In this document: positions 1-62,860 of the stretch, piece after piece
How positions within the stretch are numbered: the first letter of the stretch is position 1
Layout of the letters: each line of letters opens with the position of its first letter
Source of the DNA: Myxococcales bacterium
GTDB lineage: Bacteria > Myxococcota_A > Polyangia > Palsa-1104
Direction: 5' to 3'
Assembly (NCBI GenBank): GCA_003170275.1
Contig: PNAM01000032.1
Location: forward strand, 110,674 to 173,533
Length of the DNA: 62,860 nucleotides
The notes under the pieces: generated by a model
Told to the model about the DNA's origin: nothing
The model's input: the letters and a program-made list of their open reading frames with translations, nothing else
Databases searched by the model: none
Made by a program: the position numbers and the translations under genes

Positions 1-43
1 CATAACCCGAAGGTCGTCGGTTCAAATCCGGCCCCCGCTACCA
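1..43 (+). tRNA. tRNA-Met (initiator type), 3' portion, cut by window edge
   Basis: The window opens at the CAT anticodon. The 3' anticodon strand (AACCCGA), the T arm with GGTTCAAATCC, the acceptor strand and an encoded CCA ending at 43 all follow. From memory, this half is nearly identical to bacterial initiator tRNA-fMet (CCCGAAGGTCGTCGG then the T loop), so the initiator type is favoured. The 5' half, including the first acceptor pair that would prove initiator identity, lies outside the window. Confidence 0.88.
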
Positions 44-46
44 CCG

Positions 47-83
47 AAGGCGCGTACTCATCGAAGAGTACGCGCCTTTTCTT
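47..83 (+). terminator. Rho-independent terminator of the tRNA
   Basis: A perfect 13-bp stem (47-59 with 66-78) closes a 6-nt loop and is followed by TTTTCTTTT. It begins three bases after the CCA and clearly terminates the tRNA transcript. Its right arm recurs at 2037-2056. Confidence 0.9.
56..80 (+). repeat. Left copy of 25-bp direct repeat flanking the islet
   Basis: The 25 bases at 56-80 recur at 2032-2056 with one mismatch (position 60 versus 2036). The repeat covers the loop and right arm of the tRNA terminator. Such repeats beside a tRNA 3' end are typical of integration scars, but no integrase is present here. Confidence 0.7.
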
Positions 84-159
84 TTACTGGGTGCAGCCTT
101 TTTCCTGAGGCCGAAATTGAGCTCGCGCGCGAAACGGGGCACGCTCTCGGCCTGAGCTG

Positions 160-627
160 ATGGCCGGCCACGCATACACGCTCGAGTTCTACGAAGACGC
201 GAACGGCGACGAGCCAGTGCTCCGATAGCTGCGAGGTCTGATCCCGCGGAAGCGACGCGCGATGGGCGTGGCGCTCTACGAGATCCTCCAGCACGAAGGG
301 CCGAACGTCGTCGGTACGAACTTCGGCAAGCTGATCGGTGGCGGCATCTTCGAGTTCAGGCTCGACCAAGATGCAACGCAGATCCTCGCCCGCAAGGGCA
401 AGGATCCGAAGCCGGAGCCGGGCGATCCGGCAAAGATCCTGCTCCGCGTCTTCTGCCACGCCCACGGCGACCGGATCGTCCTGTTGCTGGCTGGATACGA
501 CAAGGGCGAGCGGCCGAGCCCCCGCCACCAGCAGGAACAGATCCAGCTCGCGAAGGAGCGCCTCAAAGATTGGAAGGCGCGCCAAGCTGGACGACGGCCC
601 AGAGGGACCGGAAAGACACGCCATTGA
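160..627 (+). pseudogene. HigB/Gp49-like (RelE superfamily) toxin with in-frame TAG
   Basis: Reading from ATG at 160 gives the usual N-terminus of phage Gp49/HigB-like mRNA interferases (YTLEFYEDANGDEPVLR), then a TAG at 226-228. The same frame continues through the rest of the family (ALYEILQHEGPN, LLRVFCHAHGDRIVLLLAGYDK, QLAKERLKDW). The stop sits where the family normally has Trp after PVLR or PVREW, so one TGG to TAG change explains it. An ATG at 262 could give a 121-residue protein lacking the first strand and helix, probably inactive. The antitoxin gene follows 46 bp downstream. Alternatives are a sequencing error or a tamed toxin. Confidence 0.72.
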
Positions 628-652
628 CGTTATGGGTGATAGCCCATATCCT
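624..652 (+). promoter_or_regulatory. Promoter of the antitoxin gene with an embedded inverted repeat
   Basis: TTGACG (624-629), a 17-nt spacer and TATCCT (647-652) form a good sigma-70 type promoter at the end of the toxin gene. TATGGG/CCCATA (631-636 and 643-648) make a 6-bp inverted repeat between the two boxes. This is the expected place for a HigA-type autorepressor to bind. The operator role is inferred from position and symmetry. Confidence 0.55.
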
Positions 653-673
653 CTTACAGAGGGAGCGAGGACG

Positions 674-961
674 ATGGCGACAAAGTTCACCGAGTTCATG
701 CGCGAGCTTCGCCGCGACGCGAAGACCGAGGGGCCTGAGGCCGTCGCCGAGCTGCGCTACTTCCGTGAGCGCTTCCGGCTCGCGCGGCGCTTCTCCGAGG
801 CTCGTCGAAAGCGCGGCTGGACTCAGAAGCGGCTCGCCGAGAAGACCGGGGTCGACCAGAGCGAGATCTCCAATATCGAGAGTGGTCAGGCGAACCCGAC
901 CTACAAGACCCTGCAAACTGTCGCCTCAGCCCTCGGTGGCAAGATCGAACTCGTATTGTAA
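674..961 (+). CDS. HigA-like antitoxin, XRE-family HTH
   Basis: This 95-residue protein has an N-terminal helical part and a Cro/C1-type helix-turn-helix over roughly residues 42-85. The recognition region reads TQKRLAEKTGVDQSEISNIE and is followed by the typical NPTYKTLQTVASALG segment. A GGGAGCGAGG ribosome-binding region precedes the ATG. The order toxin then antitoxin is that of HigBA modules. It has its own promoter, so it can be made although the toxin gene is interrupted. It would bind DNA as a dimer and repress the module. The antitoxin role rests on the partner and family, not on a unique motif. Confidence 0.82.
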   Translation: MATKFTEFMRELRRDAKTEGPEAVAELRYFRERFRLARRFSEARRKRGWTQKRLAEKTGVDQSEISNIESGQANPTYKTLQTVASALGGKIELVL

Positions 962-1316
962 CGCCGGCGCGGAACCCGCCACCTCGCACTCCCAGACGAC
1001 CAACACGTTTGAACCCCAGCGCTCGCTAACTACGAGGTACGCTAGGGGTCGGTGGGCTCACGTTGAGCCCGCTTTTCTCTCTGAGGGACCAGGCCCGCCA
1101 GCCGACTTGCGTACAGGCGATGAGCACGCTCGTCCGCTGGTACCGCCGCACTCGTTGGACGAAGTCGTCGTACGGGATGGGCGGCGGCGTTTTCATGCGA
1201 CAGCTCGCCGGCACGAGCATCATCAGATGCTCCCGACGCTGGGCCGCCGCCCTCAGAGGACGAGGGCCAATCAACCGAAGGTAGCGGCGACAAGAAGTGA
1301 GCAGCTACCAGCCGGG
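962..1316. other. Non-coding stretch between antitoxin and arr genes
   Basis: A terminator-like hairpin lies at 1052-1077. A minus-strand open frame (1026-1274) contains a plausible stretch (PYDDFVQRVRRYQRTSVLIA) and might be the broken N-terminus of some gene. It has no convincing start or domain and runs through the hairpin. I see no supported gene here. Confidence 0.4.
1052..1077 (+). terminator. Terminator after the HigBA-like module
   Basis: GGGCTCA (1054-1060) pairs with TGAGCCC (1064-1070) around a 3-nt loop and is followed by GCTTTTCT. It lies 90 bp past the antitoxin stop on the same strand. Confidence 0.65.
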
Positions 1317-1853
1317 TCAGTCGTCGATTATCTTGGCACCTCGTTGCTTCGCTCGATCGAGTCCGTCCTTCATGGCCTGGACTTGCTCTTGAGAGTGCCC
1401 CTGCCAGTTTGCGACCTCGCCCGAGACGAGCAGTGGCTCGCGCGACCGGTATGACTTGGTCGGATTTCCGGGGAACTTCTTGTCCGTCAGGTTGGGATCG
1501 TCCTCGACTGGGCCGGTTGGTTCCACCATGTAGATCCTGCCGCGACCTTCGCCGCGGGCCAACTCCGCTCCCCAGGTGGCCGCATCAAGCGTGCCCGTGA
1601 AGTAGACGTGGTTCGCAGTCCGACCGTGCTCGCCAAAGTTGGCGGGCCGGCCCGGCTCGATCAAGTCTCCCGGCTTCAGGTCGGCCTTCGTGCCGTGGAA
1701 AAACCGCGCCACGCCCGTACCGCGACAGGCCGGGCAAGCGCGCGCGGCGTCGGCCTTGCCGTGCCCGTTGCACGCAACGCAGGGATGCGACACGACGAAT
1801 GGGCCGCGGTTGTCGGTACCCCCGCCGTCATTCGAGTCATTGGTGGCTGCCAT
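1317..1853 (-). CDS. arr: Rifampin ADP-ribosyltransferase with N-terminal DnaJ-type zinc finger
   Basis: Residues 50-178 match the Arr family, which moves ADP-ribose from NAD to rifampicin and inactivates it. Visible landmarks are FFHGTKADL (His53), HVYFT (Tyr84), WGAELA, YMVEPTGP, the DDPNLT acid pair (118-119) and KFPGNPTKSYRSREPL, as in Arr-2. Known Arr enzymes are about 140-150 residues and start at the HGT strand. Here about 50 residues precede it, with CVACNGHG and CPACRGTG (Cys25, 28, 40, 43), a pair of CxxCxGxG modules forming one DnaJ-type zinc site. AGGA lies upstream of the ATG. The gene sits alone inside the repeat-flanked islet, consistent with an acquired resistance gene. Whether rifampicin is the substrate is inferred. 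Confidence 0.88.
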   Translation of the reverse strand: MAATNDSNDGGGTDNRGPFVVSHPCVACNGHGKADAARACPACRGTGVARFFHGTKADLKPGDLIEPGRPANFGEHGRTANHVYFTGTLDAATWGAELARGEGRGRIYMVEPTGPVEDDPNLTDKKFPGNPTKSYRSREPLLVSGEVANWQGHSQEQVQAMKDGLDRAKQRGAKIIDD

Positions 1854-2031
1854 GAGCTAGTTCCTTTCCCCGCGGGACCACGTGGGGACAAGACGAGCGG
1901 ATCGATAGCACGACCCTCTGGCACGCGCCCTCGTTGTGCTCGACGGCGTTCCGTATCTCAGTTCCGAGTTCCGTCGACTACGCGCGGCTCTATGATCGTG
2001 GGTCCTCGTCGGAGATCCTGCGTCCTTGCCG

Positions 2032-2056
2032 ACTCGTCGAAGAGTACGCGCCTTTT
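2032..2056 (+). repeat. Right copy of 25-bp direct repeat flanking the islet
   Basis: It matches 56-80 at 24 of 25 positions. Here the left arm of the terminator is absent, so the sequence is a stray terminator half rather than a functional hairpin. It marks the likely right edge of the inserted segment. Confidence 0.7.
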
Positions 2057-2067
2057 TCATGTCTAGC

Positions 2068-2092
2068 GTAGCGGGTTCAGCCAACCCGCTAC
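2068..2092. other. Perfect 10-bp inverted repeat
   Basis: GTAGCGGGTT and AACCCGCTAC flank a 5-nt loop. There is no T-run on either side, so it is a hairpin or protein site rather than a clear terminator. It lies just outside the islet's right repeat. Confidence 0.5.
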
Positions 2093-2192
2093 ATACTGCG
2101 GATTCGTAACTCTTCGGGCGCGCGCGGATGACTCTTGCCTGGCCATCGAGCCGCCTGACAGTCCATCCGCAGGCGAGTCAGCGGTAATTCCG

Positions 2193-2288
2193 TTAGTGCG
2201 CGGCGGCGCGGGCGGCGACCGAGTCGTGGAACGCGCGCAGATCGAAGCGCTTGCCCAGGTTTGCCTCTCTCACCGAGACAAACGGCAT
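2193..2288 (-). pseudogene. Relic of a DUF885-type protein C-terminus
   Basis: A 31-codon minus-strand frame ending at TAA carries NLGKRFDLRAFHDSV. From memory, this closely resembles the C-terminal signature of DUF885 proteins, which are about 600 residues long. Nothing upstream continues the family, because the O-methyltransferase gene ends 10 bp away. This looks like the tail of a deleted gene, left next to the islet boundary. The identification rests on one short motif. Confidence 0.4.
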
Positions 2289-2298
2289 GGACCCTTCG

Positions 2299-3309
2299 CT
2301 ACTTGTAGGCGACTGCGGCGCTGGACGGACCGGCCAACTTGATGACCTTGAAGTCGCGGAAACCAGCCTCCTTGCACCAGCCGGCGAAGTCCGCGCCCGA
2401 GTAGTCGAACGCGTCGCCGAATTCGATGAGCATGTTGAGCGACATCAGGAGGCCAAAGGCGTTCTCCCGGCGAGCGTCGTCGATGAGCGCCTCGATGGCC
2501 ACGAAGGCACCGCCGGGGGGCAGCGCCTCGTAGGCCTTGCGAATGAGCACCTTCTTCTTCTCGAGGTTCCAGTCGTGGAGGATCATGCCCATGGTGATCA
2601 CGTCGGCCTTGGGCAAGGAATCGACGAAGAAGTCCCCGGCGACCGCTTGAACGCGGTCCGCGAGCCCCGCGCTGATGATCCGGCGCGTTGCGATCGGCTG
2701 TACCTTCGGCAGGTCGAAGCTCTGACAGCGCATGTGCGGCTGCGCCGCCGCCACCATGCATGCGAGCTGCCCGGTGGCCCCTCCGACGTCGCACAACGTC
2801 TTGTACTTGGAGAAGTCGAACTGCTGCGCGAAGGCCTTGAAGTTACCCGCCGAGATCCCCGACATCGCGTTCATGAACTGATCGAGTCGCTCAGGGGTCT
2901 CGTAGAGCTTGGCGAACATCGGCTCGCCCGAGTGCTTGATCTCGTTCTGCGGTGCGCCCGTCTGCAGTGCCTCGGTGAGGTCGGCCCAGTAGCGATAGAG
3001 GCGCGCGTTCGCCATCTCCAGCATCCCGCCCAGATAAGCCGGGCTGTTCTTGTCGAGAAAGAGCGCGCCCTCTGGCGTATTGCTGTAGCGCGCCTGGGGC
3101 CCGTCGCCGTCACGGGCCAGGAGCCGAAGCGCGACCAGCGCATCGGGGAAATCGGGGACCGCGCGCGGGTCTAGCTTGAGCGCGCTCGCGATCTCCGCTG
3201 CGGTCATGGGCTGCTTGAGCGTGCTGAAGAGGCCGAGCTCGACCGCTGACAACAGCGTCTTCGACGCCCAGAATCCAAGGCCGACTTGCATGATGTGCGA
3301 AGGATCCAT
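2299..3309 (-). CDS. SAM-dependent O-methyltransferase (plant-type/hydroxyneurosporene family)
   Basis: This 336-residue protein has an N-terminal winged-helix dimerisation region (ELGLFSTLKQPMTAAEIASAL) and a Rossmann SAM domain with CDVGGATGQLA, an acidic strand end (QSFDLPKV), GDFF and ILHDWN with the catalytic-type His. This architecture is that of caffeate or acetylserotonin O-methyltransferases and bacterial polyketide tailoring enzymes. AGGGGA lies ahead of the chosen ATG; an upstream TTG is possible but weaker. No biosynthetic cluster surrounds it, so the substrate is unknown. Confidence 0.88.
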   Translation of the reverse strand: MDPSHIMQVGLGFWASKTLLSAVELGLFSTLKQPMTAAEIASALKLDPRAVPDFPDALVALRLLARDGDGPQARYSNTPEGALFLDKNSPAYLGGMLEMANARLYRYWADLTEALQTGAPQNEIKHSGEPMFAKLYETPERLDQFMNAMSGISAGNFKAFAQQFDFSKYKTLCDVGGATGQLACMVAAAQPHMRCQSFDLPKVQPIATRRIISAGLADRVQAVAGDFFVDSLPKADVITMGMILHDWNLEKKKVLIRKAYEALPPGGAFVAIEALIDDARRENAFGLLMSLNMLIEFGDAFDYSGADFAGWCKEAGFRDFKVIKLAGPSSAAVAYK

Positions 3310-3405
3310 GGAATGTCCCCTCAAAGGGGCAAAACTATACGTTCGATGGTTGCAGATAACAACCGCGCCACGCGGAACCGAAAGCGTAGCTCCCCGTTTT
3401 CGTTA

Positions 3406-3807
3406 TCAGTCTTCCTTTGTCGCCGAAAGAATCACGGTTGCGGCGTCGTCGGGGACGTGCGGCAGTTCTTTCGCGAGTGGTTCGTATTGTCTGAATCCCG
3501 CAGGCAATGGGCGACTCACCAGCCGAAAAAAGAACGTAAGCGGCCGACCGATCGTCGAAAGCAACTTGGTTGCAATGCCGATCTCGTGAGCCATCCACGT
3601 GGAGGAGTCATAGCCCTGGGTCACGACCGCGACAAATAGATCGCACTGTCGCACCTCGTTCCTGCATCCGTCTGCGTACCAACCGTGCCAGCGATCATCG
3701 CCCGGCGTCGGAGAGGTCAAGACGGCTGCTCCCCTGCGCTCCAGCGCAGCCACCAGGGGCCGTGCCTGTTCGATGTCTTCACAGGATATGAATACCGTTC
3801 GTCTCAT
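3406..3807 (-). CDS. Stand-alone TIR-domain protein
   Basis: This 133-residue protein is a single TIR-like fold. It has the first strand VFISCEDIEQARPLVAALE, a middle CDLFVAVVTQGY strand, and STWMAHEIG containing Glu75 at the position of the catalytic Glu of NAD-cleaving TIR domains. Bacterial TIR proteins often hydrolyse NAD in defence or signalling. No fused effector, SMEK or STING domain is present. The gene starts 7 bp after the doxX-like stop codon, so the two are probably cotranscribed. A purely structural TIR (protein binding) role is the alternative. Confidence 0.72.
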   Translation of the reverse strand: MRRTVFISCEDIEQARPLVAALERRGAAVLTSPTPGDDRWHGWYADGCRNEVRQCDLFVAVVTQGYDSSTWMAHEIGIATKLLSTIGRPLTFFFRLVSRPLPAGFRQYEPLAKELPHVPDDAATVILSATKED

Positions 3808-3814
3808 TGTTCGT

Positions 3815-4213
3815 TCATGCCGCGGTTGTACGCCGCCCCCAGAAGACGAACAGCGAGAGCGCGACCAGCACGATGTTGAACGGCGTGTTACCCGCCTCGC
3901 CGCGCGAGAGGTGGAACACGATCGCCGCGAGCTGCATCAGCGCGCAGCCGAGCGCCGCGAGGCGGGTCAGTCCCGGCTTGATGCCCGTCATCATCGGAAG
4001 CATGAGCCCGAGCCCGCCGAGCGCATCGAGCACGCCCGTCGCGTAGAGGAACACGGGCGAGACCTGGCCCATCCAAGGAAAGATCGCGGCGAGCTTGGGG
4101 ATCGGCGTGACGAGCTTCCAGATCCCGGTGCCGACGAACGTGACGGCGAGGAGCACCTGCACGACCCACAGTCCGATGTGGAGGCCCTTCGAACCTGTCT
4201 TTTCGCCGCTCAT
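3815..4213 (-). CDS. DoxX-like integral membrane protein
   Basis: This 132-residue protein has four predicted membrane segments, with LLAVTFVGTGIWKLV, FLYATGVLDALGGLGLMLP, LTRLAALGCALMQLAAIVFHL and FNIVLVALSLFVFW typical of the DoxX-like family. Members are often linked to redox or stress functions, but the reaction is usually undefined. A TATGCT box ends 7 nt before the ATG chosen; an ATG four codons upstream is possible. The gene is divergent from the Cys-rich repeat protein and is followed at 7 bp by the TIR gene. Confidence 0.78.
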   Translation of the reverse strand: MSGEKTGSKGLHIGLWVVQVLLAVTFVGTGIWKLVTPIPKLAAIFPWMGQVSPVFLYATGVLDALGGLGLMLPMMTGIKPGLTRLAALGCALMQLAAIVFHLSRGEAGNTPFNIVLVALSLFVFWGRRTTAA

Positions 4214-4306
4214 CTTACCGAGCATAGGACAAACCCAGAGCACTCGCTCAGACGGTCGAAACGGGTATACGCTCTCGGCCCTGACCCCAACCCAAGGAGT
4301 GTGCCA

Positions 4307-4636
4307 ATGAAGCGAATCACGATGGTGCTGGCCGTTCTCGCTGCGGTTCTGCTGTTCGCGCCGGCTCAACGGGCGTACGCGTGTGGCTCGGACTCCGACT
4401 GCAAAGTGGGCCACTGCTCTAGTGGGAAGTGCGGCAGCTGCGGCTCGGACTCCGACTGCAAGGGCCACAGCAAGTGCTCGAGCGGCAAGTGCAACAACTG
4501 CGGGTCCGACTCGGATTGCGCGGTCGGCCACTGCTCGAGTGGGAAATGCGGCAACTGCGGCTCGGACTCGGATTGCAAGGGCGGCAGGTGCTCGAGCGGG
4601 AAGTGCTCGAACCGCGACGATTACACGAACGGATAG
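4307..4636 (+). CDS. Secreted Cys-rich repeat protein, four CGSDSDC units
   Basis: This 109-residue protein has a Sec signal peptide (cut after AYA near residue 25). Almost all of the rest is four repeats of 19-20 residues of the form CGSDSDC-x5/6-CSSGKC. Each unit has four cysteines, sixteen in all, so the mature protein is probably a string of small disulfide knots. The spacing resembles Dickkopf/EB-like modules seen in myxobacterial surface proteins. The SD-rich loops could bind metal ions, which is a guess. AAGGAG lies 7 nt before the ATG. The function is unknown. Confidence 0.85.
   Translation: MKRITMVLAVLAAVLLFAPAQRAYACGSDSDCKVGHCSSGKCGSCGSDSDCKGHSKCSSGKCNNCGSDSDCAVGHCSSGKCGNCGSDSDCKGGRCSSGKCSNRDDYTNG
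4382..4612 (+). repeat. Four tandem 57/60-bp repeats coding Cys knots
   Basis: Units run 4382-4438, 4439-4498, 4499-4555 and 4556-4612. They are clearly related at DNA level (tgcggctcggactcsgaytgc at each head), indicating recent tandem duplication and a risk of copy-number change. Confidence 0.85.
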
Positions 4637-4649
4637 CGGAGCGCGCGGA

Positions 4650-5681
4650 TCAGGCGAGGGCGGCGAGCAGGCGGGTGGCGGCGACATGCTCGGATCCCAA
4701 GAGGACCAGGGCCCGCTGCGCGCCAGGTTTCACCTTGCTTCGTAGCGTACGGTCCATGGCCTCGATCGCGTCAATCAAGAGGAAGTCGTTGTGCTCAGCC
4801 AATACGGCTGCAAGCAACGCAGCCTGACCCACGTCCTTTTCGCGCTTCGCCGAGTCTGAGCGCAGCGAATACACCGCCAGCTTGTGAACGCAGAAGCGGC
4901 CGGCGTGAGGGATCAGCACCGGAACGATTCGGTCGCGACCGAGCACGATGGAATGACTCGGGCCGTCGAGCAGGTAGCGGAAGTGGGGGAGTCCAGTCGC
5001 ATGAGCGCCGAGCTCGGGAACGTCGACGGGCTCGTATGGCTTTCCTTTCGATGGGACGAGCAGGTCTACCTTGAGCTGCCGTCCACGCACCTTGAAGGAG
5101 GTCGCCGGCGCGTTTCGCTTCAGCTGCGGCACTTCGTGAAAGGGCAGACCCGTCTCGCGCAGGAGGGTGAGCAGCCCGCCCTTCGGCAGCGCTGCGATCT
5201 GGATTCGTTGCGCACGTGCAAGGTCGATGTGCTCCGTCATCGCAAAGGGGGAGGCCCGGACCCCGAGCTCATTCAGCAGGACGCCGAACGCGTGGGTGCC
5301 GACGAGCACACCCCCTCCCGCGAAGATGCCGGCGTTGAAGAGCGATGCCATCGTGACCACCGTCGAGTTGTCCGCGCTGTAGAATCCGACGCGCCGGAGA
5401 TCTCGACTGTACCCGGCGAGTGTGCCGGCTTCGCGAATCTCGGCTGTGGCCTCCATGACCTTTGCTACGGTCGCTTCATCGTCCTCGGGGCCCAGGTACT
5501 CGGCCACGCGGCGGCCGGTCCCATCGTACCGGTAGCGATAGACGAACCGTCGCTCGCCTCTCGGTTCTATCTGAACGCTGCCTGGTGTGATGAACGGGAC
5601 TTGCGCCTGAGCCTGCGCAAGCTCTTTTGCCTGCGCGTAGACGGTACGCAGGGAAATATCGAAGATCTTCAACTCGCGCAT
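4650..5681 (-). CDS. GSU2403-family nucleotidyltransferase-fold protein
   Basis: This 343-residue protein has features I associate with the GSU2403-type nucleotidyltransferase fold. The N-terminal part has the basic aromatic signature RRFVYRYRYDGTGRRVAEYLGPEDDE. A middle GVLVGTHAFGVLLNELG plus TEHIDLARA looks like the nucleotidyltransferase core. KVDLLVPSKGKPYEPVDVPELG supplies the second acidic pair. The C-terminus is helical. The start was set at MRELKIF because upstream codons are not family-like. The biological target is unknown; relatives appear in accessory regions and resemble toxin-type nucleotidyltransferases. Confidence 0.7.
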   Translation of the reverse strand: MRELKIFDISLRTVYAQAKELAQAQAQVPFITPGSVQIEPRGERRFVYRYRYDGTGRRVAEYLGPEDDEATVAKVMEATAEIREAGTLAGYSRDLRRVGFYSADNSTVVTMASLFNAGIFAGGGVLVGTHAFGVLLNELGVRASPFAMTEHIDLARAQRIQIAALPKGGLLTLLRETGLPFHEVPQLKRNAPATSFKVRGRQLKVDLLVPSKGKPYEPVDVPELGAHATGLPHFRYLLDGPSHSIVLGRDRIVPVLIPHAGRFCVHKLAVYSLRSDSAKREKDVGQAALLAAVLAEHNDFLLIDAIEAMDRTLRSKVKPGAQRALVLLGSEHVAATRLLAALA

Positions 5682-5739
5682 CACGTGTCTTGGCCTGCCG
5701 CAGCGCGTCCCGCAGCGACGTTGACGTAGCCCGGTCAAC

Positions 5740-6594
5740 ATGAGCAGCATCTCGATTGTCGACACCATGAGCGTCTTCAACGGCAGGGTCGCAATCATCA
5801 CCGGCGGGGCGTCGGGGATTGGCCGCGCGCTCGCTGAGGCGCTGGCGCGCGAGGGTGCAGAGGTGGTGCTCGCCGACCTGCGCGGGGAACGCGCTCTGGA
5901 AGTCGCCGCGGAGATCGTGAAGTCCGGCGGGCGAGCGCGGGGTGCGGCGCTCGACGTGTGCGACGCGGCGGCCTTCGCGGCGCTGGTGGCTGCGACCGTC
6001 GCCGAGTCGGGGCGCCTCGACTATCTCTTCAACAACGCCGGCATCGCCATCACCGGCGAGGCGCGCGACATGACGCTGGACGACTGGAACCGCGTGCTCG
6101 CCGTCAACCTCCACGGCGTCGTGCACGGCGTCGCCGCCGCCTACCCCGTCATGATCGCGCAGAAGAGCGGGCACATCGTCAACACAGCGTCGCTGGCAGG
6201 GCTGACCGCGCACCCGGGGCTGGTCGCGTACGCCGCGAGCAAGCACGCGGTGGTCGGTCTCTCGACGTCGCTCCGCGCCGAAGCGGCTGATCTCGGCGTG
6301 CGCGTCAGCGTGGTCTGCCCCGGGCTCATCGACACGCCGATCATCACCGACAGCCGGTTCGTGAATCTGGATCGAGAAGGCGTCCTCGCCGACCTGCCCT
6401 TCGCCGCGCTGCCCGCCGCCGAGTGCGCGCAGGCGATCTTGCGCGGAGTGAGACGGAACCGGCCGGTGATCGTGGTGACCTGGGTGGCGAAGCTCACGTG
6501 GCTTTTGCAGCGGCTCCTGCCGTCGCGGCTCACGGCGTGGATTGCACGCGCGGTCCACCGGCGCGTGCGACGGCACCGCCGCGTCGCGACATGA
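5740..6594 (+). CDS. Short-chain dehydrogenase/reductase
   Basis: This 284-residue protein is a classical SDR with the NAD(P) motif TGGASGIG (residues 21-28), Asp-rich cofactor selectivity region (LADLRGE), FNNAG, the active-site Ser in VNTASLAG, and YAASK containing the catalytic Tyr and Lys. The C-terminal about 45 residues are amphipathic and very Arg-rich (RRVRRHRR), unusual for a soluble SDR and perhaps membrane associated. ATG at 5767 is an alternative start nine codons downstream. The substrate cannot be deduced. Confidence 0.9.
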   Translation: MSSISIVDTMSVFNGRVAIITGGASGIGRALAEALAREGAEVVLADLRGERALEVAAEIVKSGGRARGAALDVCDAAAFAALVAATVAESGRLDYLFNNAGIAITGEARDMTLDDWNRVLAVNLHGVVHGVAAAYPVMIAQKSGHIVNTASLAGLTAHPGLVAYAASKHAVVGLSTSLRAEAADLGVRVSVVCPGLIDTPIITDSRFVNLDREGVLADLPFAALPAAECAQAILRGVRRNRPVIVVTWVAKLTWLLQRLLPSRLTAWIARAVHRRVRRHRRVAT

Positions 6595-6647
6595 GAAATC
6601 GCGGGCTGTGAGGTCTGCTGATCTCGCCGTCGTGCTAAGAAGCGTTC

Positions 6648-7025
6648 ATGGCGAAAGTGCTCGGGCTCGGGGGGGTGTTCTGGAAGTCGCGCGATCCGCA
6701 GACGCTCCTGGCGTGGTACCGCGATGTGCTCGGGCTCGAGGTCACCGACTGGGGCGGCGTGATCTTTCCGCCGACAGCGATGGCCGCGCATGCCGGAGCC
6801 GCGACGGTGTTCGCGCCGTTCGCCGCCGATTCGGACTACTTCGCGCCGTCGGAGAAGCCGTTCATGTTCAACCTGGCCGTCGACGACCTCGACGGCGTGC
6901 TGGCGAGCTGCAGCGCGCACGGCGTCACCCCCATCAAGCTGTACGACGAGGCCAACGGCCGCTTTGCCCACATCGTCGATCCTGATGGCACGAAGATCGA
7001 GCTCTGGCAGCCGCGCGCTACTTGA
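6648..7025 (+). CDS. VOC-superfamily (glyoxalase/bleomycin-resistance-like) protein
   Basis: This 125-residue protein has one complete pair of beta-alpha-beta-beta-beta units: GGVFWKSRDPQTLLAWYRDVLGLEV and MFNLAVDDLDGVLASCSAHGV, ending in the hallmark FAHIVDPDGTKIELWQP with its metal-ligand Glu. Members use a divalent metal for isomerase, dioxygenase or thiol-transferase chemistry, or only sequester ligands. The gene follows the SDR by 53 bp in the same direction. No substrate is suggested by the context. Confidence 0.85.
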   Translation: MAKVLGLGGVFWKSRDPQTLLAWYRDVLGLEVTDWGGVIFPPTAMAAHAGAATVFAPFAADSDYFAPSEKPFMFNLAVDDLDGVLASCSAHGVTPIKLYDEANGRFAHIVDPDGTKIELWQPRAT

Positions 7026-7114
7026 GTGCGCCAGCGAAACGGTTGCTGGCTTGCCTACCGTGATGGGCTTCGCATTTACCGCGAGATGCTCAACGGCTAC
7101 GATGCACAGGCACC

Positions 7115-10100
7115 GTGTTCAAGGGGACGGAACGCTTTCGCATCATCCGTCGCATCGGCGCCGGCGGGATGGGCGTGGTCTATGAGGCCGAGGATCGCGA
7201 GCGCGGGCAGCGCGTAGCGCTCAAGACCTTCAAGAACGCCGACTCGGACACGCTCTATCGGCTCAAGCGCGAGTTTCGCGAGCTGGCCGATCTGAGCCAT
7301 GCCAATCTGGTCGCGCTGCACGAGCTGGTCGTCGCCGAGGAATGCTTCTTCACGATGGAGCTGCTCGACGGCAGCGATTTCCTCTCCTACATCCGCAAGC
7401 ACGAGGGCTCGGTGCACGACGCGCCCACGCTGCGCGTCGGTCAGTACGACGAGGCGCGGCTGCGCCAGGCCCTGCCGCAGCTCGCCCAGGGGCTCCTGGC
7501 GCTCCATGCGGCGGGCAAGATCCACCGCGACATCAAGCCGAGCAACATCTTCGTCACCACCGAAGGGCGCGTGGTCCTGTTGGACTTCGGCCTGGTCATG
7601 CGCACCGACGGCGCGGAGGTGGAGAGCCAGCCGGGCCTGGTCGTGGGCACGGTGGCGTACATGGCGCCCGAGCAGTGCCGCGGCGAGGCCCGCCTGACGC
7701 CGGCCGCGGACTGGTACGCGGTCGGCACGTTGCTCTACGAGGCGTTGACCGGGCGCATTCCGTTCGACGGGCGGATGATGCAGGTGCTGCTCGAGAAGCA
7801 GCAGCACGCACCGGCGCCCCCGCGCGCGATCGTGCCGACGGTGCCCGAGGATCTCGACGATTTGTGTGTAGACCTGCTCAAGCGCGCGCCGGAGGATCGC
7901 CCGTCGGGATCCGCCATCCTGCGCCGCCTGGGCGTCGACCGCCTGGGCGTCGACCGGCGGGGCGCCGATCCGTCGGGACGGCTCACGCTGTCGGGGACGC
8001 GTGCGACGCCGTTTGCCGGACGGGATCTCGAGCTCGCGCAGCTCGAGCGCGGGCTGGTGCCGATCGCCGGCCATGGAGCCGCCACCATCCTGGTCCGCGG
8101 CCCGTCGGGAATCGGCAAGAGCACGCTGATCCAGCGATTCCTCGAGCACGCGCGCACGCAACACGCCGACCTGGTGGTCTTGCAGGGACGCTGTTACGAG
8201 CGCGAGACGGTGCCCTATCAGGCCATGGACAGCCTGATCGACAACCTGAGCCGCTACTGGCTGGGGCTCTCGCCGCAAGAGGCGGGATCGCTGACGCCCA
8301 AGGAGGCGGCGCTCCTGCCGCGCTTGTTCCCGGTGCTCGGGCGGGTGCCCGCGATCGCGGACGCGCCGCGCGGCAAGGAGATCGTCGATCCGCAGGAGCT
8401 GCGCACGCGTGCCTTCGCGGCGCTGCGCGAGGTGCTGCAGCGCGTGGGCGCCCGCCATCCGCTGATCCTGGTGCTCGACGACATGCAGTGGGTCGATGCG
8501 AACACGCTGGTGGTGCTCTCGGATCTGATGCGCCCGCCCGATCCGCCCAGCCTGTTCCTGCTGCTCTCGACCAGGCCCGAGGGGAGGCAGGCGATCGAGA
8601 GCCTGGTCGGGCGCATGGACACGAACACCGACTCGATCGATCTGGCGCCTTTGCCCGAGAGCGCGGCCACTGCGCTCGCCGCGGAGCTGCTCGGCGCGGG
8701 TGCGGGCGCGCTGGCCGCCGAGGTCGCGCGCGAGGCCCGCGGCAACCCGTTCTTCATCGGCGAGCTGGTCAGCTACGCGCAGACCGGCGATCGCGCGTCG
8801 CTGGGGACGGTCCAGCTCGAGGACGTGATCGCACAGCGCATCGCGCAGCTCTCGGAGTCGGGCCGCAAGATCCTCCAGTTGGTCGCGCTCGCGGGCGAGC
8901 CGATCCCGCGGCGGGTGCTGGGCAGCGCGGCGGGAATTCCGGCCGCCGAGCTCGCGAAGGAGACCGCCACGCTGCGCACGCTGCATTTCGTCCGCAGCGC
9001 AGGGGCGCGCGCGGCAGATCGGGTGGAGCCGTTCCACGATCGCGTTCGCGATGCGACGCTGGCACTGCTCGCCGAGGAGCCCCGACGCGCGCACTTTCGC
9101 GCGCTCGCGCTCGGGTCGGAGCAGTGGGGCGAAGCCTCTGCGCAGCAGCTCGCCCGCTACTGGCACGGCGCCGGCGAGACGGAGCGCGCGGCGCAGCACG
9201 CCCGCACGGCGGCCGATGAAGCGCGCTCGCGGCTCGACTTCGATCGCGCGGCGGGGCTTTATCGAATGGCGCTCGACGGGGGATCCCAGGAGCCGGCGGC
9301 GCGCCGCCAGCTGTTCACGCTGCTCGCCGACACGCTCGCCAACGCCGGCCGCCCGCTGGAAGCGGCGCAGTCGTTCGCCCGTGCGGCGGAGGGCGGGGAC
9401 GCGGCGACCCGCATCGAGCTGCAGCGGCGCTCGGCCGACGAGCTGCTGCGCGGCGGATACCTGGACGAGGGCCTCGCAGCGCTGCGCACCGTCCTGGCCG
9501 AGCTCGGCCTGCGCCTGGCCAAGACGCCGTTCCGCGCGATGATCTCCGGCCTGCTCTTGCGTGCCTGGCTTCGGCTGCGCGGCCTCCGATGGCGCCGCCG
9601 CGACACCAGCGACATCCGCCCGCGCGATCTGGTGCGCCTCGACGTTACCGCGTCGGTCGCCAGTGGGCTCGCCATGGTCGACAGCATGCGCGGGTTCGAG
9701 TATCAGGCGCGCCAGCTGCTGTATGCGCTACGGGTGGCCGAGCCGGTTCGCCTGGGCGTCGCGCTGGCGCTCGAAGGTGTCTACCTGGCGGCGGTCGGCA
9801 ACCCTGCGCGCGCGCAGCGGATGATCCTGAAGGCACGAGGCATCGCGGAGCTGACCCAGAGCCCGGTCGTCGCCTCCTACGCCCATGCGGCGTCGGGCAT
9901 GGCCAGCTACTTCACCGGCGGCTGGCGGAACGCGCTCGACGAGGTCACCGAGGCCGAACGGTTGATCCTCGACCGCACCGGCGCCGGCTGGGAGGTGGAC
10001 ACCTGCCAGTACTATCAGTGTCTCTCGCTGCTCTACCTGGGCGAGCTGGGCGAGCTGGCGCGACGGGTCCCGGGCTACGTGCGCGAGGCGGAGCGTCGCG

Positions 10101-10759
10101 GGGATCGGTACGCCTCGGTGACCCTGCGGACACGGTTCAGCGTCATCTGGCTATGCGGAGACGATGTCGCGGCGGCCAGCGCCGATCTGGAGCCGGCGAT
10201 CGCCTCCTGGTTGCCCGACGCGCACGCGTTTCTCCTGCAGCATTACCTGGCGCTTCACGGACGCGCCGAGATCGCGCTCTACGCCGGTCGCCCCGAGCAG
10301 GCGGCGCACGCCGTGCAGGCGAGCTGGCCCGCGCTCGAACGTTCGCTGCTGCTGCGCGTGTCGATCGTCCGGATCGAGGTCGCCCACCTGCGTGGACGGA
10401 TCGCGCTCGCGCACGCGGCCGCCGCGAAACCCGCGCGCCTGCGCGAAGCGGCCGAGCTGGCCGGCAAGCTCGCCCGCGAACGCGAGCCGTTCGCGCATTC
10501 CTTTGCACGTCTGCTGCAGGCCGGGATCGCCCACGCCGAGGGAAACCAGCCCGAAGCGGTGGCGCAGCTCCGGCATGCGCTGCGCGATCTCGAATCGACC
10601 GAGACCATGCTCCATGCCACCGCGGCGAGGCGCCGGCTCGGCGAGACCCTCGGCGGCGACGAGGGCGCCGCGCTCATCGCCCAGGCCGACGCCTGGTACG
10701 CCGCGCAGGGCGTCAAGGACCCGGCGCGCATGACCGCCCTGCTGGTGCCCGGCTGGTGA
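7115..10759 (+). CDS. Giant Ser/Thr kinase-AAA ATPase-TPR regulator
   Basis: This 1214-residue protein has three parts. Residues 1-270 are a Hanks-type kinase with GAGGMGVVYEA (15-25), Lys37, HRDIKPSN (Asp139), DFG (157-159) and APEQ. Residues 300-700 are an AAA_16/orphan ATPase with Walker A GPSGIGKST (329-337) and Walker B LILVLDDMQW (Asp455-456). The rest is TPR-like helical repeats. Similar fusions are common in myxobacterial signalling. No membrane span is visible, so it is probably cytoplasmic. GTG at 7115 is the first usable start. A perfect 15-bp tandem duplication (7924-7953) duplicates LGVDR in the kinase-ATPase linker. Confidence 0.93.
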   Translation: MFKGTERFRIIRRIGAGGMGVVYEAEDRERGQRVALKTFKNADSDTLYRLKREFRELADLSHANLVALHELVVAEECFFTMELLDGSDFLSYIRKHEGSVHDAPTLRVGQYDEARLRQALPQLAQGLLALHAAGKIHRDIKPSNIFVTTEGRVVLLDFGLVMRTDGAEVESQPGLVVGTVAYMAPEQCRGEARLTPAADWYAVGTLLYEALTGRIPFDGRMMQVLLEKQQHAPAPPRAIVPTVPEDLDDLCVDLLKRAPEDRPSGSAILRRLGVDRLGVDRRGADPSGRLTLSGTRATPFAGRDLELAQLERGLVPIAGHGAATILVRGPSGIGKSTLIQRFLEHARTQHADLVVLQGRCYERETVPYQAMDSLIDNLSRYWLGLSPQEAGSLTPKEAALLPRLFPVLGRVPAIADAPRGKEIVDPQELRTRAFAALREVLQRVGARHPLILVLDDMQWVDANTLVVLSDLMRPPDPPSLFLLLSTRPEGRQAIESLVGRMDTNTDSIDLAPLPESAATALAAELLGAGAGALAAEVAREARGNPFFIGELVSYAQTGDRASLGTVQLEDVIAQRIAQLSESGRKILQLVALAGEPIPRRVLGSAAGIPAAELAKETATLRTLHFVRSAGARAADRVEPFHDRVRDATLALLAEEPRRAHFRALALGSEQWGEASAQQLARYWHGAGETERAAQHARTAADEARSRLDFDRAAGLYRMALDGGSQEPAARRQLFTLLADTLANAGRPLEAAQSFARAAEGGDAATRIELQRRSADELLRGGYLDEGLAALRTVLAELGLRLAKTPFRAMISGLLLRAWLRLRGLRWRRRDTSDIRPRDLVRLDVTASVASGLAMVDSMRGFEYQARQLLYALRVAEPVRLGVALALEGVYLAAVGNPARAQRMILKARGIAELTQSPVVASYAHAASGMASYFTGGWRNALDEVTEAERLILDRTGAGWEVDTCQYYQCLSLLYLGELGELARRVPGYVREAERRGDRYASVTLRTRFSVIWLCGDDVAAASADLEPAIASWLPDAHAFLLQHYLALHGRAEIALYAGRPEQAAHAVQASWPALERSLLLRVSIVRIEVAHLRGRIALAHAAAAKPARLREAAELAGKLAREREPFAHSFARLLQAGIAHAEGNQPEAVAQLRHALRDLESTETMLHATAARRRLGETLGGDEGAALIAQADAWYAAQGVKDPARMTALLVPGW

Positions 10760-10861
10760 TCAGGGCCGGGGGATGCTCGCCGTCGACGTCAAACCGCCTG
10801 TTGACGAGCGCAGCGTTTGCACCACATGTTGTGCGCTGGCTACGTGCAGGAGGGACAGCGC

Positions 10862-12364
10862 ATGGCATCGCGCCAACGGACGGTCGCAACACTCATGCTC
10901 GTCGGTATCTGCGTGTCGTCATTGGCCCATGCTCAAGATGCGCCAACACATGCACCCGCGGCCGTTCAGAATGGACCCTCCGCAGAGGCTACGAAGCCCG
11001 AGGTGAACGACCACCAACGGATTCTCGAGCTCGAACGCCTGGTCCGCCAGCTGCAAGAGAAACTCGCTTCCAAACCGCCGGCGCAGGTAGCGCCCTCGCC
11101 GACCCCGACGCAGGCGCCTGCCTCTTCGGCGCCTTCGAAGCGGCTACGGCTGGACGAATCACAGCCTCCGTTCGGAGAGTTCGATTTCTCGTGGCTGAAC
11201 GGAAACAACAATCAACCGAGCTCATTACTGACGATGGGGCCCCTGACCTGGTCGATCTACATCGACGCTTACTACGCCTGGCAATTCAACGCGCCCATCG
11301 ATCACACGATCTTTCCGACCACGACCGCGGCGCGCCACAACGAGATCTCCTTCAACCTGGGAATTCTTGGCGTCGACATCACCGGGCTCGACGGTCCACT
11401 CGGTCGCATCTACATCCAGTACGGGTCCAACGTCGAAACCGATGCTGGCCAGGATCCGACTGTGAACCGGGGTTACTTCCTGTCCGCGAGTGTCTTCAAA
11501 TATATCGAGCAGGCAGCCGTGGGGTGGCATTTCCACGCACTGCACGGCATCAATGCCGAAATTGGAATCTTCCCCTCGTACGTCGGCCTCGAAAGCTATC
11601 TGCCGCAGGAGAACTGGTCCTACACCCACGCGTTCCTTTCCGACTTCACGCCCTACTACTTCTTCGGAATTCGCGGACAGATTTTTCCGACGAAGCGCCT
11701 GAAGATCGAGCTGTGGCTCGTCAATGGATGGCAAACCTTCGGGCAATGGCACGAGGGTCGCGCCGGCGGCTATCTTCTCAATTGGCGACCGAGAGAGTGG
11801 TTCTCGTTGGTCAATTCGTTCTATATCGGCCAGGAGGTGGTGAACGATCCCGATTCGCTGCGTCCCTACACGGACAACAACGTTCAGATTCGCTATTACA
11901 AGGGGCGCGGAAAGCACACCATTCACAGCGCAGCGTTCTCGTTGACCGCGGATATCGGATATGAAAAGCGCGGCGCGCCAGTGCCGAACGGTTGGATGGG
12001 CGGCCTCAGCCTGGCGAACCGGTTTGCCTGGACTTCCTGGCTGGCCACCACGGTTCGCGGCGACATCTTCTACGACGAACGCGGGTCGATCATCCAGCAG
12101 CTACCCATCGGGGATCCGTACAAGCTGCCGGGCAAGGGACCTTACCTGCTCGGCGGCTTCAGCATCACCGCCGATGTGCTCCCCACCCCCTGGGTGTTGT
12201 TCCGGATCGAATATTCACATCGCGAATCGAATCAGCCATATTTCAGCGGCCATAATGGAATCACGGGTCCGACCGGAATCATGGCTCCGTTCGATCCTGC
12301 GTTCGTGCCCGATTTTCAAAAGCATGATGACCGACTGATCGTCAACGCAACCCTGCGCCTCTGA
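10862..12364 (+). CDS. Outer-membrane beta-barrel (BBP2/porin-like) protein
   Basis: This 500-residue protein begins with a Sec signal peptide ending in SLAHAQ. A coiled-coil segment follows (HQRILELERLVRQLQEKLA), as in trimerising porins, then a Pro/Ala linker, then about 390 residues of alternating aromatic beta strands (WSIYIDAYYAWQF, RIYIQYGSN) ending in a C-terminal strand LIVNATLRL. This is typical of BBP2-like beta-barrels of unknown cargo. AGGAGGG at 10848-10854 fixes the ATG at 10862. It converges with the next gene with a 4-bp gap. Confidence 0.87.
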   Translation: MASRQRTVATLMLVGICVSSLAHAQDAPTHAPAAVQNGPSAEATKPEVNDHQRILELERLVRQLQEKLASKPPAQVAPSPTPTQAPASSAPSKRLRLDESQPPFGEFDFSWLNGNNNQPSSLLTMGPLTWSIYIDAYYAWQFNAPIDHTIFPTTTAARHNEISFNLGILGVDITGLDGPLGRIYIQYGSNVETDAGQDPTVNRGYFLSASVFKYIEQAAVGWHFHALHGINAEIGIFPSYVGLESYLPQENWSYTHAFLSDFTPYYFFGIRGQIFPTKRLKIELWLVNGWQTFGQWHEGRAGGYLLNWRPREWFSLVNSFYIGQEVVNDPDSLRPYTDNNVQIRYYKGRGKHTIHSAAFSLTADIGYEKRGAPVPNGWMGGLSLANRFAWTSWLATTVRGDIFYDERGSIIQQLPIGDPYKLPGKGPYLLGGFSITADVLPTPWVLFRIEYSHRESNQPYFSGHNGITGPTGIMAPFDPAFVPDFQKHDDRLIVNATLRL

Positions 12365-12368
12365 CGCA

Positions 12369-12869
12369 TCACCTCGCAGCGCCAAGCGCGCGGACGTATT
12401 CGTCCAACCGTGGGCTGTCGATGAGCAGATACTGCGGCGTTGGGGGCCCGGCCTCGGTCGGCACGATCTTGAGCACGCGGCGCCCCTTGTGCACGCCGAG
12501 CGTGATCCGCTCGGGCGTCGTCGAGAAGGTCAGATACCCGTCTACGAGCGCGGACCCGAGCTCGGGTGGCACCGGCGAGGTGAACACGGCAAAGCGGATC
12601 ATGCGCTGCTTGGGCGCGAAGAGCGCCGGCTGCGAGATGAGCACGCGCCGGTTCGTCACGCGCACGACGGCGCGCATGAATACCAGCGTGTTCACTACGG
12701 CAGCGGCGAAGGGTAGCTCGCTGAAGCGAGCGGTTTCGTCCTCGAGCAGCACCTGCTCGTCAGCGAGAGGGACCACCGTCGCGAGCGTCGCGTGACGAAA
12801 CTTCAGGCGGCCGTATACGATCGCCGAGAGGAAGACCACGCCGAAGACCGAGAGAACGATGGTCGTCAT
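12369..12869 (-). CDS. Small membrane-anchored PH-like hypothetical protein
   Basis: This 166-residue protein has an N-terminal membrane segment (TTIVLSVFGVVFLSAIVYG) followed by a beta-rich domain containing VRVTNRRVLIS, a phrase typical of bacterial PH-like domains. No enzymatic motif is seen. Its promoter is well defined on the minus strand: TTGACA (12901-12906), an 18-nt spacer and AACGCT (12877-12882), only 7 nt from the ATG and with no Shine-Dalgarno, so the transcript may be leaderless. Confidence 0.65.
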   Translation of the reverse strand: MTTIVLSVFGVVFLSAIVYGRLKFRHATLATVVPLADEQVLLEDETARFSELPFAAAVVNTLVFMRAVVRVTNRRVLISQPALFAPKQRMIRFAVFTSPVPPELGSALVDGYLTFSTTPERITLGVHKGRRVLKIVPTEAGPPTPQYLLIDSPRLDEYVRALGAAR

Positions 12870-12876
12870 CGTCGAC

Positions 12877-12930
12877 AGCGTTTCCGACGCGGCTACCCCT
12901 TGTCAACGTCGGGGCCGCTCGTGCTACAAA
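12877..12930. promoter_or_regulatory. Divergent promoter region sharing a TTGTCAA core
   Basis: On the minus strand, TTGACA (12901-12906) and AACGCT (12877-12882) drive the small membrane protein. On the plus strand, TACAAA (12925-12930) lies 7 nt before the peptidase ATG, with TTGTCA (12900-12905) upstream. The TTGTCAA heptamer at 12900-12906 therefore belongs to both candidate promoters, which should make them mutually exclusive. Confidence 0.4.
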
Positions 12931-12937
12931 GCGAGTC

Positions 12938-15100
12938 ATGAGACTGATCGCGCTGATAGCGGTGTTGGCGACGTCGAACCTGTCGTACGCCCAACTGAAG
13001 TACCCGGCGACGAAGACCGTGGACGCCACCGACACCTACTTCGGAAAGACCTACAAAGATCCCTACCGCTGGCTGGAGAACCTCAAAGACAAGGTCGTCG
13101 AGACCTGGTTCAAGTCGCAGGCTGACGTCACCGACAAGCTGCTGGCGAAGATCCCCGCGCGCGAGGCGCTGGCCGAGGAGTGGCTCAAGCTCGATAAGCT
13201 TCAGCCGGCCCGCTACAACGCGATCGTGTACGAACATGGCCGCGTCTTCTACAAGAAGACGCTCGGCGGCGAGAACGTCGGCAAGCTCTACTTCCGCGAG
13301 GGATGGAAGGGCACGGAGAAGCTGCTGTTCGATCCGGCCAGCTTCAAGCCGAAAGGGGCGAAGGAAGGCGACGTCACCACCATCCAGGGGATCGCTCCCT
13401 CGCCGGACGGACACTACGTCGCGGTGGGGTTCTCCGCCGCGGGCGCGGAATATTCGGAGATCCGTGTGCTCGACGTCGATCGGCTCCAGCTCCTGCCGGA
13501 GACCATGTATCCCTCGTACGGACCGATCGGCTGGACGATGGACGGCAAGTCGCTCTTCTACGATGCCGGCAAGGTCTCCGACATCAAGAGCCCGGAGATC
13601 GAGCTGAACCGCAAGACGCGGCTACACAAGCTGGGCACGCAAGTCGCGGCCGACACCGACTTCTTCTCTAACGAGAGCAATCCCGAGCTGGGAATCGCCG
13701 CGAAAGAGATTCCGTCGGCGTTCATCGACGAATCGTATCCGGACTACCTCATCGGCTATGTCGGCACCGTTCAGAACGAGCAGCGAGTCTTCTACGCGCC
13801 CACCGCGCAGATGAAAAACGGCGCCAAGCTGAAGTGGAACGTCCTCTGCAAGACTGCGGACAATCTGGTGCGAGGCCTCGTGTTCTACAAGGACTACGTC
13901 TACGCGGTGACGCACGCGGGAGCGGCCAGGTACAAGCTCATCCGCACCAGCGTCAAGCACCCCGATTGGCAGAAGGCCGACACGATCCTTCCGGAAGCGA
14001 AAGACTCGATCCAGTCGATCACCAAGAGCAGGAGCTTTCTGTTCGTCACCTACTCCGACGGGATCGTTGGCCGCATCGTGAAACACAACCTGGACACCGG
14101 CAAATCCACGGAGCTCAAGCTGCCGGCTTCGGGCAGCGCCGACGTCTATTGTCCGGATTGGCGCAGCAATCAGTGCATCCTTTTCACAACCTCGTGGATC
14201 CAGCCGACGACGCTCTGGGACTTCGACGCCGAAAAGGACACGTTCGCGAAGAGCATCTTCAATAGCGATGTCACCTATCCCGGCTTCGAGAATCTGGTGA
14301 CCGAAGAGGTCGAAGCGCCAGGGCACGACGGCACGATGGTCCCGCTGTCGATCATCCGCCGAAAGGACCTCAAGCTCGACGGCAGCACCAGCGCCATCCT
14401 CGAAGGCTACGGCGCGTATGGAATCAGCTACACGCCCTCCTTCAGCGTGCGGCACTCGCTCGCGTTGCACGGAGTGGTGCTCGGTTACTGCCACCCGCGC
14501 GGCGGGAGCGAGAAAGGAGAGGCCTGGTACAAAGCGGGCTACAAGACCACCAAGCCGAACACGTGGAAGGACTTCATCGCGTGCGCGGAGTACCTGACGA
14601 AGAAGGGCTACACCAGCCCGAGCAAGCTCGCCGGCACCGGCACCAGCGCCGGGGGTATCCTCATCAGCCGCGCCATCACCGAGCGGCCGGACCTGTTCGC
14701 GGCGGCGGTGTGCAACGTCGGCTGCGCCAACGCCATGCGGATGGAGTTCAGCCCGAATGGCCCGGTCAACACGCCGGAGTTCGGGACGGTGAAAGATCCC
14801 ACCGAGGCCCTGGCGTTGTACGAGATGGACGGCGTGCAGCACGTCCAGCCGGGCGTGAAGTATCCGGCCGTGCTCGGCGTCGCCGGGTGGAACGATCCGC
14901 GCGTCGCGCCTTGGCAGCCGGGGAAATTCGTCGCCGCCCTACAGTCGGCGAGCACCTCCGGAAAGCCGGTGTTGATGAAGGTAAACTACGATAACGGCCA
15001 CTTCACGGAAGAGAAGCTCGTGACCTTCAAGAACTTTGCCGGGCAGTTTGCCTTCTTGCTGTGGCAGACCGGCCACAAGGAATTCCAACCGACGAAGTAG
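12938..15100 (+). CDS. Secreted prolyl oligopeptidase (S9A)
   Basis: This 720-residue protein has a Sec signal peptide (cut near SYA, residue 18), a seven-bladed propeller region starting with YPATKTVDATDTYFGKTYKDPYRWLE, and a C-terminal alpha/beta hydrolase. The catalytic triad is read as Ser570 in GTGTSAGG, Asp653 in GWNDPRVAPW and His688 in NGHF. The enzyme would cleave short peptides after proline in the periplasm or outside. Classical family members have GGSNGG at the nucleophile; the GTSAGG form is a minor variant. No operon partner. Confidence 0.92.
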   Translation: MRLIALIAVLATSNLSYAQLKYPATKTVDATDTYFGKTYKDPYRWLENLKDKVVETWFKSQADVTDKLLAKIPAREALAEEWLKLDKLQPARYNAIVYEHGRVFYKKTLGGENVGKLYFREGWKGTEKLLFDPASFKPKGAKEGDVTTIQGIAPSPDGHYVAVGFSAAGAEYSEIRVLDVDRLQLLPETMYPSYGPIGWTMDGKSLFYDAGKVSDIKSPEIELNRKTRLHKLGTQVAADTDFFSNESNPELGIAAKEIPSAFIDESYPDYLIGYVGTVQNEQRVFYAPTAQMKNGAKLKWNVLCKTADNLVRGLVFYKDYVYAVTHAGAARYKLIRTSVKHPDWQKADTILPEAKDSIQSITKSRSFLFVTYSDGIVGRIVKHNLDTGKSTELKLPASGSADVYCPDWRSNQCILFTTSWIQPTTLWDFDAEKDTFAKSIFNSDVTYPGFENLVTEEVEAPGHDGTMVPLSIIRRKDLKLDGSTSAILEGYGAYGISYTPSFSVRHSLALHGVVLGYCHPRGGSEKGEAWYKAGYKTTKPNTWKDFIACAEYLTKKGYTSPSKLAGTGTSAGGILISRAITERPDLFAAAVCNVGCANAMRMEFSPNGPVNTPEFGTVKDPTEALALYEMDGVQHVQPGVKYPAVLGVAGWNDPRVAPWQPGKFVAALQSASTSGKPVLMKVNYDNGHFTEEKLVTFKNFAGQFAFLLWQTGHKEFQPTK

Positions 15101-15238
15101 CGTTGTCACGCGACACATGCAGGCGCCGGGGCTCCGGTGCGACAATTGCGCCCAGTGCTGATGGCCTCCCCGCGAGGGCACCGCCGCGCGGGCGCCCATG
15201 AGAGACCGGCGGCTCCGACCTCCGTCGTTGAGGCTTGC

Positions 15239-15256
15239 GATCGTCTCGAGACGATC
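15239..15256. promoter_or_regulatory. Perfect 18-bp palindrome, candidate operator
   Basis: GATCGTCTC/GAGACGATC is exactly self-complementary, with no loop. It lies about 160 bp upstream of the promoter of the giant lipoprotein operon. A dimeric regulator site is plausible but unproven. Confidence 0.35.
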
Positions 15257-15413
15257 CGATCGCGCCTCGAGTCACTTGCGGGCGTTTCAGCGGGTTCTCG
15301 ACGGCCCGCGCCCACGCCTGTGCAATTCTTCACATCAGACGGAAATCCGCCGTCGAGGAGAGTCGGAGCTGCGCGCAGCGACGAGAAATATCGAGCCACG
15401 CACGGAGAGGAGC

Positions 15414-15443
15414 TTGACGCTGTCACACTCCATTCTTTATTCT
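15414..15443 (+). promoter_or_regulatory. Promoter of the giant-lipoprotein operon
   Basis: TTGACG (15414-15419), an 18-nt spacer and TATTCT (15438-15443) precede an AGGGGG ribosome-binding site and the ATG at 15483. The region is notably AT-richer than its surroundings. Confidence 0.55.
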
Positions 15444-15482
15444 CGGGAGCCGTACGGCTCTATCAACCTTCAGGGGGATTGC

Positions 15483-18400
15483 ATGTTGCTTCGTCGCTGC
15501 GCGCTCGCGCTGCTGGTCGCTTTTGCTGCCTGTGATTCCGGAAATCCCGACGCGCTCGACGACGGCGGCGTCAACAGCAAGAAAGGCGCCGTGCACGGCG
15601 CGGTCACGCTCGCCGGCAAGAGCATGGGCGCGGGTGGCGTGGTGGTCGGTCTTTCGGGATCGAGCGCGGTCTCCGCCACCGACGACAACGGCAGCTACTT
15701 TTTGCCCGGCGTGAACCCCGGCACGTACACGGTCACCGCGCAGAAGCCCGGCTACACCGCGGGCACGGCGATGGTCACCGTCGCGGCCAACGCGGTCGTC
15801 GAGGCGCCACCGATCGATCTCTTGCCGGCAGGACCGACCGGCGTCGGCGACATCACCGGCGTGGTCACGCTATTCGACGCCACCAAGCACGACGGCACCA
15901 CCGTGACTGCGGTCGGCACCATGTCGATGGCCACGAGCGACGTGACCGGCGCGTATACCATCAAGGGCATCGCCGCCGGCACCTACGATCTCGCGTTCGC
16001 GCACACCGGCTACGTGTCGCAGACCGTGCACGACGTGGTGATCTCGTCGGGGACCTACACGGTGCCACGCGTGGTGCTGACGCGCGCGGCGAACGTGCTC
16101 AACGGCCACACGCTGATCTCGTTCGGGCCGGCGCCGAGCGGCCAGTCGGCCGATCTGTCGCAAGTGCTGGTCGGCATCGACAACGACATCTTCGTGGTGC
16201 CCGAGGCGACCGGCACGCCGATCAAGGTCTCGGGCACCACCAACGCCAACGGCGCGAGCTTCTCGCCCGACGGCAAGACGGTGCTCTTGACCTTCACCCC
16301 GCCGCCGCCCACCGACATCTTCGCGCCGCTCGATCCCGAGACGGTGTGGCTCAGCCCCGCCGATGGCTCGAGCGCGCCGGTGCTGGTGAGCAGCAATGTC
16401 GATTCCAACGACGCCCTCGCGTTCTTTTCGCCCGACTCGAGCCACGTGTGGTTCGACGTCTCGCCGACCGGAACGGATCCCAACGTCAAGGATTGGTACT
16501 CGGTGGCTTCCAACGGCACCGGCGCGGCGAAGTTGGTGACGCAGGGGCGCGTGTTCGGCTTCACCAGCGGGCTCAAGCAGGTGATGTTCAGTAACAACCT
16601 ACGCATGGTCGGCGCGACGCCGGTCGAGGACGTCGTGCTCCTCAACCCGAACGCGGGAACCGCCAGCACGATCATGACCTCGATCCCCAGCACGTCGGTG
16701 CCTTTCCTCGGCCTGATCAGCGGACCGTTGGTGCTGCAGGGGATCACCACGGAGACGCCACACCGCGTCGGCAAGCTGTTCGTCTGGCGGCCGGGTGACG
16801 CGACCGCGATCGATCTCGGCACGCACGACGCCGACTCGCTGTTCGACTACGGCACCTCGCCCGGCTTCGTCTACGTGACCGAGAGCAACTTCGACGTCGG
16901 CCTCACCGAGGCGCTCTCGTCGCTGGACCTGTCCGCCGCCGGCACTGCGCTGGTGAGCATCGCCGCGCACGCGCCGGTGGCCCCCGGCTCGACGCCCAAC
17001 AGCGTAATCGGCGATCCGAGCGTGACGCAGAGTTACGCGAGCAGGAAGAAGATGCTGATCCTCGATCGCAACGGCGCCAACCGCGACGTCAAGTCGCTCG
17101 ACCTCGTCACCGCGCAGCCGAGCACCGTCTTGGCGAGCGGGAGCCTGTTCGGCGGCGGCGCTTCAACCGACAGCTTGTTCGGCGCGGGCGACGCGAGCTA
17201 CATCGCTTCGGTCAGCGACGCCACCTGGCTGCTCTCGAAGAACGCCAACGGCGACACGCTCGATCTGTATCTATGGGATGGCGCGCACAACCATTTGCTC
17301 GAGGCTGCGGTGGGAACGTCGAGCTACCAGACCCTGCGCGCGAGCACCGACGGCAAGAGCGTCGCCTGGTTCGCCAGCCCGGCCGCCGGCACCAAGACCC
17401 AGCTCACCTTCGCGACCGTTCCCGGGATCGGCGCGGCCACCACCCGCACGCTGCCGCCGGCCACGGTCGTCAACCCGTCGGCGATCTCGCTCGCCGAAGA
17501 CGGCTCGGTGGTCGCGTACGCCGACGGCTCGGCGCCCGCCGCCAAGGTGCACACCGTGAAGACCGACGGCAGCGCCGCCGCGATCGATGTCGCCACCTCG
17601 CCCAATCTCGCGCGCGCGGTGAGCTTCGTCTACCTCACCATTAATAAGGATCAGATCTTCTTCGGCGACCAGGCGCCGGCGGTCAGCAACACCTTCCGTA
17701 CCGCCGTCGCTGCGGCCTCGACGCCAACCGCGATCGGCAACCTGGGCAGCGGCGTGCCGGGCATTGCCCCGCTGGCCGACGGCAAGCGGCTGTGGCTCTC
17801 CGACACGACCAACGCCGAGCTGTGGCAGGTCGATCTGCCCGCCGTCGCCGCCGTCAAGATCGCGCAAAACGTCGGCGGCCTGCTCACCTCCAACAACGTG
17901 CGCACGCGGTTCTTCTACCACGGCAGCGACCTGGGCGGCGCGAACCTGGGCGTGCACGCGCTCGGCACCACCGGCTCGACCGCCGCGATCGTGGTCGCCG
18001 GGGACTGGGTCGCCGTGCTGCGCTCGCCCGACGGCAAGTCGACCTACTTCATTCCCAACCCGCAGGGTGCGATGGTGACGCTGCTCGCGTTCAAGGAGAC
18101 CGGCGAGGCGATCTCGCTCGCCAACCAGGTCGTCACCTCGGGCGGCTTCGCGGTGGCGCCGGCCAACCACATCGTGTTCATCGACCAGACCACCGTCGCC
18201 GCGGTGCAGGAGATCGATCTGTGCGCGGTCGCGCTCGATAATCCCCTGCGCACGCTGGTGGCCAAGAACGTGGAGTCCACCACCTTCGGCGCCAACAGCG
18301 GCAACATCGGCAATATCGGCACCACGCCGGGCACCGATCCGTGGTTCGCGCCCGACGGCAGCGCGATCTACGCGTTCGGCAACGTGCACGCGTTCGACGG

Positions 18401-18977
18401 CATGGCGCCCAGCTTCACGCTCGGCGCGTACAGCTTCGCCTCCTCGACGGCCGGCGCGCTCGGCACCGACGTGTTCGTCTCCGGCTCGGGGAGCGGGGCC
18501 ATCCAGTTCGATCCGCTCGGCGCGGAGTTGCTGTTCCCGAGCAGCTACGACTCGCTGCAGGGCAGCTACACGCTGTCGAGCGCGCCGATCGGCAGCATCA
18601 CCGCGACCGCGCTGGCGCCGAACGTGCTGACCTGGACCAGCTCGCCGTTCGCGGGCACGGTGCTGGCCGGCACGCAGCTCGTCGCAGGTGTACCCAACCT
18701 GTTCGCCGGATCGCTCACCGCCGCATCCACCACGCTCGGCCCGATCGCGTCGAGCTCGGCGCAGATCTTCTTCAGCGGCGACGAGAAGTCGGTGTTCGCG
18801 GTCGACCAGGCCACCGGCACCGCGTACGCCGGGAAGCTCGGCACCGCGGGGCTGACCACGCTCGACGTCGGCGTGATCGCCAACGGGTTGTTCCCCGACG
18901 CGACCGGCAAGCAGCTGATCGAGCTGGCGCGCCATCCCGGCGACGCGACGTTCTTCGTCGGCCGGATCGGGCTTTAG
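15483..18977 (+). CDS. Giant lipoprotein: two CarboxypepD_reg domains plus TolB-like propellers
   Basis: This 1164-residue protein has a lipobox (AFAAC, Cys17). Two carboxypeptidase-regulatory-like domains follow (AVTLAGKSMGAGGVVVGLSG to GYTAGTAMV, and GVVTLFDATKHDGTTVTAVG to GYVSQTVHD). The remainder, up to the C-terminus, is repeated beta-propeller strands with SPDGKTVLL, SPDSSHVWF and SPDGKSTYF as in WD40/TolB proteins. It should be anchored to the outer or inner membrane. It heads a probable operon; the next gene starts 2 nt after its stop and is a paralogue. Cargo or ligand is unknown. Confidence 0.85.
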   Translation: MLLRRCALALLVAFAACDSGNPDALDDGGVNSKKGAVHGAVTLAGKSMGAGGVVVGLSGSSAVSATDDNGSYFLPGVNPGTYTVTAQKPGYTAGTAMVTVAANAVVEAPPIDLLPAGPTGVGDITGVVTLFDATKHDGTTVTAVGTMSMATSDVTGAYTIKGIAAGTYDLAFAHTGYVSQTVHDVVISSGTYTVPRVVLTRAANVLNGHTLISFGPAPSGQSADLSQVLVGIDNDIFVVPEATGTPIKVSGTTNANGASFSPDGKTVLLTFTPPPPTDIFAPLDPETVWLSPADGSSAPVLVSSNVDSNDALAFFSPDSSHVWFDVSPTGTDPNVKDWYSVASNGTGAAKLVTQGRVFGFTSGLKQVMFSNNLRMVGATPVEDVVLLNPNAGTASTIMTSIPSTSVPFLGLISGPLVLQGITTETPHRVGKLFVWRPGDATAIDLGTHDADSLFDYGTSPGFVYVTESNFDVGLTEALSSLDLSAAGTALVSIAAHAPVAPGSTPNSVIGDPSVTQSYASRKKMLILDRNGANRDVKSLDLVTAQPSTVLASGSLFGGGASTDSLFGAGDASYIASVSDATWLLSKNANGDTLDLYLWDGAHNHLLEAAVGTSSYQTLRASTDGKSVAWFASPAAGTKTQLTFATVPGIGAATTRTLPPATVVNPSAISLAEDGSVVAYADGSAPAAKVHTVKTDGSAAAIDVATSPNLARAVSFVYLTINKDQIFFGDQAPAVSNTFRTAVAAASTPTAIGNLGSGVPGIAPLADGKRLWLSDTTNAELWQVDLPAVAAVKIAQNVGGLLTSNNVRTRFFYHGSDLGGANLGVHALGTTGSTAAIVVAGDWVAVLRSPDGKSTYFIPNPQGAMVTLLAFKETGEAISLANQVVTSGGFAVAPANHIVFIDQTTVAAVQEIDLCAVALDNPLRTLVAKNVESTTFGANSGNIGNIGTTPGTDPWFAPDGSAIYAFGNVHAFDGMAPSFTLGAYSFASSTAGALGTDVFVSGSGSGAIQFDPLGAELLFPSSYDSLQGSYTLSSAPIGSITATALAPNVLTWTSSPFAGTVLAGTQLVAGVPNLFAGSLTAASTTLGPIASSSAQIFFSGDEKSVFAVDQATGTAYAGKLGTAGLTTLDVGVIANGLFPDATGKQLIELARHPGDATFFVGRIGL

Positions 18978-18979
18978 AA

Positions 18980-21900
18980 ATGCGCGCGCGCCAACTTCTG
19001 CTCGGCTGGACGCTGATGGTCGGGGCCTGCTCGAGCCCGGCCACATCTGTCGACGGCAGCATCGCCGGCGTGGTCACGCTCGGCGGCATGCCGGCCGGCA
19101 ACGGCGGGACGGTGGTCAGCATCGCGACCTCGGGCGCGAGCGCGGTCACCGACGACAACGGCGTCTATCTGATCGAGCACGTTCCGCCCGGCACGTGGCT
19201 GCTCTCGGCGTCGCACGCGGGCTACCAGAGCCGCACCGAGAGCGTCGACGTGTTCATCGCCAAGACCACGCCCGCCGACGCGATCGATCTGCCGGCGCTC
19301 GCGGCGCAAGGCATCGGCGTGGTGAACGGCCACGCGTTCCGCTTCGATCAGGCGAACGCGAGCGGCATCGCCGTCACGCTGGTGGGCTCAGGGCTCGTCA
19401 CCATCACCGGCGCGGACGGCGCGTACAGCTTCAACGGCGTGCCCGCGGGAACCTATCAAGCCGCTCTCGCGCTCGCCGGGTTCGTCTCGGTCACCGTCGA
19501 CGACGTGGTGGTCTCCGACAACACCTTCACCGTGCGCGACGTCACCTTGTACAAGGCGGCGACGGTGGCGCAGGGCAACGGCGCGCAACTGCTGGCGCGC
19601 TCGCCCGACGGCGCGAAGGTGCTGGCGGCGCTCGACGGCGTGCTCTACGTCGTGCCGCAAGGCGCAGGCGCGCCGATCGCGGTGAGCGGCGGCACGTTCG
19701 CCAACGCCGGCTCGTTCTCGCCCGACGGCAGCGCGCTCGCGTTGTCCAACGTCGACACGCTGTGGCTGGTCCCGGCCGACGGCTCGAAGCCCGCCGCCTA
19801 CGCTTCGGGCGTGTGGAACCACGAGGTGCACTGGTCGTCCAACGGTGCGCGCGCGTCCTTCGGCGTGCCCAACGCGTCGAGTGGCTACGATTGGTACTCG
19901 TTCGATCTCGCGACCGGCACGCCGACCAAGGTGATCACGCAGGGCGGCGCGCTGCTCGACTCGCCCGACGGCCAGCAGCGCCTGTTCACGGTCCAGTCGA
20001 CGAACACGATGTCGTTAGGCCTGCGCGATCTGGTGATGCTCGACTTTCAGACCGGCGCGAGCGTCAAGTTGATCACCGGCGTGCACGACTTCGAGCTCGC
20101 GACCGCGATCGCCGATAGTCGCGACGGCAAGGCGGTGGTGATGCCCAACGTGACCGGCAAGACCGGGCTGTCGATGGCCATCGACGTCGGCGACCTGTAC
20201 GTGTTCCGCTTCGGCACGCAGGCGGCGGTCAAAGTCTCGACCACGCCCATCCAATCCGACGTGGGAATCGTGCGCACCGGCTCGGACACGCACTTCACGC
20301 TGTCGTCGAAGAACGTCCCCGGGACCAGCAACGTTGCGACCTCGGTGTCGATCTATGGTGGCGACGTCGAGCCGCCGGTGCTGCGCACGCTGGTCGCCAA
20401 CCTGCCGCCGACCGGGACGCCGACGCTGGTCTCGGGGACGCGCACCTACGCGATCGACATGAAGACCGCGATCACGCGCGATCTGTACGCGCTCGATCTG
20501 GTGAACGGCTCGGGGCAGCTCGTGCAAGCCACCGTGACCCAACCGGCGCTCACCGCGGCGAGCAACAACGCCGGCGACTACCTGCGCGTGCTCGACGCGA
20601 CGCACGTCCTGTTCGCGACCAACACCACCAATCCGGGCGGGCCGGCCAAGGCCAATCTGGGGATCTTCGACGGCACCGCCGCGCACCCGGTTGCGACCGC
20701 GACGCAGACCGAAGGCGCGATCGCGGGCAACGCGTTCGCCAACCTGCAGCTGTCGGCGTCGGGCGCGATCTGCGCCTACGCCGGCCCGGTGCTCACCGAC
20801 GCGACAGTGGCCACCGGCGTGACCAAGAACCTGACCGTGCAGCCGCTGCTCTTCTCGCTGGCCACCGACGGCACGCTGATCGCGTACGCGATCGCCAACA
20901 CCACCAACGATGACGTCAAGACCGTGACCGCCGACGGCCTGACCGCCGTGAGCGTGGGCTCGGATCCAACGCTGATCGCCTCGGGCGGCACCGTCGCGTG
21001 GATCTATCTGACGCCGCAGAAGGACCTGGTGCTGTTCGGCGATCCGGGTGTCGCGTCCACGCCGCACGCGTTCCGCGCGCCGGCCGCGGGCGGCACGGTC
21101 ACCGCGCTCGGCACGTTCACCGTCGCCGACGTGCGCACCGACGTGCTGGCGATCGGCGCGCGCACGGTGATCTACGATCCGGGCCGCTTTCAGACGTTCA
21201 CCGTCGATGCCGCGCCAGTCGCCGCAGCGACGCCGGTGGCGACGGCCTCTTCGGCGAAGCCGGCGTTCGCCAACCGGCCGCACACGCGCGCGTTCGCCTT
21301 TGGCGACAACGGCGCGAGCACCTCGCGCGTGTGGGCGATCGCGCCCACCGGCGCGGCGCTCGCCTCGGCGTCGAGCGCGCTCGCCTTCGACGTCCCCGGC
21401 ATGCTGCCGCAGCCGCTCGTCTCGCCGAGCGGGCGCGTGGTCTACTTCGCGGGAGCGAACGGCGTCGCAACCGATCCGCTGATCGCCTTCGGCGAGACCG
21501 GCGCAGAAGTGGTGCTCGCCAATGCGCAGGACTCGACGAAGGGTCCGTTCGGCAACGGCAACTACGTGCTCGACGACAGCGGCAAGAACCTGATGTGGGT
21601 CGACGGCTCGACCATCAAGGCGAGCGCGCTCGACCAACCGGTGGCGAACGTGGTGGCGACCGGTTACGCCGGCTTCGACATCGGCCCGGGACTCAGCTCG
21701 AACGTCTCGCCGTTCAGCCCGTGGGTCTCGCCCGATCGCTCGACACTCTACGCGCTGTCGGCGAACGGTGCCGCGTTCACCTGCAAGGCGTTCGCCTTCG
21801 CCACCGGCACGCTCGGTACGCTCGGCGCCGACGTCGCGTTCGTGCAGCGGACGGTCACGTTGCCTTCCCCGCCGTTCCCACCGGGGAGCATGGTCACGGT

Positions 21901-22405
21901 CACCGACTCACCTAGCTTCAGCGCAGATACTCGCTCGCTGTTCTTCCAGACCGCGCCCGACAATCTCAAGGGCACGTTCACGCTCGACGTGGTGCCCGTC
22001 GGTGGCACCACGCCCGTCAAGCTGGCCGACTCGGTGAGCGCGTTTGCGGAGTCGCCCACCGGCCGCGCAGTGGCAGGCACCACGTCGGTGAGCGGCGTGA
22101 CCCAGCTGTTCTCCGGTCCGGTCACCTCTACCGCGCCGCTCGGCACGCTCGACGTGGTGGAAGGGCAGGGCGCGACCTTCTCGTGGGCCATCGACGAGAC
22201 CCGCGTCTACGCGATCTTCCCGTCGAGCGGGCGCGCGTGGGTGCAGTTGGTCGGCGCGTCGGGCGCGCAGGGCGCCAACGTGGCGCTGGTGGACATCGGG
22301 GTCAGCGCGCTCCTCGCGGATTTCAATGGCACGCGCGCGGTGCTGATCGCGCAGCACCCGGGCGATCCGATCGCCACGCTCGAGCGGTTGGACTCACCTC
22401 TATAG
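18980..22405 (+). CDS. Paralogue of the preceding giant lipoprotein
   Basis: This 1141-residue protein shares the preceding gene's layout. It has the lipobox MVGAC, then two CarboxypepD_reg domains (GVVTLGGMPAGNGGTVVSIA and DDNGVYLIEHVPPGTWLLSA; GADGAYSFNGVPAGTYQAAL), then long TolB/WD40-like propeller repeats (RSPDGAKVLAALDGVLYVVP, FSPDGSALALSNVDTLWLVP). Start codon and previous stop are separated by 2 nt, so translation is probably coupled. The two genes clearly arose by tandem duplication, but have diverged along their whole length. Role unknown, probably surface recognition or scaffolding. Confidence 0.84.
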   Translation: MRARQLLLGWTLMVGACSSPATSVDGSIAGVVTLGGMPAGNGGTVVSIATSGASAVTDDNGVYLIEHVPPGTWLLSASHAGYQSRTESVDVFIAKTTPADAIDLPALAAQGIGVVNGHAFRFDQANASGIAVTLVGSGLVTITGADGAYSFNGVPAGTYQAALALAGFVSVTVDDVVVSDNTFTVRDVTLYKAATVAQGNGAQLLARSPDGAKVLAALDGVLYVVPQGAGAPIAVSGGTFANAGSFSPDGSALALSNVDTLWLVPADGSKPAAYASGVWNHEVHWSSNGARASFGVPNASSGYDWYSFDLATGTPTKVITQGGALLDSPDGQQRLFTVQSTNTMSLGLRDLVMLDFQTGASVKLITGVHDFELATAIADSRDGKAVVMPNVTGKTGLSMAIDVGDLYVFRFGTQAAVKVSTTPIQSDVGIVRTGSDTHFTLSSKNVPGTSNVATSVSIYGGDVEPPVLRTLVANLPPTGTPTLVSGTRTYAIDMKTAITRDLYALDLVNGSGQLVQATVTQPALTAASNNAGDYLRVLDATHVLFATNTTNPGGPAKANLGIFDGTAAHPVATATQTEGAIAGNAFANLQLSASGAICAYAGPVLTDATVATGVTKNLTVQPLLFSLATDGTLIAYAIANTTNDDVKTVTADGLTAVSVGSDPTLIASGGTVAWIYLTPQKDLVLFGDPGVASTPHAFRAPAAGGTVTALGTFTVADVRTDVLAIGARTVIYDPGRFQTFTVDAAPVAAATPVATASSAKPAFANRPHTRAFAFGDNGASTSRVWAIAPTGAALASASSALAFDVPGMLPQPLVSPSGRVVYFAGANGVATDPLIAFGETGAEVVLANAQDSTKGPFGNGNYVLDDSGKNLMWVDGSTIKASALDQPVANVVATGYAGFDIGPGLSSNVSPFSPWVSPDRSTLYALSANGAAFTCKAFAFATGTLGTLGADVAFVQRTVTLPSPPFPPGSMVTVTDSPSFSADTRSLFFQTAPDNLKGTFTLDVVPVGGTTPVKLADSVSAFAESPTGRAVAGTTSVSGVTQLFSGPVTSTAPLGTLDVVEGQGATFSWAIDETRVYAIFPSSGRAWVQLVGASGAQGANVALVDIGVSALLADFNGTRAVLIAQHPGDPIATLERLDSPL

Positions 22406-22454
22406 AACGAAGTGAACGTGGCAGCTGCGGTCTCACGATGAAACGGGGGGAAGC

Positions 22455-23072
22455 ATGAGGACGAAGGTCTCGTTTGTGCTGGTGCTGCTGGCGCTGTCCG
22501 CGAGCGCGCGCGCGCAGGAGCCGCCGCCGCCACCGGACGCGCCGGCGCCGCCGCCGGTGGTCGAGCCGCCGCCTCCTCCGCCCGTGGCACCGGCGCCACC
22601 GGTGATCTACAGCCCGGGGTACGGCGATCTGCCCGGCCTGTTCAACACCCGCGCGCCGCGCGTCACGCACCCGCGCGAGACCCGCACGCCGATCCGCTAC
22701 GAAAAAAAGCCGCGCTGGAAGATGATCATCGCCGGCATCGCCATGTTCGGCATCGCGTACATCGCCGACATCGGCCTCACCTACGGCCTCTATCACGACC
22801 CGGGTTGGGAATCGCTCATCCCGGTCGCCGGCCCACTCATGCAGTTCGGCGACAACACCTACGACACCGCGTTCGGCCACCTGGTGGCGGGCTCGCTCGA
22901 GCTCACCGGGTTCGCGTTCCAGGCCATCGGTGTGATCCTGGTCGCCGTCGGTGCGACCGCGTGGCAGAAGACGCCGGTGTATGCCGAGGACGGTCGCAAC
23001 ACGGCGCTGCTCGACAGCTTGACCAATGGCCGCGTACGTCCGGCTCCCGGCGGCGTCGCGATCACTTTCTAG
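22455..23072 (+). CDS. Secreted Pro-rich membrane-anchored protein
   Basis: This 205-residue protein has a Sec signal peptide (ASARAQ), about 35 residues of Pro/Ala (PPPPPDAPAPPPVVEPPPP), then two hydrophobic segments (MIIAGIAMFGIAYIADIGLTYGLY and LELTGFAFQAIGVILVAVGATAW). It may span the periplasm and sit in the inner membrane. It is 49 bp downstream of one giant lipoprotein gene and 12 bp upstream of another, so it is probably part of their assembly or display. No family recognised. Confidence 0.7.
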   Translation: MRTKVSFVLVLLALSASARAQEPPPPPDAPAPPPVVEPPPPPPVAPAPPVIYSPGYGDLPGLFNTRAPRVTHPRETRTPIRYEKKPRWKMIIAGIAMFGIAYIADIGLTYGLYHDPGWESLIPVAGPLMQFGDNTYDTAFGHLVAGSLELTGFAFQAIGVILVAVGATAWQKTPVYAEDGRNTALLDSLTNGRVRPAPGGVAITF

Positions 23073-23084
23073 GGGGATTGATTC

Positions 23085-26000
23085 ATGCGTAGCGCTGGTT
23101 TCGCCGTCGGTGTGGGTCTGCTGTTCGCCTCGCAGGTGAGCTGCTCCAAGCACGACGTGTGCGTGTCGCTCTCGGCGGCTGGCCTGGCCGCCAACTGCGG
23201 GCCCACCGCGGTCGATCTAGGCAAGGCGCCGCAAGCGCTGCAGCTCGCGACGCTCGGCTTCGGCAGCGCGATCGACAGCGCGCTCACGTCGGGCGGCCAG
23301 GTGCTGGCGCTGTTCGGCTCGTCCGGCTTCGGCGTGGTCGACTTCGGCGATCCGAAGAACCCGCTGGTGATCGGGCCCATTCCGACGCCGGGCAAGGTGA
23401 TCTCGGTCGACTTCGATCCGGGAAACTTGATCGCCTTCTTCCTCGACGCCTCGGGCGCGCTCGGCGCGGTCGACTTCAGCGTGCCGAACGCGCCCAAGAT
23501 CATGACCACCATCACGCTGCCCGATCCGCAGGCGGTGAGCGGCCTGGTGCGCGTCGGCGAGTGGCTGTTCGTGATCGCCGGCGCAGCGGTGATTCCGGTG
23601 CACATCGTGCCGGTCCTCGGACCCGACGGTGTGACCATCTTGCAGCTCATCCCCAGCCTCGCGGTCAACCTGCCGTCGCCGCCCGTGGCGTTCGCCGGCG
23701 GCGGCGGCTCGGTGTACTTCGCCGACGCGTCGGGCCTGGTGAGCGCGTGGGTGTCGCTCGCCGGCAGCCTGGTCAAGCTCGGCGAGTTCACGTTCGCCGG
23801 CCCGGTCAAGGCTCTAGCCGTGCGCGGCACCAAGGTCTTCGCCGTGGGGCCGACCTTCGGCCTGTGCATCGTCGATTTCTCGGGCACGCCCGTCAGCATC
23901 TTCGACGACAATAACTTCAAGGACGCGAGCGCGCTCTTGCTGTTCGGATCGACGCTCGCGCTCAACCTGCAGCGCGGCCTGTTGGTCGTGCTCGACGTGT
24001 CGAACGCCACGCAGCCGCGCGCCATCGTGCAGGTGAGCGGCGGCGCGAGCTGGCTCGCGGTGCTCAACGGCCTGCTCCTCTACGGCTCGGGCGCGAGCGG
24101 CACGGTGGTGAACATCCCGCCGTTCCCGGTCAGCACCATCCCCGCCGCGATCGCGCAGTCGTTCCCGCTCGGCAGCCAGCTCTCGATCAGCTTCTCGACG
24201 CCGCTCGATCCCGCCAGCGTCATCGGCGGCAACGTGGTGCTCACCTGCGACAAGAACGCTCAAGCCGGCGCGCCGTTCTTGAGCCTCAATGGCTTCAGCA
24301 TCAGCTTCCGCCCCCAGGCGCCGCTGCCGCCCTCCACCGACTGCGTGCTCACGTTCACCGGCCTCAAGGATCTGTTCGGCAACTTGGCCAACGTTCCCAG
24401 CGACGGCTTCCAGCTCAAGACCGAGGCGACCGCGTCGGGCCCGGTGACCAACCCGCGCTCGCAATATCCGCATACCGTCGACGGCCACTTCAGCGCGTGG
24501 ACCACGGGCGCCGATCAGTTCGAGTGGTTCGACGTCAAGCCCGCCAAAGGCATGTACACCTATTTCTACGCCGACTACGACGGCACGTACCTGTACGCGC
24601 TCAACGATTGGTTCTACAACGGCGACCGCATCGAGCCCGACTGCTACAACCAGTTCAACGCCTGGACCGGCGGCGGCGCCGAGCAGTGGGAGGTGCGCGC
24701 GTACGGCGACCAGCACGTCGAGGTGCGGCTGAACGGCAAGCTGGTGAAGAACGGCGACACCGGCGTGCAGGGAGGCGCGGGGTTCGGGCTGTCGCCGCTG
24801 GTCGACTATCCGCACACCACCTACGAGATCCGCGTGCCGGCGTCGCCGGGCGATTGGGGCGTGCAGCTGCACGATCCCGGGCCGGCGTTCATCTGCCACC
24901 AGCTCGAGGACGAGCCGGCGCCGATCGCCGGAACGATCGACCTGACCTCGACCAGCGCGTCGAACGTGCTCGGCGCCGGGATCATCACCGGCGTCGCGCC
25001 GTCGACGAGCGTGGTGGGCGCGCAGATCACCATCAGCGGCGTCGGCTTCGGCGCGGCGCAGGGCAGTTCGACGGTGAGCTTCGGCGGCGCGTCGGGCACG
25101 CCTGGGACAGTGGTGAGCTGGTCGGACACTCGCATCGTCGTCACCGTCCCGGTCGGCGCCAAGGGGCCGATCACGATCGTCGGCCTGACCGCGTCGAACG
25201 CGTTCGCGTTCACGGTGGTGCCCGGTCCGATCTTCCAACCGGCGGTCGGCTATCCGGCCGGACAGAATCCGTTCTCGGTGACGATCGCCGATTTCAACGG
25301 CGATCAGAAACCCGATCTGGCGGTGGCCAACTCCGGCGGCACCAACGTGAGCGTGCTCCTCGGCGTGGGCGACGGATCGTTCAAGCCGCAGACGTTGTTC
25401 ACGGTCGGCTCCGCGCCAGTCGCGGTGGTGGCCGCCGATCTCGACGGCGACGGCAAGCTCGATCTGGTGGTCGCCAACCACGCGACCTCCGACGTGAGCC
25501 TGCTCCTCGGCGTGGGCGACGGCACCTTCGCGGCCGCCCGCACGCTGCCCGCCGGCGAGAACCCGCGCGCGATCGCCACCGGCGACTGGAACGGCGACGG
25601 CAAGCTCGATCTGGCGGTCGCCAACCAGACCTCCGGCGACGTGACCATCCTGCTCAACGCAGGCGGCGGCACGTTCACCATCGGTGGCACCGTCGGTGCG
25701 GGCACCTGGCCGCGCGCGATCGTCGCCGGTGATTGGAACGGCGACGGCAAGCTCGATCTGGCGGTCGCCAACTACTTGTCCAACGACGTGAGCGTGCTGG
25801 CCGGCAACGGCGCGGGCGGCTTCGGCGCGGGACAATCGTTCGCCGCCGGCCCGCTGCCGTTCTCGCTGGCGGCCGGTGACTTCGACGGCGACGGCAAGCT
25901 CGATCTGGCGGTGGCCACCAGCGGCGCGGCCAGCGTGGCGATCCTCGGCGGCGTGGGCGATGGCACGTTCAAGGCGCCGGCCGCGACCGCGCTCTCATCG

Positions 26001-26270
26001 GGCAACGCGCCCGACGGCGTGGTGGCGATCGACTTCAACAAGGACGGCAAGCTCGACCTCGCCTACACCTCGTCCGACGCCGCGGGCGGACTATACGGAC
26101 ACGGCGACGGCACCTTCGATCCGACCTCATCGACGCGCCTGCGCGAAACCGGCAGCGCGTTCGCCCAGGGCCTGGCCGCCGGCGATCTGAACGGCGACGG
26201 CAAGGCCGATCTGGTCACCGCCAACTACCACACCAACGACGTCACCGTGCTGGTCAACGGATCGCCCTGA
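23085..26270 (+). CDS. FG-GAP/VCBS repeat surface protein with IPT/TIG domain
   Basis: This 1061-residue protein has a signal peptide with a weak lipobox-like QVSC. The first about 400 residues form a propeller of LVIP-type strands. A Big_5-like domain (IAQSFPLGSQLSISFSTPLD), a lectin-like segment (HTVDGHFSAWTTGADQFEWF) and an IPT/TIG domain (ITGVAPSTSVVGAQITISGVGFG) follow. Seven FG-GAP/VCBS repeats of about 47 residues end the protein, with calcium-type loops DxDGDGKLDL. The DNA of the repeats is nearly identical (GGCGACGGCAAGCTCGATCT recurs). Integrin-like propellers bind calcium and ligands. It completes the lipoprotein operon, 12 bp after the Pro-rich gene. Confidence 0.86.
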   Translation: MRSAGFAVGVGLLFASQVSCSKHDVCVSLSAAGLAANCGPTAVDLGKAPQALQLATLGFGSAIDSALTSGGQVLALFGSSGFGVVDFGDPKNPLVIGPIPTPGKVISVDFDPGNLIAFFLDASGALGAVDFSVPNAPKIMTTITLPDPQAVSGLVRVGEWLFVIAGAAVIPVHIVPVLGPDGVTILQLIPSLAVNLPSPPVAFAGGGGSVYFADASGLVSAWVSLAGSLVKLGEFTFAGPVKALAVRGTKVFAVGPTFGLCIVDFSGTPVSIFDDNNFKDASALLLFGSTLALNLQRGLLVVLDVSNATQPRAIVQVSGGASWLAVLNGLLLYGSGASGTVVNIPPFPVSTIPAAIAQSFPLGSQLSISFSTPLDPASVIGGNVVLTCDKNAQAGAPFLSLNGFSISFRPQAPLPPSTDCVLTFTGLKDLFGNLANVPSDGFQLKTEATASGPVTNPRSQYPHTVDGHFSAWTTGADQFEWFDVKPAKGMYTYFYADYDGTYLYALNDWFYNGDRIEPDCYNQFNAWTGGGAEQWEVRAYGDQHVEVRLNGKLVKNGDTGVQGGAGFGLSPLVDYPHTTYEIRVPASPGDWGVQLHDPGPAFICHQLEDEPAPIAGTIDLTSTSASNVLGAGIITGVAPSTSVVGAQITISGVGFGAAQGSSTVSFGGASGTPGTVVSWSDTRIVVTVPVGAKGPITIVGLTASNAFAFTVVPGPIFQPAVGYPAGQNPFSVTIADFNGDQKPDLAVANSGGTNVSVLLGVGDGSFKPQTLFTVGSAPVAVVAADLDGDGKLDLVVANHATSDVSLLLGVGDGTFAAARTLPAGENPRAIATGDWNGDGKLDLAVANQTSGDVTILLNAGGGTFTIGGTVGAGTWPRAIVAGDWNGDGKLDLAVANYLSNDVSVLAGNGAGGFGAGQSFAAGPLPFSLAAGDFDGDGKLDLAVATSGAASVAILGGVGDGTFKAPAATALSSGNAPDGVVAIDFNKDGKLDLAYTSSDAAGGLYGHGDGTFDPTSSTRLRETGSAFAQGLAAGDLNGDGKADLVTANYHTNDVTVLVNGSP

Positions 26271-26280
26271 CGCGCGCGCG

Positions 26281-26303
26281 GGATCGCGCTGCGGCCGCGA
26301 TCC
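26281..26303 (+). terminator. Hairpin after the giant-lipoprotein operon
   Basis: GGATCGCG and CGCGATCC form a perfect 8-bp stem with a 7-nt loop, starting 11 bp after the stop codon. No T-run follows, so it may act with Rho or only stabilise the message. Confidence 0.45.
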
Positions 26304-26334
26304 TGAAGCTCGTCGCTCCTTGCTAGGATGTGAT

Positions 26335-27135
26335 GTGATCCCAAGGGACCGCCTAAGCGTCGTGCTGTTGTGCCTCCTCAGCGCATGCACCGCGCACGAG
26401 GGCGGACAGTGCAAAAGCGGCTTCGTCTGCGACGGCGCGGGCGCGCTCGTGTGCATCGATCATCACTGGGTCGCGCAGCGCTGCAAACAGAGCTGCTCCG
26501 TCGGCAAGCACGGCACGGACTGCGATCTCGTCGACGATCCGCGAGTCGGCGAGAGCTGTTACTACACCCGGCTCAATGAAGGACGCACGTCATCACAGCA
26601 TCAGCACACCTGCTCGGCCGACGGCAAATCCGTGCTGGATTGTCGGCCGCCCGACGGCTTGTGGACTAGGGCGCCATGCCAAGAGGGCAGCGCGTGCAGG
26701 CTCGGACGCTGTCAGCTCTTGCCCGAGTCTGCGCCCGCCGTGAAACCCATCGTGATCGGGCAACCGTATTTCGTCGACGGCGTGCAGGTCGAAAAATGCG
26801 AAGACGCGAGTCCGCCCGTGACCATCGAAAAAGGATCATCGCGGACCGCGTGCTGGTATGCCGGCGACTCGTGTGAAGGCCATGGAGCACACATCGGCAA
26901 GCCGTTCTCGCTGACCGGCAGCCTCGTCTCGGGCGCGACCATTCACGGTGGCTGCAACTTGGGAACGTTCGCGCTCGTGTATGAGCGAGACACGTCACCG
27001 CTCAAGCTCCGCGTCTGCGAGCGGTCTTCGGCGCCGGTGGAATGCCCGGCGATGGTTCACGACGGTGCGAGCTGGGACATCACCAGATTGCTCGAAGCAA
27101 ATCACGCGAAGAAGGGCAAGCTCCTCGTGCCCTGA
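26335..27135 (+). CDS. Cys-rich secreted lipoprotein, unknown function
   Basis: This 266-residue protein starts with GTG and a short basic segment (VIPRDR), then a hydrophobic core and lipobox LLSAC. Its N-terminal third is rich in paired cysteines (CKSGFVCDGAGALVC, CKQSC, CYYTR, CSADGKSVLDC), similar to the small disulfide modules of myxobacterial surface proteins. The C-terminal half is a beta-sandwich-like domain without known motif. TAGGAT ends 5 nt before the GTG and no Shine-Dalgarno is obvious, so this may be a leaderless message. Confidence 0.72.
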   Translation: MIPRDRLSVVLLCLLSACTAHEGGQCKSGFVCDGAGALVCIDHHWVAQRCKQSCSVGKHGTDCDLVDDPRVGESCYYTRLNEGRTSSQHQHTCSADGKSVLDCRPPDGLWTRAPCQEGSACRLGRCQLLPESAPAVKPIVIGQPYFVDGVQVEKCEDASPPVTIEKGSSRTACWYAGDSCEGHGAHIGKPFSLTGSLVSGATIHGGCNLGTFALVYERDTSPLKLRVCERSSAPVECPAMVHDGASWDITRLLEANHAKKGKLLVP

Positions 27136-27289
27136 TGGCAATGCCGCGCGCGCGCTTCGCCGAGGACTTCGGGCGGCGCTGACCGCTTTCGGATACGTTC
27201 CTTCAGTAAGGGTCCGCACGGCGATTGCATGTCCAACAAGATCAAACAGTTAACTGCGTTATCGCGGCCACCAAATCGTCTCTTTGCCG

Positions 27290-27317
27290 TTGACCCGTAT
27301 TACTGCTCCGGTAGTTT
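27290..27317 (+). promoter_or_regulatory. Promoter giving a probably leaderless mRNA
   Basis: TTGACC (27290-27295), 16-nt spacer and TAGTTT (27312-27317). The start codon of the next gene is 8 nt further, where transcription should begin, and no ribosome-binding site exists. Confidence 0.5.
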
Positions 27318-27324
27318 ACAATTC

Positions 27325-28209
27325 ATGAAAACCATTCTACTTGCGAGTTTCGTAGTAACTGCCCTCACGGGTTGTGGCGGCGAGATCGCGGACCCGAACG
27401 AGGCCTCGACCGAGGAGGGGTTCGACGACGGTTCCGGGCCCCTACGCGGCCACGAAGACATCACGCGCTTCGGCATCGGCTTCGCGAACAGCATGCTCGC
27501 GGCCGAGACCGGCACCGCGACGTTCTTCACGCCGATCCCCTATGGTCAGGCGTGCGACGGCTCGCAGGGGATCCTGCTCGCCGGCAACTGCGCCACCGAT
27601 ACGCCGGATGCGACGATGAAGAGCTACTACGGCTCCTACTCGTATCTTGCGTGGCAAACCGCGCCCACCTTGCAGGAGCTCCATTTCCTGCGCAACTACG
27701 TGGGCTCGACCGGCGTCGAGGGCGCCAAGCTCGCGTGCACGGACGAGCTGGCGCGCATCATTACCATCGCCAACCTCGCCGTGACGCACTGGAAGTCGGG
27801 CGACCGGGCGGGCTACGACTACTGGGTCGGCCACGCGATGCATGCCGTCCAGGACTCGTTCTCTGCGGCGCACACCTCGCGCAGCGGGACCCTGCTGCGC
27901 AACATCAGTGACTTGTGCAGCTACGGCCGCCAGGTGAAGAACGTCTGTTACCACCAGCTCTTCGACACCCGCGACCGCGTCTGGAACAGCAGCTGGTCTT
28001 GCCAGCTCGATCCGTCCAACCGGTCGTGGGGCTGCCTGACGCCGCAGGCCCAGTCGGCTGCCTACGCCACTGCCGGCTTCCTTCGGGTCATGGCTCACCA
28101 CGTCCACTCGGACCCCAACGGCGATCTCGCCGCCGCGCTCAACACCTGGTTCTCGGGCGGCGCGGTCGATGCGTACAGCGACTACTTCCACTGCGAGAAC
28201 CTGCGCTAG
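27325..28209 (+). CDS. Lipoprotein related to zinc-dependent phospholipase C/S1-P1 nuclease fold
   Basis: This 294-residue protein has a clear lipobox (LTGC, Cys16). The mature part carries HEDITRFGIGFAN near the N-terminus and YWVGHAMHAVQDSFSAAHTSR in the middle. The spaced His and Asp residues match the zinc-ligand helices of bacterial phospholipase C and S1/P1 nucleases (H-x3-H-x2-QD-x3-AH). A later AHHVHSDP may supply another ligand. It could act on phospholipids or other phosphodiesters at the cell surface. Which substrate is used cannot be read from the sequence. Confidence 0.7.
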   Translation: MKTILLASFVVTALTGCGGEIADPNEASTEEGFDDGSGPLRGHEDITRFGIGFANSMLAAETGTATFFTPIPYGQACDGSQGILLAGNCATDTPDATMKSYYGSYSYLAWQTAPTLQELHFLRNYVGSTGVEGAKLACTDELARIITIANLAVTHWKSGDRAGYDYWVGHAMHAVQDSFSAAHTSRSGTLLRNISDLCSYGRQVKNVCYHQLFDTRDRVWNSSWSCQLDPSNRSWGCLTPQAQSAAYATAGFLRVMAHHVHSDPNGDLAAALNTWFSGGAVDAYSDYFHCENLR

Positions 28210-28337
28210 AAGCGCATCAGGCGCGGATCGTCGCTGACCAGCAGCGGCAGGTCGCCAGCGGTCTTCATTCCGCGGACCAGGATCGCCGCCCCGAAGAGCA
28301 CGATGAGCGACCCGAGGTATTCGACCATGCAGAGCAT
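28206..28337 (-). CDS. Possible 43-residue single-span membrane protein
   Basis: A short minus-strand frame codes one strong hydrophobic helix (YLGSLIVLFGAAILV) and a polar tail. It overlaps the end of the lipoprotein gene by 4 nt, tail to tail, and fills the gap before the next gene. Its composition is protein-like, but no homologue is recognised and a chance frame is possible. Confidence 0.35.
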   Translation of the reverse strand: MLCMVEYLGSLIVLFGAAILVRGMKTAGDLPLLVSDDPRLMRF

Positions 28338-28352
28338 GATATCTCTATCGGC

Positions 28353-28814
28353 ATGCGAGACTCTGCCCCTGTCGCCGTGAACAAGAAACCCAGGAGGAAG
28401 GTTGCGACAGCAGCTCCTGCGAGCGCGGAACCCGCTTCCCGGCTCATCGACCAGCGGATCCGCGACCTGGGGGGATGGCGCGGGGAGACCCTGGCCCGCA
28501 TGCGGGCGCTGATCCTGGAAGCCGACCCCGAGACCACCGAAGAGTGGAAGTGGAGGGGCACTCCGGTCTGGGAGCACCACGGGATTGTCTGCACCGGGGA
28601 GGCGTACACCAAGGTCGTGAAGCTCACGTTCGCCCGGGGGGCCACGGTCCCAGACCCATCGCGCCTCTTCAATTCCAGCTTGGAAGGCAACACGCGAAGG
28701 GCGATCGACATCCACGAAGGGGAGAAGGTCGACGCGGGCGCGTTCAAAACGCTCGTGAAGGCCGCGGTGGCCATGAATGGCCAGGCGAAGAAACCGAAGA
28801 GCGGAAAGCGCTAG
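28353..28814 (+). CDS. DUF1801 (YdhG-like) protein
   Basis: This 153-residue protein has a basic disordered N-terminus (about 25 residues) followed by a DUF1801 domain: MRALILEADPETTEEWKWRGTPVWEHHGIVC, then KVVKLTFARGA and LFNSSLEGNTRRAIDIHEGEKVD. Members related to Fra/YdhG bind iron or act as chaperones, but most are uncharacterised. ATG at 28353 has no Shine-Dalgarno; GTG at 28377 is a possible alternative. Its stop overlaps that of the convergent regulator gene. Confidence 0.75.
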   Translation: MRDSAPVAVNKKPRRKVATAAPASAEPASRLIDQRIRDLGGWRGETLARMRALILEADPETTEEWKWRGTPVWEHHGIVCTGEAYTKVVKLTFARGATVPDPSRLFNSSLEGNTRRAIDIHEGEKVDAGAFKTLVKAAVAMNGQAKKPKSGKR

Positions 28815-31800
28815 CGGCGTCGCCCGCGTGGGCGGCCCTCCGGCAGATAGCCGCAGAACGCGCCGGTGCGGATGCCCTGGTCGAGGTGCTTGCCGAGCTC
28901 CGGCAGGCCGTCCTCGATGCGGCGAATGACCTTGCGAAGGCGCTTCTGCACCGTCGTGCGCGCCCGCTCGGCGGCGCCGCCGACGCGACGCTCGCGGCCG
29001 CCGAGGCCGACCGCGCGCGCGAGCTCGGTGGTCAAGAAGTCCATCTCGGTGCGCGCTTTGTCGGCGCGGCTGCCGTCGGAGAATCCTTCCGCTTCCTCGA
29101 GCACCTCGCGCAGCTCCAAGAGCCTGCCGCGGTAGCTCTGCACCGCCTCGCCGTCGAGCACGGGGCCGGCATCGCCCGGGTCGCCGGCCTCGTCCGCAGG
29201 CGAGACCAGTTGCAGGACGTGGAACTCCTGGCCGGGGCTGGCGACCAGCTGGGCGAGCAGCTGCAGGCCGCGGCTGTCGCGCAGGCGCAACGTGCCCGCG
29301 CTCGAGACGACCGTCCAGTAGTCGCCTTCGCGACGCAATGCGAAGGGCGCCGCGGCGTCGGTGCTGCTGCGTGCGGGCGCGCCGTCCGGCAGGAGCTGCA
29401 ACAGCCTCGACTGGCCCAGCTCTTCGGCGAGGGTGCGAGCCTGCTCGAGCAGCGCCGCTGCGCGCTCGCGATCTGCGGCGCGGTCGCGCGCGAGTAGCAC
29501 GCCGGCGAGCTCGTAGCGCACGCGCGCGAGCTGCGATCGCTGACCGGTCTGCACCATCCTCGCCTCGGCGTCAGCGAGGTGCGCGACGGCTTCATCCAGA
29601 CGCCCGAGTGTCTGGCAGAGCAGGCCGAGATCGCGGCTGTACGGCGGATCGTAATAGCCGCCCATCGGTCCGAGGAACAAGAACCGCTGCGCGCGCGGCA
29701 GAAGCGCCGGATAGAGCCGCTCCGCCAACGGCACGTCTCCCATCAGATGGCACGGCTCGACCAGCAGCGCGAGCCACGAGGGTTCGCGGATGTCGCGGAA
29801 GAGCGGGTGGGCGCGCACCGCGGCGAGCTGCGTCGCCGTCCGCTGGCGATCTCCGGCGCGGCCATGGAGCTGGGCGATCAGCATCTCGCCGATACAGTTG
29901 CCCAGGTCCTGGTGCAACGCGCCGAACGCGCTGCGCAAGGTCGCTTCGATGCCGGGCGCATCCTGGTAGCGTTCGGCCGCGCGAGCCAGGCCCACCGGAA
30001 AGGCGAGCATGCTGACGCCGCGAGACTCGTCGCCCTGGAGGATCGCCTCGGACTGGCGATACCACCGATCGGCATCGTCGAAGCGACCGTCCCAAAGCGC
30101 GGTGACCGCCTCGAGAAAACTGGGAAGCCAGCGAACGCGTTCGTGGCGGAGCTCGCTGTCCAGCGCGTTGTGCGCGCGAATGTGGGCTTTGGCTCCCGCC
30201 CGATCGCCCAGCTCCCACGAGGCGCCGGCCATCAACAGGTTTGCGCGCAGCGCCACCAGCCGGTCGCCCGCCGCGAGCGCGAGGCGCAACGCCTCCTGAC
30301 AACATGCCAATTGTTCCGTCGGATCCGCCAGCGCGACCATCGCCAGCCCGGCGCTGGACAGCGCGAAGCGCAGCGTCGCGGGGTCGCCGATGCGGCGGGC
30401 CATCGCGACGGCGGCGCGCGCCAGCTCGATCGGGGGTTGCGTGTCGGGCTCCGGCTGGCGCTCGGCAGCGAGTTGGGCCATGCACCGCGCGCGCAGGGAT
30501 CCGTCACCGGCCGGCAGCGCGGCGAGCGCTTCGTCGAGCAGCGCGATGAGCGCGAGATCGCGAACGCCCGGCGTGAACTCGTAGGCGCACCCGAGCACGG
30601 CGCGCGCGAGGAGCTCGCCGTCGCCGAGGCGGCGGGCCAGCCCGATGGCGCGCAGGCAGGCATCCTTGCCGAGCTGGATGTCCGCGGCCTGGATGCGCGC
30701 GAGCCCGAGGCCGAGCAGTACTTCGAAGAGTCGGCGCTCTTCGCCGGCCGCCGCCTCGAGCAACCTGGCGGTGCGCTCGAGCAGCGCGCTCGCGTCCTCG
30801 AAGGCGAGTAGCTCCATCGCTCGCTGCGCGGCCCGCAAGGCCGCATCGGCAGCCTCTCCCACACCGACGGTCGGGATCGCATGCAGTAGATGGTGCGCGA
30901 CCTCGGTCAACGCCGGCTCGCCGGTGCGGCGCTGCAGCTCCAGCGCAGCTGCCCGGTGAAGCGCGGTGCGCCGATCCGGAGCGAGGTCCTCGTACAGGTC
31001 CTCGCGCAACAGCACGTGGGTGAAGCGCCAGCGCGCTGGTGGATCGAGCGGCTCGACGATCCCGGCGTCCGCCGCGGGTCCAAGCTGCGCGCGCACCTCG
31101 AAGTCCGGTGTCTCCGTCAGTGTGGCGAGCGCCTCGAGTCCGAACTCGCGGCCCATCACCGCCGCCGCCTCGAGCGTGCGGCGCACGATCGGGGTCAACA
31201 GCGAGAGCCGCGCGCGCACCACCTCGCGAATCCCGTCGGGCTGGCCGACGCCCGAGCCCTGCAGCCGGAGCCGCTCGCGCAAGAACAGCGGGATCCCCTC
31301 GGTCTGCTGATGGAGCGCGTCGACCCGGTCTTGGTTCGGCGCGCTGCCGGTCGCCTGGGCGATGAAGTCCGCGACCTCGCGCCGATCGAGGCGGCGCAGC
31401 GGCAGCATGGTCGCTTCGCGCGCGATCTGCGCGAGCGTCCCACCGACCTCCGGCGACAGCCGCGCTTCGGCGTCGCGGTAGGTGCCGACCACCAGCAGCG
31501 GGCCGGCGCGCAGGTCGCGCACCAGGAAGTGCAGGAGTTGCAACGACGAGGGATCGGCGGCATGCAGATCGTCGAGCACCAATAGCTGGGGCGCCCGGGC
31601 CGCGGCCGCGTGCACGAACGTGCCGATCGCATCGAAGAACTGAAAGCGATCGCGCGTCCCGGGCAATAGCTCGGCGAGCTCGTCCCCAGGCACCCCGACC
31701 AGGCCGCCGAGTGCCCCGGCCTCGAGCCCGCGGCACATGCTGCGCAGCACCTGGACGAATGGCCAGTAGGACGGCGCGCCGCCTGCTTCCCAGCTTCGGC

Positions 31801-32014
31801 CCCAATGGACGGCCACGCCGCGGGCGGCGGCTGCGCGGGCGAGCTCGTCGCACAGCCGGGTCTTGCCGATGCCCGGCTCTCCGGTGATCAGGAACAGGCC
31901 GCCCCGCCCCGCGAGCAGATCTTCCAATCCTGTCGCGAGCTCAGCCAATTCGCGGTCGCGGCCGAGCCAGACCTGGTGCGCGGACGGCACTTGCGGCGAG
32001 GGGGTCAACGGCAC
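28811..32014 (-). CDS. AAA_16 ATPase/TPR transcription-type regulator without kinase
   Basis: This 1067-residue protein begins with WLGRDRELAELATGLEDLL, Walker A GEPGIGKT and Walker B QLLVLDDLHAADP, i.e. a STAND/AAA_16 NTPase. TPR-like helices follow over about 500 residues. The C-terminus has a winged-helix-like domain (DYWTVVSSAGTLRLRDSRGLQLLAQLV and ERARTTVQKRLRKVIRRIE) known from many bacterial ATPase regulators. It lacks the kinase that heads its cousin at 7115. The GTG at 32014 was chosen because codons further upstream run into the promoter region of the divergent gene; TTG at 32062 is possible. Confidence 0.88.
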   Translation of the reverse strand: MPLTPSPQVPSAHQVWLGRDRELAELATGLEDLLAGRGGLFLITGEPGIGKTRLCDELARAAAARGVAVHWGRSWEAGGAPSYWPFVQVLRSMCRGLEAGALGGLVGVPGDELAELLPGTRDRFQFFDAIGTFVHAAAARAPQLLVLDDLHAADPSSLQLLHFLVRDLRAGPLLVVGTYRDAEARLSPEVGGTLAQIAREATMLPLRRLDRREVADFIAQATGSAPNQDRVDALHQQTEGIPLFLRERLRLQGSGVGQPDGIREVVRARLSLLTPIVRRTLEAAAVMGREFGLEALATLTETPDFEVRAQLGPAADAGIVEPLDPPARWRFTHVLLREDLYEDLAPDRRTALHRAAALELQRRTGEPALTEVAHHLLHAIPTVGVGEAADAALRAAQRAMELLAFEDASALLERTARLLEAAAGEERRLFEVLLGLGLARIQAADIQLGKDACLRAIGLARRLGDGELLARAVLGCAYEFTPGVRDLALIALLDEALAALPAGDGSLRARCMAQLAAERQPEPDTQPPIELARAAVAMARRIGDPATLRFALSSAGLAMVALADPTEQLACCQEALRLALAAGDRLVALRANLLMAGASWELGDRAGAKAHIRAHNALDSELRHERVRWLPSFLEAVTALWDGRFDDADRWYRQSEAILQGDESRGVSMLAFPVGLARAAERYQDAPGIEATLRSAFGALHQDLGNCIGEMLIAQLHGRAGDRQRTATQLAAVRAHPLFRDIREPSWLALLVEPCHLMGDVPLAERLYPALLPRAQRFLFLGPMGGYYDPPYSRDLGLLCQTLGRLDEAVAHLADAEARMVQTGQRSQLARVRYELAGVLLARDRAADRERAAALLEQARTLAEELGQSRLLQLLPDGAPARSSTDAAAPFALRREGDYWTVVSSAGTLRLRDSRGLQLLAQLVASPGQEFHVLQLVSPADEAGDPGDAGPVLDGEAVQSYRGRLLELREVLEEAEGFSDGSRADKARTEMDFLTTELARAVGLGGRERRVGGAAERARTTVQKRLRKVIRRIEDGLPELGKHLDQGIRTGAFCGYLPEGRPRGRRR

Positions 32015-32085
32015 ATTGTGCCATCCGAATTCACGCCTTGGAATTAGGAACAGACGCACCAAAACCCGACCTTCCAGGAGACCGC

Positions 32086-32991
32086 ATGAGCATCCAGTCC
32101 GTTCGCGACTTCTTCAATAAGCACAACGCCTCCGCCACCGGGCTCGCCGCGCTGGTTGCGGCGCTCGACGCCAAGGCCAGCGGGAAGCCGCTCGACCCGG
32201 CGCTCGCCGGTCGGGTGCAGGATCTACTGACGGTGCTGGGCGCAGGAGATCTGCTGAACGATCTGAGCGCAGCCGACGCGACGCCGCTCGTGCCGGAGAT
32301 CCGGCAGCACCTCTCGTTCAACGCCAAGCTGCTGTACGCCGAGACGCGCGCGACGAGCTGGAGCTACGGCGACGACCGGCTCCTGGAGGACGTCGGTGAG
32401 TTTGCCCGCGCGCATGCGCACGCGATCGCCAAGATGATCGTGCCGTCACTCGAAGGGGTGGCGCAGCGGTTTGCCGCGCCGGGCGGCGCGTTCCTCGACA
32501 TCGGCGTCGGCGTCGGCGGGCTCGCGGTCGAGTTGGCGCAGCTCTTCCCGCAGCTGCGCATCGTCGGCATCGACGTGTTTCAGCCGTCGCTGGCGCTGGC
32601 GCGCGCCCGCGTCGAGAAGGCCGGGCTGGGCAAGCGCATCGAGCTGCGCGAGCAGGGTGCCGAAAATCTCGAGGACGACAAGGCCTTCGACCTGGCGTGG
32701 ATCCCGGTGCCGTTCATTCCCGAGCGGGTCCTTCCGGCTGCAGCCGAGCGGACCCATCGGTCGCTTCGTCCGGGCGGGTGGGTGATCATGGCGTACGCCA
32801 ATCCCGAGGGTCTCGATGCGGCAAGTGTCGCGTGCTGGAGACTACGCCTGAGCACCTGGGGCGGCCCGCAGTGGTCGCCTGGCGAGGCGGAGAAGCTGCT
32901 GCGCGACAAGGGTTACGCGGAGGTCCGCACCCTGCCGAAGCCGCCAGGCGCGCCGGTCGGCTTTGCCGTCGGTCGTCGCAAGCCCGCCTGA
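32086..32991 (+). CDS. SAM-dependent class I methyltransferase
   Basis: This 301-residue protein has a helical N-terminal domain (SIQSVRDFFNKHNASATGLAALV) and a Rossmann core with FLDIGVGVGGLAVELAQ, RIVGIDVF and AENL, then an acceptor region with IPVPFIPERVLPAAAERTHRSLRPGGW. The catalysed reaction is unknown. AGGAG lies 5 nt before the chosen ATG. The downstream GNAT gene starts 13 bp later, so the pair is probably an operon, divergent from the ATPase regulator that might control it. Confidence 0.84.
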   Translation: MSIQSVRDFFNKHNASATGLAALVAALDAKASGKPLDPALAGRVQDLLTVLGAGDLLNDLSAADATPLVPEIRQHLSFNAKLLYAETRATSWSYGDDRLLEDVGEFARAHAHAIAKMIVPSLEGVAQRFAAPGGAFLDIGVGVGGLAVELAQLFPQLRIVGIDVFQPSLALARARVEKAGLGKRIELREQGAENLEDDKAFDLAWIPVPFIPERVLPAAAERTHRSLRPGGWVIMAYANPEGLDAASVACWRLRLSTWGGPQWSPGEAEKLLRDKGYAEVRTLPKPPGAPVGFAVGRRKPA

Positions 32992-33004
32992 GGCGAGGCG
33001 CGTC

Positions 33005-33505
33005 ATGGCCATCGAGATTCGCGAAGCTCGCGCCGGCGAGCTGGAGGAGGTCGCGCGCGTCCTGGTCGCGGCCTTCGAGCAGTATCGGCCGCAAGGGTTC
33101 GAAGGGTACCTGCGGGACGTGGCGAACGTTCGTTCGCGAGTGGGCCTCGCCGACCTGTTCGTTGCGGTCGAGGCGGGTCGCGTCGTCGGTACGGCCACGC
33201 TCTACCGGCCAAACCCGCCCCACAGCGACCGGCAGCCATGGCCGCGCGCGTGGGCCAGCCTGCGGCTGCTCGCCGTCGAGCCGTCTCATCGCGGGCGGGG
33301 CATCGGACGCATGCTCACCGACGCGCGCCTCCGGCGGGCGCGTGAGCTGGGCGCGCCGGTCGTGGTGCTGCACACGACCGAGCTGTTCGAGGTCTCGCGC
33401 AGCATGTATCGGCGCATGGGATGGCAGCGCGCGCCCGAATACGATCACTGGCCGCTGCCCGGGCTGTGTGCCGAAGCCTACGTGCTCGCGCTGGACGTCG
33501 GGTGA
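33005..33505 (+). CDS. GNAT-family N-acetyltransferase
   Basis: This 166-residue protein is a single GNAT domain. It begins IEIREARAGELEEVARVLVAAFEQY, with the acetyl-CoA pyrophosphate loop LLAVEPSHRGRGIGRMLTD (R-x2-G-x-G/A) and the C-terminal VSRSMYRRMGWQRAPEYD. It would acetylate an amine using acetyl-CoA. The target is unknown. It follows the methyltransferase gene closely in the same direction. Confidence 0.88.
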   Translation: MAIEIREARAGELEEVARVLVAAFEQYRPQGFEGYLRDVANVRSRVGLADLFVAVEAGRVVGTATLYRPNPPHSDRQPWPRAWASLRLLAVEPSHRGRGIGRMLTDARLRRARELGAPVVVLHTTELFEVSRSMYRRMGWQRAPEYDHWPLPGLCAEAYVLALDVG

Positions 33506-33542
33506 GGAAGGTACCTGTCGAAGCGGCGTGGTAAAATGAAAT

Positions 33543-34697
33543 ATGGCCACGACAGCTTCTGTCTCTCTGGCCGCTGCGTTGCTCCTGCTCCTTGGCGTCG
33601 CCGCGTGTAGCGACACGGACAACGGGGCGGGCGATGCATCGTCGTCGCCCAGCGACGGCGCGGCCACGACGAATCCGCAGGACGGTCCGCCCGCGGGCTA
33701 CCCGGACGGCCACGCGCCCATCCCTGCCGCTGCCCAGGCCGAGGACGTGTCGTCGCCGACCGCGGTGATCGGGACCGGCACTCCCTCGAGCTGCACGAGC
33801 GACGCTTTCGTCGCTGCGGTCGCAAACGGCGGCGTCATCACCTTCGACTGTGGACCTGATCCGGTGACGATCGTCCTCACCGCAACGGCGAAGGTCTTCA
33901 ACGACAAGGGGACCAAGCTGGTCATCGACGGCGGCAACAAGGTGTCGCTGAGCGGCGGCGGGAAACTCCGCATCCTCTACATGGCCACGTGCGACCAGGC
34001 GCAGGTGTACCCACCCGGATCGGGTGACTGCAACACCAACCCCGGCGTTGAGCTGGTCGTTCAAAACATCACCTTCGTCGACGGCAACGCCAAGGGCGTT
34101 CCCGAGGGTATGAACAATGGCGGTGGCGGCGGTGCGATCTACGCACAGGGCGGCAGTCTCAAGGTCGTCAACTCGCGCTTCTTCAACAACCTGTGCGACG
34201 ACCTCGGCTCCGACGTCGGAGGCGGCGCGATCCGCAAGCTCGACTACCTGGTCGCGACCGGCGCCGGCCCGAGCCATCCGGTCTGGATCGTCAACAGCAC
34301 GTTCGGCGGCAAGGCAGGTTTCGGCAACTCTTGCGCGAACGGCGGCGCGCTCAGCAGCATCGGCGTCTCGTGGAACATCCTCAATACGCTGCTCTCCGAG
34401 AGCGCAGCGGTGGGCCACGGTGCCAACAGTGGCCAGGGAGGCAACGGCGGCGCGATCTACAACGACGGCAACGAGATCGTCCTCAACATCACCAGCAGTC
34501 TGATCGAGAACAACAAGGCGAACGAAGGCGGCAGCGCGGTCTTCTTCGTGAGCAACAACCAGACCGGCTCGATCACGGTCACCGACTCGATCACGCGAAA
34601 CAACCCCCGCGGCACCTTCGAGACCCCCAACCTCCCCGGCTTCTACGTCATCGCGAAGGATCCGGCCCACATCGTCAACTCCCAGATCCTACGCTGA
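33543..34697 (+). CDS. Lipoprotein with right-handed parallel beta-helix
   Basis: This 384-residue protein has the lipobox LGVAAC and a low-complexity acidic linker. The rest is repeated short strands (VELVVQNITFVDGNAKG, GGSLKVVNSRFFNNL, HPVWIVNSTFGG, EIVLNITSSLIENN, GSITVTDSITRNN), the pattern of polymorphic-membrane-protein-like beta-helices. GGAI repeats and Asn ladders are prominent. An extended promoter (TGG plus TAAAAT at 33532-33537) ends 5 nt before the ATG, without ribosome-binding site. It is probably a surface adhesin or carbohydrate-binding protein. Confidence 0.8.
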   Translation: MATTASVSLAAALLLLLGVAACSDTDNGAGDASSSPSDGAATTNPQDGPPAGYPDGHAPIPAAAQAEDVSSPTAVIGTGTPSSCTSDAFVAAVANGGVITFDCGPDPVTIVLTATAKVFNDKGTKLVIDGGNKVSLSGGGKLRILYMATCDQAQVYPPGSGDCNTNPGVELVVQNITFVDGNAKGVPEGMNNGGGGGAIYAQGGSLKVVNSRFFNNLCDDLGSDVGGGAIRKLDYLVATGAGPSHPVWIVNSTFGGKAGFGNSCANGGALSSIGVSWNILNTLLSESAAVGHGANSGQGGNGGAIYNDGNEIVLNITSSLIENNKANEGGSAVFFVSNNQTGSITVTDSITRNNPRGTFETPNLPGFYVIAKDPAHIVNSQILR

Positions 34698-34729
34698 GCG
34701 CACCTCTAGACCCCGTGAGCTGCGCTCAG
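34694..34729 (+). terminator. Inverted repeat spanning the beta-helix gene stop
   Basis: CTGAGCGCA (34694-34702) pairs perfectly with TGCGCTCAG (34721-34729). The 5' arm contains the stop codon. No T-run follows, so it may protect the 3' end rather than terminate. Confidence 0.4.
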
Positions 34730-34769
34730 TATAGATGCGAGTACGTGCCATCCAGAAGGGGAGTGCGTC

Positions 34770-35150
34770 ATGCACAGAGGATCCTGCCTTTGCGGTGCTG
34801 TGAAGTTTGATGTGACCGGTAGTCTGCCCCAGCCAGATGCGTGTCATTGCTCGCAATGCCGCAAGCAGTCGGGACATGTCTTTGCATCGACGGACGTTCC
34901 CCGTACTGCCCTGACGATCCACGGCGCGAGCAATCTCACGTGGTTTCGGTCGTCCGAAAAGGTGCAACGAGGTTTCTGTTCCACCTGCGGCTCCTCGCTC
35001 TTCTGGGATCCGATCCACAAGGACTGGATTGGCATCGCCATGGGCGCATTCGATACGCCCACAGACACCAAGCTGGGGATTCATATCTACGTAGCCGACA
35101 AGGGCGATTACTACGACATCGCGGACGGCTTGCCGCAAAACCAACACTGA
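34770..35150 (+). CDS. GFA-family protein (Cys/zinc, glutathione-formaldehyde-type)
   Basis: This 126-residue protein has the zinc cysteines of the GFA/Mss4-like fold: GSCLCGAVKFDV, DACHCSQCRKQSG and FCSTCGSSLFW, followed by IGIAMGAFD and HIYVADKGDYY. Family members use two zinc ions, and some react with S-hydroxymethylglutathione. Many bacterial paralogues have no proven reaction. AAGGGGAG lies ahead of the ATG. There is no formaldehyde pathway gene nearby, so the substrate is open. Confidence 0.9.
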   Translation: MHRGSCLCGAVKFDVTGSLPQPDACHCSQCRKQSGHVFASTDVPRTALTIHGASNLTWFRSSEKVQRGFCSTCGSSLFWDPIHKDWIGIAMGAFDTPTDTKLGIHIYVADKGDYYDIADGLPQNQH

Positions 35151-35163
35151 GGTGCGTCGGCGC

Positions 35164-36195
35164 TCAGCCGGCCTCGGCTTGGCGATGTTTGTAGCCCTCG
35201 ATCAGGCCTTGCTGGCCGAAGAAAGCGTACGCCTCGCCGACCGCTTCCTCGATCGAGGTGGGGCGATAGCCGAGCTCGGTCCTGGCCTTGGTGGTGTCGG
35301 CCTTGCGGTGCTGGGCGAGAATGCGCAGGGCGCCGGGCGTAAAGCGCTGCGGATCGCTCGGCCGAAAGCGCGCCATCAGGAAGCTGGTGACGTGCGAGAT
35401 CGGACGCATGATCGCGAGCGGCAGGCGAAAGGGCGGCCGCTTCTTTCCCGTGACGCGCTCGCAGATCTCGATCAAGCGATCGACCGTGCAGAACTCCGTC
35501 GAGATGATGTATTTCTGCCCGGTGCGACCCTTGGTCATCACCAGCACGTGCCCCTCGGCGATGTCGCGCGCGGCGACGAACTCGAACCCGCCGGGGACGT
35601 AGGCGCGCAGCTTTCCGTTGGCGAAGTCGCGGATCACGCGGCCCATGCGCGAGGGCATGTAGTCGTGGCCGCCGATGATCGCGCACGAGGTCGCGATCAC
35701 CACGTCCTGCCCTTCGGCGACCGCGCGCAGCACCTCGTGCTCGACCCACGCCTTGGACCGCTCGTAGGGCATGGTGATCTGAAACGGGTAGAAGCGATCG
35801 TCTTCGTTGCTCGCGCGATCGGCATGGTGCCCGACGGCGCTGAACGAGCCGGTCACGACCACGCGCCGCACCCCGGCGGTGCGCGCGGCGGCGAGCAGGT
35901 TGCGCGTGCCGGCGACGTTGCAGTCGTAGATGTCGCGATCGCCGCCGGGCTTGGTGACCAGCATGGCGGCGGTGTGATACGCCACCTCGCAGCCCTTCAT
36001 CGCGTCCGCGAACGACGACGGCTCGCGCAGATCGCCGTACACGATTCGGACCGGAAGCCCGTCGAGGCCCTCGGTCAGCCCGCGGTTGTTGGTTCCCTCT
36101 TGCGCAAGCGCGACGAGCTCGTGTTTGTCGCGCAAGAGCCGGCGAACCAGGTTCGATCCGAGATGCCCGCTGCCGCCCGTGACGAAAATTCGCAT
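35164..36195 (-). CDS. NAD-dependent epimerase/3-beta-HSD-like SDR
   Basis: This 343-residue extended SDR has TGGSGHLGSNLVRRLL at the N-terminus, DLREPSSF, a Ser in VVTGSFSAVG, and the YxxxK pair in PYERSKAWVEHEV. The later segment VAARDIAEGHVLV and a hydrophobic C-terminal region resemble the 3-beta-hydroxysteroid dehydrogenase/NSDHL subgroup that acts on sterols or long-chain alcohols. Its ATG overlaps the stop of the GMC gene by one base (TGATG), so translation is coupled. It is the last gene of a four-gene operon. Confidence 0.88.
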   Translation of the reverse strand: MRIFVTGGSGHLGSNLVRRLLRDKHELVALAQEGTNNRGLTEGLDGLPVRIVYGDLREPSSFADAMKGCEVAYHTAAMLVTKPGGDRDIYDCNVAGTRNLLAAARTAGVRRVVVTGSFSAVGHHADRASNEDDRFYPFQITMPYERSKAWVEHEVLRAVAEGQDVVIATSCAIIGGHDYMPSRMGRVIRDFANGKLRAYVPGGFEFVAARDIAEGHVLVMTKGRTGQKYIISTEFCTVDRLIEICERVTGKKRPPFRLPLAIMRPISHVTSFLMARFRPSDPQRFTPGALRILAQHRKADTTKARTELGYRPTSIEEAVGEAYAFFGQQGLIEGYKHRQAEAG

Positions 36196-37778
36196 CAGAT
36201 CCTCTCCGCCTTGATCATCTTCGCGCAGCGGTAGCCGATCAGCATGCTCGGCGCGTTGAGCGCGGAGACCGGCGTCACCGGGATCGCCGACGCGTCGGCC
36301 ACGCGCACGCCGTGCACCCCGCGCACGCGCAACTGCGTGTCGACGGCAGCTGCTTCGCCAATGCCCATCGAACACGTACCTGCGAAGTGGTAGGTGGTGA
36401 TGGTGTTCTTGCGCACGTAGCGCGCGATGGCCTGGTCCGAGACCGTGCGCTTGCCGGGGCGGAGCTCGCGCGCGCCCCAGTCCTGCAGGCCCGCGGAGTT
36501 GCCGATCTGACGGGCGATGCGCACGCCGCGGACCATCGTGTCCAGATCCTCCGGATCCGCGTAGTAGGCGGGATCGATCAGGGCCTGCTTCGCCGCGTCG
36601 CGCGAGGAGAGGCGCAGCGTGCCGCGGCTCCTGGGCTTGCCGAGGATCAAGATGATGCCGAACAGGCGGTCGGTGAAGCGCTGCACCGCGGGGATCTTGA
36701 ACACCAGCGCGACCAGCGAGCGCACGAAGGCGCGTGAGCGCGGCCCGTAGAACAGCTCCGGCACCACCATCGGCGGGAGCATGCGCTGGGTCATCTGCCG
36801 CATCGCCGACGGCGCCGGCCAGAAGACGTAGCAGGTGTCGCTCTGGCCCTTGGGCAGCGCGGTGTCCGGATTGGTTCGGAAGAAGCTATAGAGCTGCGGA
36901 AAGTAGCAGTCGATCTCGCGGTCGGCCTTGAAGAAGACCGGCACGTTGGGATGATCGTGAAGGCCCGCGCCGATCGACGGCCGATCGGCGACGACGGGGA
37001 TCTCGAGCGCGCGCAGATGCTCGGCCGGACCCACGCCCGACAACAGGAGGAGCTTGGCGGACTCGAGCGTTCCGGCGCTGAGGATGACCTCGCGCTTCAC
37101 CTCCGCGGTGGCGTGCGCGCCGTTCAGCTCGTACTCGACGCCGGTCGCGCGCTTGTCCGCGTCGAACAGCAGTCGATGCGCCCGCGCGCCGGTCAAGATG
37201 GTGAGGTTCGGCGAGAGCCCGGGCTCCTTGAGAAAGGACACGTAGGAGCTGCGCCGGTCCTCGTTCTCGTAGGACATCCACTCGTAGCCGATCACGTTGG
37301 ACAGGTCGCCGTCGTTGAGGTCTGCTTTACGCGAAAAGCCATTGGCGACCGCGGCGGAGATACAGGCTTCGGTCCATTTCGTCGCGGGGCGCCGGTTGGG
37401 GCGCAGCACCTTTTCGATCGCGAGAAAGTCGGCCTGCAGGTCGTCCCAACGCCAGCCTTCCGGCCATTCGGCGTAGTCGATGCGCGCGCCGCGCGTGTAG
37501 ACCATGCCGTTGACCGATCCCGAGCCGCCCATCACCGTTCCGGTGCCGGCGAACACGCGCTGCTTCGCTGCGTCGGTCTGCCGCACGGTGAAGCGCTCGC
37601 CCATGACCGCGTCATTGATGAACGCGTCTTTGTATCCCGCGGCGATCAGCGTCTCGGGATGCTCCTCGGCCGGGGGACCGCCCTCGAGGAGCAGCACCTG
37701 CGCGTCTTTAGCGAGCTCGGCCGCGACGATGCAGCCGGCCGATCCGCCCCCGACGATGACGTAATCGTACGCGCTCAC
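36195..37778 (-). CDS. GMC-family FAD oxidoreductase
   Basis: This 527-residue protein has an N-terminal FAD-binding motif YDYVIVGGGSAGCIVAAELA, the GMC signature GGSGSVNGMVYTRGARIDY, the second signature VILSAGTLESAKLLLLSG, and a C-terminal YHFAGTCSMG with the active-site His region plus VADASAIPVTPVSALNAPSMLIGYRCA. Relatives oxidise long-chain alcohols, choline or sterols. GTG at 37778 overlaps the aldehyde dehydrogenase stop by four bases (GTGA). It would generate an aldehyde or ketone that the neighbouring enzymes take further. Confidence 0.92.
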   Translation of the reverse strand: MSAYDYVIVGGGSAGCIVAAELAKDAQVLLLEGGPPAEEHPETLIAAGYKDAFINDAVMGERFTVRQTDAAKQRVFAGTGTVMGGSGSVNGMVYTRGARIDYAEWPEGWRWDDLQADFLAIEKVLRPNRRPATKWTEACISAAVANGFSRKADLNDGDLSNVIGYEWMSYENEDRRSSYVSFLKEPGLSPNLTILTGARAHRLLFDADKRATGVEYELNGAHATAEVKREVILSAGTLESAKLLLLSGVGPAEHLRALEIPVVADRPSIGAGLHDHPNVPVFFKADREIDCYFPQLYSFFRTNPDTALPKGQSDTCYVFWPAPSAMRQMTQRMLPPMVVPELFYGPRSRAFVRSLVALVFKIPAVQRFTDRLFGIILILGKPRSRGTLRLSSRDAAKQALIDPAYYADPEDLDTMVRGVRIARQIGNSAGLQDWGARELRPGKRTVSDQAIARYVRKNTITTYHFAGTCSMGIGEAAAVDTQLRVRGVHGVRVADASAIPVTPVSALNAPSMLIGYRCAKMIKAERI

Positions 37779-39367
37779 TTGCGCTGAAGGAGACGAGTGA
37801 GGCCGCGCCACTTTTGCGCCAGGCCCTTGCCGTAAAGAAGCTCGATCACGCCGCTGAAACGACCGAAGTCGCCTTCCGCGACGGGGAAGATGCGGTTGGG
37901 AAAGCCGAGCGGAAGACGATCGTCGACCACCGCCTTGATGTTGCACATCGAGCGCAGCCCTTCGCGCCCGTTCATGCGCCCGTACCCGGAGGCCTTGACG
38001 CCCCCGAACGTGAGGCCCTGCACCATGTACGTGACGCCGCCGAACTCGTTGATCGCGGTCATGCCGGCTTCCAGCCTGGAGGCGATCGCGCGGGCGCGTC
38101 CGCGATCTCGCGAGAACACCGACGAGGACAAGCCGTACGACACGCCGTTGGCGACCCGCACCGCCTGGTCATCGTCTTTGACCCGCATGAGCAGCATGAC
38201 CGGTCCGAAGACCTCTTCGCGCGAGATGTCCATCTCCGGGGTCACTTCCGCTAGGATGGTCGGCGCGAAATAGTTTCCCTGCTCCGGATGGACGCGCTTG
38301 CCGCCGCACAACAGGCGCGCGCCCTGCTTGACGGCGCTCGCGACCAGTTTTTCGATCACCTCGAGCTGGAGCGGGGTGGCGATCGCGCCGACGTCGACCA
38401 GGTCGTCGCGGCTGGAGCCCTGACGGAGCGCGCGCGTCAGCTCCAGCGCGCGGTCGGTGAAGCGTTCATAGATCCCTTCGTGCACCAGGATGCGCTCGGA
38501 CGCGACGCAGTTCTGCCCGCAGTTGATGAAGCAGCCGCTCATCGCCGCGTGCACCGCCTGCTCGAGCTCCGCGTCGTCGCAGACGATGAACGCGTCCTTG
38601 CCGCCCAGCTCCATCACCACCGGCGTGATGCGCTCGGCGCTCGCCTGGACCACGCGACGTCCGTTGCCGACTGAGCCGATGAACAGGATCATGTCGACGG
38701 CCGAGCGAGCCAGCGCGGCGCCGGTCTCGCCGAAGCCTTGCACCGCCTGGATGAGGTCGGGATCGTGACCCGCGTCCTTCAGCACCTCGCGCATCGCGAG
38801 GATGAAGCGTTCGCTCGACCACGCTACCCACTCCGACGGCTTGAGCACGATGGCGTTGCCGGCCATCAGCGCGGGAATGATCGGGTTGATCAGGTTCTGA
38901 AACGGATAGTTCCACGGGATGATCGCGGCCACCACGCCGAGGGGGTGATACTCGAGGCGCGCCTTCTTGTGCACCAGCAGGCCCGATGAGATCTTCTCCG
39001 GCTTGAGGTGTTTTTCCCCGCTGCCGATGGTCCAGCGCAGCTTCTCGCAGGCGGGCCAGATCTCGCCGAGCAGCGCGTTCTCGCGCGTCTTGCCCGACCC
39101 GCGCTGCACTTCGGCGCAGATCTCTTCTTTGTGATCGACCGTGTAGGCGAGCAGCGCCTCGAGCACGCGCCGGCGCTCGGCGAACGAGGTCTTGCCCCAG
39201 GTCTTTTGCGCGACCTTGGCCCGCGCGACCGCGGCGTCCACGTCGGCCGGGGAGTCGACCCGCACCGAGCCGAGCGGCGCGCGCGTCGCCGGGTCTACGC
39301 AGTGAATCTGATCGGGGGATTTTGCCGAGGCCGGGCCGGCCTTCACCGTTGGTTGCGATGCTTTCAT
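37775..39367 (-). CDS. NAD(P)-dependent aldehyde dehydrogenase
   Basis: This 530-residue protein has the ALDH hallmarks: IPWNYPFQNLINPIIPALMAGNAIVLKPSE, FIGSVGNGR (coenzyme loop), the general base Glu in MELGGKDAF, and the catalytic Cys in NCGQNCVASER, then REEVFGPV. The hydrophobic C-terminal about 40 residues suggest membrane association, as in fatty-aldehyde dehydrogenases. It is 13 bp downstream of the hydroxylase gene and overlaps the GMC gene. It probably oxidises the aldehyde made by the GMC enzyme. Confidence 0.92.
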   Translation of the reverse strand: MKASQPTVKAGPASAKSPDQIHCVDPATRAPLGSVRVDSPADVDAAVARAKVAQKTWGKTSFAERRRVLEALLAYTVDHKEEICAEVQRGSGKTRENALLGEIWPACEKLRWTIGSGEKHLKPEKISSGLLVHKKARLEYHPLGVVAAIIPWNYPFQNLINPIIPALMAGNAIVLKPSEWVAWSSERFILAMREVLKDAGHDPDLIQAVQGFGETGAALARSAVDMILFIGSVGNGRRVVQASAERITPVVMELGGKDAFIVCDDAELEQAVHAAMSGCFINCGQNCVASERILVHEGIYERFTDRALELTRALRQGSSRDDLVDVGAIATPLQLEVIEKLVASAVKQGARLLCGGKRVHPEQGNYFAPTILAEVTPEMDISREEVFGPVMLLMRVKDDDQAVRVANGVSYGLSSSVFSRDRGRARAIASRLEAGMTAINEFGGVTYMVQGLTFGGVKASGYGRMNGREGLRSMCNIKAVVDDRLPLGFPNRIFPVAEGDFGRFSGVIELLYGKGLAQKWRGLTRLLQRK

Positions 39368-39380
39368 GGGGGGCGCTCTC

Positions 39381-40055
39381 TTACTTGGCGGTTCGGAACA
39401 GCATGTCCCAGAACGGCGTCAGCGACGCGAAGTTGTTGTCGTAGTTGCCCGCGTGGTGGGTGTAGTGCTTGCGCGTGAGGTGGTCGATGGGCCACAAGAG
39501 CGTCCGCTTCGACAAGAGTCCCGAGTGCACCGTGATGTTCAAGGTGGAGTGGATGAAGAATACCGCCGCGAACGAGTAGATGCTCACGGGTCCCACCAGC
39601 CACGTGCACGCGAGCAGCAGACCCAGCCCGGCGAACAGCTCGGCCGGAGTGAGGTAGAAGCTCTCCATCGCGGTCGGGTTGTGCACTTCGTGGTGCTTGC
39701 CGTGAACCAGTCGCATCAGCTTCTTGGTGTGCATCGCGCGATGCAGCCAGTAGTAGGCGAGGTCATAGACCAGCAAGATGGCGACGATCTCGTAGGCGAT
39801 GCGCCAGGCGGTCACGAGATGATCGTGAAACGTGAAGCGATAGATGGCGCCGGTCATTCCGAGCACCGCCGCCAGCGAGAGCACGGCGATGAAGGCGATG
39901 TTCTTGAGCCGCTCCGCGCCCGGAACCTTCATCGATTCCTTGAGGCTGATCCGATAGCCCTCGAATCGTTTGGAGTGATACGCAAACGCGAGGAAGGTGA
40001 GCAGCGCGCCGTCGACCACCAGGACGAAAACGATGAGGGAGTAGAACGTCAACAT
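39381..40055 (-). CDS. Fatty-acid hydroxylase/sterol desaturase superfamily protein
   Basis: This 224-residue membrane protein has about four hydrophobic segments and the di-iron histidine boxes HRAMH (105-109), HGKHHEVH (118-125) and HYTHH near residue 203. These match the integral-membrane hydroxylases of the ERG3/ERG25 superfamily, which use oxygen and reductant to hydroxylate or desaturate sterols or lipids. ATG at 40055 is preceded by GCGGGG; a start 24 codons upstream exists but adds a non-family tail. First gene of the four-gene operon. Confidence 0.88.
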   Translation of the reverse strand: MLTFYSLIVFVLVVDGALLTFLAFAYHSKRFEGYRISLKESMKVPGAERLKNIAFIAVLSLAAVLGMTGAIYRFTFHDHLVTAWRIAYEIVAILLVYDLAYYWLHRAMHTKKLMRLVHGKHHEVHNPTAMESFYLTPAELFAGLGLLLACTWLVGPVSIYSFAAVFFIHSTLNITVHSGLLSKRTLLWPIDHLTRKHYTHHAGNYDNNFASLTPFWDMLFRTAK

Positions 40056-40194
40056 AGCGACCCCGCGAACGCTCCCATGAATGGGGTTGTAGCGCCAGTT
40101 CGAACGTTTGACCATAAGGAAATTCATGGCTTACGCGAATCGTTGTCCGCCATACCACTCCTGGCTAGCGAGCGGAGTAGGGTATCCTCTCCGC

Positions 40195-40698
40195 ATGGCG
40201 AAGAAGAAGAAGGCGGCACCGAAGAAAAAGAAGGCACTGAAGAAGAAGACCGCAATCAAGAAGCGCGTGCCGCAAAAGAAACAGAAACCGAAACAGAAAC
40301 CGAAACAGAAGAAGACGACGATCAAGAAGGCGATCAAGAAAGCAAAAGCCACCGCGCGTCCGCGCAAGCCAATCAAGCGGCGCGACGCCACCGGCCACCT
40401 GGATCCCAACTACGCTCGCGATCTGCGCAAGAAGAGCCGCGAGAATATGGAGCACGACGACGATCGCGGTTTCCTCGTCGGGAAGAACGCAAACGAGCCG
40501 CTCGCCCAGGAGCTCGGCCGCGAGTTCGTCGAGACCGTCACCAGCGGCGAGGACGAGGGCATCGAGCTGCGCGACCAGTTCGTCACGGAAGAGGCGGGCG
40601 GCCCGTTCGTCACCACCACGCGTGGCCAGGAGATCGACGAGAAGCCCGACGCGTCGAACCCGAAGGGCTCCACTCGCGAGCCGTTCCCGAAGACGTAG
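40195..40698 (+). CDS. Lys-rich (histone H1-like) tail fused to a small conserved domain
   Basis: This 167-residue protein has about 60 N-terminal residues of Lys, Ala, Pro and Gln (MAKKKKAAPKKKKALKKK, KPKQKPKQKK), like histone H1 or AlgP tails that bind DNA. The C-terminal part (HLDPNYARDLRKKSRENM, LAQELGREFVETVTSGEDEG, ASNPKGSTREPFPKT) resembles a widespread small proteobacterial protein of unknown role that normally lacks the tail. The tail codons are A-rich on the plus strand, in contrast to the genome. TATCCT (40183-40188) lies 6 nt before the ATG with no Shine-Dalgarno. Confidence 0.78.
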   Translation: MAKKKKAAPKKKKALKKKTAIKKRVPQKKQKPKQKPKQKKTTIKKAIKKAKATARPRKPIKRRDATGHLDPNYARDLRKKSRENMEHDDDRGFLVGKNANEPLAQELGREFVETVTSGEDEGIELRDQFVTEEAGGPFVTTTRGQEIDEKPDASNPKGSTREPFPKT

Positions 40699-40700
40699 CG

Positions 40701-40964
40701 CTACTGCTTCTTGATCACGCCGCCGGAGATCACCAGGCGGTCTCCCTTTCCCACGCCGGCCACCTTCGATCCCTTGATGGAGAAGGTGCAGGGGCCCGAT
40801 CCGCACAGGCCGTAGATGCTGCCGTTCGCGCGCAGCGACTTGGTCTCCGTGACGCTGCCGTCGAGGATGGTGAGCTTGTAGGGCTTGGCGTCCTGGTTGA
40901 TGACGTCGGTGGCCAGGGCCGGGGAGGAGAGCGCGACAGCGGCGAGCACGATGAGCATTTTCAT
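40701..40964 (-). CDS. Small secreted protein, unknown
   Basis: This 87-residue protein has a clear signal peptide (cut after SPALA, residue 19). The mature part is about 68 residues with one Cys pair (CGSGPC) and strands such as KLTILDGSVTETKSL and DRLVISGGVI. No family recognised. It is convergent with the Lys-rich gene; the two stop codons face each other inside TAGCGCTA. Confidence 0.72.
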   Translation of the reverse strand: MKMLIVLAAVALSSPALATDVINQDAKPYKLTILDGSVTETKSLRANGSIYGLCGSGPCTFSIKGSKVAGVGKGDRLVISGGVIKKQ

Positions 40965-41012
40965 GGCCGCAGTGTGCCACAGCAGCCCGGTGTGGGTGTA
41001 CGATCGATCAGC

Positions 41013-41786
41013 ATGTCGACCGTCGGGACGCGGCTGCCGTTCTGGAAAAGCCTGGGCTGGGGAGAGGCGGCCTTCGAGATCGCCTCGCCGTTCCTGCTGG
41101 TGTGGGCAGGGAAGTGGTTTGTCGGCCTGGTGCACGGGTTCGGGCACCTGCTCGACAACGACAACGTGGGTGCAACGGTGGTCGGAACGTTGTTCTTCGG
41201 CGTGGTGGCGATCGCCGGCATCGTCGGAGTCTCGATGGTTCCGGAAGTCCTTCGCAGGCTGGTGATCGAGAGCGCCTGCCCGTGCTGCGGCGCGCGGCGC
41301 CAACGGACCTTCGGGGATCCAGCCAAGTCCGATGCGAGCCCGACGGAGTGCGGGGAATGCCTCGCCTATCTGCGCGCCAAGGGCGTCGAAGTTACCGAGG
41401 AGCACGCCGATGCCGCCGACCTGGACTGGTTGGAATACGCGCTCCCGCCCGAGCGATATTTGCCGGTCGTCAAGATCGATAACCGAAGCCATTTCAAATT
41501 CGAAATGCCGGCGATGTGCGCCATTTGCGGCTCGCCGGATGCGAGACAACATCGCGAGATCGGGTGCGGCTCGTCGGGCACGACGCAGGACCCGTCCAGA
41601 GGATACGACGACAAGCTGAGCCATCTCACTGCGCCGGTGTGTAAGAAGCACTCCGAAGCCGAAGCGCCCTCGGGAGACGTGCTCGAGTACCGATCCGGCA
41701 AGCTGATGTTCGCGTCGTATCGATATTACAAGGCGTTTTGCGAGCTGAATCAGATCGGAGGCGCGAAACCGCCGGTTACGGGATGA
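41013..41786 (+). CDS. Membrane protein with zinc-type Cys clusters
   Basis: This 257-residue protein has two hydrophobic segments in the first 75 residues (FEIASPFLLVWAGKWFVGLV and VVGTLFFGVVAIAGIVGVSMV). The cytoplasmic-type remainder has three cysteine clusters, CPCCGARR, CGECLAYL and CAICGS, compatible with one or two zinc ribbons. TACGAT lies 8 nt before the ATG. Its 3' end overlaps that of the convergent DUF4241 gene by 11 bp. Function unknown. Confidence 0.68.
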   Translation: MSTVGTRLPFWKSLGWGEAAFEIASPFLLVWAGKWFVGLVHGFGHLLDNDNVGATVVGTLFFGVVAIAGIVGVSMVPEVLRRLVIESACPCCGARRQRTFGDPAKSDASPTECGECLAYLRAKGVEVTEEHADAADLDWLEYALPPERYLPVVKIDNRSHFKFEMPAMCAICGSPDARQHREIGCGSSGTTQDPSRGYDDKLSHLTAPVCKKHSEAEAPSGDVLEYRSGKLMFASYRYYKAFCELNQIGGAKPPVTG

Positions 41787-42438
41787 CGTTGAAGTCGGTC
41801 ATCAGCGTCACCGGCTCGCCGCGCGCGTCGAGTCCCCAGTAGCTCACGAAGACGCCGTCGTAGAATCCGGTCGAGACCAGCGCGCAGGTCTCGGGGCGCT
41901 GTTCGTCGGGCTGGAAGCAGGCATGCTCCCAGAGGTCGCCTTCGACCTTCGGCACGTCGTCCCACCACGCCGCATGGTCGGTCTCGTCGACGTAGGTCTT
42001 GAGCAGCGGTCCGGTCTGGGCGTCGAGATAGATGCCGCTCGAGCCCTTGTAGCCCGGCGTTCCGTTGGGCGCGGTATCGGTGGCGCCGGAGCCGCCCGTG
42101 GCGACCTCCCAGCTCGCGACCGGCTCCTGCGAGAACACGATGCGCATCGCGGCAATCCGTGTCTCGTCCTTCTTGATCTCGGCGAGGCTGATCTCAATGG
42201 GGAAATCGCCTTTCGCCGCCTGGCGGGTCAGCGGTACGAAGTCGATCATCGTGATCAGCCCGCCGACGATGATCTGCCCGGTGGGCAGGTGCATCACGCC
42301 GATCTGCTTGGGCGTGACGAAGATCGGATCGCGCTTGCCGGGGAACTCGGTGTCCGCGACGAACATCGACGGGAGCATCGCCGCGCGCACGCGCCACTCG
42401 ACCGGCGGAGGTGGTGGATCCTTCTTCCAGAACGACAT
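41776..42438 (-). CDS. DUF4241 protein
   Basis: This 220-residue protein shows the DUF4241 pattern: a central VTPKQIGVMHLPTGQIIVGG-type strand pair, FPIEISLAEIKKDETRIAAMRIVF, GSSGIYLDAQTGP, and the C-terminal FYDGVFVSYWGLDARGEPVTLMTDF. The biochemical role of the family is unknown; it appears among immunity and stress loci. The start at MSFWKKD was chosen because the upstream codons are not family-like. It is 14 bp downstream of the next gene on the same strand. Confidence 0.8.
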   Translation of the reverse strand: MSFWKKDPPPPPVEWRVRAAMLPSMFVADTEFPGKRDPIFVTPKQIGVMHLPTGQIIVGGLITMIDFVPLTRQAAKGDFPIEISLAEIKKDETRIAAMRIVFSQEPVASWEVATGGSGATDTAPNGTPGYKGSSGIYLDAQTGPLLKTYVDETDHAAWWDDVPKVEGDLWEHACFQPDEQRPETCALVSTGFYDGVFVSYWGLDARGEPVTLMTDFNVIP

Positions 42439-42452
42439 GCTCGGGCCTCCGA

Positions 42453-43613
42453 TTATTGCGACGAGACGATCAGCTCGACGCGCGTGGGCGTCGGACCTTC
42501 CACGCACAGCGCGAACCATCCCGTGTGGGGCGCGACGTAGTCGAACGTCGCTCCCGGCGACCAGGGGATCGGCGGGCCGAGCGGCACCCGCCAGGAGTCA
42601 CCGTGTCCCGGCCGGCGCGCGGCCACCTTCACCTCGAGCGGCGCGCTGCCCTCGGCGATTCGGCTCGCGTGAACGTGCGCGCCCCGCCGCAGCGCGAGCT
42701 GAGCGAACCGACCACCGTCGCTGGTGCCGCACGGGGCGTCCTTCGCGGAGCTCACGAGGGTCTCTCTTTGATCGCGCGCTACCCCGCGCTGAAAGGGCAT
42801 CTCGTCGCTGAGGTCGCCTTCCTCTTTCAGCGGCCCGATCAAGAAGCACGGCACCACCAGGCTCAAGAGCAGCAGCCGCAACACGATCGACCACACGACG
42901 CGCGAACGATCGCTGCGAGCCTCCTGCGCCGCCTCGACCATCGCGCGGCGCACTTTTCGCTGGTCGGCGCCTTGCCCTTCGGCGGCGCCGAGCACGGGCA
43001 CGATCAAGTTGTCGGCGCGGCAGTAGGTGCAATGGACGCCGAGCGCGCCCGACGGGACGAGCAGCGGCGCGCCGCACTCGCGGCACAGCGCCGGTCCGCC
43101 TGGCCGCTCGGGCGGCTTGGCGGCGAGCGTCGCGCGCAGCTTCTCGCGGCCGCGCGCGTAGCGCTGGCCGAGCGAGCCGAGCAGCACGAACAGCGCGAGC
43201 AGTGCCGACGACACGATCGCCTCGATCAGGTCGACCCACTTCTTTGGATGCAGCTCGGCGAAGATCTCGCGCTGGGTCCACTCGGCGACGCGCACCAGGC
43301 CGAAGCCAGCCAGCATCGCGCCGATCAGGAAGAACGGCCCGAGCAGGATCGACGCCCACGAGAGCCACGACGACCCGAGCATTCGGAACAGGAGCCCCGG
43401 CGGACTGGCGAGCCGGGCGAGAGACGCCTGAGCGCGGCCACGTGTCGCCGCGTCGGCTCGCTGGGCGTCGCGCAGCGCGCGATGCGCGGGTGGGAGCGGC
43501 ACGTTCGCGCCGCAAAATGCGCAGCGCACCGAGTCGCCGTCTCCGAGTGGCACGGCGCCGCCGCAGCTCGGGCAGCGCAGGATCTCGACCGCCGGCGCCT
43601 GTGGGGAATCCAT
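42453..43613 (-). CDS. Zinc-ribbon membrane protein, myxobacterial type
   Basis: This 386-residue protein has an N-terminal zinc ribbon (LRCPSCGGAVPLGD, VRCAFCGANV) and a second one in the middle (ALCRECGAPLLV, VHCTYCRADN). Three or four hydrophobic segments lie between and after them. The C-terminal about 110 residues form a beta-rich domain probably exposed outside the membrane. TAAGAT (43623-43628) lies 9 nt before the ATG. It probably forms an operon with the DUF4241 gene. Function unknown. Confidence 0.75.
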   Translation of the reverse strand: MDSPQAPAVEILRCPSCGGAVPLGDGDSVRCAFCGANVPLPPAHRALRDAQRADAATRGRAQASLARLASPPGLLFRMLGSSWLSWASILLGPFFLIGAMLAGFGLVRVAEWTQREIFAELHPKKWVDLIEAIVSSALLALFVLLGSLGQRYARGREKLRATLAAKPPERPGGPALCRECGAPLLVPSGALGVHCTYCRADNLIVPVLGAAEGQGADQRKVRRAMVEAAQEARSDRSRVVWSIVLRLLLLSLVVPCFLIGPLKEEGDLSDEMPFQRGVARDQRETLVSSAKDAPCGTSDGGRFAQLALRRGAHVHASRIAEGSAPLEVKVAARRPGHGDSWRVPLGPPIPWSPGATFDYVAPHTGWFALCVEGPTPTRVELIVSSQ

Positions 43614-43643
43614 CAGCGGACCATCTTACCAGTCCGCGAGCGG

Positions 43644-44354
43644 TCAGAGCGGGTGGACGCCGTTACACGCGGCCGGGTCGGTCCAGCGATCGACCCAGCT
43701 GCCGTTGCTGCACTGGTACCAGAGACTGTTGGACCTGCTCTGGACGCACGCGTTGTCGGGCATCTCCTTGCCGAGCGTGTTCGAATAGCAGCCGGCGCCG
43801 CCGCCGCCACCCCCGCCGCCCCCGTAGGCGCTGAGCACCTGCTCCGCGTACTGGATTCGCTTGGACTCATCGCACGTGCCGCACCCTTCGAAGCGATCTT
43901 GAAAGGCGATGGTCGCCTGGCTCACGGTGCTGCTGGATCGCAACGCGCTCAGTCCGTAGCTCCCGAAGGTCTCGAGCTCGTACCAGGTGAAGTTGAGCTG
44001 CGTGGTCAGCGCCCAGGGTGATTCGCCGTGGACGCCCGCATACCAGGTCACGTTGTCGTTGTGGTCCGCGTTCCAGCGGCCTCCGACCGACCACTGGGCG
44101 ATGCCGCGTCCAGGCCCGCCACCGTACTCGACGGCGGTCGGGCTCACGCTCGACTCTTGAATCAGGTTGCCGATCACGCCGGCGGCCTGCGCTTTGGTCA
44201 GCCCCTTGCTGACGAAGAAGTTGTAGGCGCTGTGCTCCGAGTTGGAGAGGGCCTCTTCGGACACGGACGCGTCGTCTACCGAGCCCGCACATCCGGCGGC
44301 GAAGGACGAAACGACAAATCCAACAGCGAGAAGACTCAGTGCGGTTTTTCGCAT
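43644..44354 (-). CDS. Lipoprotein with phage-tail-lysozyme domain
   Basis: This 236-residue protein has the lipobox SFAAGC. A lysozyme-like domain of the phage tail type follows: YNFFVSKGLTKAQAAGVIGN, LIQESSVSPTAVEYGG, GRGIAQWS and RW. A run of nine glycines (GGGGGGGGG) links it to a C-terminal Cys-containing segment (CYSNTLGKEMPDNACVQSRSNSLWYQC), perhaps a wall-binding module. The enzyme would cut peptidoglycan glycan strands. Surface anchoring suggests action on the own wall or on prey. Confidence 0.82.
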   Translation of the reverse strand: MRKTALSLLAVGFVVSSFAAGCAGSVDDASVSEEALSNSEHSAYNFFVSKGLTKAQAAGVIGNLIQESSVSPTAVEYGGGPGRGIAQWSVGGRWNADHNDNVTWYAGVHGESPWALTTQLNFTWYELETFGSYGLSALRSSSTVSQATIAFQDRFEGCGTCDESKRIQYAEQVLSAYGGGGGGGGGAGCYSNTLGKEMPDNACVQSRSNSLWYQCSNGSWVDRWTDPAACNGVHPL

Positions 44355-44480
44355 GGCCAGCCAGTCTTGCAAACGATGCGCCGCGTGGATCCAGCGCGTA
44401 TCCATGCGAAATCAAGACGTGTCAGCGGGGGGTGCGGTTCCCAGGACGCGCACGATAGTTTGCAACCGGGCCGCGCGCTT
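44355..44480. other. Short gene-free stretch
   Basis: The 126 bp between the lysozyme-type and the next secreted-protein gene hold no convincing promoter box or hairpin that I can support. Confidence 0.3.
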
Positions 44481-45044
44481 CTAGTCGCTGACGACCTGGG
44501 CCTTGCCACTCGCGGACACCGTGACGCGCACGCGGGTCTTGCCGCCGGACGGATGCCACGTGCGATACAGCGTGATGGTCAGGCTCTCGTGACCGCGCTC
44601 GACCTTGGGCGCCGGCGCATCCATCCAGATCGCGACCCCCTCGAAGAACGCCACGTCCACCAGCCGTTGCAGAATCGCCGCTTCGGGAAGCGCGCCGTCG
44701 CCCAGCCACTTTCGCGCGCGCACCAGCTCGGCGAAGTCCTTCTCGCCGTGCACGCCGTAGGTCACGCCGTTGTCGTCGATCAGCACGCGCATGACGCCCG
44801 ACCCCGGGTAGGCGTGCTCGATCGCGGCGGTGATGACGGTGAGGCCCACCGGCCCCGGCTCGCTTCGAGCGTTGACCTGGGCGCCGTTTGAGTCCTTGGC
44901 CACGGCAGCGCTCAGCTCCTTCTTGACCGCTTCGATCTTGGGAGAGGACACTGGGGGTTTCTCCTTTGGGGGGTCCAACGCCTGGCTGGGACGCGCCACG
45001 GCAACGGTCGAGATCAACAGCGCAAGCACGAGGGGACGGTTCAT
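44481..45044 (-). CDS. Secreted protein of unknown function
   Basis: This 187-residue protein has a signal peptide (ARPSQA). The mature part has a Pro/Lys linker and one alpha/beta domain (VGLTVITAAIEHAYPGSGVMRVLIDDNGVTYGVHGEKDFAELVRARKW is split by several Gly loops). No motif or family is recognised. TACGCT lies 7 nt before the ATG. It is divergent from the VF530 gene, sharing a compact 20-bp promoter region. Confidence 0.65.
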   Translation of the reverse strand: MNRPLVLALLISTVAVARPSQALDPPKEKPPVSSPKIEAVKKELSAAVAKDSNGAQVNARSEPGPVGLTVITAAIEHAYPGSGVMRVLIDDNGVTYGVHGEKDFAELVRARKWLGDGALPEAAILQRLVDVAFFEGVAIWMDAPAPKVERGHESLTITLYRTWHPSGGKTRVRVTVSASGKAQVVSD

Positions 45045-45064
45045 TCTGAAGAGCGTATCGTCGA

Positions 45065-45310
45065 GTGACCGGGCCGCGCAACTCCGCCGATCCGCTGCAT
45101 GGCATCACGCTCGAGCACATCGTGACCGAGCTGGTCGCTCATTTCGGGTGGCCTGATCTGGGCCGGCGCGTCGATATTCGCTGTTTCAACAGCGATCCCA
45201 CCGTCGCGTCGAGCCTCAAGTTCCTGCGCAGGACGCCCTGGGCGCGCGCCAAGGTGGAAGGGCTCTACCTGTTCATGCTGCGCGAGCGCGCGCGACAGGA
45301 GCGCGGTTGA
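45065..45310 (+). CDS. VF530-family small DNA-binding protein
   Basis: This 81-residue protein matches the VF530 family: [59 protein letters not shown]. The family was named after a Vibrio protein with a compact helical fold proposed to bind DNA. GTG at 45065 gives the family's normal N-terminus. Function in the cell is not established. Confidence 0.87.
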
Positions 45311-45317
45311 GCATCGG

Positions 45318-46202
45318 TCACTCGATGATGCGCATCACCTCGGCGCGGACGGTGGAGCGGCCGACCTTGATGAAGCTCGGGGTCACGTTGGTGAGCGGTC
45401 CAATCCACCACGCCTCCCGGTAGGCGCGTTCGCGCGACGGTAGGTCGAGGCCGGACGGGAAGAGCGCCACGCGGGTGCCGGTCTTGAGCTCGGCCCTGGT
45501 CGCGGGGCGAGACCGGTAGGCGTGCTTGGTCGTGAGGATCGCGCCGCTCTCGAGCATGAGGAACACGCCCTCGTCGCCGGGTTTCGCCGGGGGACGGATC
45601 GCCAGCGCCATCTTGGCCTCGAGATCATTCGCGTCCGGCTCGCTGGTGCCGGTGAACACCAGCCAGTGCTCGGGATGAAAGTGGTGCACGTCTTCCTTGC
45701 CGGTCATCGTGATCGTGGGGTCGGGCTCGCCGCCGACGATCACGCGCAGGCTGGTCACGTCGACCTCCGGATTGGTGCTGCCGTGCACGATCAGCTGTCC
45801 CTTGGGCGCATCGACGAGGTTGGTGATGCGGTGATAGCCCCAACTCATCTCCGCTTTGTCGTTCGCCGTTTTGATCTCGGACAGCGGATGGATGACCCTC
45901 CGGCCGAGGACCAGGTCCTGCGGCGTGGCCATCCGCGTCTTGAAGAAGGTCTTGGCGGAATGTTGGCGGTTCTCATGGCCCACCCAAAAACACTTGGCGC
46001 CCGGATATTCAGATCGTTCACTTTGCATCTTGCCGAGCTTGATCTGGCCATTCGAGCTGTCCGAGTTTTCCGGATATGGCAAGAAGAACCAATCGTCGGC
46101 CCCGACAAACTGCGCGTCGGTTGCGTCCTTCGCGTCGCCGCCGCGGGCGGGTGCGGCGAACATCAAGCACCAGCTGATTCCGATCAGGAAGGTCGTCCGC
46201 AT
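45318..46202 (-). CDS. Secreted protein of unknown function
   Basis: This 294-residue protein has a signal peptide (cut near PARGG) and a beta-rich body with many Trp and His residues (ADDWFFLPYP, EDVHHFHPEHWLVFTG). Two SH3-like segments may be present (VLGRRVIHPLSEI, LKTGTRVALFPSGL). No family recognised. TAGACT (46209-46214) lies 6 nt before the ATG, with no Shine-Dalgarno, suggesting a leaderless message. Confidence 0.65.
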   Translation of the reverse strand: MRTTFLIGISWCLMFAAPARGGDAKDATDAQFVGADDWFFLPYPENSDSSNGQIKLGKMQSERSEYPGAKCFWVGHENRQHSAKTFFKTRMATPQDLVLGRRVIHPLSEIKTANDKAEMSWGYHRITNLVDAPKGQLIVHGSTNPEVDVTSLRVIVGGEPDPTITMTGKEDVHHFHPEHWLVFTGTSEPDANDLEAKMALAIRPPAKPGDEGVFLMLESGAILTTKHAYRSRPATRAELKTGTRVALFPSGLDLPSRERAYREAWWIGPLTNVTPSFIKVGRSTVRAEVMRIIE

Positions 46203-46264
46203 CGGTCGAGTCTATCAGGCGAGTAGCCCGGGAAACGGGAGTTCGATATCCTCTCGTTCGCGAG

Positions 46265-46987
46265 ATGCACATCCTGTTGCTCAGCGCGTTGCTGCTCGGA
46301 AGCTCGTGCGCCAAACCGAGCGACGCCGGGATGGCTCGCGCGATGGTGGCGATCCCCGACGCGATCCTGCCGATGGGGTGTGAACCGTCTCGCGATCCGA
46401 GCTGCGCGCAGACCGAGCTGCCTCGACATGCGGTGCAGGTTCGCAGGTTCAGGATCGATCGCACCGAGGTCTCGCAGGATGCGTATCGGGCTTGCGTCGA
46501 GGCGCGATCGTGCACCAGGCCGTTCGCCGCGTTCGAGCCGCGCCAGAATCCCAATCGACCGGTGACGCAGGTGAGCTGGGACCAGGCTCGGCGGTTCTGC
46601 GGGTGGCTCGGCAAGCGCCTACCGACGGAAGCCGAGTGGGAGCTGGCAGCGCGCGGCACCGACGGCCGGATCTATCCGTGGGGAGACGATCCACCGACCT
46701 GCCAGAGAGCCCACACCAGCGATTGCGGCGCGGCGCCGGCGGAGGTCGGGCAACGTCCGGCAGGCAAGAGCCCGTTTGGCGTGCTCGACCTGGCCGGGAA
46801 CGTCGACGAGTGGGTCCAGGATCTCTACGTCGCCTACGGCGCCGGCACACCCGGCGCTCCCTCGGGGCAGCGCGTGGCGCGGGGCGGAGCCTACGACGCG
46901 TGGCACTCGCGCTCGACGGCGCGCAGTGCGCTCGACCCCGACTATCACGATGCGCTGCTGGGTTTCCGCTGCGCGGCAAACGAGTGA
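46265..46987 (+). CDS. FGE/SUMF1-fold lipoprotein
   Basis: This 240-residue protein has the lipobox LGSSC, then a formylglycine-generating-enzyme fold: AILPMGCEPSRDPSC, VRRFRIDRTEVSQDAYRAC, PVTQVSWDQARRFCGWLGKRLPTE, AEWELAARGTDGRIYPWG, SPFGVLDLAGNVDEWVQD, and the closing ALLGFRCA. I cannot place the copper-binding cysteine pair of true FGE with certainty; the fold is also used for binding, as in many surface lipoproteins. It heads the three-gene redox operon, 19 bp upstream of the thioredoxin lipoprotein. Confidence 0.87.
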   Translation: MHILLLSALLLGSSCAKPSDAGMARAMVAIPDAILPMGCEPSRDPSCAQTELPRHAVQVRRFRIDRTEVSQDAYRACVEARSCTRPFAAFEPRQNPNRPVTQVSWDQARRFCGWLGKRLPTEAEWELAARGTDGRIYPWGDDPPTCQRAHTSDCGAAPAEVGQRPAGKSPFGVLDLAGNVDEWVQDLYVAYGAGTPGAPSGQRVARGGAYDAWHSRSTARSALDPDYHDALLGFRCAANE

Positions 46988-47006
46988 TGAGTTGAGGTCG
47001 CCGGCC

Positions 47007-47636
47007 GTGGACCGAAGACTGATGGCAGCGCTGTTGTGGTTGACGCTTGGCGCGTGTGCCGCGACGAACGCAGGGCGCGACGCACCTGTCGCGCGCGTGC
47101 CCGTCGCCGGTGATCCGAGCGATCGTTGCGTGCACGGCGTCGCCTGCGAAACGTGCGTGAAGTGCCACCCGGAGCTGGCCGCCCGGTTCAAGGCCGCCGG
47201 CGACTGGTGCCCGGAGCACGGTGTGCCCGAGTCGCAGTGCGGGATCTGCCATCCGGAGGTGGTGGTCGCGCCGCCCCGGCCGCCCCAGGGCGCTGACCTT
47301 CAGCAGCTCGTCGATGCCGGGCAGGATGTCGCGTCGCTGGAGCCGCATGCGGTCCGCGGCAAGGTGACGATCTTCGACTTCTACGCCGATTGGTGCGGCC
47401 CGTGCCGCCACGTCGACGAGCACGTGTTCGAGTTGCTGAAGCGCCGCACCGACGTCGCCTATCGCAAGCTCAACATCGTCTCGTGGGAGACGCCGCTGGC
47501 GAAGCACTACCTGGCCTCGGCGCCGAGCCTTCCGTACGTCGTGGTCTACGGAAGGGACGGCAAACCGGCGGGCAAGATGTCCGGGCTCGAGCTCGACGTG
47601 CTGGATCGCGCCATTGCGGTCGGGAGCGCTCGATGA
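47007..47636 (+). CDS. Thioredoxin-fold lipoprotein with N-terminal metal/heme-type Cys-His domain
   Basis: This 209-residue protein has the lipobox LGAC (Cys17). Residues 40-85 carry CVKCH (50-54), DWCPEHGVPESQC and CGICH (78-82). The HGVPESQC phrase recalls the N-terminal metal-binding segment of RND efflux adaptor proteins, and CxxCH could also bind heme. Residues 118-209 are a thioredoxin fold with WCGPC (129-133) and a cis-Pro in SLPYVVVYG. It is a periplasmic thiol-disulfide enzyme. GTG at 47007 has TGAGG upstream; ATG at 47022 is an alternative. Its stop overlaps the next start (ATGA), so the next protein is a likely partner. Confidence 0.86.
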   Translation: MDRRLMAALLWLTLGACAATNAGRDAPVARVPVAGDPSDRCVHGVACETCVKCHPELAARFKAAGDWCPEHGVPESQCGICHPEVVVAPPRPPQGADLQQLVDAGQDVASLEPHAVRGKVTIFDFYADWCGPCRHVDEHVFELLKRRTDVAYRKLNIVSWETPLAKHYLASAPSLPYVVVYGRDGKPAGKMSGLELDVLDRAIAVGSAR

Positions 47637-48670
47637 GGCTCGGCGTGATGGTCGCCGTGGTCGGGGTGCTGACGCTCTTGCCGGAGCGCGGCTTCGCCTG
47701 AGCGGCGTGAAGCAATCCAAACCTTCCGGTCGGAGGGTCTTCCACGAGCGGGAGCGTGCTGCCACCGCGCGGAACGTTGAACCTGTCGTTGTCGATCACC
47801 GGCACCGGCGCGCACACCGGTCACGTCGAGAGTTGCCCCGACATCAACGGCCCGGCGTGCGCGGCCAAGCCGGTGCCCGACGAGTGGCACGACCTGAACT
47901 TGTTCTTCGGCGAGCTGCGCCTGCACGCCGAGTACGGGATCACCTCGTGGCTCTCGACGGAGCTGCTGTGGTCGCTGCGCGTCGTGCACGTCGGATTCCA
48001 GCTCGAGGACGCCGTGACGCGCATGCCGATCACGCCGCCGTACGGCCCGGACCTCCACCATCGGACCGAGACGCTGGTGGGCCTCACCGATCCCTGGCTG
48101 AGCGCGCGAGCGGCGAAGGTGCTCGGCCCGTGGGCGTTCGCGTTCCGTCTCGGGCTGACGCTGCCGATCGGCTCGACGGTCCCCAACCCGTTCGAGCTGG
48201 AGCGCGAGGGCAAGCAGCACGAGCACATCCAGTTCGGCTCCGGCACCGTCGATCCGCTCGCCGGCGTCGAGCTGCACCGCGCGATCGGGCGCTTTTCCGT
48301 CGCCGGCTGGATGCTCGCGAAGGCGTCGCTGTATCAGAACGCCCAGCACTACCAGGCGGGCAGCCAGCTGCTCGCAGGGGCCAACGCGTCGAGCGATCTA
48401 TGGACCTCGCGCTGGTGGTTCATGCTCGGCGCGCTGGTCTACAACGAGCAGCCGGAGCGCTGGGATGGCGTGACCGAGACCGAAGGCAACCTGGGCCGCA
48501 CCGACGTGATGCTGGACACCGCCATCTCCGTGCGATTTCGCGGGCGATGGAGCGTCACACTGTCGGCGAGGATTCCCCTGTTCAGCCAGGCGGTCGGCGC
48601 GCAGTTGAGCTCGCCCGCCTTCGGCGAGCTCTCGATCGCACGCTCCTTCGATCTCACGCGCCGCCGGTGA
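47633..48670 (+). CDS. Candidate double-selenocysteine (UxxU) beta-barrel envelope protein
   Basis: From ATG at 47633 a perfect signal peptide is read (MRLGVMVAVV to RGFA, residues 1-22). Then follow TGA (47699), GCG GCG, TGA (47708) and, in the same frame, SNPNLPVGG and about 310 residues of beta-barrel-type strands (GTLNLSLSITGTG, LFFGELRLHAEYGITSW, FSVAGWMLAKASL) to the TGA at 48668. Reading both internal TGA as selenocysteine gives mature Sec-Ala-Ala-Sec-SNPNLP, i.e. a UxxU motif at the mature N-terminus, where a CxxC would be expected. A SECIS-like hairpin lies at 47721-47738. The usual alternative start (GTG 47756) would lack any signal peptide. Start overlaps the thioredoxin gene by 4 nt. 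Alternatives: two nonsense mutations or sequence errors. Confidence 0.68.
47721..47738 (+). promoter_or_regulatory. SECIS-like stem-loop downstream of the paired TGA codons
   Basis: ACCTTCC (47721-47727) pairs with GGAGGGT (47732-47738), one T-G wobble included, closing the loop GGTC. The loop starts 17 nt after the second TGA and 26 nt after the first, both inside the 16-37 nt window used for bacterial SECIS elements. The loop begins with G and matches the GGUC of E. coli fdhF. T at 47724 is position 17 counted from the second TGA, the place of the bulged U17. Confidence 0.6.
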
Positions 48671-48676
48671 TCGCGT

Positions 48677-48952
48677 TTACTGCGGGCGCCGGTGCTCGGC
48701 GAACTTCGCCTTGCAGGCCGATACTTCGGCCGGGTCGACGGTGACGCCCGCCACGGCCTGGCCCGTCAAGATCGGCTTCATGCAATCGCGACGCAGGTTC
48801 TTTTCCTGGCTGTGGTGGGTATAGCCGGCCGCCTTGCACGCGGCGGCGATGGTGCGGCAGGGCGCATCGACCGGCGGCGCGTCCTCCGCAAAGGCGCTGC
48901 CGCCGACCGCGAGCGCGAGCCCCATCGCCAGACCGAATAGTTTGGAACGCAT
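48677..48952 (-). CDS. Small secreted Cys protein
   Basis: This 91-residue protein has a signal peptide (SAFA, residue 22). The mature part has four cysteines (DAPCRTIAAACKAAGY, KNLRRDCMKPIL, VSACKAKF) in a helical pattern seen in many small periplasmic proteins of proteobacteria whose role is unknown. AAGGAG precedes the ATG. It is convergent with the UxxU protein gene, 6 bp apart. Confidence 0.75.
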   Translation of the reverse strand: MRSKLFGLAMGLALAVGGSAFAEDAPPVDAPCRTIAAACKAAGYTHHSQEKNLRRDCMKPILTGQAVAGVTVDPAEVSACKAKFAEHRRPQ

Positions 48953-49082
48953 GTTGTCTCCTTGGGTTGAATGCTTCTGAAGGATTGGACGCGCGCCGCC
49001 CCAAGAACATCAAATGCGCGCAGCGCCTTTTACAAAACTTTACCAATCGCCGCGCCGGCACGTCGTATAGTCCCGCGCAACG

Positions 49083-49358
49083 ATGCGTTTTCTATTCCTG
49101 GTTGTGATCGGTTTGTTCTTGCAGACGGTCGCTGGCTGCGATGACCCGCAGTACTGCGTCCCAGGTTTTGCCTACACCTGTAGTTGCTCCACCAGCACCG
49201 TTCGGGGAGAGCAGACCTGCAGCACCGACGGGCTCAGGCTTCATGATTGCGTGTGTCCGGCCGCAACGGACCTCGGGCTCGGCGATCTCGGCGCCCAGGA
49301 CGCGCAGGTCGAGGATCTGTCGATGTCGACCCCCGATCTCACGACGCCCGGCGATTAG
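49083..49358 (+). CDS. Short Cys-rich lipoprotein with PDL tail
   Basis: This 91-residue protein has the lipobox VAGC (Cys19), a compact disulfide module (QYCVPGFAYTCSCSTSTVRG and EQTCSTDGLRLHDCVC), and an acidic Asp-Leu tail (TDLGLGDLGAQ, STPDLTTPGD). The tail belongs to a linker style repeated in several lipoproteins of this window. TATAGT (49066-49071) ends 11 nt before the ATG. It may be a processed remnant or the anchor of a short surface peptide. Confidence 0.7.
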   Translation: MRFLFLVVIGLFLQTVAGCDDPQYCVPGFAYTCSCSTSTVRGEQTCSTDGLRLHDCVCPAATDLGLGDLGAQDAQVEDLSMSTPDLTTPGD

Positions 49359-49366
49359 GCGGGGAG

Positions 49367-49678
49367 CTACATCGCGTTGATGGTCTCGTAGACCTCGACG
49401 CTGCCGCCGGCCTTGAGCAGCGGGCAGCCCTTGGCCAGCTTGACCGCGGCCTCGAGGCTCTCCGCCTTGAGCACCGAATAGCCGGTGATCCCCGAGCCGC
49501 CGTCCTTGACGTTGCCGTCCTTGGCCACCGTCTTGGAGGTTCCGCACGGATTGCCGCCGTCGACCACCGCGGCGCCGAGGCCGCCGAACCACTTGCCCCA
49601 CGCCGCCATCTGCTCGGCGCGCTCCTTGTCGCTGCTCGCCATTCCCCCGCCCTTGTACGCCAATAGATAATTCGCCAT
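49367..49678 (-). CDS. YCII-domain protein
   Basis: This 103-residue protein is a YCII-related ferredoxin-like domain (MANYLLAYKGGGM, YSVLKAESLEAAVKLAKGCPLL, VEVYETI) of the DGPF type, which is commonly found beside ECF sigma factor genes. The catalytic or binding role of the family is unknown. AGGAGG precedes the ATG. An ECF sigma gene lies 3.5 kb away, at 53247. Confidence 0.85.
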   Translation of the reverse strand: MANYLLAYKGGGMASSDKERAEQMAAWGKWFGGLGAAVVDGGNPCGTSKTVAKDGNVKDGGSGITGYSVLKAESLEAAVKLAKGCPLLKAGGSVEVYETINAM

Positions 49679-49761
49679 GGTCTGTTCCTCCTGTGGGTTT
49701 GTGGATCCGAACGTATAGACGGGAGCCGGCCCGTGAACTCATCGGTGAGGCTGGAGAATCC

Positions 49762-50718
49762 TCAGAATCCGCCGGCCACCTGCACGGCGATGCGCCCGCC
49801 GGTCTTTTGCAGCTGCGCGAGCCCGCTGGCAACGTCTCGCACCGGGATGGTCGCTGCCAGCGGCACCTCCAGGCCTTCGCCGAGCCAGGTCGCGAGCAGC
49901 GCGAGGTCGGCCGGGCGCGACTTGACGCTCACGAAGTGGACGCGCGTGCGTGAGAACAGGCTGGCGAGCTTGTCGGAGGCGAACGCGGCCGACGGGAGCG
50001 TGGTCACGAAGGCGCCCCCTTTCTTCAACGCGCCTCGCCACCCCCGCCAGCGGTACGCGGCGGACGCGTCGAAGATCACGTCGAACTGCTCGTGGAGGTT
50101 TCCCGGCAGCGGGCGCTCGGTACGGTCCAGGACCTCGACGGCGCCGAGTCGCCGCGCGAGCTCGAGCCCCTTGCCGGAGCCCACCGCGGTCACCGTGGCG
50201 TTCAACTTCCTCGCGACGCCCACGCTGATCGAACCGACCCCGCCGGAAACGCCGGTCACCAGGACCTGCCCACCGCTGGCGGGCAGCCGGCCGAGATCGC
50301 GGATCGACTGGATCGCGGTGAGCCCGCTGGTGGCGGAGGCCGCCGCGAGCTCGTGCGAGACGCCTTTCGGCTTCACGGCGATCTCGGCGCACTTCGCGAT
50401 CAGCGCCTCGGCAAACGCGCCTTGATTGTTGAACGGCCCGTACGGCAGAAATCCGAACACGTCGTCGCCGACCGACACGCCGGTGACCGACGGCCCGATC
50501 TCGTCGACGGTGCCGGAGAAGTCGTAGCCGACGATCAGCGGCCGCTTTCGTCCGTGCAGGAACTTCAACGCGCCGAGCACCACTTTGTAATCCGCCGGAT
50601 TGAGCGCGGACGCGACGACGCGAACGCGCACCTCGCCGCGCCTGGGGGTCGGCAGCGGCGCGTCCATCTGCACCAGGCCTTCGAGCGGGCCGTAGCCTGG
50701 AGCTGCGATCGCCTTCAT
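49762..50718 (-). CDS. Medium-chain dehydrogenase/quinone-oxidoreductase-like
   Basis: This 318-residue protein is a zinc-independent MDR enzyme. It has a GroES-like N-terminal domain (VRVRVVASALNPADYKVVLG, VGYDFSGTVDEIG), then a Rossmann domain with VLVTGVSGGVGSISVGVARKL, VTAVGSGKGLELARRLGA and VEVLDRT. It would reduce an enone or quinone with NADPH. Its ATG overlaps the stop of the preceding gene by four bases. Together they follow the 58-bp repeated promoter-like element shared with the ECF sigma gene. Confidence 0.9.
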   Translation of the reverse strand: MKAIAAPGYGPLEGLVQMDAPLPTPRRGEVRVRVVASALNPADYKVVLGALKFLHGRKRPLIVGYDFSGTVDEIGPSVTGVSVGDDVFGFLPYGPFNNQGAFAEALIAKCAEIAVKPKGVSHELAAASATSGLTAIQSIRDLGRLPASGGQVLVTGVSGGVGSISVGVARKLNATVTAVGSGKGLELARRLGAVEVLDRTERPLPGNLHEQFDVIFDASAAYRWRGWRGALKKGGAFVTTLPSAAFASDKLASLFSRTRVHFVSVKSRPADLALLATWLGEGLEVPLAATIPVRDVASGLAQLQKTGGRIAVQVAGGF

Positions 50719-51017
50719 GCCCGGTGGCCGTACGAATCGACGGCGGCCAGCTCCGTGAACACCGGCTGCTCGACGCAGCGCTCCTTGAGCTTCTCTTGAA
50801 AGGCCTTGAACGCCGGAAGCGCGACCAACGGGTTTTCGTCCAGCGACTCGACGGTCGCGAGGTGGACGAACGTCACCCCGTCGGCGAGCCGGTAGGTGGC
50901 GTAGCGCAGCCCCTCGGGCGCGCGTGCCCGAAGCTCGTCGAACACCGCGTGCACCAGGGCCTCGTTCGCCTTGGCGTGCGCTTCTGCCGTCTTGTACCGG
51001 ACCATGATCGTTTTCAT
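50715..51017 (-). CDS. ABM-like small dimeric alpha/beta-barrel protein
   Basis: This 100-residue protein has the pattern of antibiotic-biosynthesis-monooxygenase-like domains: MKTIMVRYKTAEAHAKANEA, VFDELRARAPEGLRYATYRL, FVHLATVESLDE and LPAFKAFQEKL. Such domains act as small oxygenases or binding proteins. GGAGG precedes the ATG. It lies 13 bp downstream of the 58-bp element and overlaps the MDR gene, so the two form an operon. Confidence 0.75.
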   Translation of the reverse strand: MKTIMVRYKTAEAHAKANEALVHAVFDELRARAPEGLRYATYRLADGVTFVHLATVESLDENPLVALPAFKAFQEKLKERCVEQPVFTELAAVDSYGHRA

Positions 51018-51030
51018 GTTCAGCCTCCGA

Positions 51031-51088
51031 GCCTCGATGAGAAGACGATCGAGCCGGGGCAAAGGATGCGCTGCCCCGGTCGATTTTC
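51031..51088 (-). promoter_or_regulatory. 58-bp repeated promoter-like element, copy 1
   Basis: 58 bases are identical to 54163-54220 and in the same orientation relative to the downstream gene. Read on the minus strand, the element holds CCGGGGCA/TGCCCCGG (8-bp inverted repeat), then CTCGAT/ATCGAG, with CGTC (51044-51047) between. CGTC is the -10 core of several ECF sigma factors and would place transcription start about 20 nt upstream of the ATG at 51017. Confidence 0.6.
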
Positions 51089-51098
51089 GTGCAACAGA

Positions 51099-52184
51099 TC
51101 AGAAGGTAGCGGGCACCGCGGTGAAGGCGAGGCCGATCGACAGCGAGTCCTTGACGCTGTTCGCGGCGCTCGGCGCGTAACGTCCGGCGGTGCACATCTG
51201 CACATCGGGCGCGAGCACGTTCTTGATGATCGCGTTGGTGGCGACCTCGCAGTCGCTGATCATGTGATCGCCGCTGGCCGCGCAGCTGCCGTCGAGGTTC
51301 TGGCAGGTCGCGCCGCACGCGGCCGACGGATCGCCCCCGGTGTCGAAGATCGCCAGCAGCTGCGTGCCCTGCGACGTCCCGGTCTGCGCCAGCGCGTCGA
51401 AGTTGGCGGCCATCTGCGGGATCAGCGAGTGGTCGACCTCGGCCTTGCGCACCGCGCCGTTAATCTGCCCCTGCATGAGGTTGTTGCCGGTGAGCTTGTA
51501 TTTCAGGTGGGCTCCCGTGAGCGTCATCTCGAGCGGCGAGAGCGAGCCGAACAGCGGCAGCCGCACCAGCAGCTTCACCGGCGCCCCGGCGGTCTGGGGC
51601 GGCGGAGCAGAGTCGAAGCCCGAGACGAAGATCGACCCTCGGAACAGACCGGCCGGCTGCTTCGACGGATCGATGGCGAACACATCGGTGCCGTCGAACT
51701 TGGGGCTGCCGTGGTTGATCCCGGGATACACGCTCGAGGCCGCGCACGCATCGGTGGTGAAGGTCGCGTCGCCCGAGATCTCGTCGATCAGGATCACGTC
51801 GGTCCCGCCCGCGATCGCGCTGTCGACGGGTGTCTGGCTGTCGATGTTCTGCGCCGCGAGCGCGCCGATGATGTTGCCGAACTGGTTGTCGGGCTTGCCG
51901 TCGCCGTTCAGATCGTAGGCGTAGTCGGCGCGCTGCTGTGGAACCTGGAGGCTGTTCACCACGAACTGTTTCTTGATGGTGCCGGTCACCATCGGGCACT
52001 GAGCGACGCCGCCGTCGTTGTCGACGCAGTCGGGGAGGAGCAGGTCTGGCGGCGACGGGCGGAGATCGGGTTGGGCCAGATCGGGGATCGTCAGATCGGG
52101 CACCGCCAGGTCGGTTCCCAGGTCGGCGCCGCCCAAGCCCTGGCCGCAGCCGGAAGCGAGCAGGGTCAACAGGAGCAGACGCAT
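51099..52184 (-). CDS. Lipoprotein with PDL linker and Ca-type loop
   Basis: This 361-residue protein has the lipobox LLASGC, followed by repeated Asp-Leu units (GADLGTDLAVPDLTIPDL, QPDLRPSPPDLLLPD) that form an acidic linker. The rest contains DYAYDLNGDGKPDNQFG, an EF-hand-like loop, and several paired Cys. TAGGCT (52191-52196) ends 6 nt before the ATG, with no Shine-Dalgarno. No family recognised; a surface-exposed protein is likely. Confidence 0.75.
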   Translation of the reverse strand: MRLLLLTLLASGCGQGLGGADLGTDLAVPDLTIPDLAQPDLRPSPPDLLLPDCVDNDGGVAQCPMVTGTIKKQFVVNSLQVPQQRADYAYDLNGDGKPDNQFGNIIGALAAQNIDSQTPVDSAIAGGTDVILIDEISGDATFTTDACAASSVYPGINHGSPKFDGTDVFAIDPSKQPAGLFRGSIFVSGFDSAPPPQTAGAPVKLLVRLPLFGSLSPLEMTLTGAHLKYKLTGNNLMQGQINGAVRKAEVDHSLIPQMAANFDALAQTGTSQGTQLLAIFDTGGDPSAACGATCQNLDGSCAASGDHMISDCEVATNAIIKNVLAPDVQMCTAGRYAPSAANSVKDSLSIGLAFTAVPATF

Positions 52185-52318
52185 CGCGCGAGCCTACCAC
52201 TCCCGCGGCAACGTCGGTTCTCCAACGCTTCGTGTTCGGGAATCGACGTGGCGTCCGCGTGATCAGCGCACAGAGCGGCCTCCGCCGGCCTGGCATGCCG
52301 GTTGCTCTGCAACTCGGC

Positions 52319-52834
52319 GTGAACAAACAGAGCATTGTACGGGTGATCTTGTTGATGGCGTCGATCGGCGGCGCCTGCGGCTGCGAGAGCACCTACCTGG
52401 TGAAGCGATCGGACCTCGAGCGCGAAGCGCAACTATCCGCGAGGGAGCGCGCGGCGGTGATCCCCGCGCAGCGCGAGAACGGCACCAACGTGCTGCTGCG
52501 CAGCGACCGGTTGCTCGATCGTGCGGAGGAGAGCGACACCGACTCGCCGCTGCTGATCCGCGTTCGGCCGCAGAACCGCATCCTGACGGCCGCGAAGGTG
52601 CTGGCGGGCCTGGGCGGCGGAGTGATCGCGATCGGCGGAATTGCTACGGTCGCCACGGCGACGCAGCCGTGCGACCGCGACCTGTGCGGGCTGCCGCCGC
52701 TCCTCATCGGAAGCACGCTGGGAGCGCTGAGCGGGGTCACGCTCCTCACCAGCGCGATCCTGGCGATCGTCGGCCGGCACGCCCCCGAGGCCGGCCGCCG
52801 CTTCGTCGCGCATCACCCGCCGAAGTCGCTCTAG
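52319..52834 (+). CDS. Lipoprotein with C-terminal membrane helices
   Basis: This 171-residue protein (GTG start) has a hydrophobic leader VNKQSIVRVILLMASIGGACGC with two cysteines, one probably the lipobox. A charged middle follows (LEREAQLSARERAAVIPAQRE), then two hydrophobic stretches (VLAGLGGGVIAIGGIATVATAT and IGSTLGALSGVTLLTSAILAIV). The start is uncertain; longer frames exist from 52232. No family is recognised. Confidence 0.6.
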   Translation: MNKQSIVRVILLMASIGGACGCESTYLVKRSDLEREAQLSARERAAVIPAQRENGTNVLLRSDRLLDRAEESDTDSPLLIRVRPQNRILTAAKVLAGLGGGVIAIGGIATVATATQPCDRDLCGLPPLLIGSTLGALSGVTLLTSAILAIVGRHAPEAGRRFVAHHPPKSL

Positions 52835-53250
52835 CGGGCCTTCATGCGGTTGTTCTTTGGGTTCTCCTCGACGTCGGCGTAGCCGAGCAGCTTCATCACC
52901 GGCGGCACGTACATGCCGAACCGCCCGCGCAGCCCCTTCTTCAGCCCGTACCATCCCTTGACCGGATTCTTCGGCGAGCGCGCCCACGACTCGACGGTGC
53001 CGTCGGCCGCCGGCTTCTGCTCGTCGGCGCTGCCGAGGAGCATCCAGTCGCCGTGCTTCGCGAGCATCGCGCGCAGGTCCTCGAGGCAGCGCAGCTGATA
53101 GCGCAGCTCGGTCTTGCCCACCTTGACCACCAGCGCCGGCGGATCCAGCGTCTCGTCGCGGTAGGCGAGGAACTCCGACGAGCCGCTGGGCGTCTTCAGT
53201 TTCCACGGGTCGGCCTTGGTGCCTTCGCCTTTGCTCTTGGTCGCCGTCAT
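52831..53250 (-). CDS. Conserved small protein (DUF6855-like)
   Basis: This 139-residue protein has a pattern I know from a conserved small family: [61 protein letters not shown] and [20 protein letters not shown]. The role is unknown. Its ATG overlaps the ECF sigma gene stop by four bases (ATGA), so it is translated with it and might modulate or report on the sigma factor. Confidence 0.75.
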
Positions 53251-54158
53251 GATCGTGCTCCTTCCAGGAGGGTTTCGAACGGCAGCTCCGCCGCCACGTA
53301 CGGGATGTAACGATAGTCGCGGATCAGCGAGACCTGATCGCCGTCGAAGTCGACCAGGATCACGTAGGCCGGCCGCGCGCCGTCGCCGCGGAACACGCCG
53401 ATCACGTCGCGCCCCTCGGCGCTGCCGAGCACGAAGCGCAGCTCGCGCTCCTGCGCGTAGCGGCCGAAGTACTGACCCACCGCCTTGCCCTGGCGCGCCG
53501 ACTTCGACACCAGATCGAGCCGGCACTCCTCGAGCAGCATGGCCTGGACGCCTTCCCAATCGCGCGCGTTGAACAGGCTCACGTAACGGCCGAGCAGGGC
53601 GCGCTCCTCGGGCGAGGTCTCCGCGCGATCGCGCCACGGTGTGAAGTCGGGTTGCGCCCGCGCGCGCAGGTTGGCGCGGCCGCGCACCAGCGCCGCCTTG
53701 ACCGCCGGCACGGTCGCGCCGGTCGCCGCCGAGATGTCCTCGAGCGAGTGACCGAGCACGTCCTTGAGGATCACCGCGCTCCGTTGGCTCACCGGCAGCG
53801 CGACGAAGGTCGACAGCGCGGCGCGCACCACCTCCGGATCGGCGCCGGCGTCGGCGAGCGCGGCCTCGGGCAGCTCGGCCATCGGCTCGACGAGCCGCCG
53901 CTCGTAGCGCCGCAGAAAATCGATCGCCGTGTTGTGCGCGATGCGGAACAGCCACGGTTTGAGCGGCGGCAGCTCGGGCTGCAGGCTGATGGCATAGAAC
54001 GCCTTGGCCAGCGCCTCCTGCACCACGTCCTCGCCGTCGATCGCCGAGCCGACCAGCCGCGCGCAATAGCGGTGCAGCTCCGGCCGCAGCTCTCCCACCA
54101 GTGCGAGAAACTGCTCGCGCGCAGCCGAAAGCTCGACGGGAACCGGGGGATTGGACAT
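53247..54158 (-). CDS. ECF sigma factor with C-terminal SnoaL-like domain
   Basis: This 303-residue protein has sigma region 2 ([48 protein letters not shown]), a linker, region 4 ([30 protein letters not shown] with [11 protein letters not shown]) and about 100 residues of SnoaL-like fold ([18 protein letters not shown]). The layout matches the SigJ/ECF41 type, in which the SnoaL tail replaces an anti-sigma factor. It probably drives its own promoter (58-bp element upstream) and the operon at 51017. Confidence 0.9.
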
Positions 54159-54162
54159 GGCG

Positions 54163-54220
54163 GCCTCGATGAGAAGACGATCGAGCCGGGGCAAAGGATG
54201 CGCTGCCCCGGTCGATTTTC
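54163..54220 (-). promoter_or_regulatory. 58-bp repeated promoter-like element, copy 2
   Basis: It is identical to 51031-51088. It ends 4 nt upstream of the sigma factor ATG, with CGTC at 54176-54179, consistent with an autoregulated promoter. Confidence 0.6.
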
Positions 54221-54253
54221 AGGAACGAGTTTGCCCGGGTCGCCGCCCGTTGA

Positions 54254-55714
54254 CTAGGGCAGCGACGTAACGTAGAGGCCTTCGTAACCGACCGCGTGGG
54301 TGGTGTAGGCGACCTGCGTCCCGTCGGGAGAGACCAGGTAGGTCGCGTCGGCCTGGTTGGCGAGCAGCGACGGCGCAGTCTGTGCGCTGGCGGTGTCGGC
54401 GGAGCGCAGATCGCCGTAGCTCGTCGCCCAGTGATCGGTGAACACGATCTTGCTGCCGCTCGCCGCGCGCACGAACGTGGTCGGCGGCGTGCCCCAGGTG
54501 GTCGCCTGCCCGCCCGCGACCGGCATCGACCGGAGCGTGCCGGAGCTGGCGCTGAAGGGATCGAGCCACAGCGCGTGCGAAGAATCGGCAGTGAACGAAT
54601 CTCCGACGGGAAGCTGCCCGCCCGAGCCCGCGCTGGTCTGCGCGTCGAGCACGATCGGCGCCGCGGTTCCGCTGGTCGCCGCCACCAGCAGGTTGCCGCC
54701 GCCGGCCGCTGCAGCCTGGTGAAGCTGCGAGGCGAACAGGACCAGCTTCGAGTCGGGCGAGGCGGGGCCGACGAGAAACGCGACGCCGCTCGCTTGCAAC
54801 GTGGTCTTGACCAGCGGAGGGCCGAGCGTCACGCGGTTGAGCGTGCCGCCGCCCCGGTCGTAGAGCGCGGTCCCGTCGGGCGCGAACAGGATCTCGCCGG
54901 AGGTGGTGTCGACCGCCGTGGTGGCGCCGGTCAGCGAGAGCACGCTCAGGGCGAAGGTGGAGTCGGTCATCAGCAGCTGCGTGCCGGTGGGGTTGGGATG
55001 AATCCTGAGCCCGGGCCCGACGGCGAGGATCTGGATGGCGCCGCCCGCGGTGTCTACCGAAGCGACGATCGTCGACGTGGATGCTGCATCGAGCGCCGCC
55101 GGGCAATACGAGATCACGAACAGCGACTGGATCGCGTACGCCCGCGCCGGGCAGCCGGCGATGGACACCTCATTCTGTACGTCCGTGATCAGGACGCGCT
55201 TCGAGGTGCCGTCGGTCTTCGAGAGCACCAGGTCGGCCGTGCCGAGGCCGCTATTCGGATAGGTGTCGTTGTCGAGATAGACCATCCAGTCCCCGTTCAC
55301 GCTGGCGATCTCGCCGGAGGAGGAGATGCTCTTGAGACCCTGCGCGTTGGTCCACACCGACAAGGGACGTGAACTGGACGATGGCGGGAGGTCGTGAACG
55401 GCGATCACGTCGCCGAAGATGGCCGCGCTCGCGGTTCCCACGACTCCGGGCGCGATCACCTGCGTCACGCCGGTCGCCAGCGACAGCTCGTGCACGGAGG
55501 CGTTGGCCTCGTCGATGAACACGATCATCCCGCCGCTGGTGGTGCCGGTCAGGTGCAGCTTGCCCTGCTCGACGCGTGTGCCGGTCAGGCTGGGCGTCCC
55601 GGGTCCGCTCGACAGATCCGGCCCGCCCAGATCGGGCAGGCCAGAATCACCCGGGCCAGACGTCGAGTCGCAAGCACCAGCGAACAGGATCAGCGCGGCC
55701 AAGCAGAAACGCAT
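54254..55714 (-). CDS. TolB-like beta-propeller lipoprotein with PDL linker
   Basis: This 486-residue protein has the lipobox FAGAC and a short linker (GLPDLGGPDLSSGP). The rest is propeller strands (MIVFIDEANASVHELSLATG, RPLSVWTNAQGLKSI, FAPDGTALYDRGGG, SPDSKLVLFASQ, SPDGTQVAYTTHAVG). It resembles the two giant lipoproteins in shape but lacks the CarboxypepD_reg domains. TAAAGA (55721-55726) ends 6 nt before the ATG. Confidence 0.82.
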   Translation of the reverse strand: MRFCLAALILFAGACDSTSGPGDSGLPDLGGPDLSSGPGTPSLTGTRVEQGKLHLTGTTSGGMIVFIDEANASVHELSLATGVTQVIAPGVVGTASAAIFGDVIAVHDLPPSSSSRPLSVWTNAQGLKSISSSGEIASVNGDWMVYLDNDTYPNSGLGTADLVLSKTDGTSKRVLITDVQNEVSIAGCPARAYAIQSLFVISYCPAALDAASTSTIVASVDTAGGAIQILAVGPGLRIHPNPTGTQLLMTDSTFALSVLSLTGATTAVDTTSGEILFAPDGTALYDRGGGTLNRVTLGPPLVKTTLQASGVAFLVGPASPDSKLVLFASQLHQAAAAGGGNLLVAATSGTAAPIVLDAQTSAGSGGQLPVGDSFTADSSHALWLDPFSASSGTLRSMPVAGGQATTWGTPPTTFVRAASGSKIVFTDHWATSYGDLRSADTASAQTAPSLLANQADATYLVSPDGTQVAYTTHAVGYEGLYVTSLP

Positions 55715-55763
55715 GGACCGTCTTTAGCGCAAAGCGACGGCGGTACAACCGGAAATCGATCCG

Positions 55764-56183
55764 CTAGCGAGCGGCGGCGCGTCTCTCGGCGTACTCGTCG
55801 AAGCGCGGCGACTGGGCGTACGCGTAGTCGCGCAACAGCCGCAGGTGCTTGCCGGCGGCGCTCGCGATCTCGATCCCGGTGGTCTGCAGGACGTGCCCTT
55901 CGCCCGCGCGCCAAACGCGATCGAAGCACACCACGCCCCGGGCCCAGATCAGCTCGTCGACGCCGGGGAGATCGAACTCCAGCTGCACCGTTCGGCTCTG
56001 CACACCCCTGTATGGACGGTGCAAGCGCAGCCCTCCCGGCGACACGTCGGAGACGATCGAATAGCGATCCTGCCCGTCTGAAATCTCGGTGCAGAACGCG
56101 CCCAACGCCGGGATTCGCGGATGCTGCCGCCGCCGCCGAACGCTGCCTGGATTCCGTAAACGATCCGAGCGGTCATGTGTCAT
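55764..56183 (-). CDS. PilZ-domain protein
   Basis: This 139-residue protein is a single PilZ domain: basic RRRRQHPRIP (the RxxxR c-di-GMP site), YSIVSDVSPGGLRLHRP (DxSxxG) and WARGVVCFDRVW. It should bind c-di-GMP and act as an adaptor in motility or secretion. CATAAT (56191-56196) lies 7 nt before the ATG with no Shine-Dalgarno. A GGDEF protein that could supply the ligand is encoded at 60422. Confidence 0.85.
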   Translation of the reverse strand: MTHDRSDRLRNPGSVRRRRQHPRIPALGAFCTEISDGQDRYSIVSDVSPGGLRLHRPYRGVQSRTVQLEFDLPGVDELIWARGVVCFDRVWRAGEGHVLQTTGIEIASAAGKHLRLLRDYAYAQSPRFDEYAERRAAAR

Positions 56184-56248
56184 GTAGGTTATTATGCTAC
56201 ACGTAGCTCTGCCTCGCAAATTTCGTGCTGCGAGCGCTACGATGCGGG

Positions 56249-57196
56249 ATGGGCAGCCCTCGCATCGCGGGTAAGTACGAGCTGTTGGCGCCGGTGGGCG
56301 AGGGCGGGATGGCGTCGGTGTGGCGCGGGCTGGTGCACGGCGCGGCCGGGTTCACCAAGCTGGTGGCGATCAAGCGCGTGCGGCCGGAGCTCGCCGAGGA
56401 CCGCAACTTCACCGCCATGTTCGTCGAGGAGGCGCGCGTCGTCTCGTCGCTGCAGCACCCCAACATCGTGCAGGTGTACGACTTCGACAAGGACGAGTCG
56501 GGCGCGTACTTCATCGTCATGGAGTGGATCGACGGCCTGGACATGGAGGCGTGGGTGCGCGCGCACTCGCTCGGCAAGTCACGCGTGCCGTGGCACCTGG
56601 TCACCGGGATGATGGTCGAGGTGCTGCGCGCGGTCTCGGCGGCACACGAGCGGCTCGACGAGAACGGCAACTCCGCGCCGGTGATCCACCGCGACATCAA
56701 CCCGGCCAACATCCTGGTCGGCGTGAGCGGCTGCGTGAAGCTGGCCGACTTCGGGCTGGCGCGCGCCACCGATCGCGCGGCGATGACCAACCCCGGGATC
56801 GTCAAGGGCAAGCTCGCCTATCTGTCGCCGGAGATCTTGAAGGGCGCGCCGGCGAGCACCTCGAGCGATCTCTACGGCGTGGGGATCGTCTTGTGGGAGG
56901 CGCTCTCGGGCAAGCGGCTCTTCTGGCACAAGAACCCGGGCGAGATCGTGCTCAAGCTGGCCAAGGGAGACGTGCCGCCCTTGGCCGGCGAGCGCGCCGA
57001 TCTGCCGCTCGCGCTGATCGAGGTGGTGCACGCCGCGCTGGCGCTCCAGCCGCAGGATCGGTTCGATTCCGCCGACGAGATGCTGCGCACACTCACCGCC
57101 ATCTTGCGCACGCATCCGGAGCCGACCGACGCCAAGCCGATCGCCTGGAGCGTCAAGCTCGCCCAGGCCCGCCTGCGCGAGGGTCCGCAGCCGTAG
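56249..57196 (+). CDS. Ser/Thr protein kinase, Hanks type
   Basis: This 315-residue protein has GEGGMASVW (17-25), Lys42 in VAIKRV, the catalytic HRDINPAN (Asp149, Asn154) and DFG (167-169). The Lys usually two residues after the catalytic Asp is Asn, as in several myxobacterial kinases. There is no membrane span or sensor, so it is cytoplasmic. TACGAT ends 5 nt before the ATG. The STAS-like gene downstream may be a target or partner. GTG at 56225 is an alternative start. Confidence 0.9.
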   Translation: MGSPRIAGKYELLAPVGEGGMASVWRGLVHGAAGFTKLVAIKRVRPELAEDRNFTAMFVEEARVVSSLQHPNIVQVYDFDKDESGAYFIVMEWIDGLDMEAWVRAHSLGKSRVPWHLVTGMMVEVLRAVSAAHERLDENGNSAPVIHRDINPANILVGVSGCVKLADFGLARATDRAAMTNPGIVKGKLAYLSPEILKGAPASTSSDLYGVGIVLWEALSGKRLFWHKNPGEIVLKLAKGDVPPLAGERADLPLALIEVVHAALALQPQDRFDSADEMLRTLTAILRTHPEPTDAKPIAWSVKLAQARLREGPQP

Positions 57197-57249
57197 TCAG
57201 TGAGGCGGCTGACCACGACTCCGTGTACGATGGAGCTGGGAGGTTGCCC

Positions 57250-57660
57250 ATGGTCGAGGTCGGCAATCCGGCGGGGCGGTTGATCACCTTTCGCGTGCGC
57301 TCACCCGTCGACGATGGCAACGCCGACCACGCCGCCGGCGAGCTCCGCCGCGCCGTTCAGGGCGTCGAGGGCCAGGTCGTGGTGTGCTCCGATCTAACCG
57401 AGGCGCGCACGTTCTCGCCGGAGACCACCGAGCGCTTCATCGCGCTCATGAAGACCGACAATCCGCGCCTCGAGCGCAGCGCGCTGCTGGTGAGCGCGGA
57501 TTCGGCTACGTTCGTGCTGCAGCTCGAGCGGATGCTGCGCGCGGCGAACAGCCCGGTGCGGCGCACGTTTCGCGAGCCGCAAGAGCTGATCGACTGGCTG
57601 CGCCCGTCGCTGACGCCGTCCGAGCAGACGGCGCTCGTGGCGTTTCTCGGCGCGCCGTAG
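57250..57660 (+). CDS. STAS-like protein
   Basis: This 136-residue protein is an alpha/beta domain similar in outline to STAS/SpoIIAA-like proteins: LITFRVRSPVDDGN, GQVVVCSDLTEARTFSPETTERFIALM, RSALLVSADSATFVLQLERML, FREPQELIDWLRPSL. GGGAGG lies upstream of the ATG. It is 53 bp downstream of the kinase and could be a phosphorylated switch. Identification is by overall pattern only. Confidence 0.6.
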   Translation: MVEVGNPAGRLITFRVRSPVDDGNADHAAGELRRAVQGVEGQVVVCSDLTEARTFSPETTERFIALMKTDNPRLERSALLVSADSATFVLQLERMLRAANSPVRRTFREPQELIDWLRPSLTPSEQTALVAFLGAP

Positions 57661-57661
57661 G

Positions 57662-59389
57662 CTAGAAGCAGTAGCCGCCGCGGCAGGCCTGGCCGCTGTC
57701 GCACTGGGCGACCGTCATGCACGGCTTGCGCGCGACGGTGGTGGTCCACTGCGCGATGTGGTTGCCGCTGGAGATGTCTTGGAACGGCAGCCAGAAGGCG
57801 GGGAAGCTGGGGTCCTGACCGGCGGCCGCCTTGGCGGGGTCGAAGCCGATCATCCACAGCTGGTTCTGCTTGCCGGTCGCGAGCCGCAGGCCGTACGCGC
57901 GGTCGCTGGTGAAGGTGAGCCAGAGGATCTTGCCGGCGTAGTAGTCCGGGGAGACCGGCGCCCACTTGGGCCACTGGCAGTTGCCCGGGTTGTCCGCCGT
58001 CGTGAGCGCCACCGGCGTGCCGCCCGCCGAAGAGACCACGAACAGTTGCCCGTCCGGCGCCACGCCGGCGTCTTGATCGATGGTCGCGTTGGCGAACGAG
58101 TCGGCGTTCGACGGCGAGCGGTTGAACACCACCCAGTCTCCCGTCGGTGCGTAGGATGGATAGTAGTTGTTGTGCTGGGAGAACGGCACCAGCGTGGTCG
58201 GCGTGTCCCAGCCCGTGCCGTTGAAGTGGAGCATCTCGATCGACGCCGAATCGACGCCCGGGTTGGCGAAGGCGAACGGCAGCGCGCTGCCCGGCTTGGC
58301 GTAGACCATGTGCTGCCCGTCGGGCGACCAGTCGGGCATGGTCCCCGAGGCGACCACCGACGGGTTCAAGATCGATCCGGTCAAGAGCTCCTGCCAGCCG
58401 ATCTTCGCGCCGTCGGAGTACAAGAGGTGGTTTCCGTCGGGCGAGAAGGTGGAGAAGTTGGCGTTGCCGCCCTCGGCGGTGCCGGTGGGGGCGAGCGGGG
58501 TGGTGGTGGCGACGTCGTAGACCGTGTACTGCGCCGGACCGGGGATGTTCTGTCCGACGGCGATGCGCGTGCCCTGGCGCGACACCACGTGGCAGCCCAC
58601 GCAGATCGCGCCGGCTTGCACGCCGGTGAGGTAGGTCTGTGGCGGCGTGCCCGGCAGGCCCCAGTCGTAGCGCTCGATCGCGCCGGCGGTGTTCCAGTAG
58701 TAGATGCCGCCGGTGATGTCCTGTTGTCCGAAGACCATCGACTGCTGTGCCGAGGTGCCGACCGCTCCGGGGCTGGCGCCGTTGACGCCGCTGATGGTGT
58801 AGGTGATCGGCGCGGTGCCGCGCGCGTACGGGACCAGGTCCATCCAGAACGTCGGATCGGCGGAGTAGATGCAGCCGCCGCCGACCGCGGTGCAGCCGGT
58901 GTAGACGATCACGGTGAGGGTCGGCGCGTGGAACGCGATCTTGAACAGGGTCTGGCCCGCCGCCGGGATGAAGTGGATCTCCAGCGCGTTCATGTTGGGC
59001 GGAACGACCACGCCGTTGGCCGGGTACACGATCGACGGCGCTCCGCCGGTGGCGGCGCCGCCGAACTTGCCGGACGACGAAGCGTCGGCGCCGGTGGCGA
59101 GGATCGTGGTGGTGGCGCCGTTGCCGTTGATCGCCGGCTGGCTGGGCTGGACGGGCGGCTGCCAGCCCGAGCCGAAATTCCACGTCGAGGGCAGCGCGAA
59201 ATCGGTCGAGAGCCCAGAATCGTTGGGCGTGACGCCCTGGTCGCCGGCACCCGCGCCGCCGTCGCCGCCTCCGCTGCCGCCCGAGCCGTCGTTGCCGCTG
59301 CCGTTGCCGTTGCTGCGAGACGACTGATCGCACGCGGCGACGGTGAGGAGGGCGAGAGTAGAGACGATTCGCGCGAGTCGACGTTGCAT
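57662..59389 (-). CDS. TolB-like lipoprotein with CxxCH heme motif
   Basis: This 575-residue protein has the lipobox TVAAC and a Gly/Ser/Asp linker. It combines WD40/TolB repeats (TFSPDGNHLLYSDG, DWSPDGQHMVYAKPG, SYAPTGDWVVFNRSP) with AICVGCHVVSRQG, a CVGCH heme-c motif inserted near residue 270. The C-terminus is a small Cys module (CMTVAQCDSGQACRGGYCF). Such single-heme propeller lipoproteins occur in myxobacteria but have no assigned function. It is convergent with the STAS gene. The start was set at MQRRLAR. Confidence 0.82.
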   Translation of the reverse strand: MQRRLARIVSTLALLTVAACDQSSRSNGNGSGNDGSGGSGGGDGGAGAGDQGVTPNDSGLSTDFALPSTWNFGSGWQPPVQPSQPAINGNGATTTILATGADASSSGKFGGAATGGAPSIVYPANGVVVPPNMNALEIHFIPAAGQTLFKIAFHAPTLTVIVYTGCTAVGGGCIYSADPTFWMDLVPYARGTAPITYTISGVNGASPGAVGTSAQQSMVFGQQDITGGIYYWNTAGAIERYDWGLPGTPPQTYLTGVQAGAICVGCHVVSRQGTRIAVGQNIPGPAQYTVYDVATTTPLAPTGTAEGGNANFSTFSPDGNHLLYSDGAKIGWQELLTGSILNPSVVASGTMPDWSPDGQHMVYAKPGSALPFAFANPGVDSASIEMLHFNGTGWDTPTTLVPFSQHNNYYPSYAPTGDWVVFNRSPSNADSFANATIDQDAGVAPDGQLFVVSSAGGTPVALTTADNPGNCQWPKWAPVSPDYYAGKILWLTFTSDRAYGLRLATGKQNQLWMIGFDPAKAAAGQDPSFPAFWLPFQDISSGNHIAQWTTTVARKPCMTVAQCDSGQACRGGYCF

Positions 59390-59469
59390 CAGGGGATGAG
59401 TGCCGCAGCGTGGTCGATGTGGGCCAAACAACGACGTGGTGCGTCAGCGCAAGCTTGGCGTGGACGCGC

Positions 59470-60477
59470 TCAAGGTGAGATGAAGGCCATCGATCGGCGC
59501 GCCTCGAGCGAGTAGTACATGCACGTGCGACTGTGGCCGCACCCTGGGACGACCACCAGCGGGTGGTTGGCGCGGTAGGTCTGGCGCAGGACGTTCGAGA
59601 AGTTGATCGCGCGGGCAACCCGGTCGGCGCCCTGCGCGTTCGCTTCGCACGAGGTGTCGAGCCCGGTGCCCGACGCGTTGCCCAGCGTGTCCTGATCGCC
59701 GACCAGGTAACTGACCTTTCGTGAGACGTATTGCGAGCGCACTTGATCGATACCGGGAATCGCGACATATCCGGTTCGGTTTTGAAGCCCGTAGTGATAG
59801 TCGTCATATCGCGGACAGTGGCTCTGATCTTCTAGCCGGTTCGCGTCCAGATACACATAGGACGACGGGCTCAAGACCAGATATTCGAGGTCCACCCCGG
59901 CGATCGGATCGAGCGGGTTGGTGGCCGCATAGCGCTGCGTGAGCTGCCCACCGGCGGAGAGACCGGTGACCACGATCTTCTTCAGGTTGGGGAAGTTGCC
60001 GGCGCTGGTCAGCGAAACGATGATCTGGTCGATCACCGCATAAGAATAAATGGGCGCTGAGGCGCGGTTGGTATCCCGCCCGCCGTGCGACCAATCCTCG
60101 GAGCCGTCGCACGGCCAGACCAGCTCGCCGGGCTGCGCCGGGTCGCCCGCGCATTGAAAGTGGGGCGAGACGATGATCGTTTGATCATTGGTGCCCGACT
60201 GGCTGGTCGCGGTCAGGATCGTTTGAAAGTAATTGCCGGCATCGCGACTGCTGCCGTGGATGACGATGATCGCTTCGGTGATGGTCGGGTTGGCGGTGGT
60301 CAACGAGAAGTTTCGGTAGAAGGGCACGGTGCGGCCGGGCTCGAGCTCCAGATGGTCCAGACAATCGCCCGCTGCGGTCGTGCAGACGGGAAAGGTCGCG
60401 TCTTGGGTGGGAGCGACGGCGCTACAGCCCGCGCCCACTCCCACTGCGAAGAGCATCGCCGCCAGCATGGGTTTCAT
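59470..60477 (-). CDS. Secreted alpha/beta-hydrolase lipoprotein
   Basis: This 335-residue protein has the lipobox GVGAGC. The hydrolase core has ITEAIIVIHGSSRD, nucleophile Ser in VVTGLSAGGQ, an Asp in YLVGDQDT and a His in VPGCGHSR, a complete triad. Two long loops, TIIVSPHFQCAGDPAQPG and LEYLVLSPSSYVYLDANRLED, shape the pocket. A lipid or ester substrate is likely. Its start overlaps the GGDEF gene end by 56 nt. Confidence 0.85.
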   Translation of the reverse strand: MKPMLAAMLFAVGVGAGCSAVAPTQDATFPVCTTAAGDCLDHLELEPGRTVPFYRNFSLTTANPTITEAIIVIHGSSRDAGNYFQTILTATSQSGTNDQTIIVSPHFQCAGDPAQPGELVWPCDGSEDWSHGGRDTNRASAPIYSYAVIDQIIVSLTSAGNFPNLKKIVVTGLSAGGQLTQRYAATNPLDPIAGVDLEYLVLSPSSYVYLDANRLEDQSHCPRYDDYHYGLQNRTGYVAIPGIDQVRSQYVSRKVSYLVGDQDTLGNASGTGLDTSCEANAQGADRVARAINFSNVLRQTYRANHPLVVVPGCGHSRTCMYYSLEARRSMAFISP

Positions 60478-61396
60478 GAGCCTCTGACGCGGCATCGCGG
60501 TCCGGCGTTGCTCGGCACAGCTCGACGCGGTTGCGCCCGCTGCGCTTGGCGCGATAGAGCGCGGCGTCGGCCGAATCCAGGAGGTGCATGGCCGAGTCGA
60601 GGTCGCGGTCGTCGGCGACGCCGAAGCTGGCGGTCACGCGCGCGGTCTGGCCGCCGCGAGAGACCACCAACTCGGCGAGCTGGCTCCGGATGCGCGCCGC
60701 CACCAGCGCCGCTTCGTCGCGATCGCAGCCGGGCATGAGCACCGCGAACTCTTCGCCGCCATAGCGGCAGGCCGAGTCCGACGCGCGAACGCCGCGCCGC
60801 AGGATCTGTGCGACCGCGCGCAAGGCGTCGTCGCCGAACGGATGGCCGAACTGATCGTTGAGCTGCTTGAAGTGATCGATGTCTACCATCATGAGCGTCA
60901 ACCGGGTCGAGCCGGCGCGCGCGGCGGCGAAGTCGCGCTCGAGCCGTCGATCGAAGGTCGCGCGATTGTGGAGGCCGGTGAGCGCGTCGACGTCGGCGTG
61001 GATCGAGAGCGTGTCCTGCATGCGCTTGGCACGCAGCGCCGCGCGGACACGCGCGCAGAGCTCGGCGGCGTGAAAGGGCTTGGTCACGTAGTCGACCGCG
61101 CCCAGCTCCAGGCCCTGCACCTTGGTCCACACGTCGGAGGCGCCGCTCAGAAAGATCACCGGCAGCGCGCTGGTGTCGGGGTTGCGCTTGAGGTGCGTGC
61201 AGACTTCGAGGCCGGTCATGAACGGCAGATCGATGTCGAGCAGGATCAGATCGGGCTGGAGCTCCGAGGCCATGGTCAGCCCGGTCGGGGCGTCATAGGC
61301 GTGGTGCAGCTCGATGCCCTCGTGCTTCAGCCGCGCTTCGAGCAGGAGGTGGCCGTCGGGGCAGTCGTCGATGATCAAGACCTTGGCGCACTTCAT
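60422..61396 (-). CDS. PleD-like response regulator, receiver plus GGDEF
   Basis: This 324-residue protein has an N-terminal receiver (VLIIDDCPDGHLLLEARLK, phospho-acceptor Asp in LILLDIDLPFMTG, Lys in VDYVTKPF) and a C-terminal diguanylate cyclase with LTGLHNRATFDR, DIDHFKQLNDQFGH and the active-site CRYGGEEFAVLMPG. It should make c-di-GMP when phosphorylated. Its start overlaps the hybrid histidine kinase stop by four bases (ATGA), so the kinase is probably its phospho-donor. Confidence 0.93.
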   Translation of the reverse strand: MKCAKVLIIDDCPDGHLLLEARLKHEGIELHHAYDAPTGLTMASELQPDLILLDIDLPFMTGLEVCTHLKRNPDTSALPVIFLSGASDVWTKVQGLELGAVDYVTKPFHAAELCARVRAALRAKRMQDTLSIHADVDALTGLHNRATFDRRLERDFAAARAGSTRLTLMMVDIDHFKQLNDQFGHPFGDDALRAVAQILRRGVRASDSACRYGGEEFAVLMPGCDRDEAALVAARIRSQLAELVVSRGGQTARVTASFGVADDRDLDSAMHLLDSADAALYRAKRSGRNRVELCRATPDRDAASEAHETHAGGDALRSGSGRGL

Positions 61397-62860
61397 GAGG
61401 CTCTCCTTGCGTTGGCGACCATTTGTGGCGAGCTCGTCGCCCCGTTCATCAGCCTCAACAGCTCGTCGACCGATTTTTGCAGCGCGGAGTGGCCGCCGGT
61501 CGGATCGCCGGCGAGGGTCTCGACCAGCGAAGCCGCCGTCGAGATGGTGGGGAATCCATAGCCACCGGCAGCGCCCTTGAGCTGGTGCGCAATTCGCTGC
61601 AGCGGCTCGCGGTCGTCCGACGACATCGCCGCCCGCACCACGCCGACGCGCGCGCTCATCGATTCGACGAACCGTCCCACCAGGGTGCGCATGTCCTCGT
61701 CGTCGGCATACAGGCTGACCACGGCGGGCTCCTCGACGCCTCCGGTGCCTTCGATGTGCCGGGCGACGGTCGCGATCAGCTTGGAGCGATCGATCGGCTT
61801 GGTCAGGTAGTCATCGCAGCCGGCCGCGAGGCAGCGATCGCGATCGCCGGCCATGGCGTGCGCGGTGAGCGCGACGATCGGTCCCGAGTAGCCCCGGTTG
61901 CGCAGCTGGGCGGTCGCGCCGTAGCCGTCCAGCTCCGGCATCTGCATGTCCATGAGGATGACGTCGAAGGGCGTGCCTGCGCCCAGCGCCGCCATCGCCT
62001 GATCCACGGCGAGACGGCCGTTCTCGACGATGGTCACGCGCAGCCCGGCCTTGCGCAGGTGGGTCGCGATGAGCAGCTGGTTGTCGAGACCGTCCTCCGC
62101 GAGCAGGACGGCGCCGCTGACGGTGGCGCGCTCGATCGTGGCCCCGGCCGGTGAGGCGGCCAGGCCCGCTTCGCGCAGATCGGCGATCATCGGCACGCCC
62201 TTCAGCGACCCGGTCTCGATCGACAGCGTGAACGAGGTGCCGCGCGACTGCAGGCTCTCGACGACGATCTCGCCGCTGAGCATCGCCGCCAGTCGCTGGC
62301 AGATGACCAGCCCGAGGCCGGTGCCGCCGAAGCGACGCGTGGTCGAGGAGTCGGCCTGGGTGAACGGTTGGAACAGCCGCGACAGCTGCTCGCGGGTCAT
62401 GCCGAGCCCGGTATCGGCGACTTCGAAGGTCAGCCGGCCGGAAGCGGGATCGCTGCAGCGCACCAGGACCCGCACGCCGCCCGAGCTGGTGAACTTGATC
62501 GCGTTGCCGACCAGGTTGAGCAGGATCTGGCGCAGGCGCGTCGGATCGCTCTTGATCAGGGTGGGGATCGGGGTCTGGTACTCGAGGTCGAGGCCGATGC
62601 CCTTGTCGGTCGCCCGCACTCGCATGAGCGAGGCCACGTCGACGAGGATCTGCGCCGGCGAGCAGTCGACCGATTCGACCGTCATCTTGCCGGCCTCGAT
62701 CTTGGAGAGGTCGAGCACGTCGTTGAGGATCGACAGCAGGTGGTCGCTGTTGCGGCGGATGGTCTGCACGTGGCTCAGCCGGTCGCTCACGGTCAGCTCG
62801 CTGTCGAGGAGCAGATCGGCGTAGCCCTGGATGGCGGTCATCGGCGTGCGGATCTCGTGG
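61393..62860 (-). CDS. Hybrid histidine kinase with receiver and HPt domain (5' end outside window)
   Basis: The frame runs off the right edge in the H box ([13 protein letters not shown], phospho-acceptor His). Next come the N box (LVGNAIKFT), the G1/G2 ATP boxes ([15 protein letters not shown]), a receiver ([14 protein letters not shown], Asp in [13 protein letters not shown]) and a C-terminal HPt ([14 protein letters not shown]). Sensor domains would lie beyond the window. It feeds the GGDEF response regulator encoded in the same operon. Confidence 0.93.

What the first reader, a model, noticed from the sequence alone, without database searches (positions are those of the whole stretch)
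47633..48670. Candidate double-selenocysteine (Sec-Ala-Ala-Sec) outer-membrane-type protein
Seen: one reading frame from 47633 to 48670 has a good signal peptide, then TGA GCG GCG TGA at 47699-47710, then a long beta-barrel-like sequence. The only signal peptide for the barrel lies before the two TGA codons. The TGA pair sits where a CxxC would be natural at the mature N-terminus. Seen: a hairpin at 47721-47738 with GGTC loop, 17 and 26 nt after the two TGA codons, a 7-bp stem and T at the bulged-U17 place. Established: bacterial SECIS rules (16-37 nt spacing, G in the first loop positions). Inference: both TGA codons are read as Sec, giving a UxxU redox motif. I know of no described family of this kind.
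Basis: partly seen in the sequence, partly recalled or inferred. Interest (0 to 1): 0.93.

Follow-up and report, generated by a model that had tools for sequence, protein, structure and literature searches.

The report
Double-selenocysteine outer-membrane channel family
This bacterial gene has two in-frame stop codons that line up with cysteines in relatives and are predicted to be read as selenocysteine, which would give an outer-membrane channel-like protein a double-selenium tip that likely binds metals such as copper or mercury together with a partner thioredoxin.

Summary
Of 78 family loci, 77 could be read: 61 UxxU, 7 CxxU, 5 CxxC, 4 xxxC, in records named as five phyla. The downstream hairpin covaries at codon third positions (31 of 31 rows). 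A Planctomycetota/Poribacteria group has a displaced hairpin that also covaries. The genome has selA, selB, selC and selD. A 2026 catalogue of 119 prokaryotic selenoprotein families lists no such family.

New here: the predicted fold is closest to a COG4313 channel. A thioredoxin lies directly upstream, or is fused, in 51 of 78 loci, often with metal-binding modules. In the one clade that lost the first Sec/Cys, His64, His86 and His143 are lost with it while 18 of 23 conserved columns are fully kept, which suggests one Sec/Cys-His3 metal site. Confidence is about 0.95 for the selenoprotein identity and 0.45 for the metal/redox mechanism. Sec incorporation, metal binding and membrane location are untested.

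The parts
47633..48670 (+). Predicted UxxU selenoprotein, 345 aa plus stop: signal-peptide-like stretch, Sec23-Ala-Ala-Sec26, SNPNLP, predicted outer-membrane beta-barrel
   Evidence: Read-through translation; homologues; model and fold matches
47633..47698 (+). Signal-peptide-like stretch MRLGVMVAVVGVLTLLPERGFA; likely cut after AFA so that Sec23 would be mature residue +1 (by eye, not computed)
   Evidence: similar stretches in relatives
47699..47701 (+). TGA codon 1, predicted Sec23; Cys in CxxU and CxxC relatives, Gln or Arg in one clade
47708..47710 (+). TGA codon 2, predicted Sec26; Sec or Cys in the 77 loci read
47721..47738 (+). SECIS-like hairpin, 7-bp stem, GGTC loop at 47728-47731
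   Evidence: covariation at codon third positions across the family
47822..47824 (+). His64 codon, lost together with Sec23 in the xxxC clade
47888..47890 (+). His86 codon, lost together with Sec23 in the xxxC clade
48056..48061 (+). His142-His143 codons; His143 lost together with Sec23 in the xxxC clade
48218..48226 (+). HxH (His196, His198); conserved, but also the search pattern that collected the loci
47022..47636 (+). Partner gene: likely lipoprotein (lipobox-like LGAC) with a Cys-rich VPESQC module and a thioredoxin domain (WCGPC); its TGA stop overlaps the barrel ATG (ATGA, 47633-47636)
   Evidence: thioredoxin upstream or fused in relatives

Best explanation
The frame 47633-48670 carries two in-frame TGA codons that are predicted to be read as selenocysteine, giving a protein whose predicted mature N-terminus is Sec-Ala-Ala-Sec in front of a predicted COG4313-like outer-membrane barrel, and the Sec pair likely works as a soft-metal ligand and redox site served by the thioredoxin-type protein encoded directly upstream. 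Steps shown by sequence: Sec/Cys exchange at both places, a covarying hairpin just downstream, complete Sec machinery in the genome, and a conserved thioredoxin neighbour or fusion. Steps inferred: SelB and the hairpin insert Sec at both UGAs; the N-terminal segment lies in or near the barrel lumen, as in the COG4313 crystal structure; Sec23 binds a metal (copper class most likely, mercury in mer-type loci) with His64, His86 and His143; Sec26 exchanges electrons or metal with the partner thioredoxin, whose HMA or Cys-rich module would carry the metal in the periplasm. Direction of transport is not known.
Against: No experiment. The window hairpin alone is not significant against synonymous shuffles; of all rows, 12 of 61 UxxU, 2 of 7 CxxU and 0 of 9 Cys rows are under 0.05, and by energy alone (-7.5 or lower) 36 of 61 UxxU and 6 of 7 CxxU but also 4 of 4 xxxC and 1 of 5 CxxC rows pass. 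The joint loss is one clade of four rows, so a single event. Metal genes were sought with queries taken from these loci, without random control windows, and found near 9 of 78; two of the nine (L042, L103) show CusA and P-type ATPase only as partial tblastn matches; CusA is common in these genomes (0-10 matches each). The HMM found no thioredoxin in the 16 Planctomycetota/Poribacteria-group loci and in 11 others, some cut by contig ends. The N-terminal 40 residues of the model are of low confidence (block means 44-58) and coordinates could not be inspected, so that the four residues meet in space is not shown. COG4313 channels are implicated in uptake of hydrophobic molecules. The window's assembly has 118 contigs and 6.13% estimated contamination, and its sel genes lie on other contigs than the window. 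Three relatives with Sec forms (G037, G065, G071) gave no SelB at E 1e-60, though they have tRNA-Sec.
Confidence: 0.6

Rival explanations
1. It is a double-Sec outer-membrane protein, but the UxxU pair is purely a dithiol-like redox switch: the partner thioredoxin opens and closes a diselenide to gate the channel or to pass electrons across the outer membrane, with no bound metal.
For: Thioredoxin partner upstream or fused in 51 of 78 loci; UxxU/CxxU/CxxC spacing typical of redox motifs; the review holds that most uncharacterised selenoproteins likely serve redox functions (PMC13188914).
Against: Does not explain the joint loss of three histidines with position 23, the HMA domain in 13 of 30 partners, His-rich linkers and cupredoxin in fusions, or mer-type loci. 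No thioredoxin found in the Planctomycetota/Poribacteria group.
Confidence: 0.3
2. The TGA codons are ordinary stops: a broken gene, or a short signal-peptide ORF followed by an unrelated barrel ORF starting at GTG 47756.
For: Closer database relatives are shorter and cover at most about 89% of the query; the window hairpin alone is not significant.
Against: Same TGA pair in 61 loci from records named as five phyla; Cys at the same places in intact relatives; 31 of 31 covarying third-position pairs; the barrel would have no signal peptide.
Confidence: 0.03
3. The organism reads TGA as an ordinary sense codon (a changed genetic code), not as Sec.
For: TGA is open within this frame.
Against: The same gene and the partner gene end with TGA; relatives have Cys there; the full Sec machinery is present.
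Confidence: 0.01
4. It is a Sec-tipped uptake channel for a hydrophobic or organometallic small molecule, as COG4313 channels are thought to be, with UxxU breaking or trapping the substrate.
For: COG4313-like fold; COG4313 proteins are implicated in uptake of hydrophobic molecules (PMC4493636); organometallic Sec systems exist (SAO, named in PMC13188914).
Against: PF13557 matches only 6 of 26 members and not the window; no degradation genes were sought around the loci.
Confidence: 0.12

Closest known systems
COG4313 outer-membrane channels (Pput2725, PDB 4rl8; Pfam PF13557 Phenol_MetA_deg)
   Different: 12% identity; PF13557 does not match the window protein and matches 6 of 26 family members; the parts of the paper that I read give no Sec motif and propose hydrophobic substrates.
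UxxU metal-binding (seleno)protein NF041115 and MerT/CopZ-type selenoproteins NF045683
   Same: The MerT-HMA protein near one barrel gene (L042) resembles both models, below their cut-offs.
   Different: The L042 match is to an HMA/MerT protein, not a barrel; the window protein matches no NCBIfam model.
TonB-dependent receptor FCYXU selenoprotein (NF049945) and GSU2204-family MtrB/PioB barrel selenoprotein (NF041027)
   Same: The two outer-membrane-type families that I recognised in the 119-family catalogue.
   Different: Listed with one Sec each (CxxU; no motif given); the window protein matches no NCBIfam model.
Prx-like thiol:disulfide oxidoreductase and FmdB-family selenoproteins with UxxU
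   Same: UxxU motif listed in the catalogue.
   Different: Listed under other domains (PF00578, TIGR02605); the window protein matches no Pfam or NCBIfam model.

Membership tests
Bacterial selenoprotein (Sec-encoding UGA) | In-frame UGA aligned with Cys in homologues | tested here: met
   77 of 78 loci matched a pattern that asks for Sec or Cys at position 26 (the 78th, L099, is cut at a contig end); 73 of the 77 have Sec or Cys at position 23
Bacterial selenoprotein (Sec-encoding UGA) | SECIS element downstream with G in the first loop positions, 16-37 nt spacing, MFE at most -7.5 (rules from PMC13188914) | tested here: met
   Window: loop GGTC, 17 and 26 nt, -9.3 kcal/mol; family covariation. 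Not above synonymous shuffles for the window alone
Bacterial selenoprotein (Sec-encoding UGA) | selA, selB, selC, selD in the genome | tested here: met
   all over curated cut-offs, on other contigs of the same assembly
Bacterial selenoprotein (Sec-encoding UGA) | Selenium physically present in the protein | not testable with these tools
   Needs 75Se labelling or mass spectrometry
COG4313 outer-membrane channel | COG4313-type barrel fold | tested here: met
   AlphaFold2 model pLDDT 86, pTM 0.81; 4rl8 is the best Foldseek and VIA-align match. DSSP lists 13 strand segments, two of which may be one broken strand
COG4313 outer-membrane channel | Match to PF13557 | tested here: not met
   Window protein: no family at E 1; 6 of 26 alignment members match at E 0.01. 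So it is not filed as a member, only as having this fold
COG4313 outer-membrane channel | N-terminal segment inside the barrel lumen | not testable with these tools
   Model coordinates not available; N-terminus of low confidence
NF041115 UxxU metal-binding protein | Match to the NCBIfam model | tested here: not met
   Window protein matches no NCBIfam family at E 1
Metal-binding outer-membrane protein | Binds a metal through Sec/Cys23 and His64, His86, His143 | tested here: inconclusive
   Joint loss of these four columns in one clade; no binding data

The most novel reading that the evidence does not exclude
A selenium-tipped metal channel of the outer membrane: the mature protein begins with selenocysteine, this Sec and three barrel histidines form a Se-His3 metal site, and a dedicated HMA-thioredoxin reduces the site or passes its metal on. 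It would be a selenoprotein channel with a Sec metal site in the outer membrane, shared across several phyla and missed because annotation starts after the two UGA codons.
Probability: 0.35. Interest if true: 0.93.

Novelty: new variant of a known kind. Interest (0 to 1): 0.86.

Why it matters
Most catalogued selenoproteins have a single Sec, and I recognised only two other outer-membrane-type families among the 119 of the 2026 catalogue. This family occurs in records named as five phyla, seems hidden from annotation because its signal peptide and Sec pair are cut off, and is tied to a thioredoxin and to metal-binding modules. It gives a direct test of why bacteria use Sec instead of Cys, since the swap appears to have happened several times in one protein. 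Three strains that are not MAGs (by record title) carry CxxU forms together with selB and tRNA-Sec, so it can be tested in isolates.

Tried and rejected
Rejected: ordinary stop codons or a broken gene; a changed genetic code; lipidation of residue 23 (no lipobox before it, by eye).

Led nowhere: the first genome-contig scan with the single protein found no relative (the second, with alignment A1, gave 73 loci). PDB sequence search with A2 found only weak, unrelated chains. NCBIfam gave no match for the window protein or three relatives. The two other own-genome hits of the barrel are weak (E 0.11 and 0.55); the one looked at, L002, has no motif of this kind. Single-sequence SECIS test of the window not significant. 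Literature searches listed no description of such a family that I could see from titles and abstract starts; one search found nothing at all. Not excluded: papers outside the library; a 2025 paper by Haft and Tolstoy (not held) and a 2023 one by Haft and Gwadz (not tried); PMC2398784 and PMC7539508 (listed, not read); the candidate table of the Planctomycetes genome paper PMC4807772 (passages read; its supplement was not seen). Of PMC9312934 I saw passages.

One script stopped on an error and was corrected. Loci dropped before counts: L052 (same place as L033; one search used L052 in its stead) and, unreadable, L099. L031, L035-L040, L042 and L043 are the same places as later loci and were not counted twice. 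Several rows are near-copies. The SECIS count used 32 of 68 Sec rows (those with PVG after the motif; 31 distinct); 16 others (14 distinct) were counted; the other 20 were not tested for covariation. The position-26 count is partly built in, because the reading pattern asked for Sec or Cys there.

Full report
Check of the observation. The frame 47633-48670 reads MRLGVMVAVVGVLTLLPERGFA-U-A-A-U-SNPNLPVGG... and stays open to its own TGA stop. The two TGA codons are at 47699-47701 and 47708-47710. The hairpin ACCTTCC-GGTC-GGAGGGT lies at 47721-47738, its loop 17 nt after the second and 26 nt after the first TGA. These satisfy the published bacterial SECIS rules (PMC13188914, section 5 read). For the window alone the hairpin (-9.3 kcal/mol) is not better than synonymous shuffles: 23% of 300 were as good.

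Homologues. A protein search found 326 relatives (120 listed; candidates capped); in the listing the closer ones are mostly shorter than the query, and names, where shown, were mostly 'hypothetical protein', one 'MetA-pathway of phenol degradation'. A profile search (120 of 219 listed) added fusions named thioredoxin and no name with selenoprotein. Of 14 proteins fetched, 7 are full length and read CAGCSNPNLP (six) or CAGCRNPNLP (one) at the place of UAAUSNPNLP; the other 7 lack that region. In 96 whole genomes, the window's own included, 13 have a match at E 1e-5. A scan of one genome per species gave 73 loci. Of 78 loci without duplicates, 77 matched the motif pattern: 61 UxxU, 7 CxxU, 5 CxxC, 4 xxxC, no UxxC; the pattern asks for Sec or Cys at position 26, and the one miss, L099, is cut at a contig end. 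The records are named as Myxococcota, Acidobacteriota, Planctomycetota, Poribacteria and Pseudomonadota, a few without a phylum. A quick tree of the 77 barrels without the motif columns needs 9 changes among the four states; CxxU alone needs 5 gains or losses, 4 of them forced by well-supported branches.

SECIS. In 31 distinct Sec rows of the PVG type, two stem pairs have both sides at codon third positions, so protein conservation cannot explain them. Both are paired in 31 of 31 rows, with CG, GC, TA and G-U types at one and CG, TA, GC at the other; 0 of 200,000 shuffles reach this. The outermost pair holds in 16 and one other in 24 of 31. The pair counter gives 89.9% paired, 22 cells changed on both sides (shuffled 5.2 +/- 1.9) and covariation 0.376 (shuffled 0.151 +/- 0.020), 0 of 500 each, and far lower values when slid; the counts of changed pairs and of pair types do not exceed the shuffles (254 and 135 of 500 as high). 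Related rows inflate such tests. The best hairpin loop lies 16-19 nt after codon 2 in 52 of 52 Sec rows outside the Planctomycetota/Poribacteria group, in 5 of 16 inside it and in 0 of 9 Cys rows, although the peptide also differs in most Cys rows. Against synonymous shuffles only 12 of 61 UxxU and 2 of 7 CxxU rows are under 0.05, and 0 of 9 Cys rows. The 16 rows of that group (14 distinct; L110 and L121 have no phylum in their titles) share another hairpin: an 8-bp stem whose loop, mostly GGTCT, starts 39 nt after TGA2, 93.8% paired, 16 cells changed on both sides (shuffled 6.6 +/- 1.7). Its varying third-position pairs are A-T 10/G-C 4 (14 of 14 paired; 53 of 50,000 shuffles as good) and G-C 9/T-A 3/C-G 1 (13 of 14; 100 of 50,000). 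That is just outside the 16-37 nt rule.

Machinery. The window's genome has selA (540 bits), selB (306), selD (372) and tRNA-Sec (74), all over cut-off, on other contigs of an assembly with 6.13% estimated contamination. In the 96-genome set 12 genomes, own included, carry a TGA form: 9 have SelB over cut-off and the other 3 have tRNA-Sec over cut-off. SelB at E 1e-60 is found in 49 of all 96. In 21 further genomes that I chose from the 73 loci, 13 with Sec forms each have SelB (12 of 13 over cut-off) or tRNA-Sec (12 of 13); of 5 with CxxC only L075's has either over cut-off (both, the tRNA at 50.5 bits); the 3 xxxC genomes are mixed, and L066's contig also carries a UxxU copy, L081.

Partner gene. 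The gene ending at 47636 overlaps the barrel start by ATGA and encodes a likely lipoprotein with a Cys-rich module (VPESQC) and a thioredoxin domain, WCGPC; a lipobox-like string was seen in 10 of 30 partners only. With an HMM from six such domains, a thioredoxin lies directly upstream in 31 and is fused to the barrel C-terminus in 20 of 78 loci; none was found in the 16 Planctomycetota/Poribacteria-group loci. Upstream partners carry an HMA domain in 13 of 30 or the VPESQC string in 10 of 30. Of 20 fused loci 13 have six or more His in the linker stretch, and cupredoxin matches 2 of 26 alignment members. One partner was named CzcB family by a source (P0249).

Neighbours. CusA/CzcA genes, heavy-metal P-type ATPases or MerR/MerT/MerC genes lie near 9 of 78 loci; two of the nine are in one genome. 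This count used queries from the loci themselves and no random-window control, and in L042 and L103 the CusA and ATPase matches are partial. CusA-type genes are common (95 of 96 genomes), so this is only suggestive.

Mechanism. Most likely the Sec pair is a soft-metal ligand and redox site at the periplasmic or luminal end of an outer-membrane channel, kept reduced or loaded by the thioredoxin partner. Copper is favoured by cupredoxin, HMA and CusA/CopA contexts, mercury by three mer-type loci (L042, L080, L086). Direction is unknown.

Known or new. The 2026 review's Table 1 (119 families, read in full; the third part of that section was not read) lists UxxU only for a Prx-like oxidoreductase, a metal-binding protein (NF041115) and FmdB, and I recognised two outer-membrane-type families, both of other kinds. 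The deep-Sep paper (PMC12013277, passages read) has a TonB receptor but no hit for UxxU or barrel. ExtI (PMC5877670, passages read) is a Geobacter porin encoded in a cluster with a selenoprotein; the passages do not call ExtI one. It reads as a new selenoprotein family on an old fold, hence a new variant of a known kind.

Noticed in passing
L106, L108-L114, L116-L123 (Planctomycetota/Poribacteria group): A different SECIS-like hairpin, loop mostly GGTCT 39 nt after TGA2 and 48 nt after TGA1, just outside the published 16-37 nt range, with third-position covariation.
   Followed up: yes
L061, L064, L066, L070: Clade that lost the first Sec/Cys together with His64, His86 and His143 but keeps Cys26 and the fused thioredoxin; L066's contig also carries a UxxU copy (L081).
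   Followed up: partly
L035, L041, L043 (L035 and L043 are the same places as L074 and L082): Barrel, His-rich linker and thioredoxin fused in one protein; L035 and L043 also end in a cupredoxin-like domain, and in L041 the contig ends within what may be one.
   Followed up: partly
L042 4687-8196; L086 5939-9479; L080 1480-3867: mer-type loci (MerR with MerT-HMA; MerR with MerC and HMA; MerC with a thioredoxin-like protein) shortly before a UxxU barrel.
   Followed up: partly
46265-46987: FGE-sulfatase-domain protein (PF03781, E 8.6e-44) upstream of the thioredoxin gene on the same strand; the relative L031 shows another ORF there.
   Followed up: no
P0002-P0121, P0122-P0167: Listed database entries of the family often cover only the part after the TGA pair and so would lack the signal peptide; none of the names shown says selenoprotein.
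   Followed up: partly
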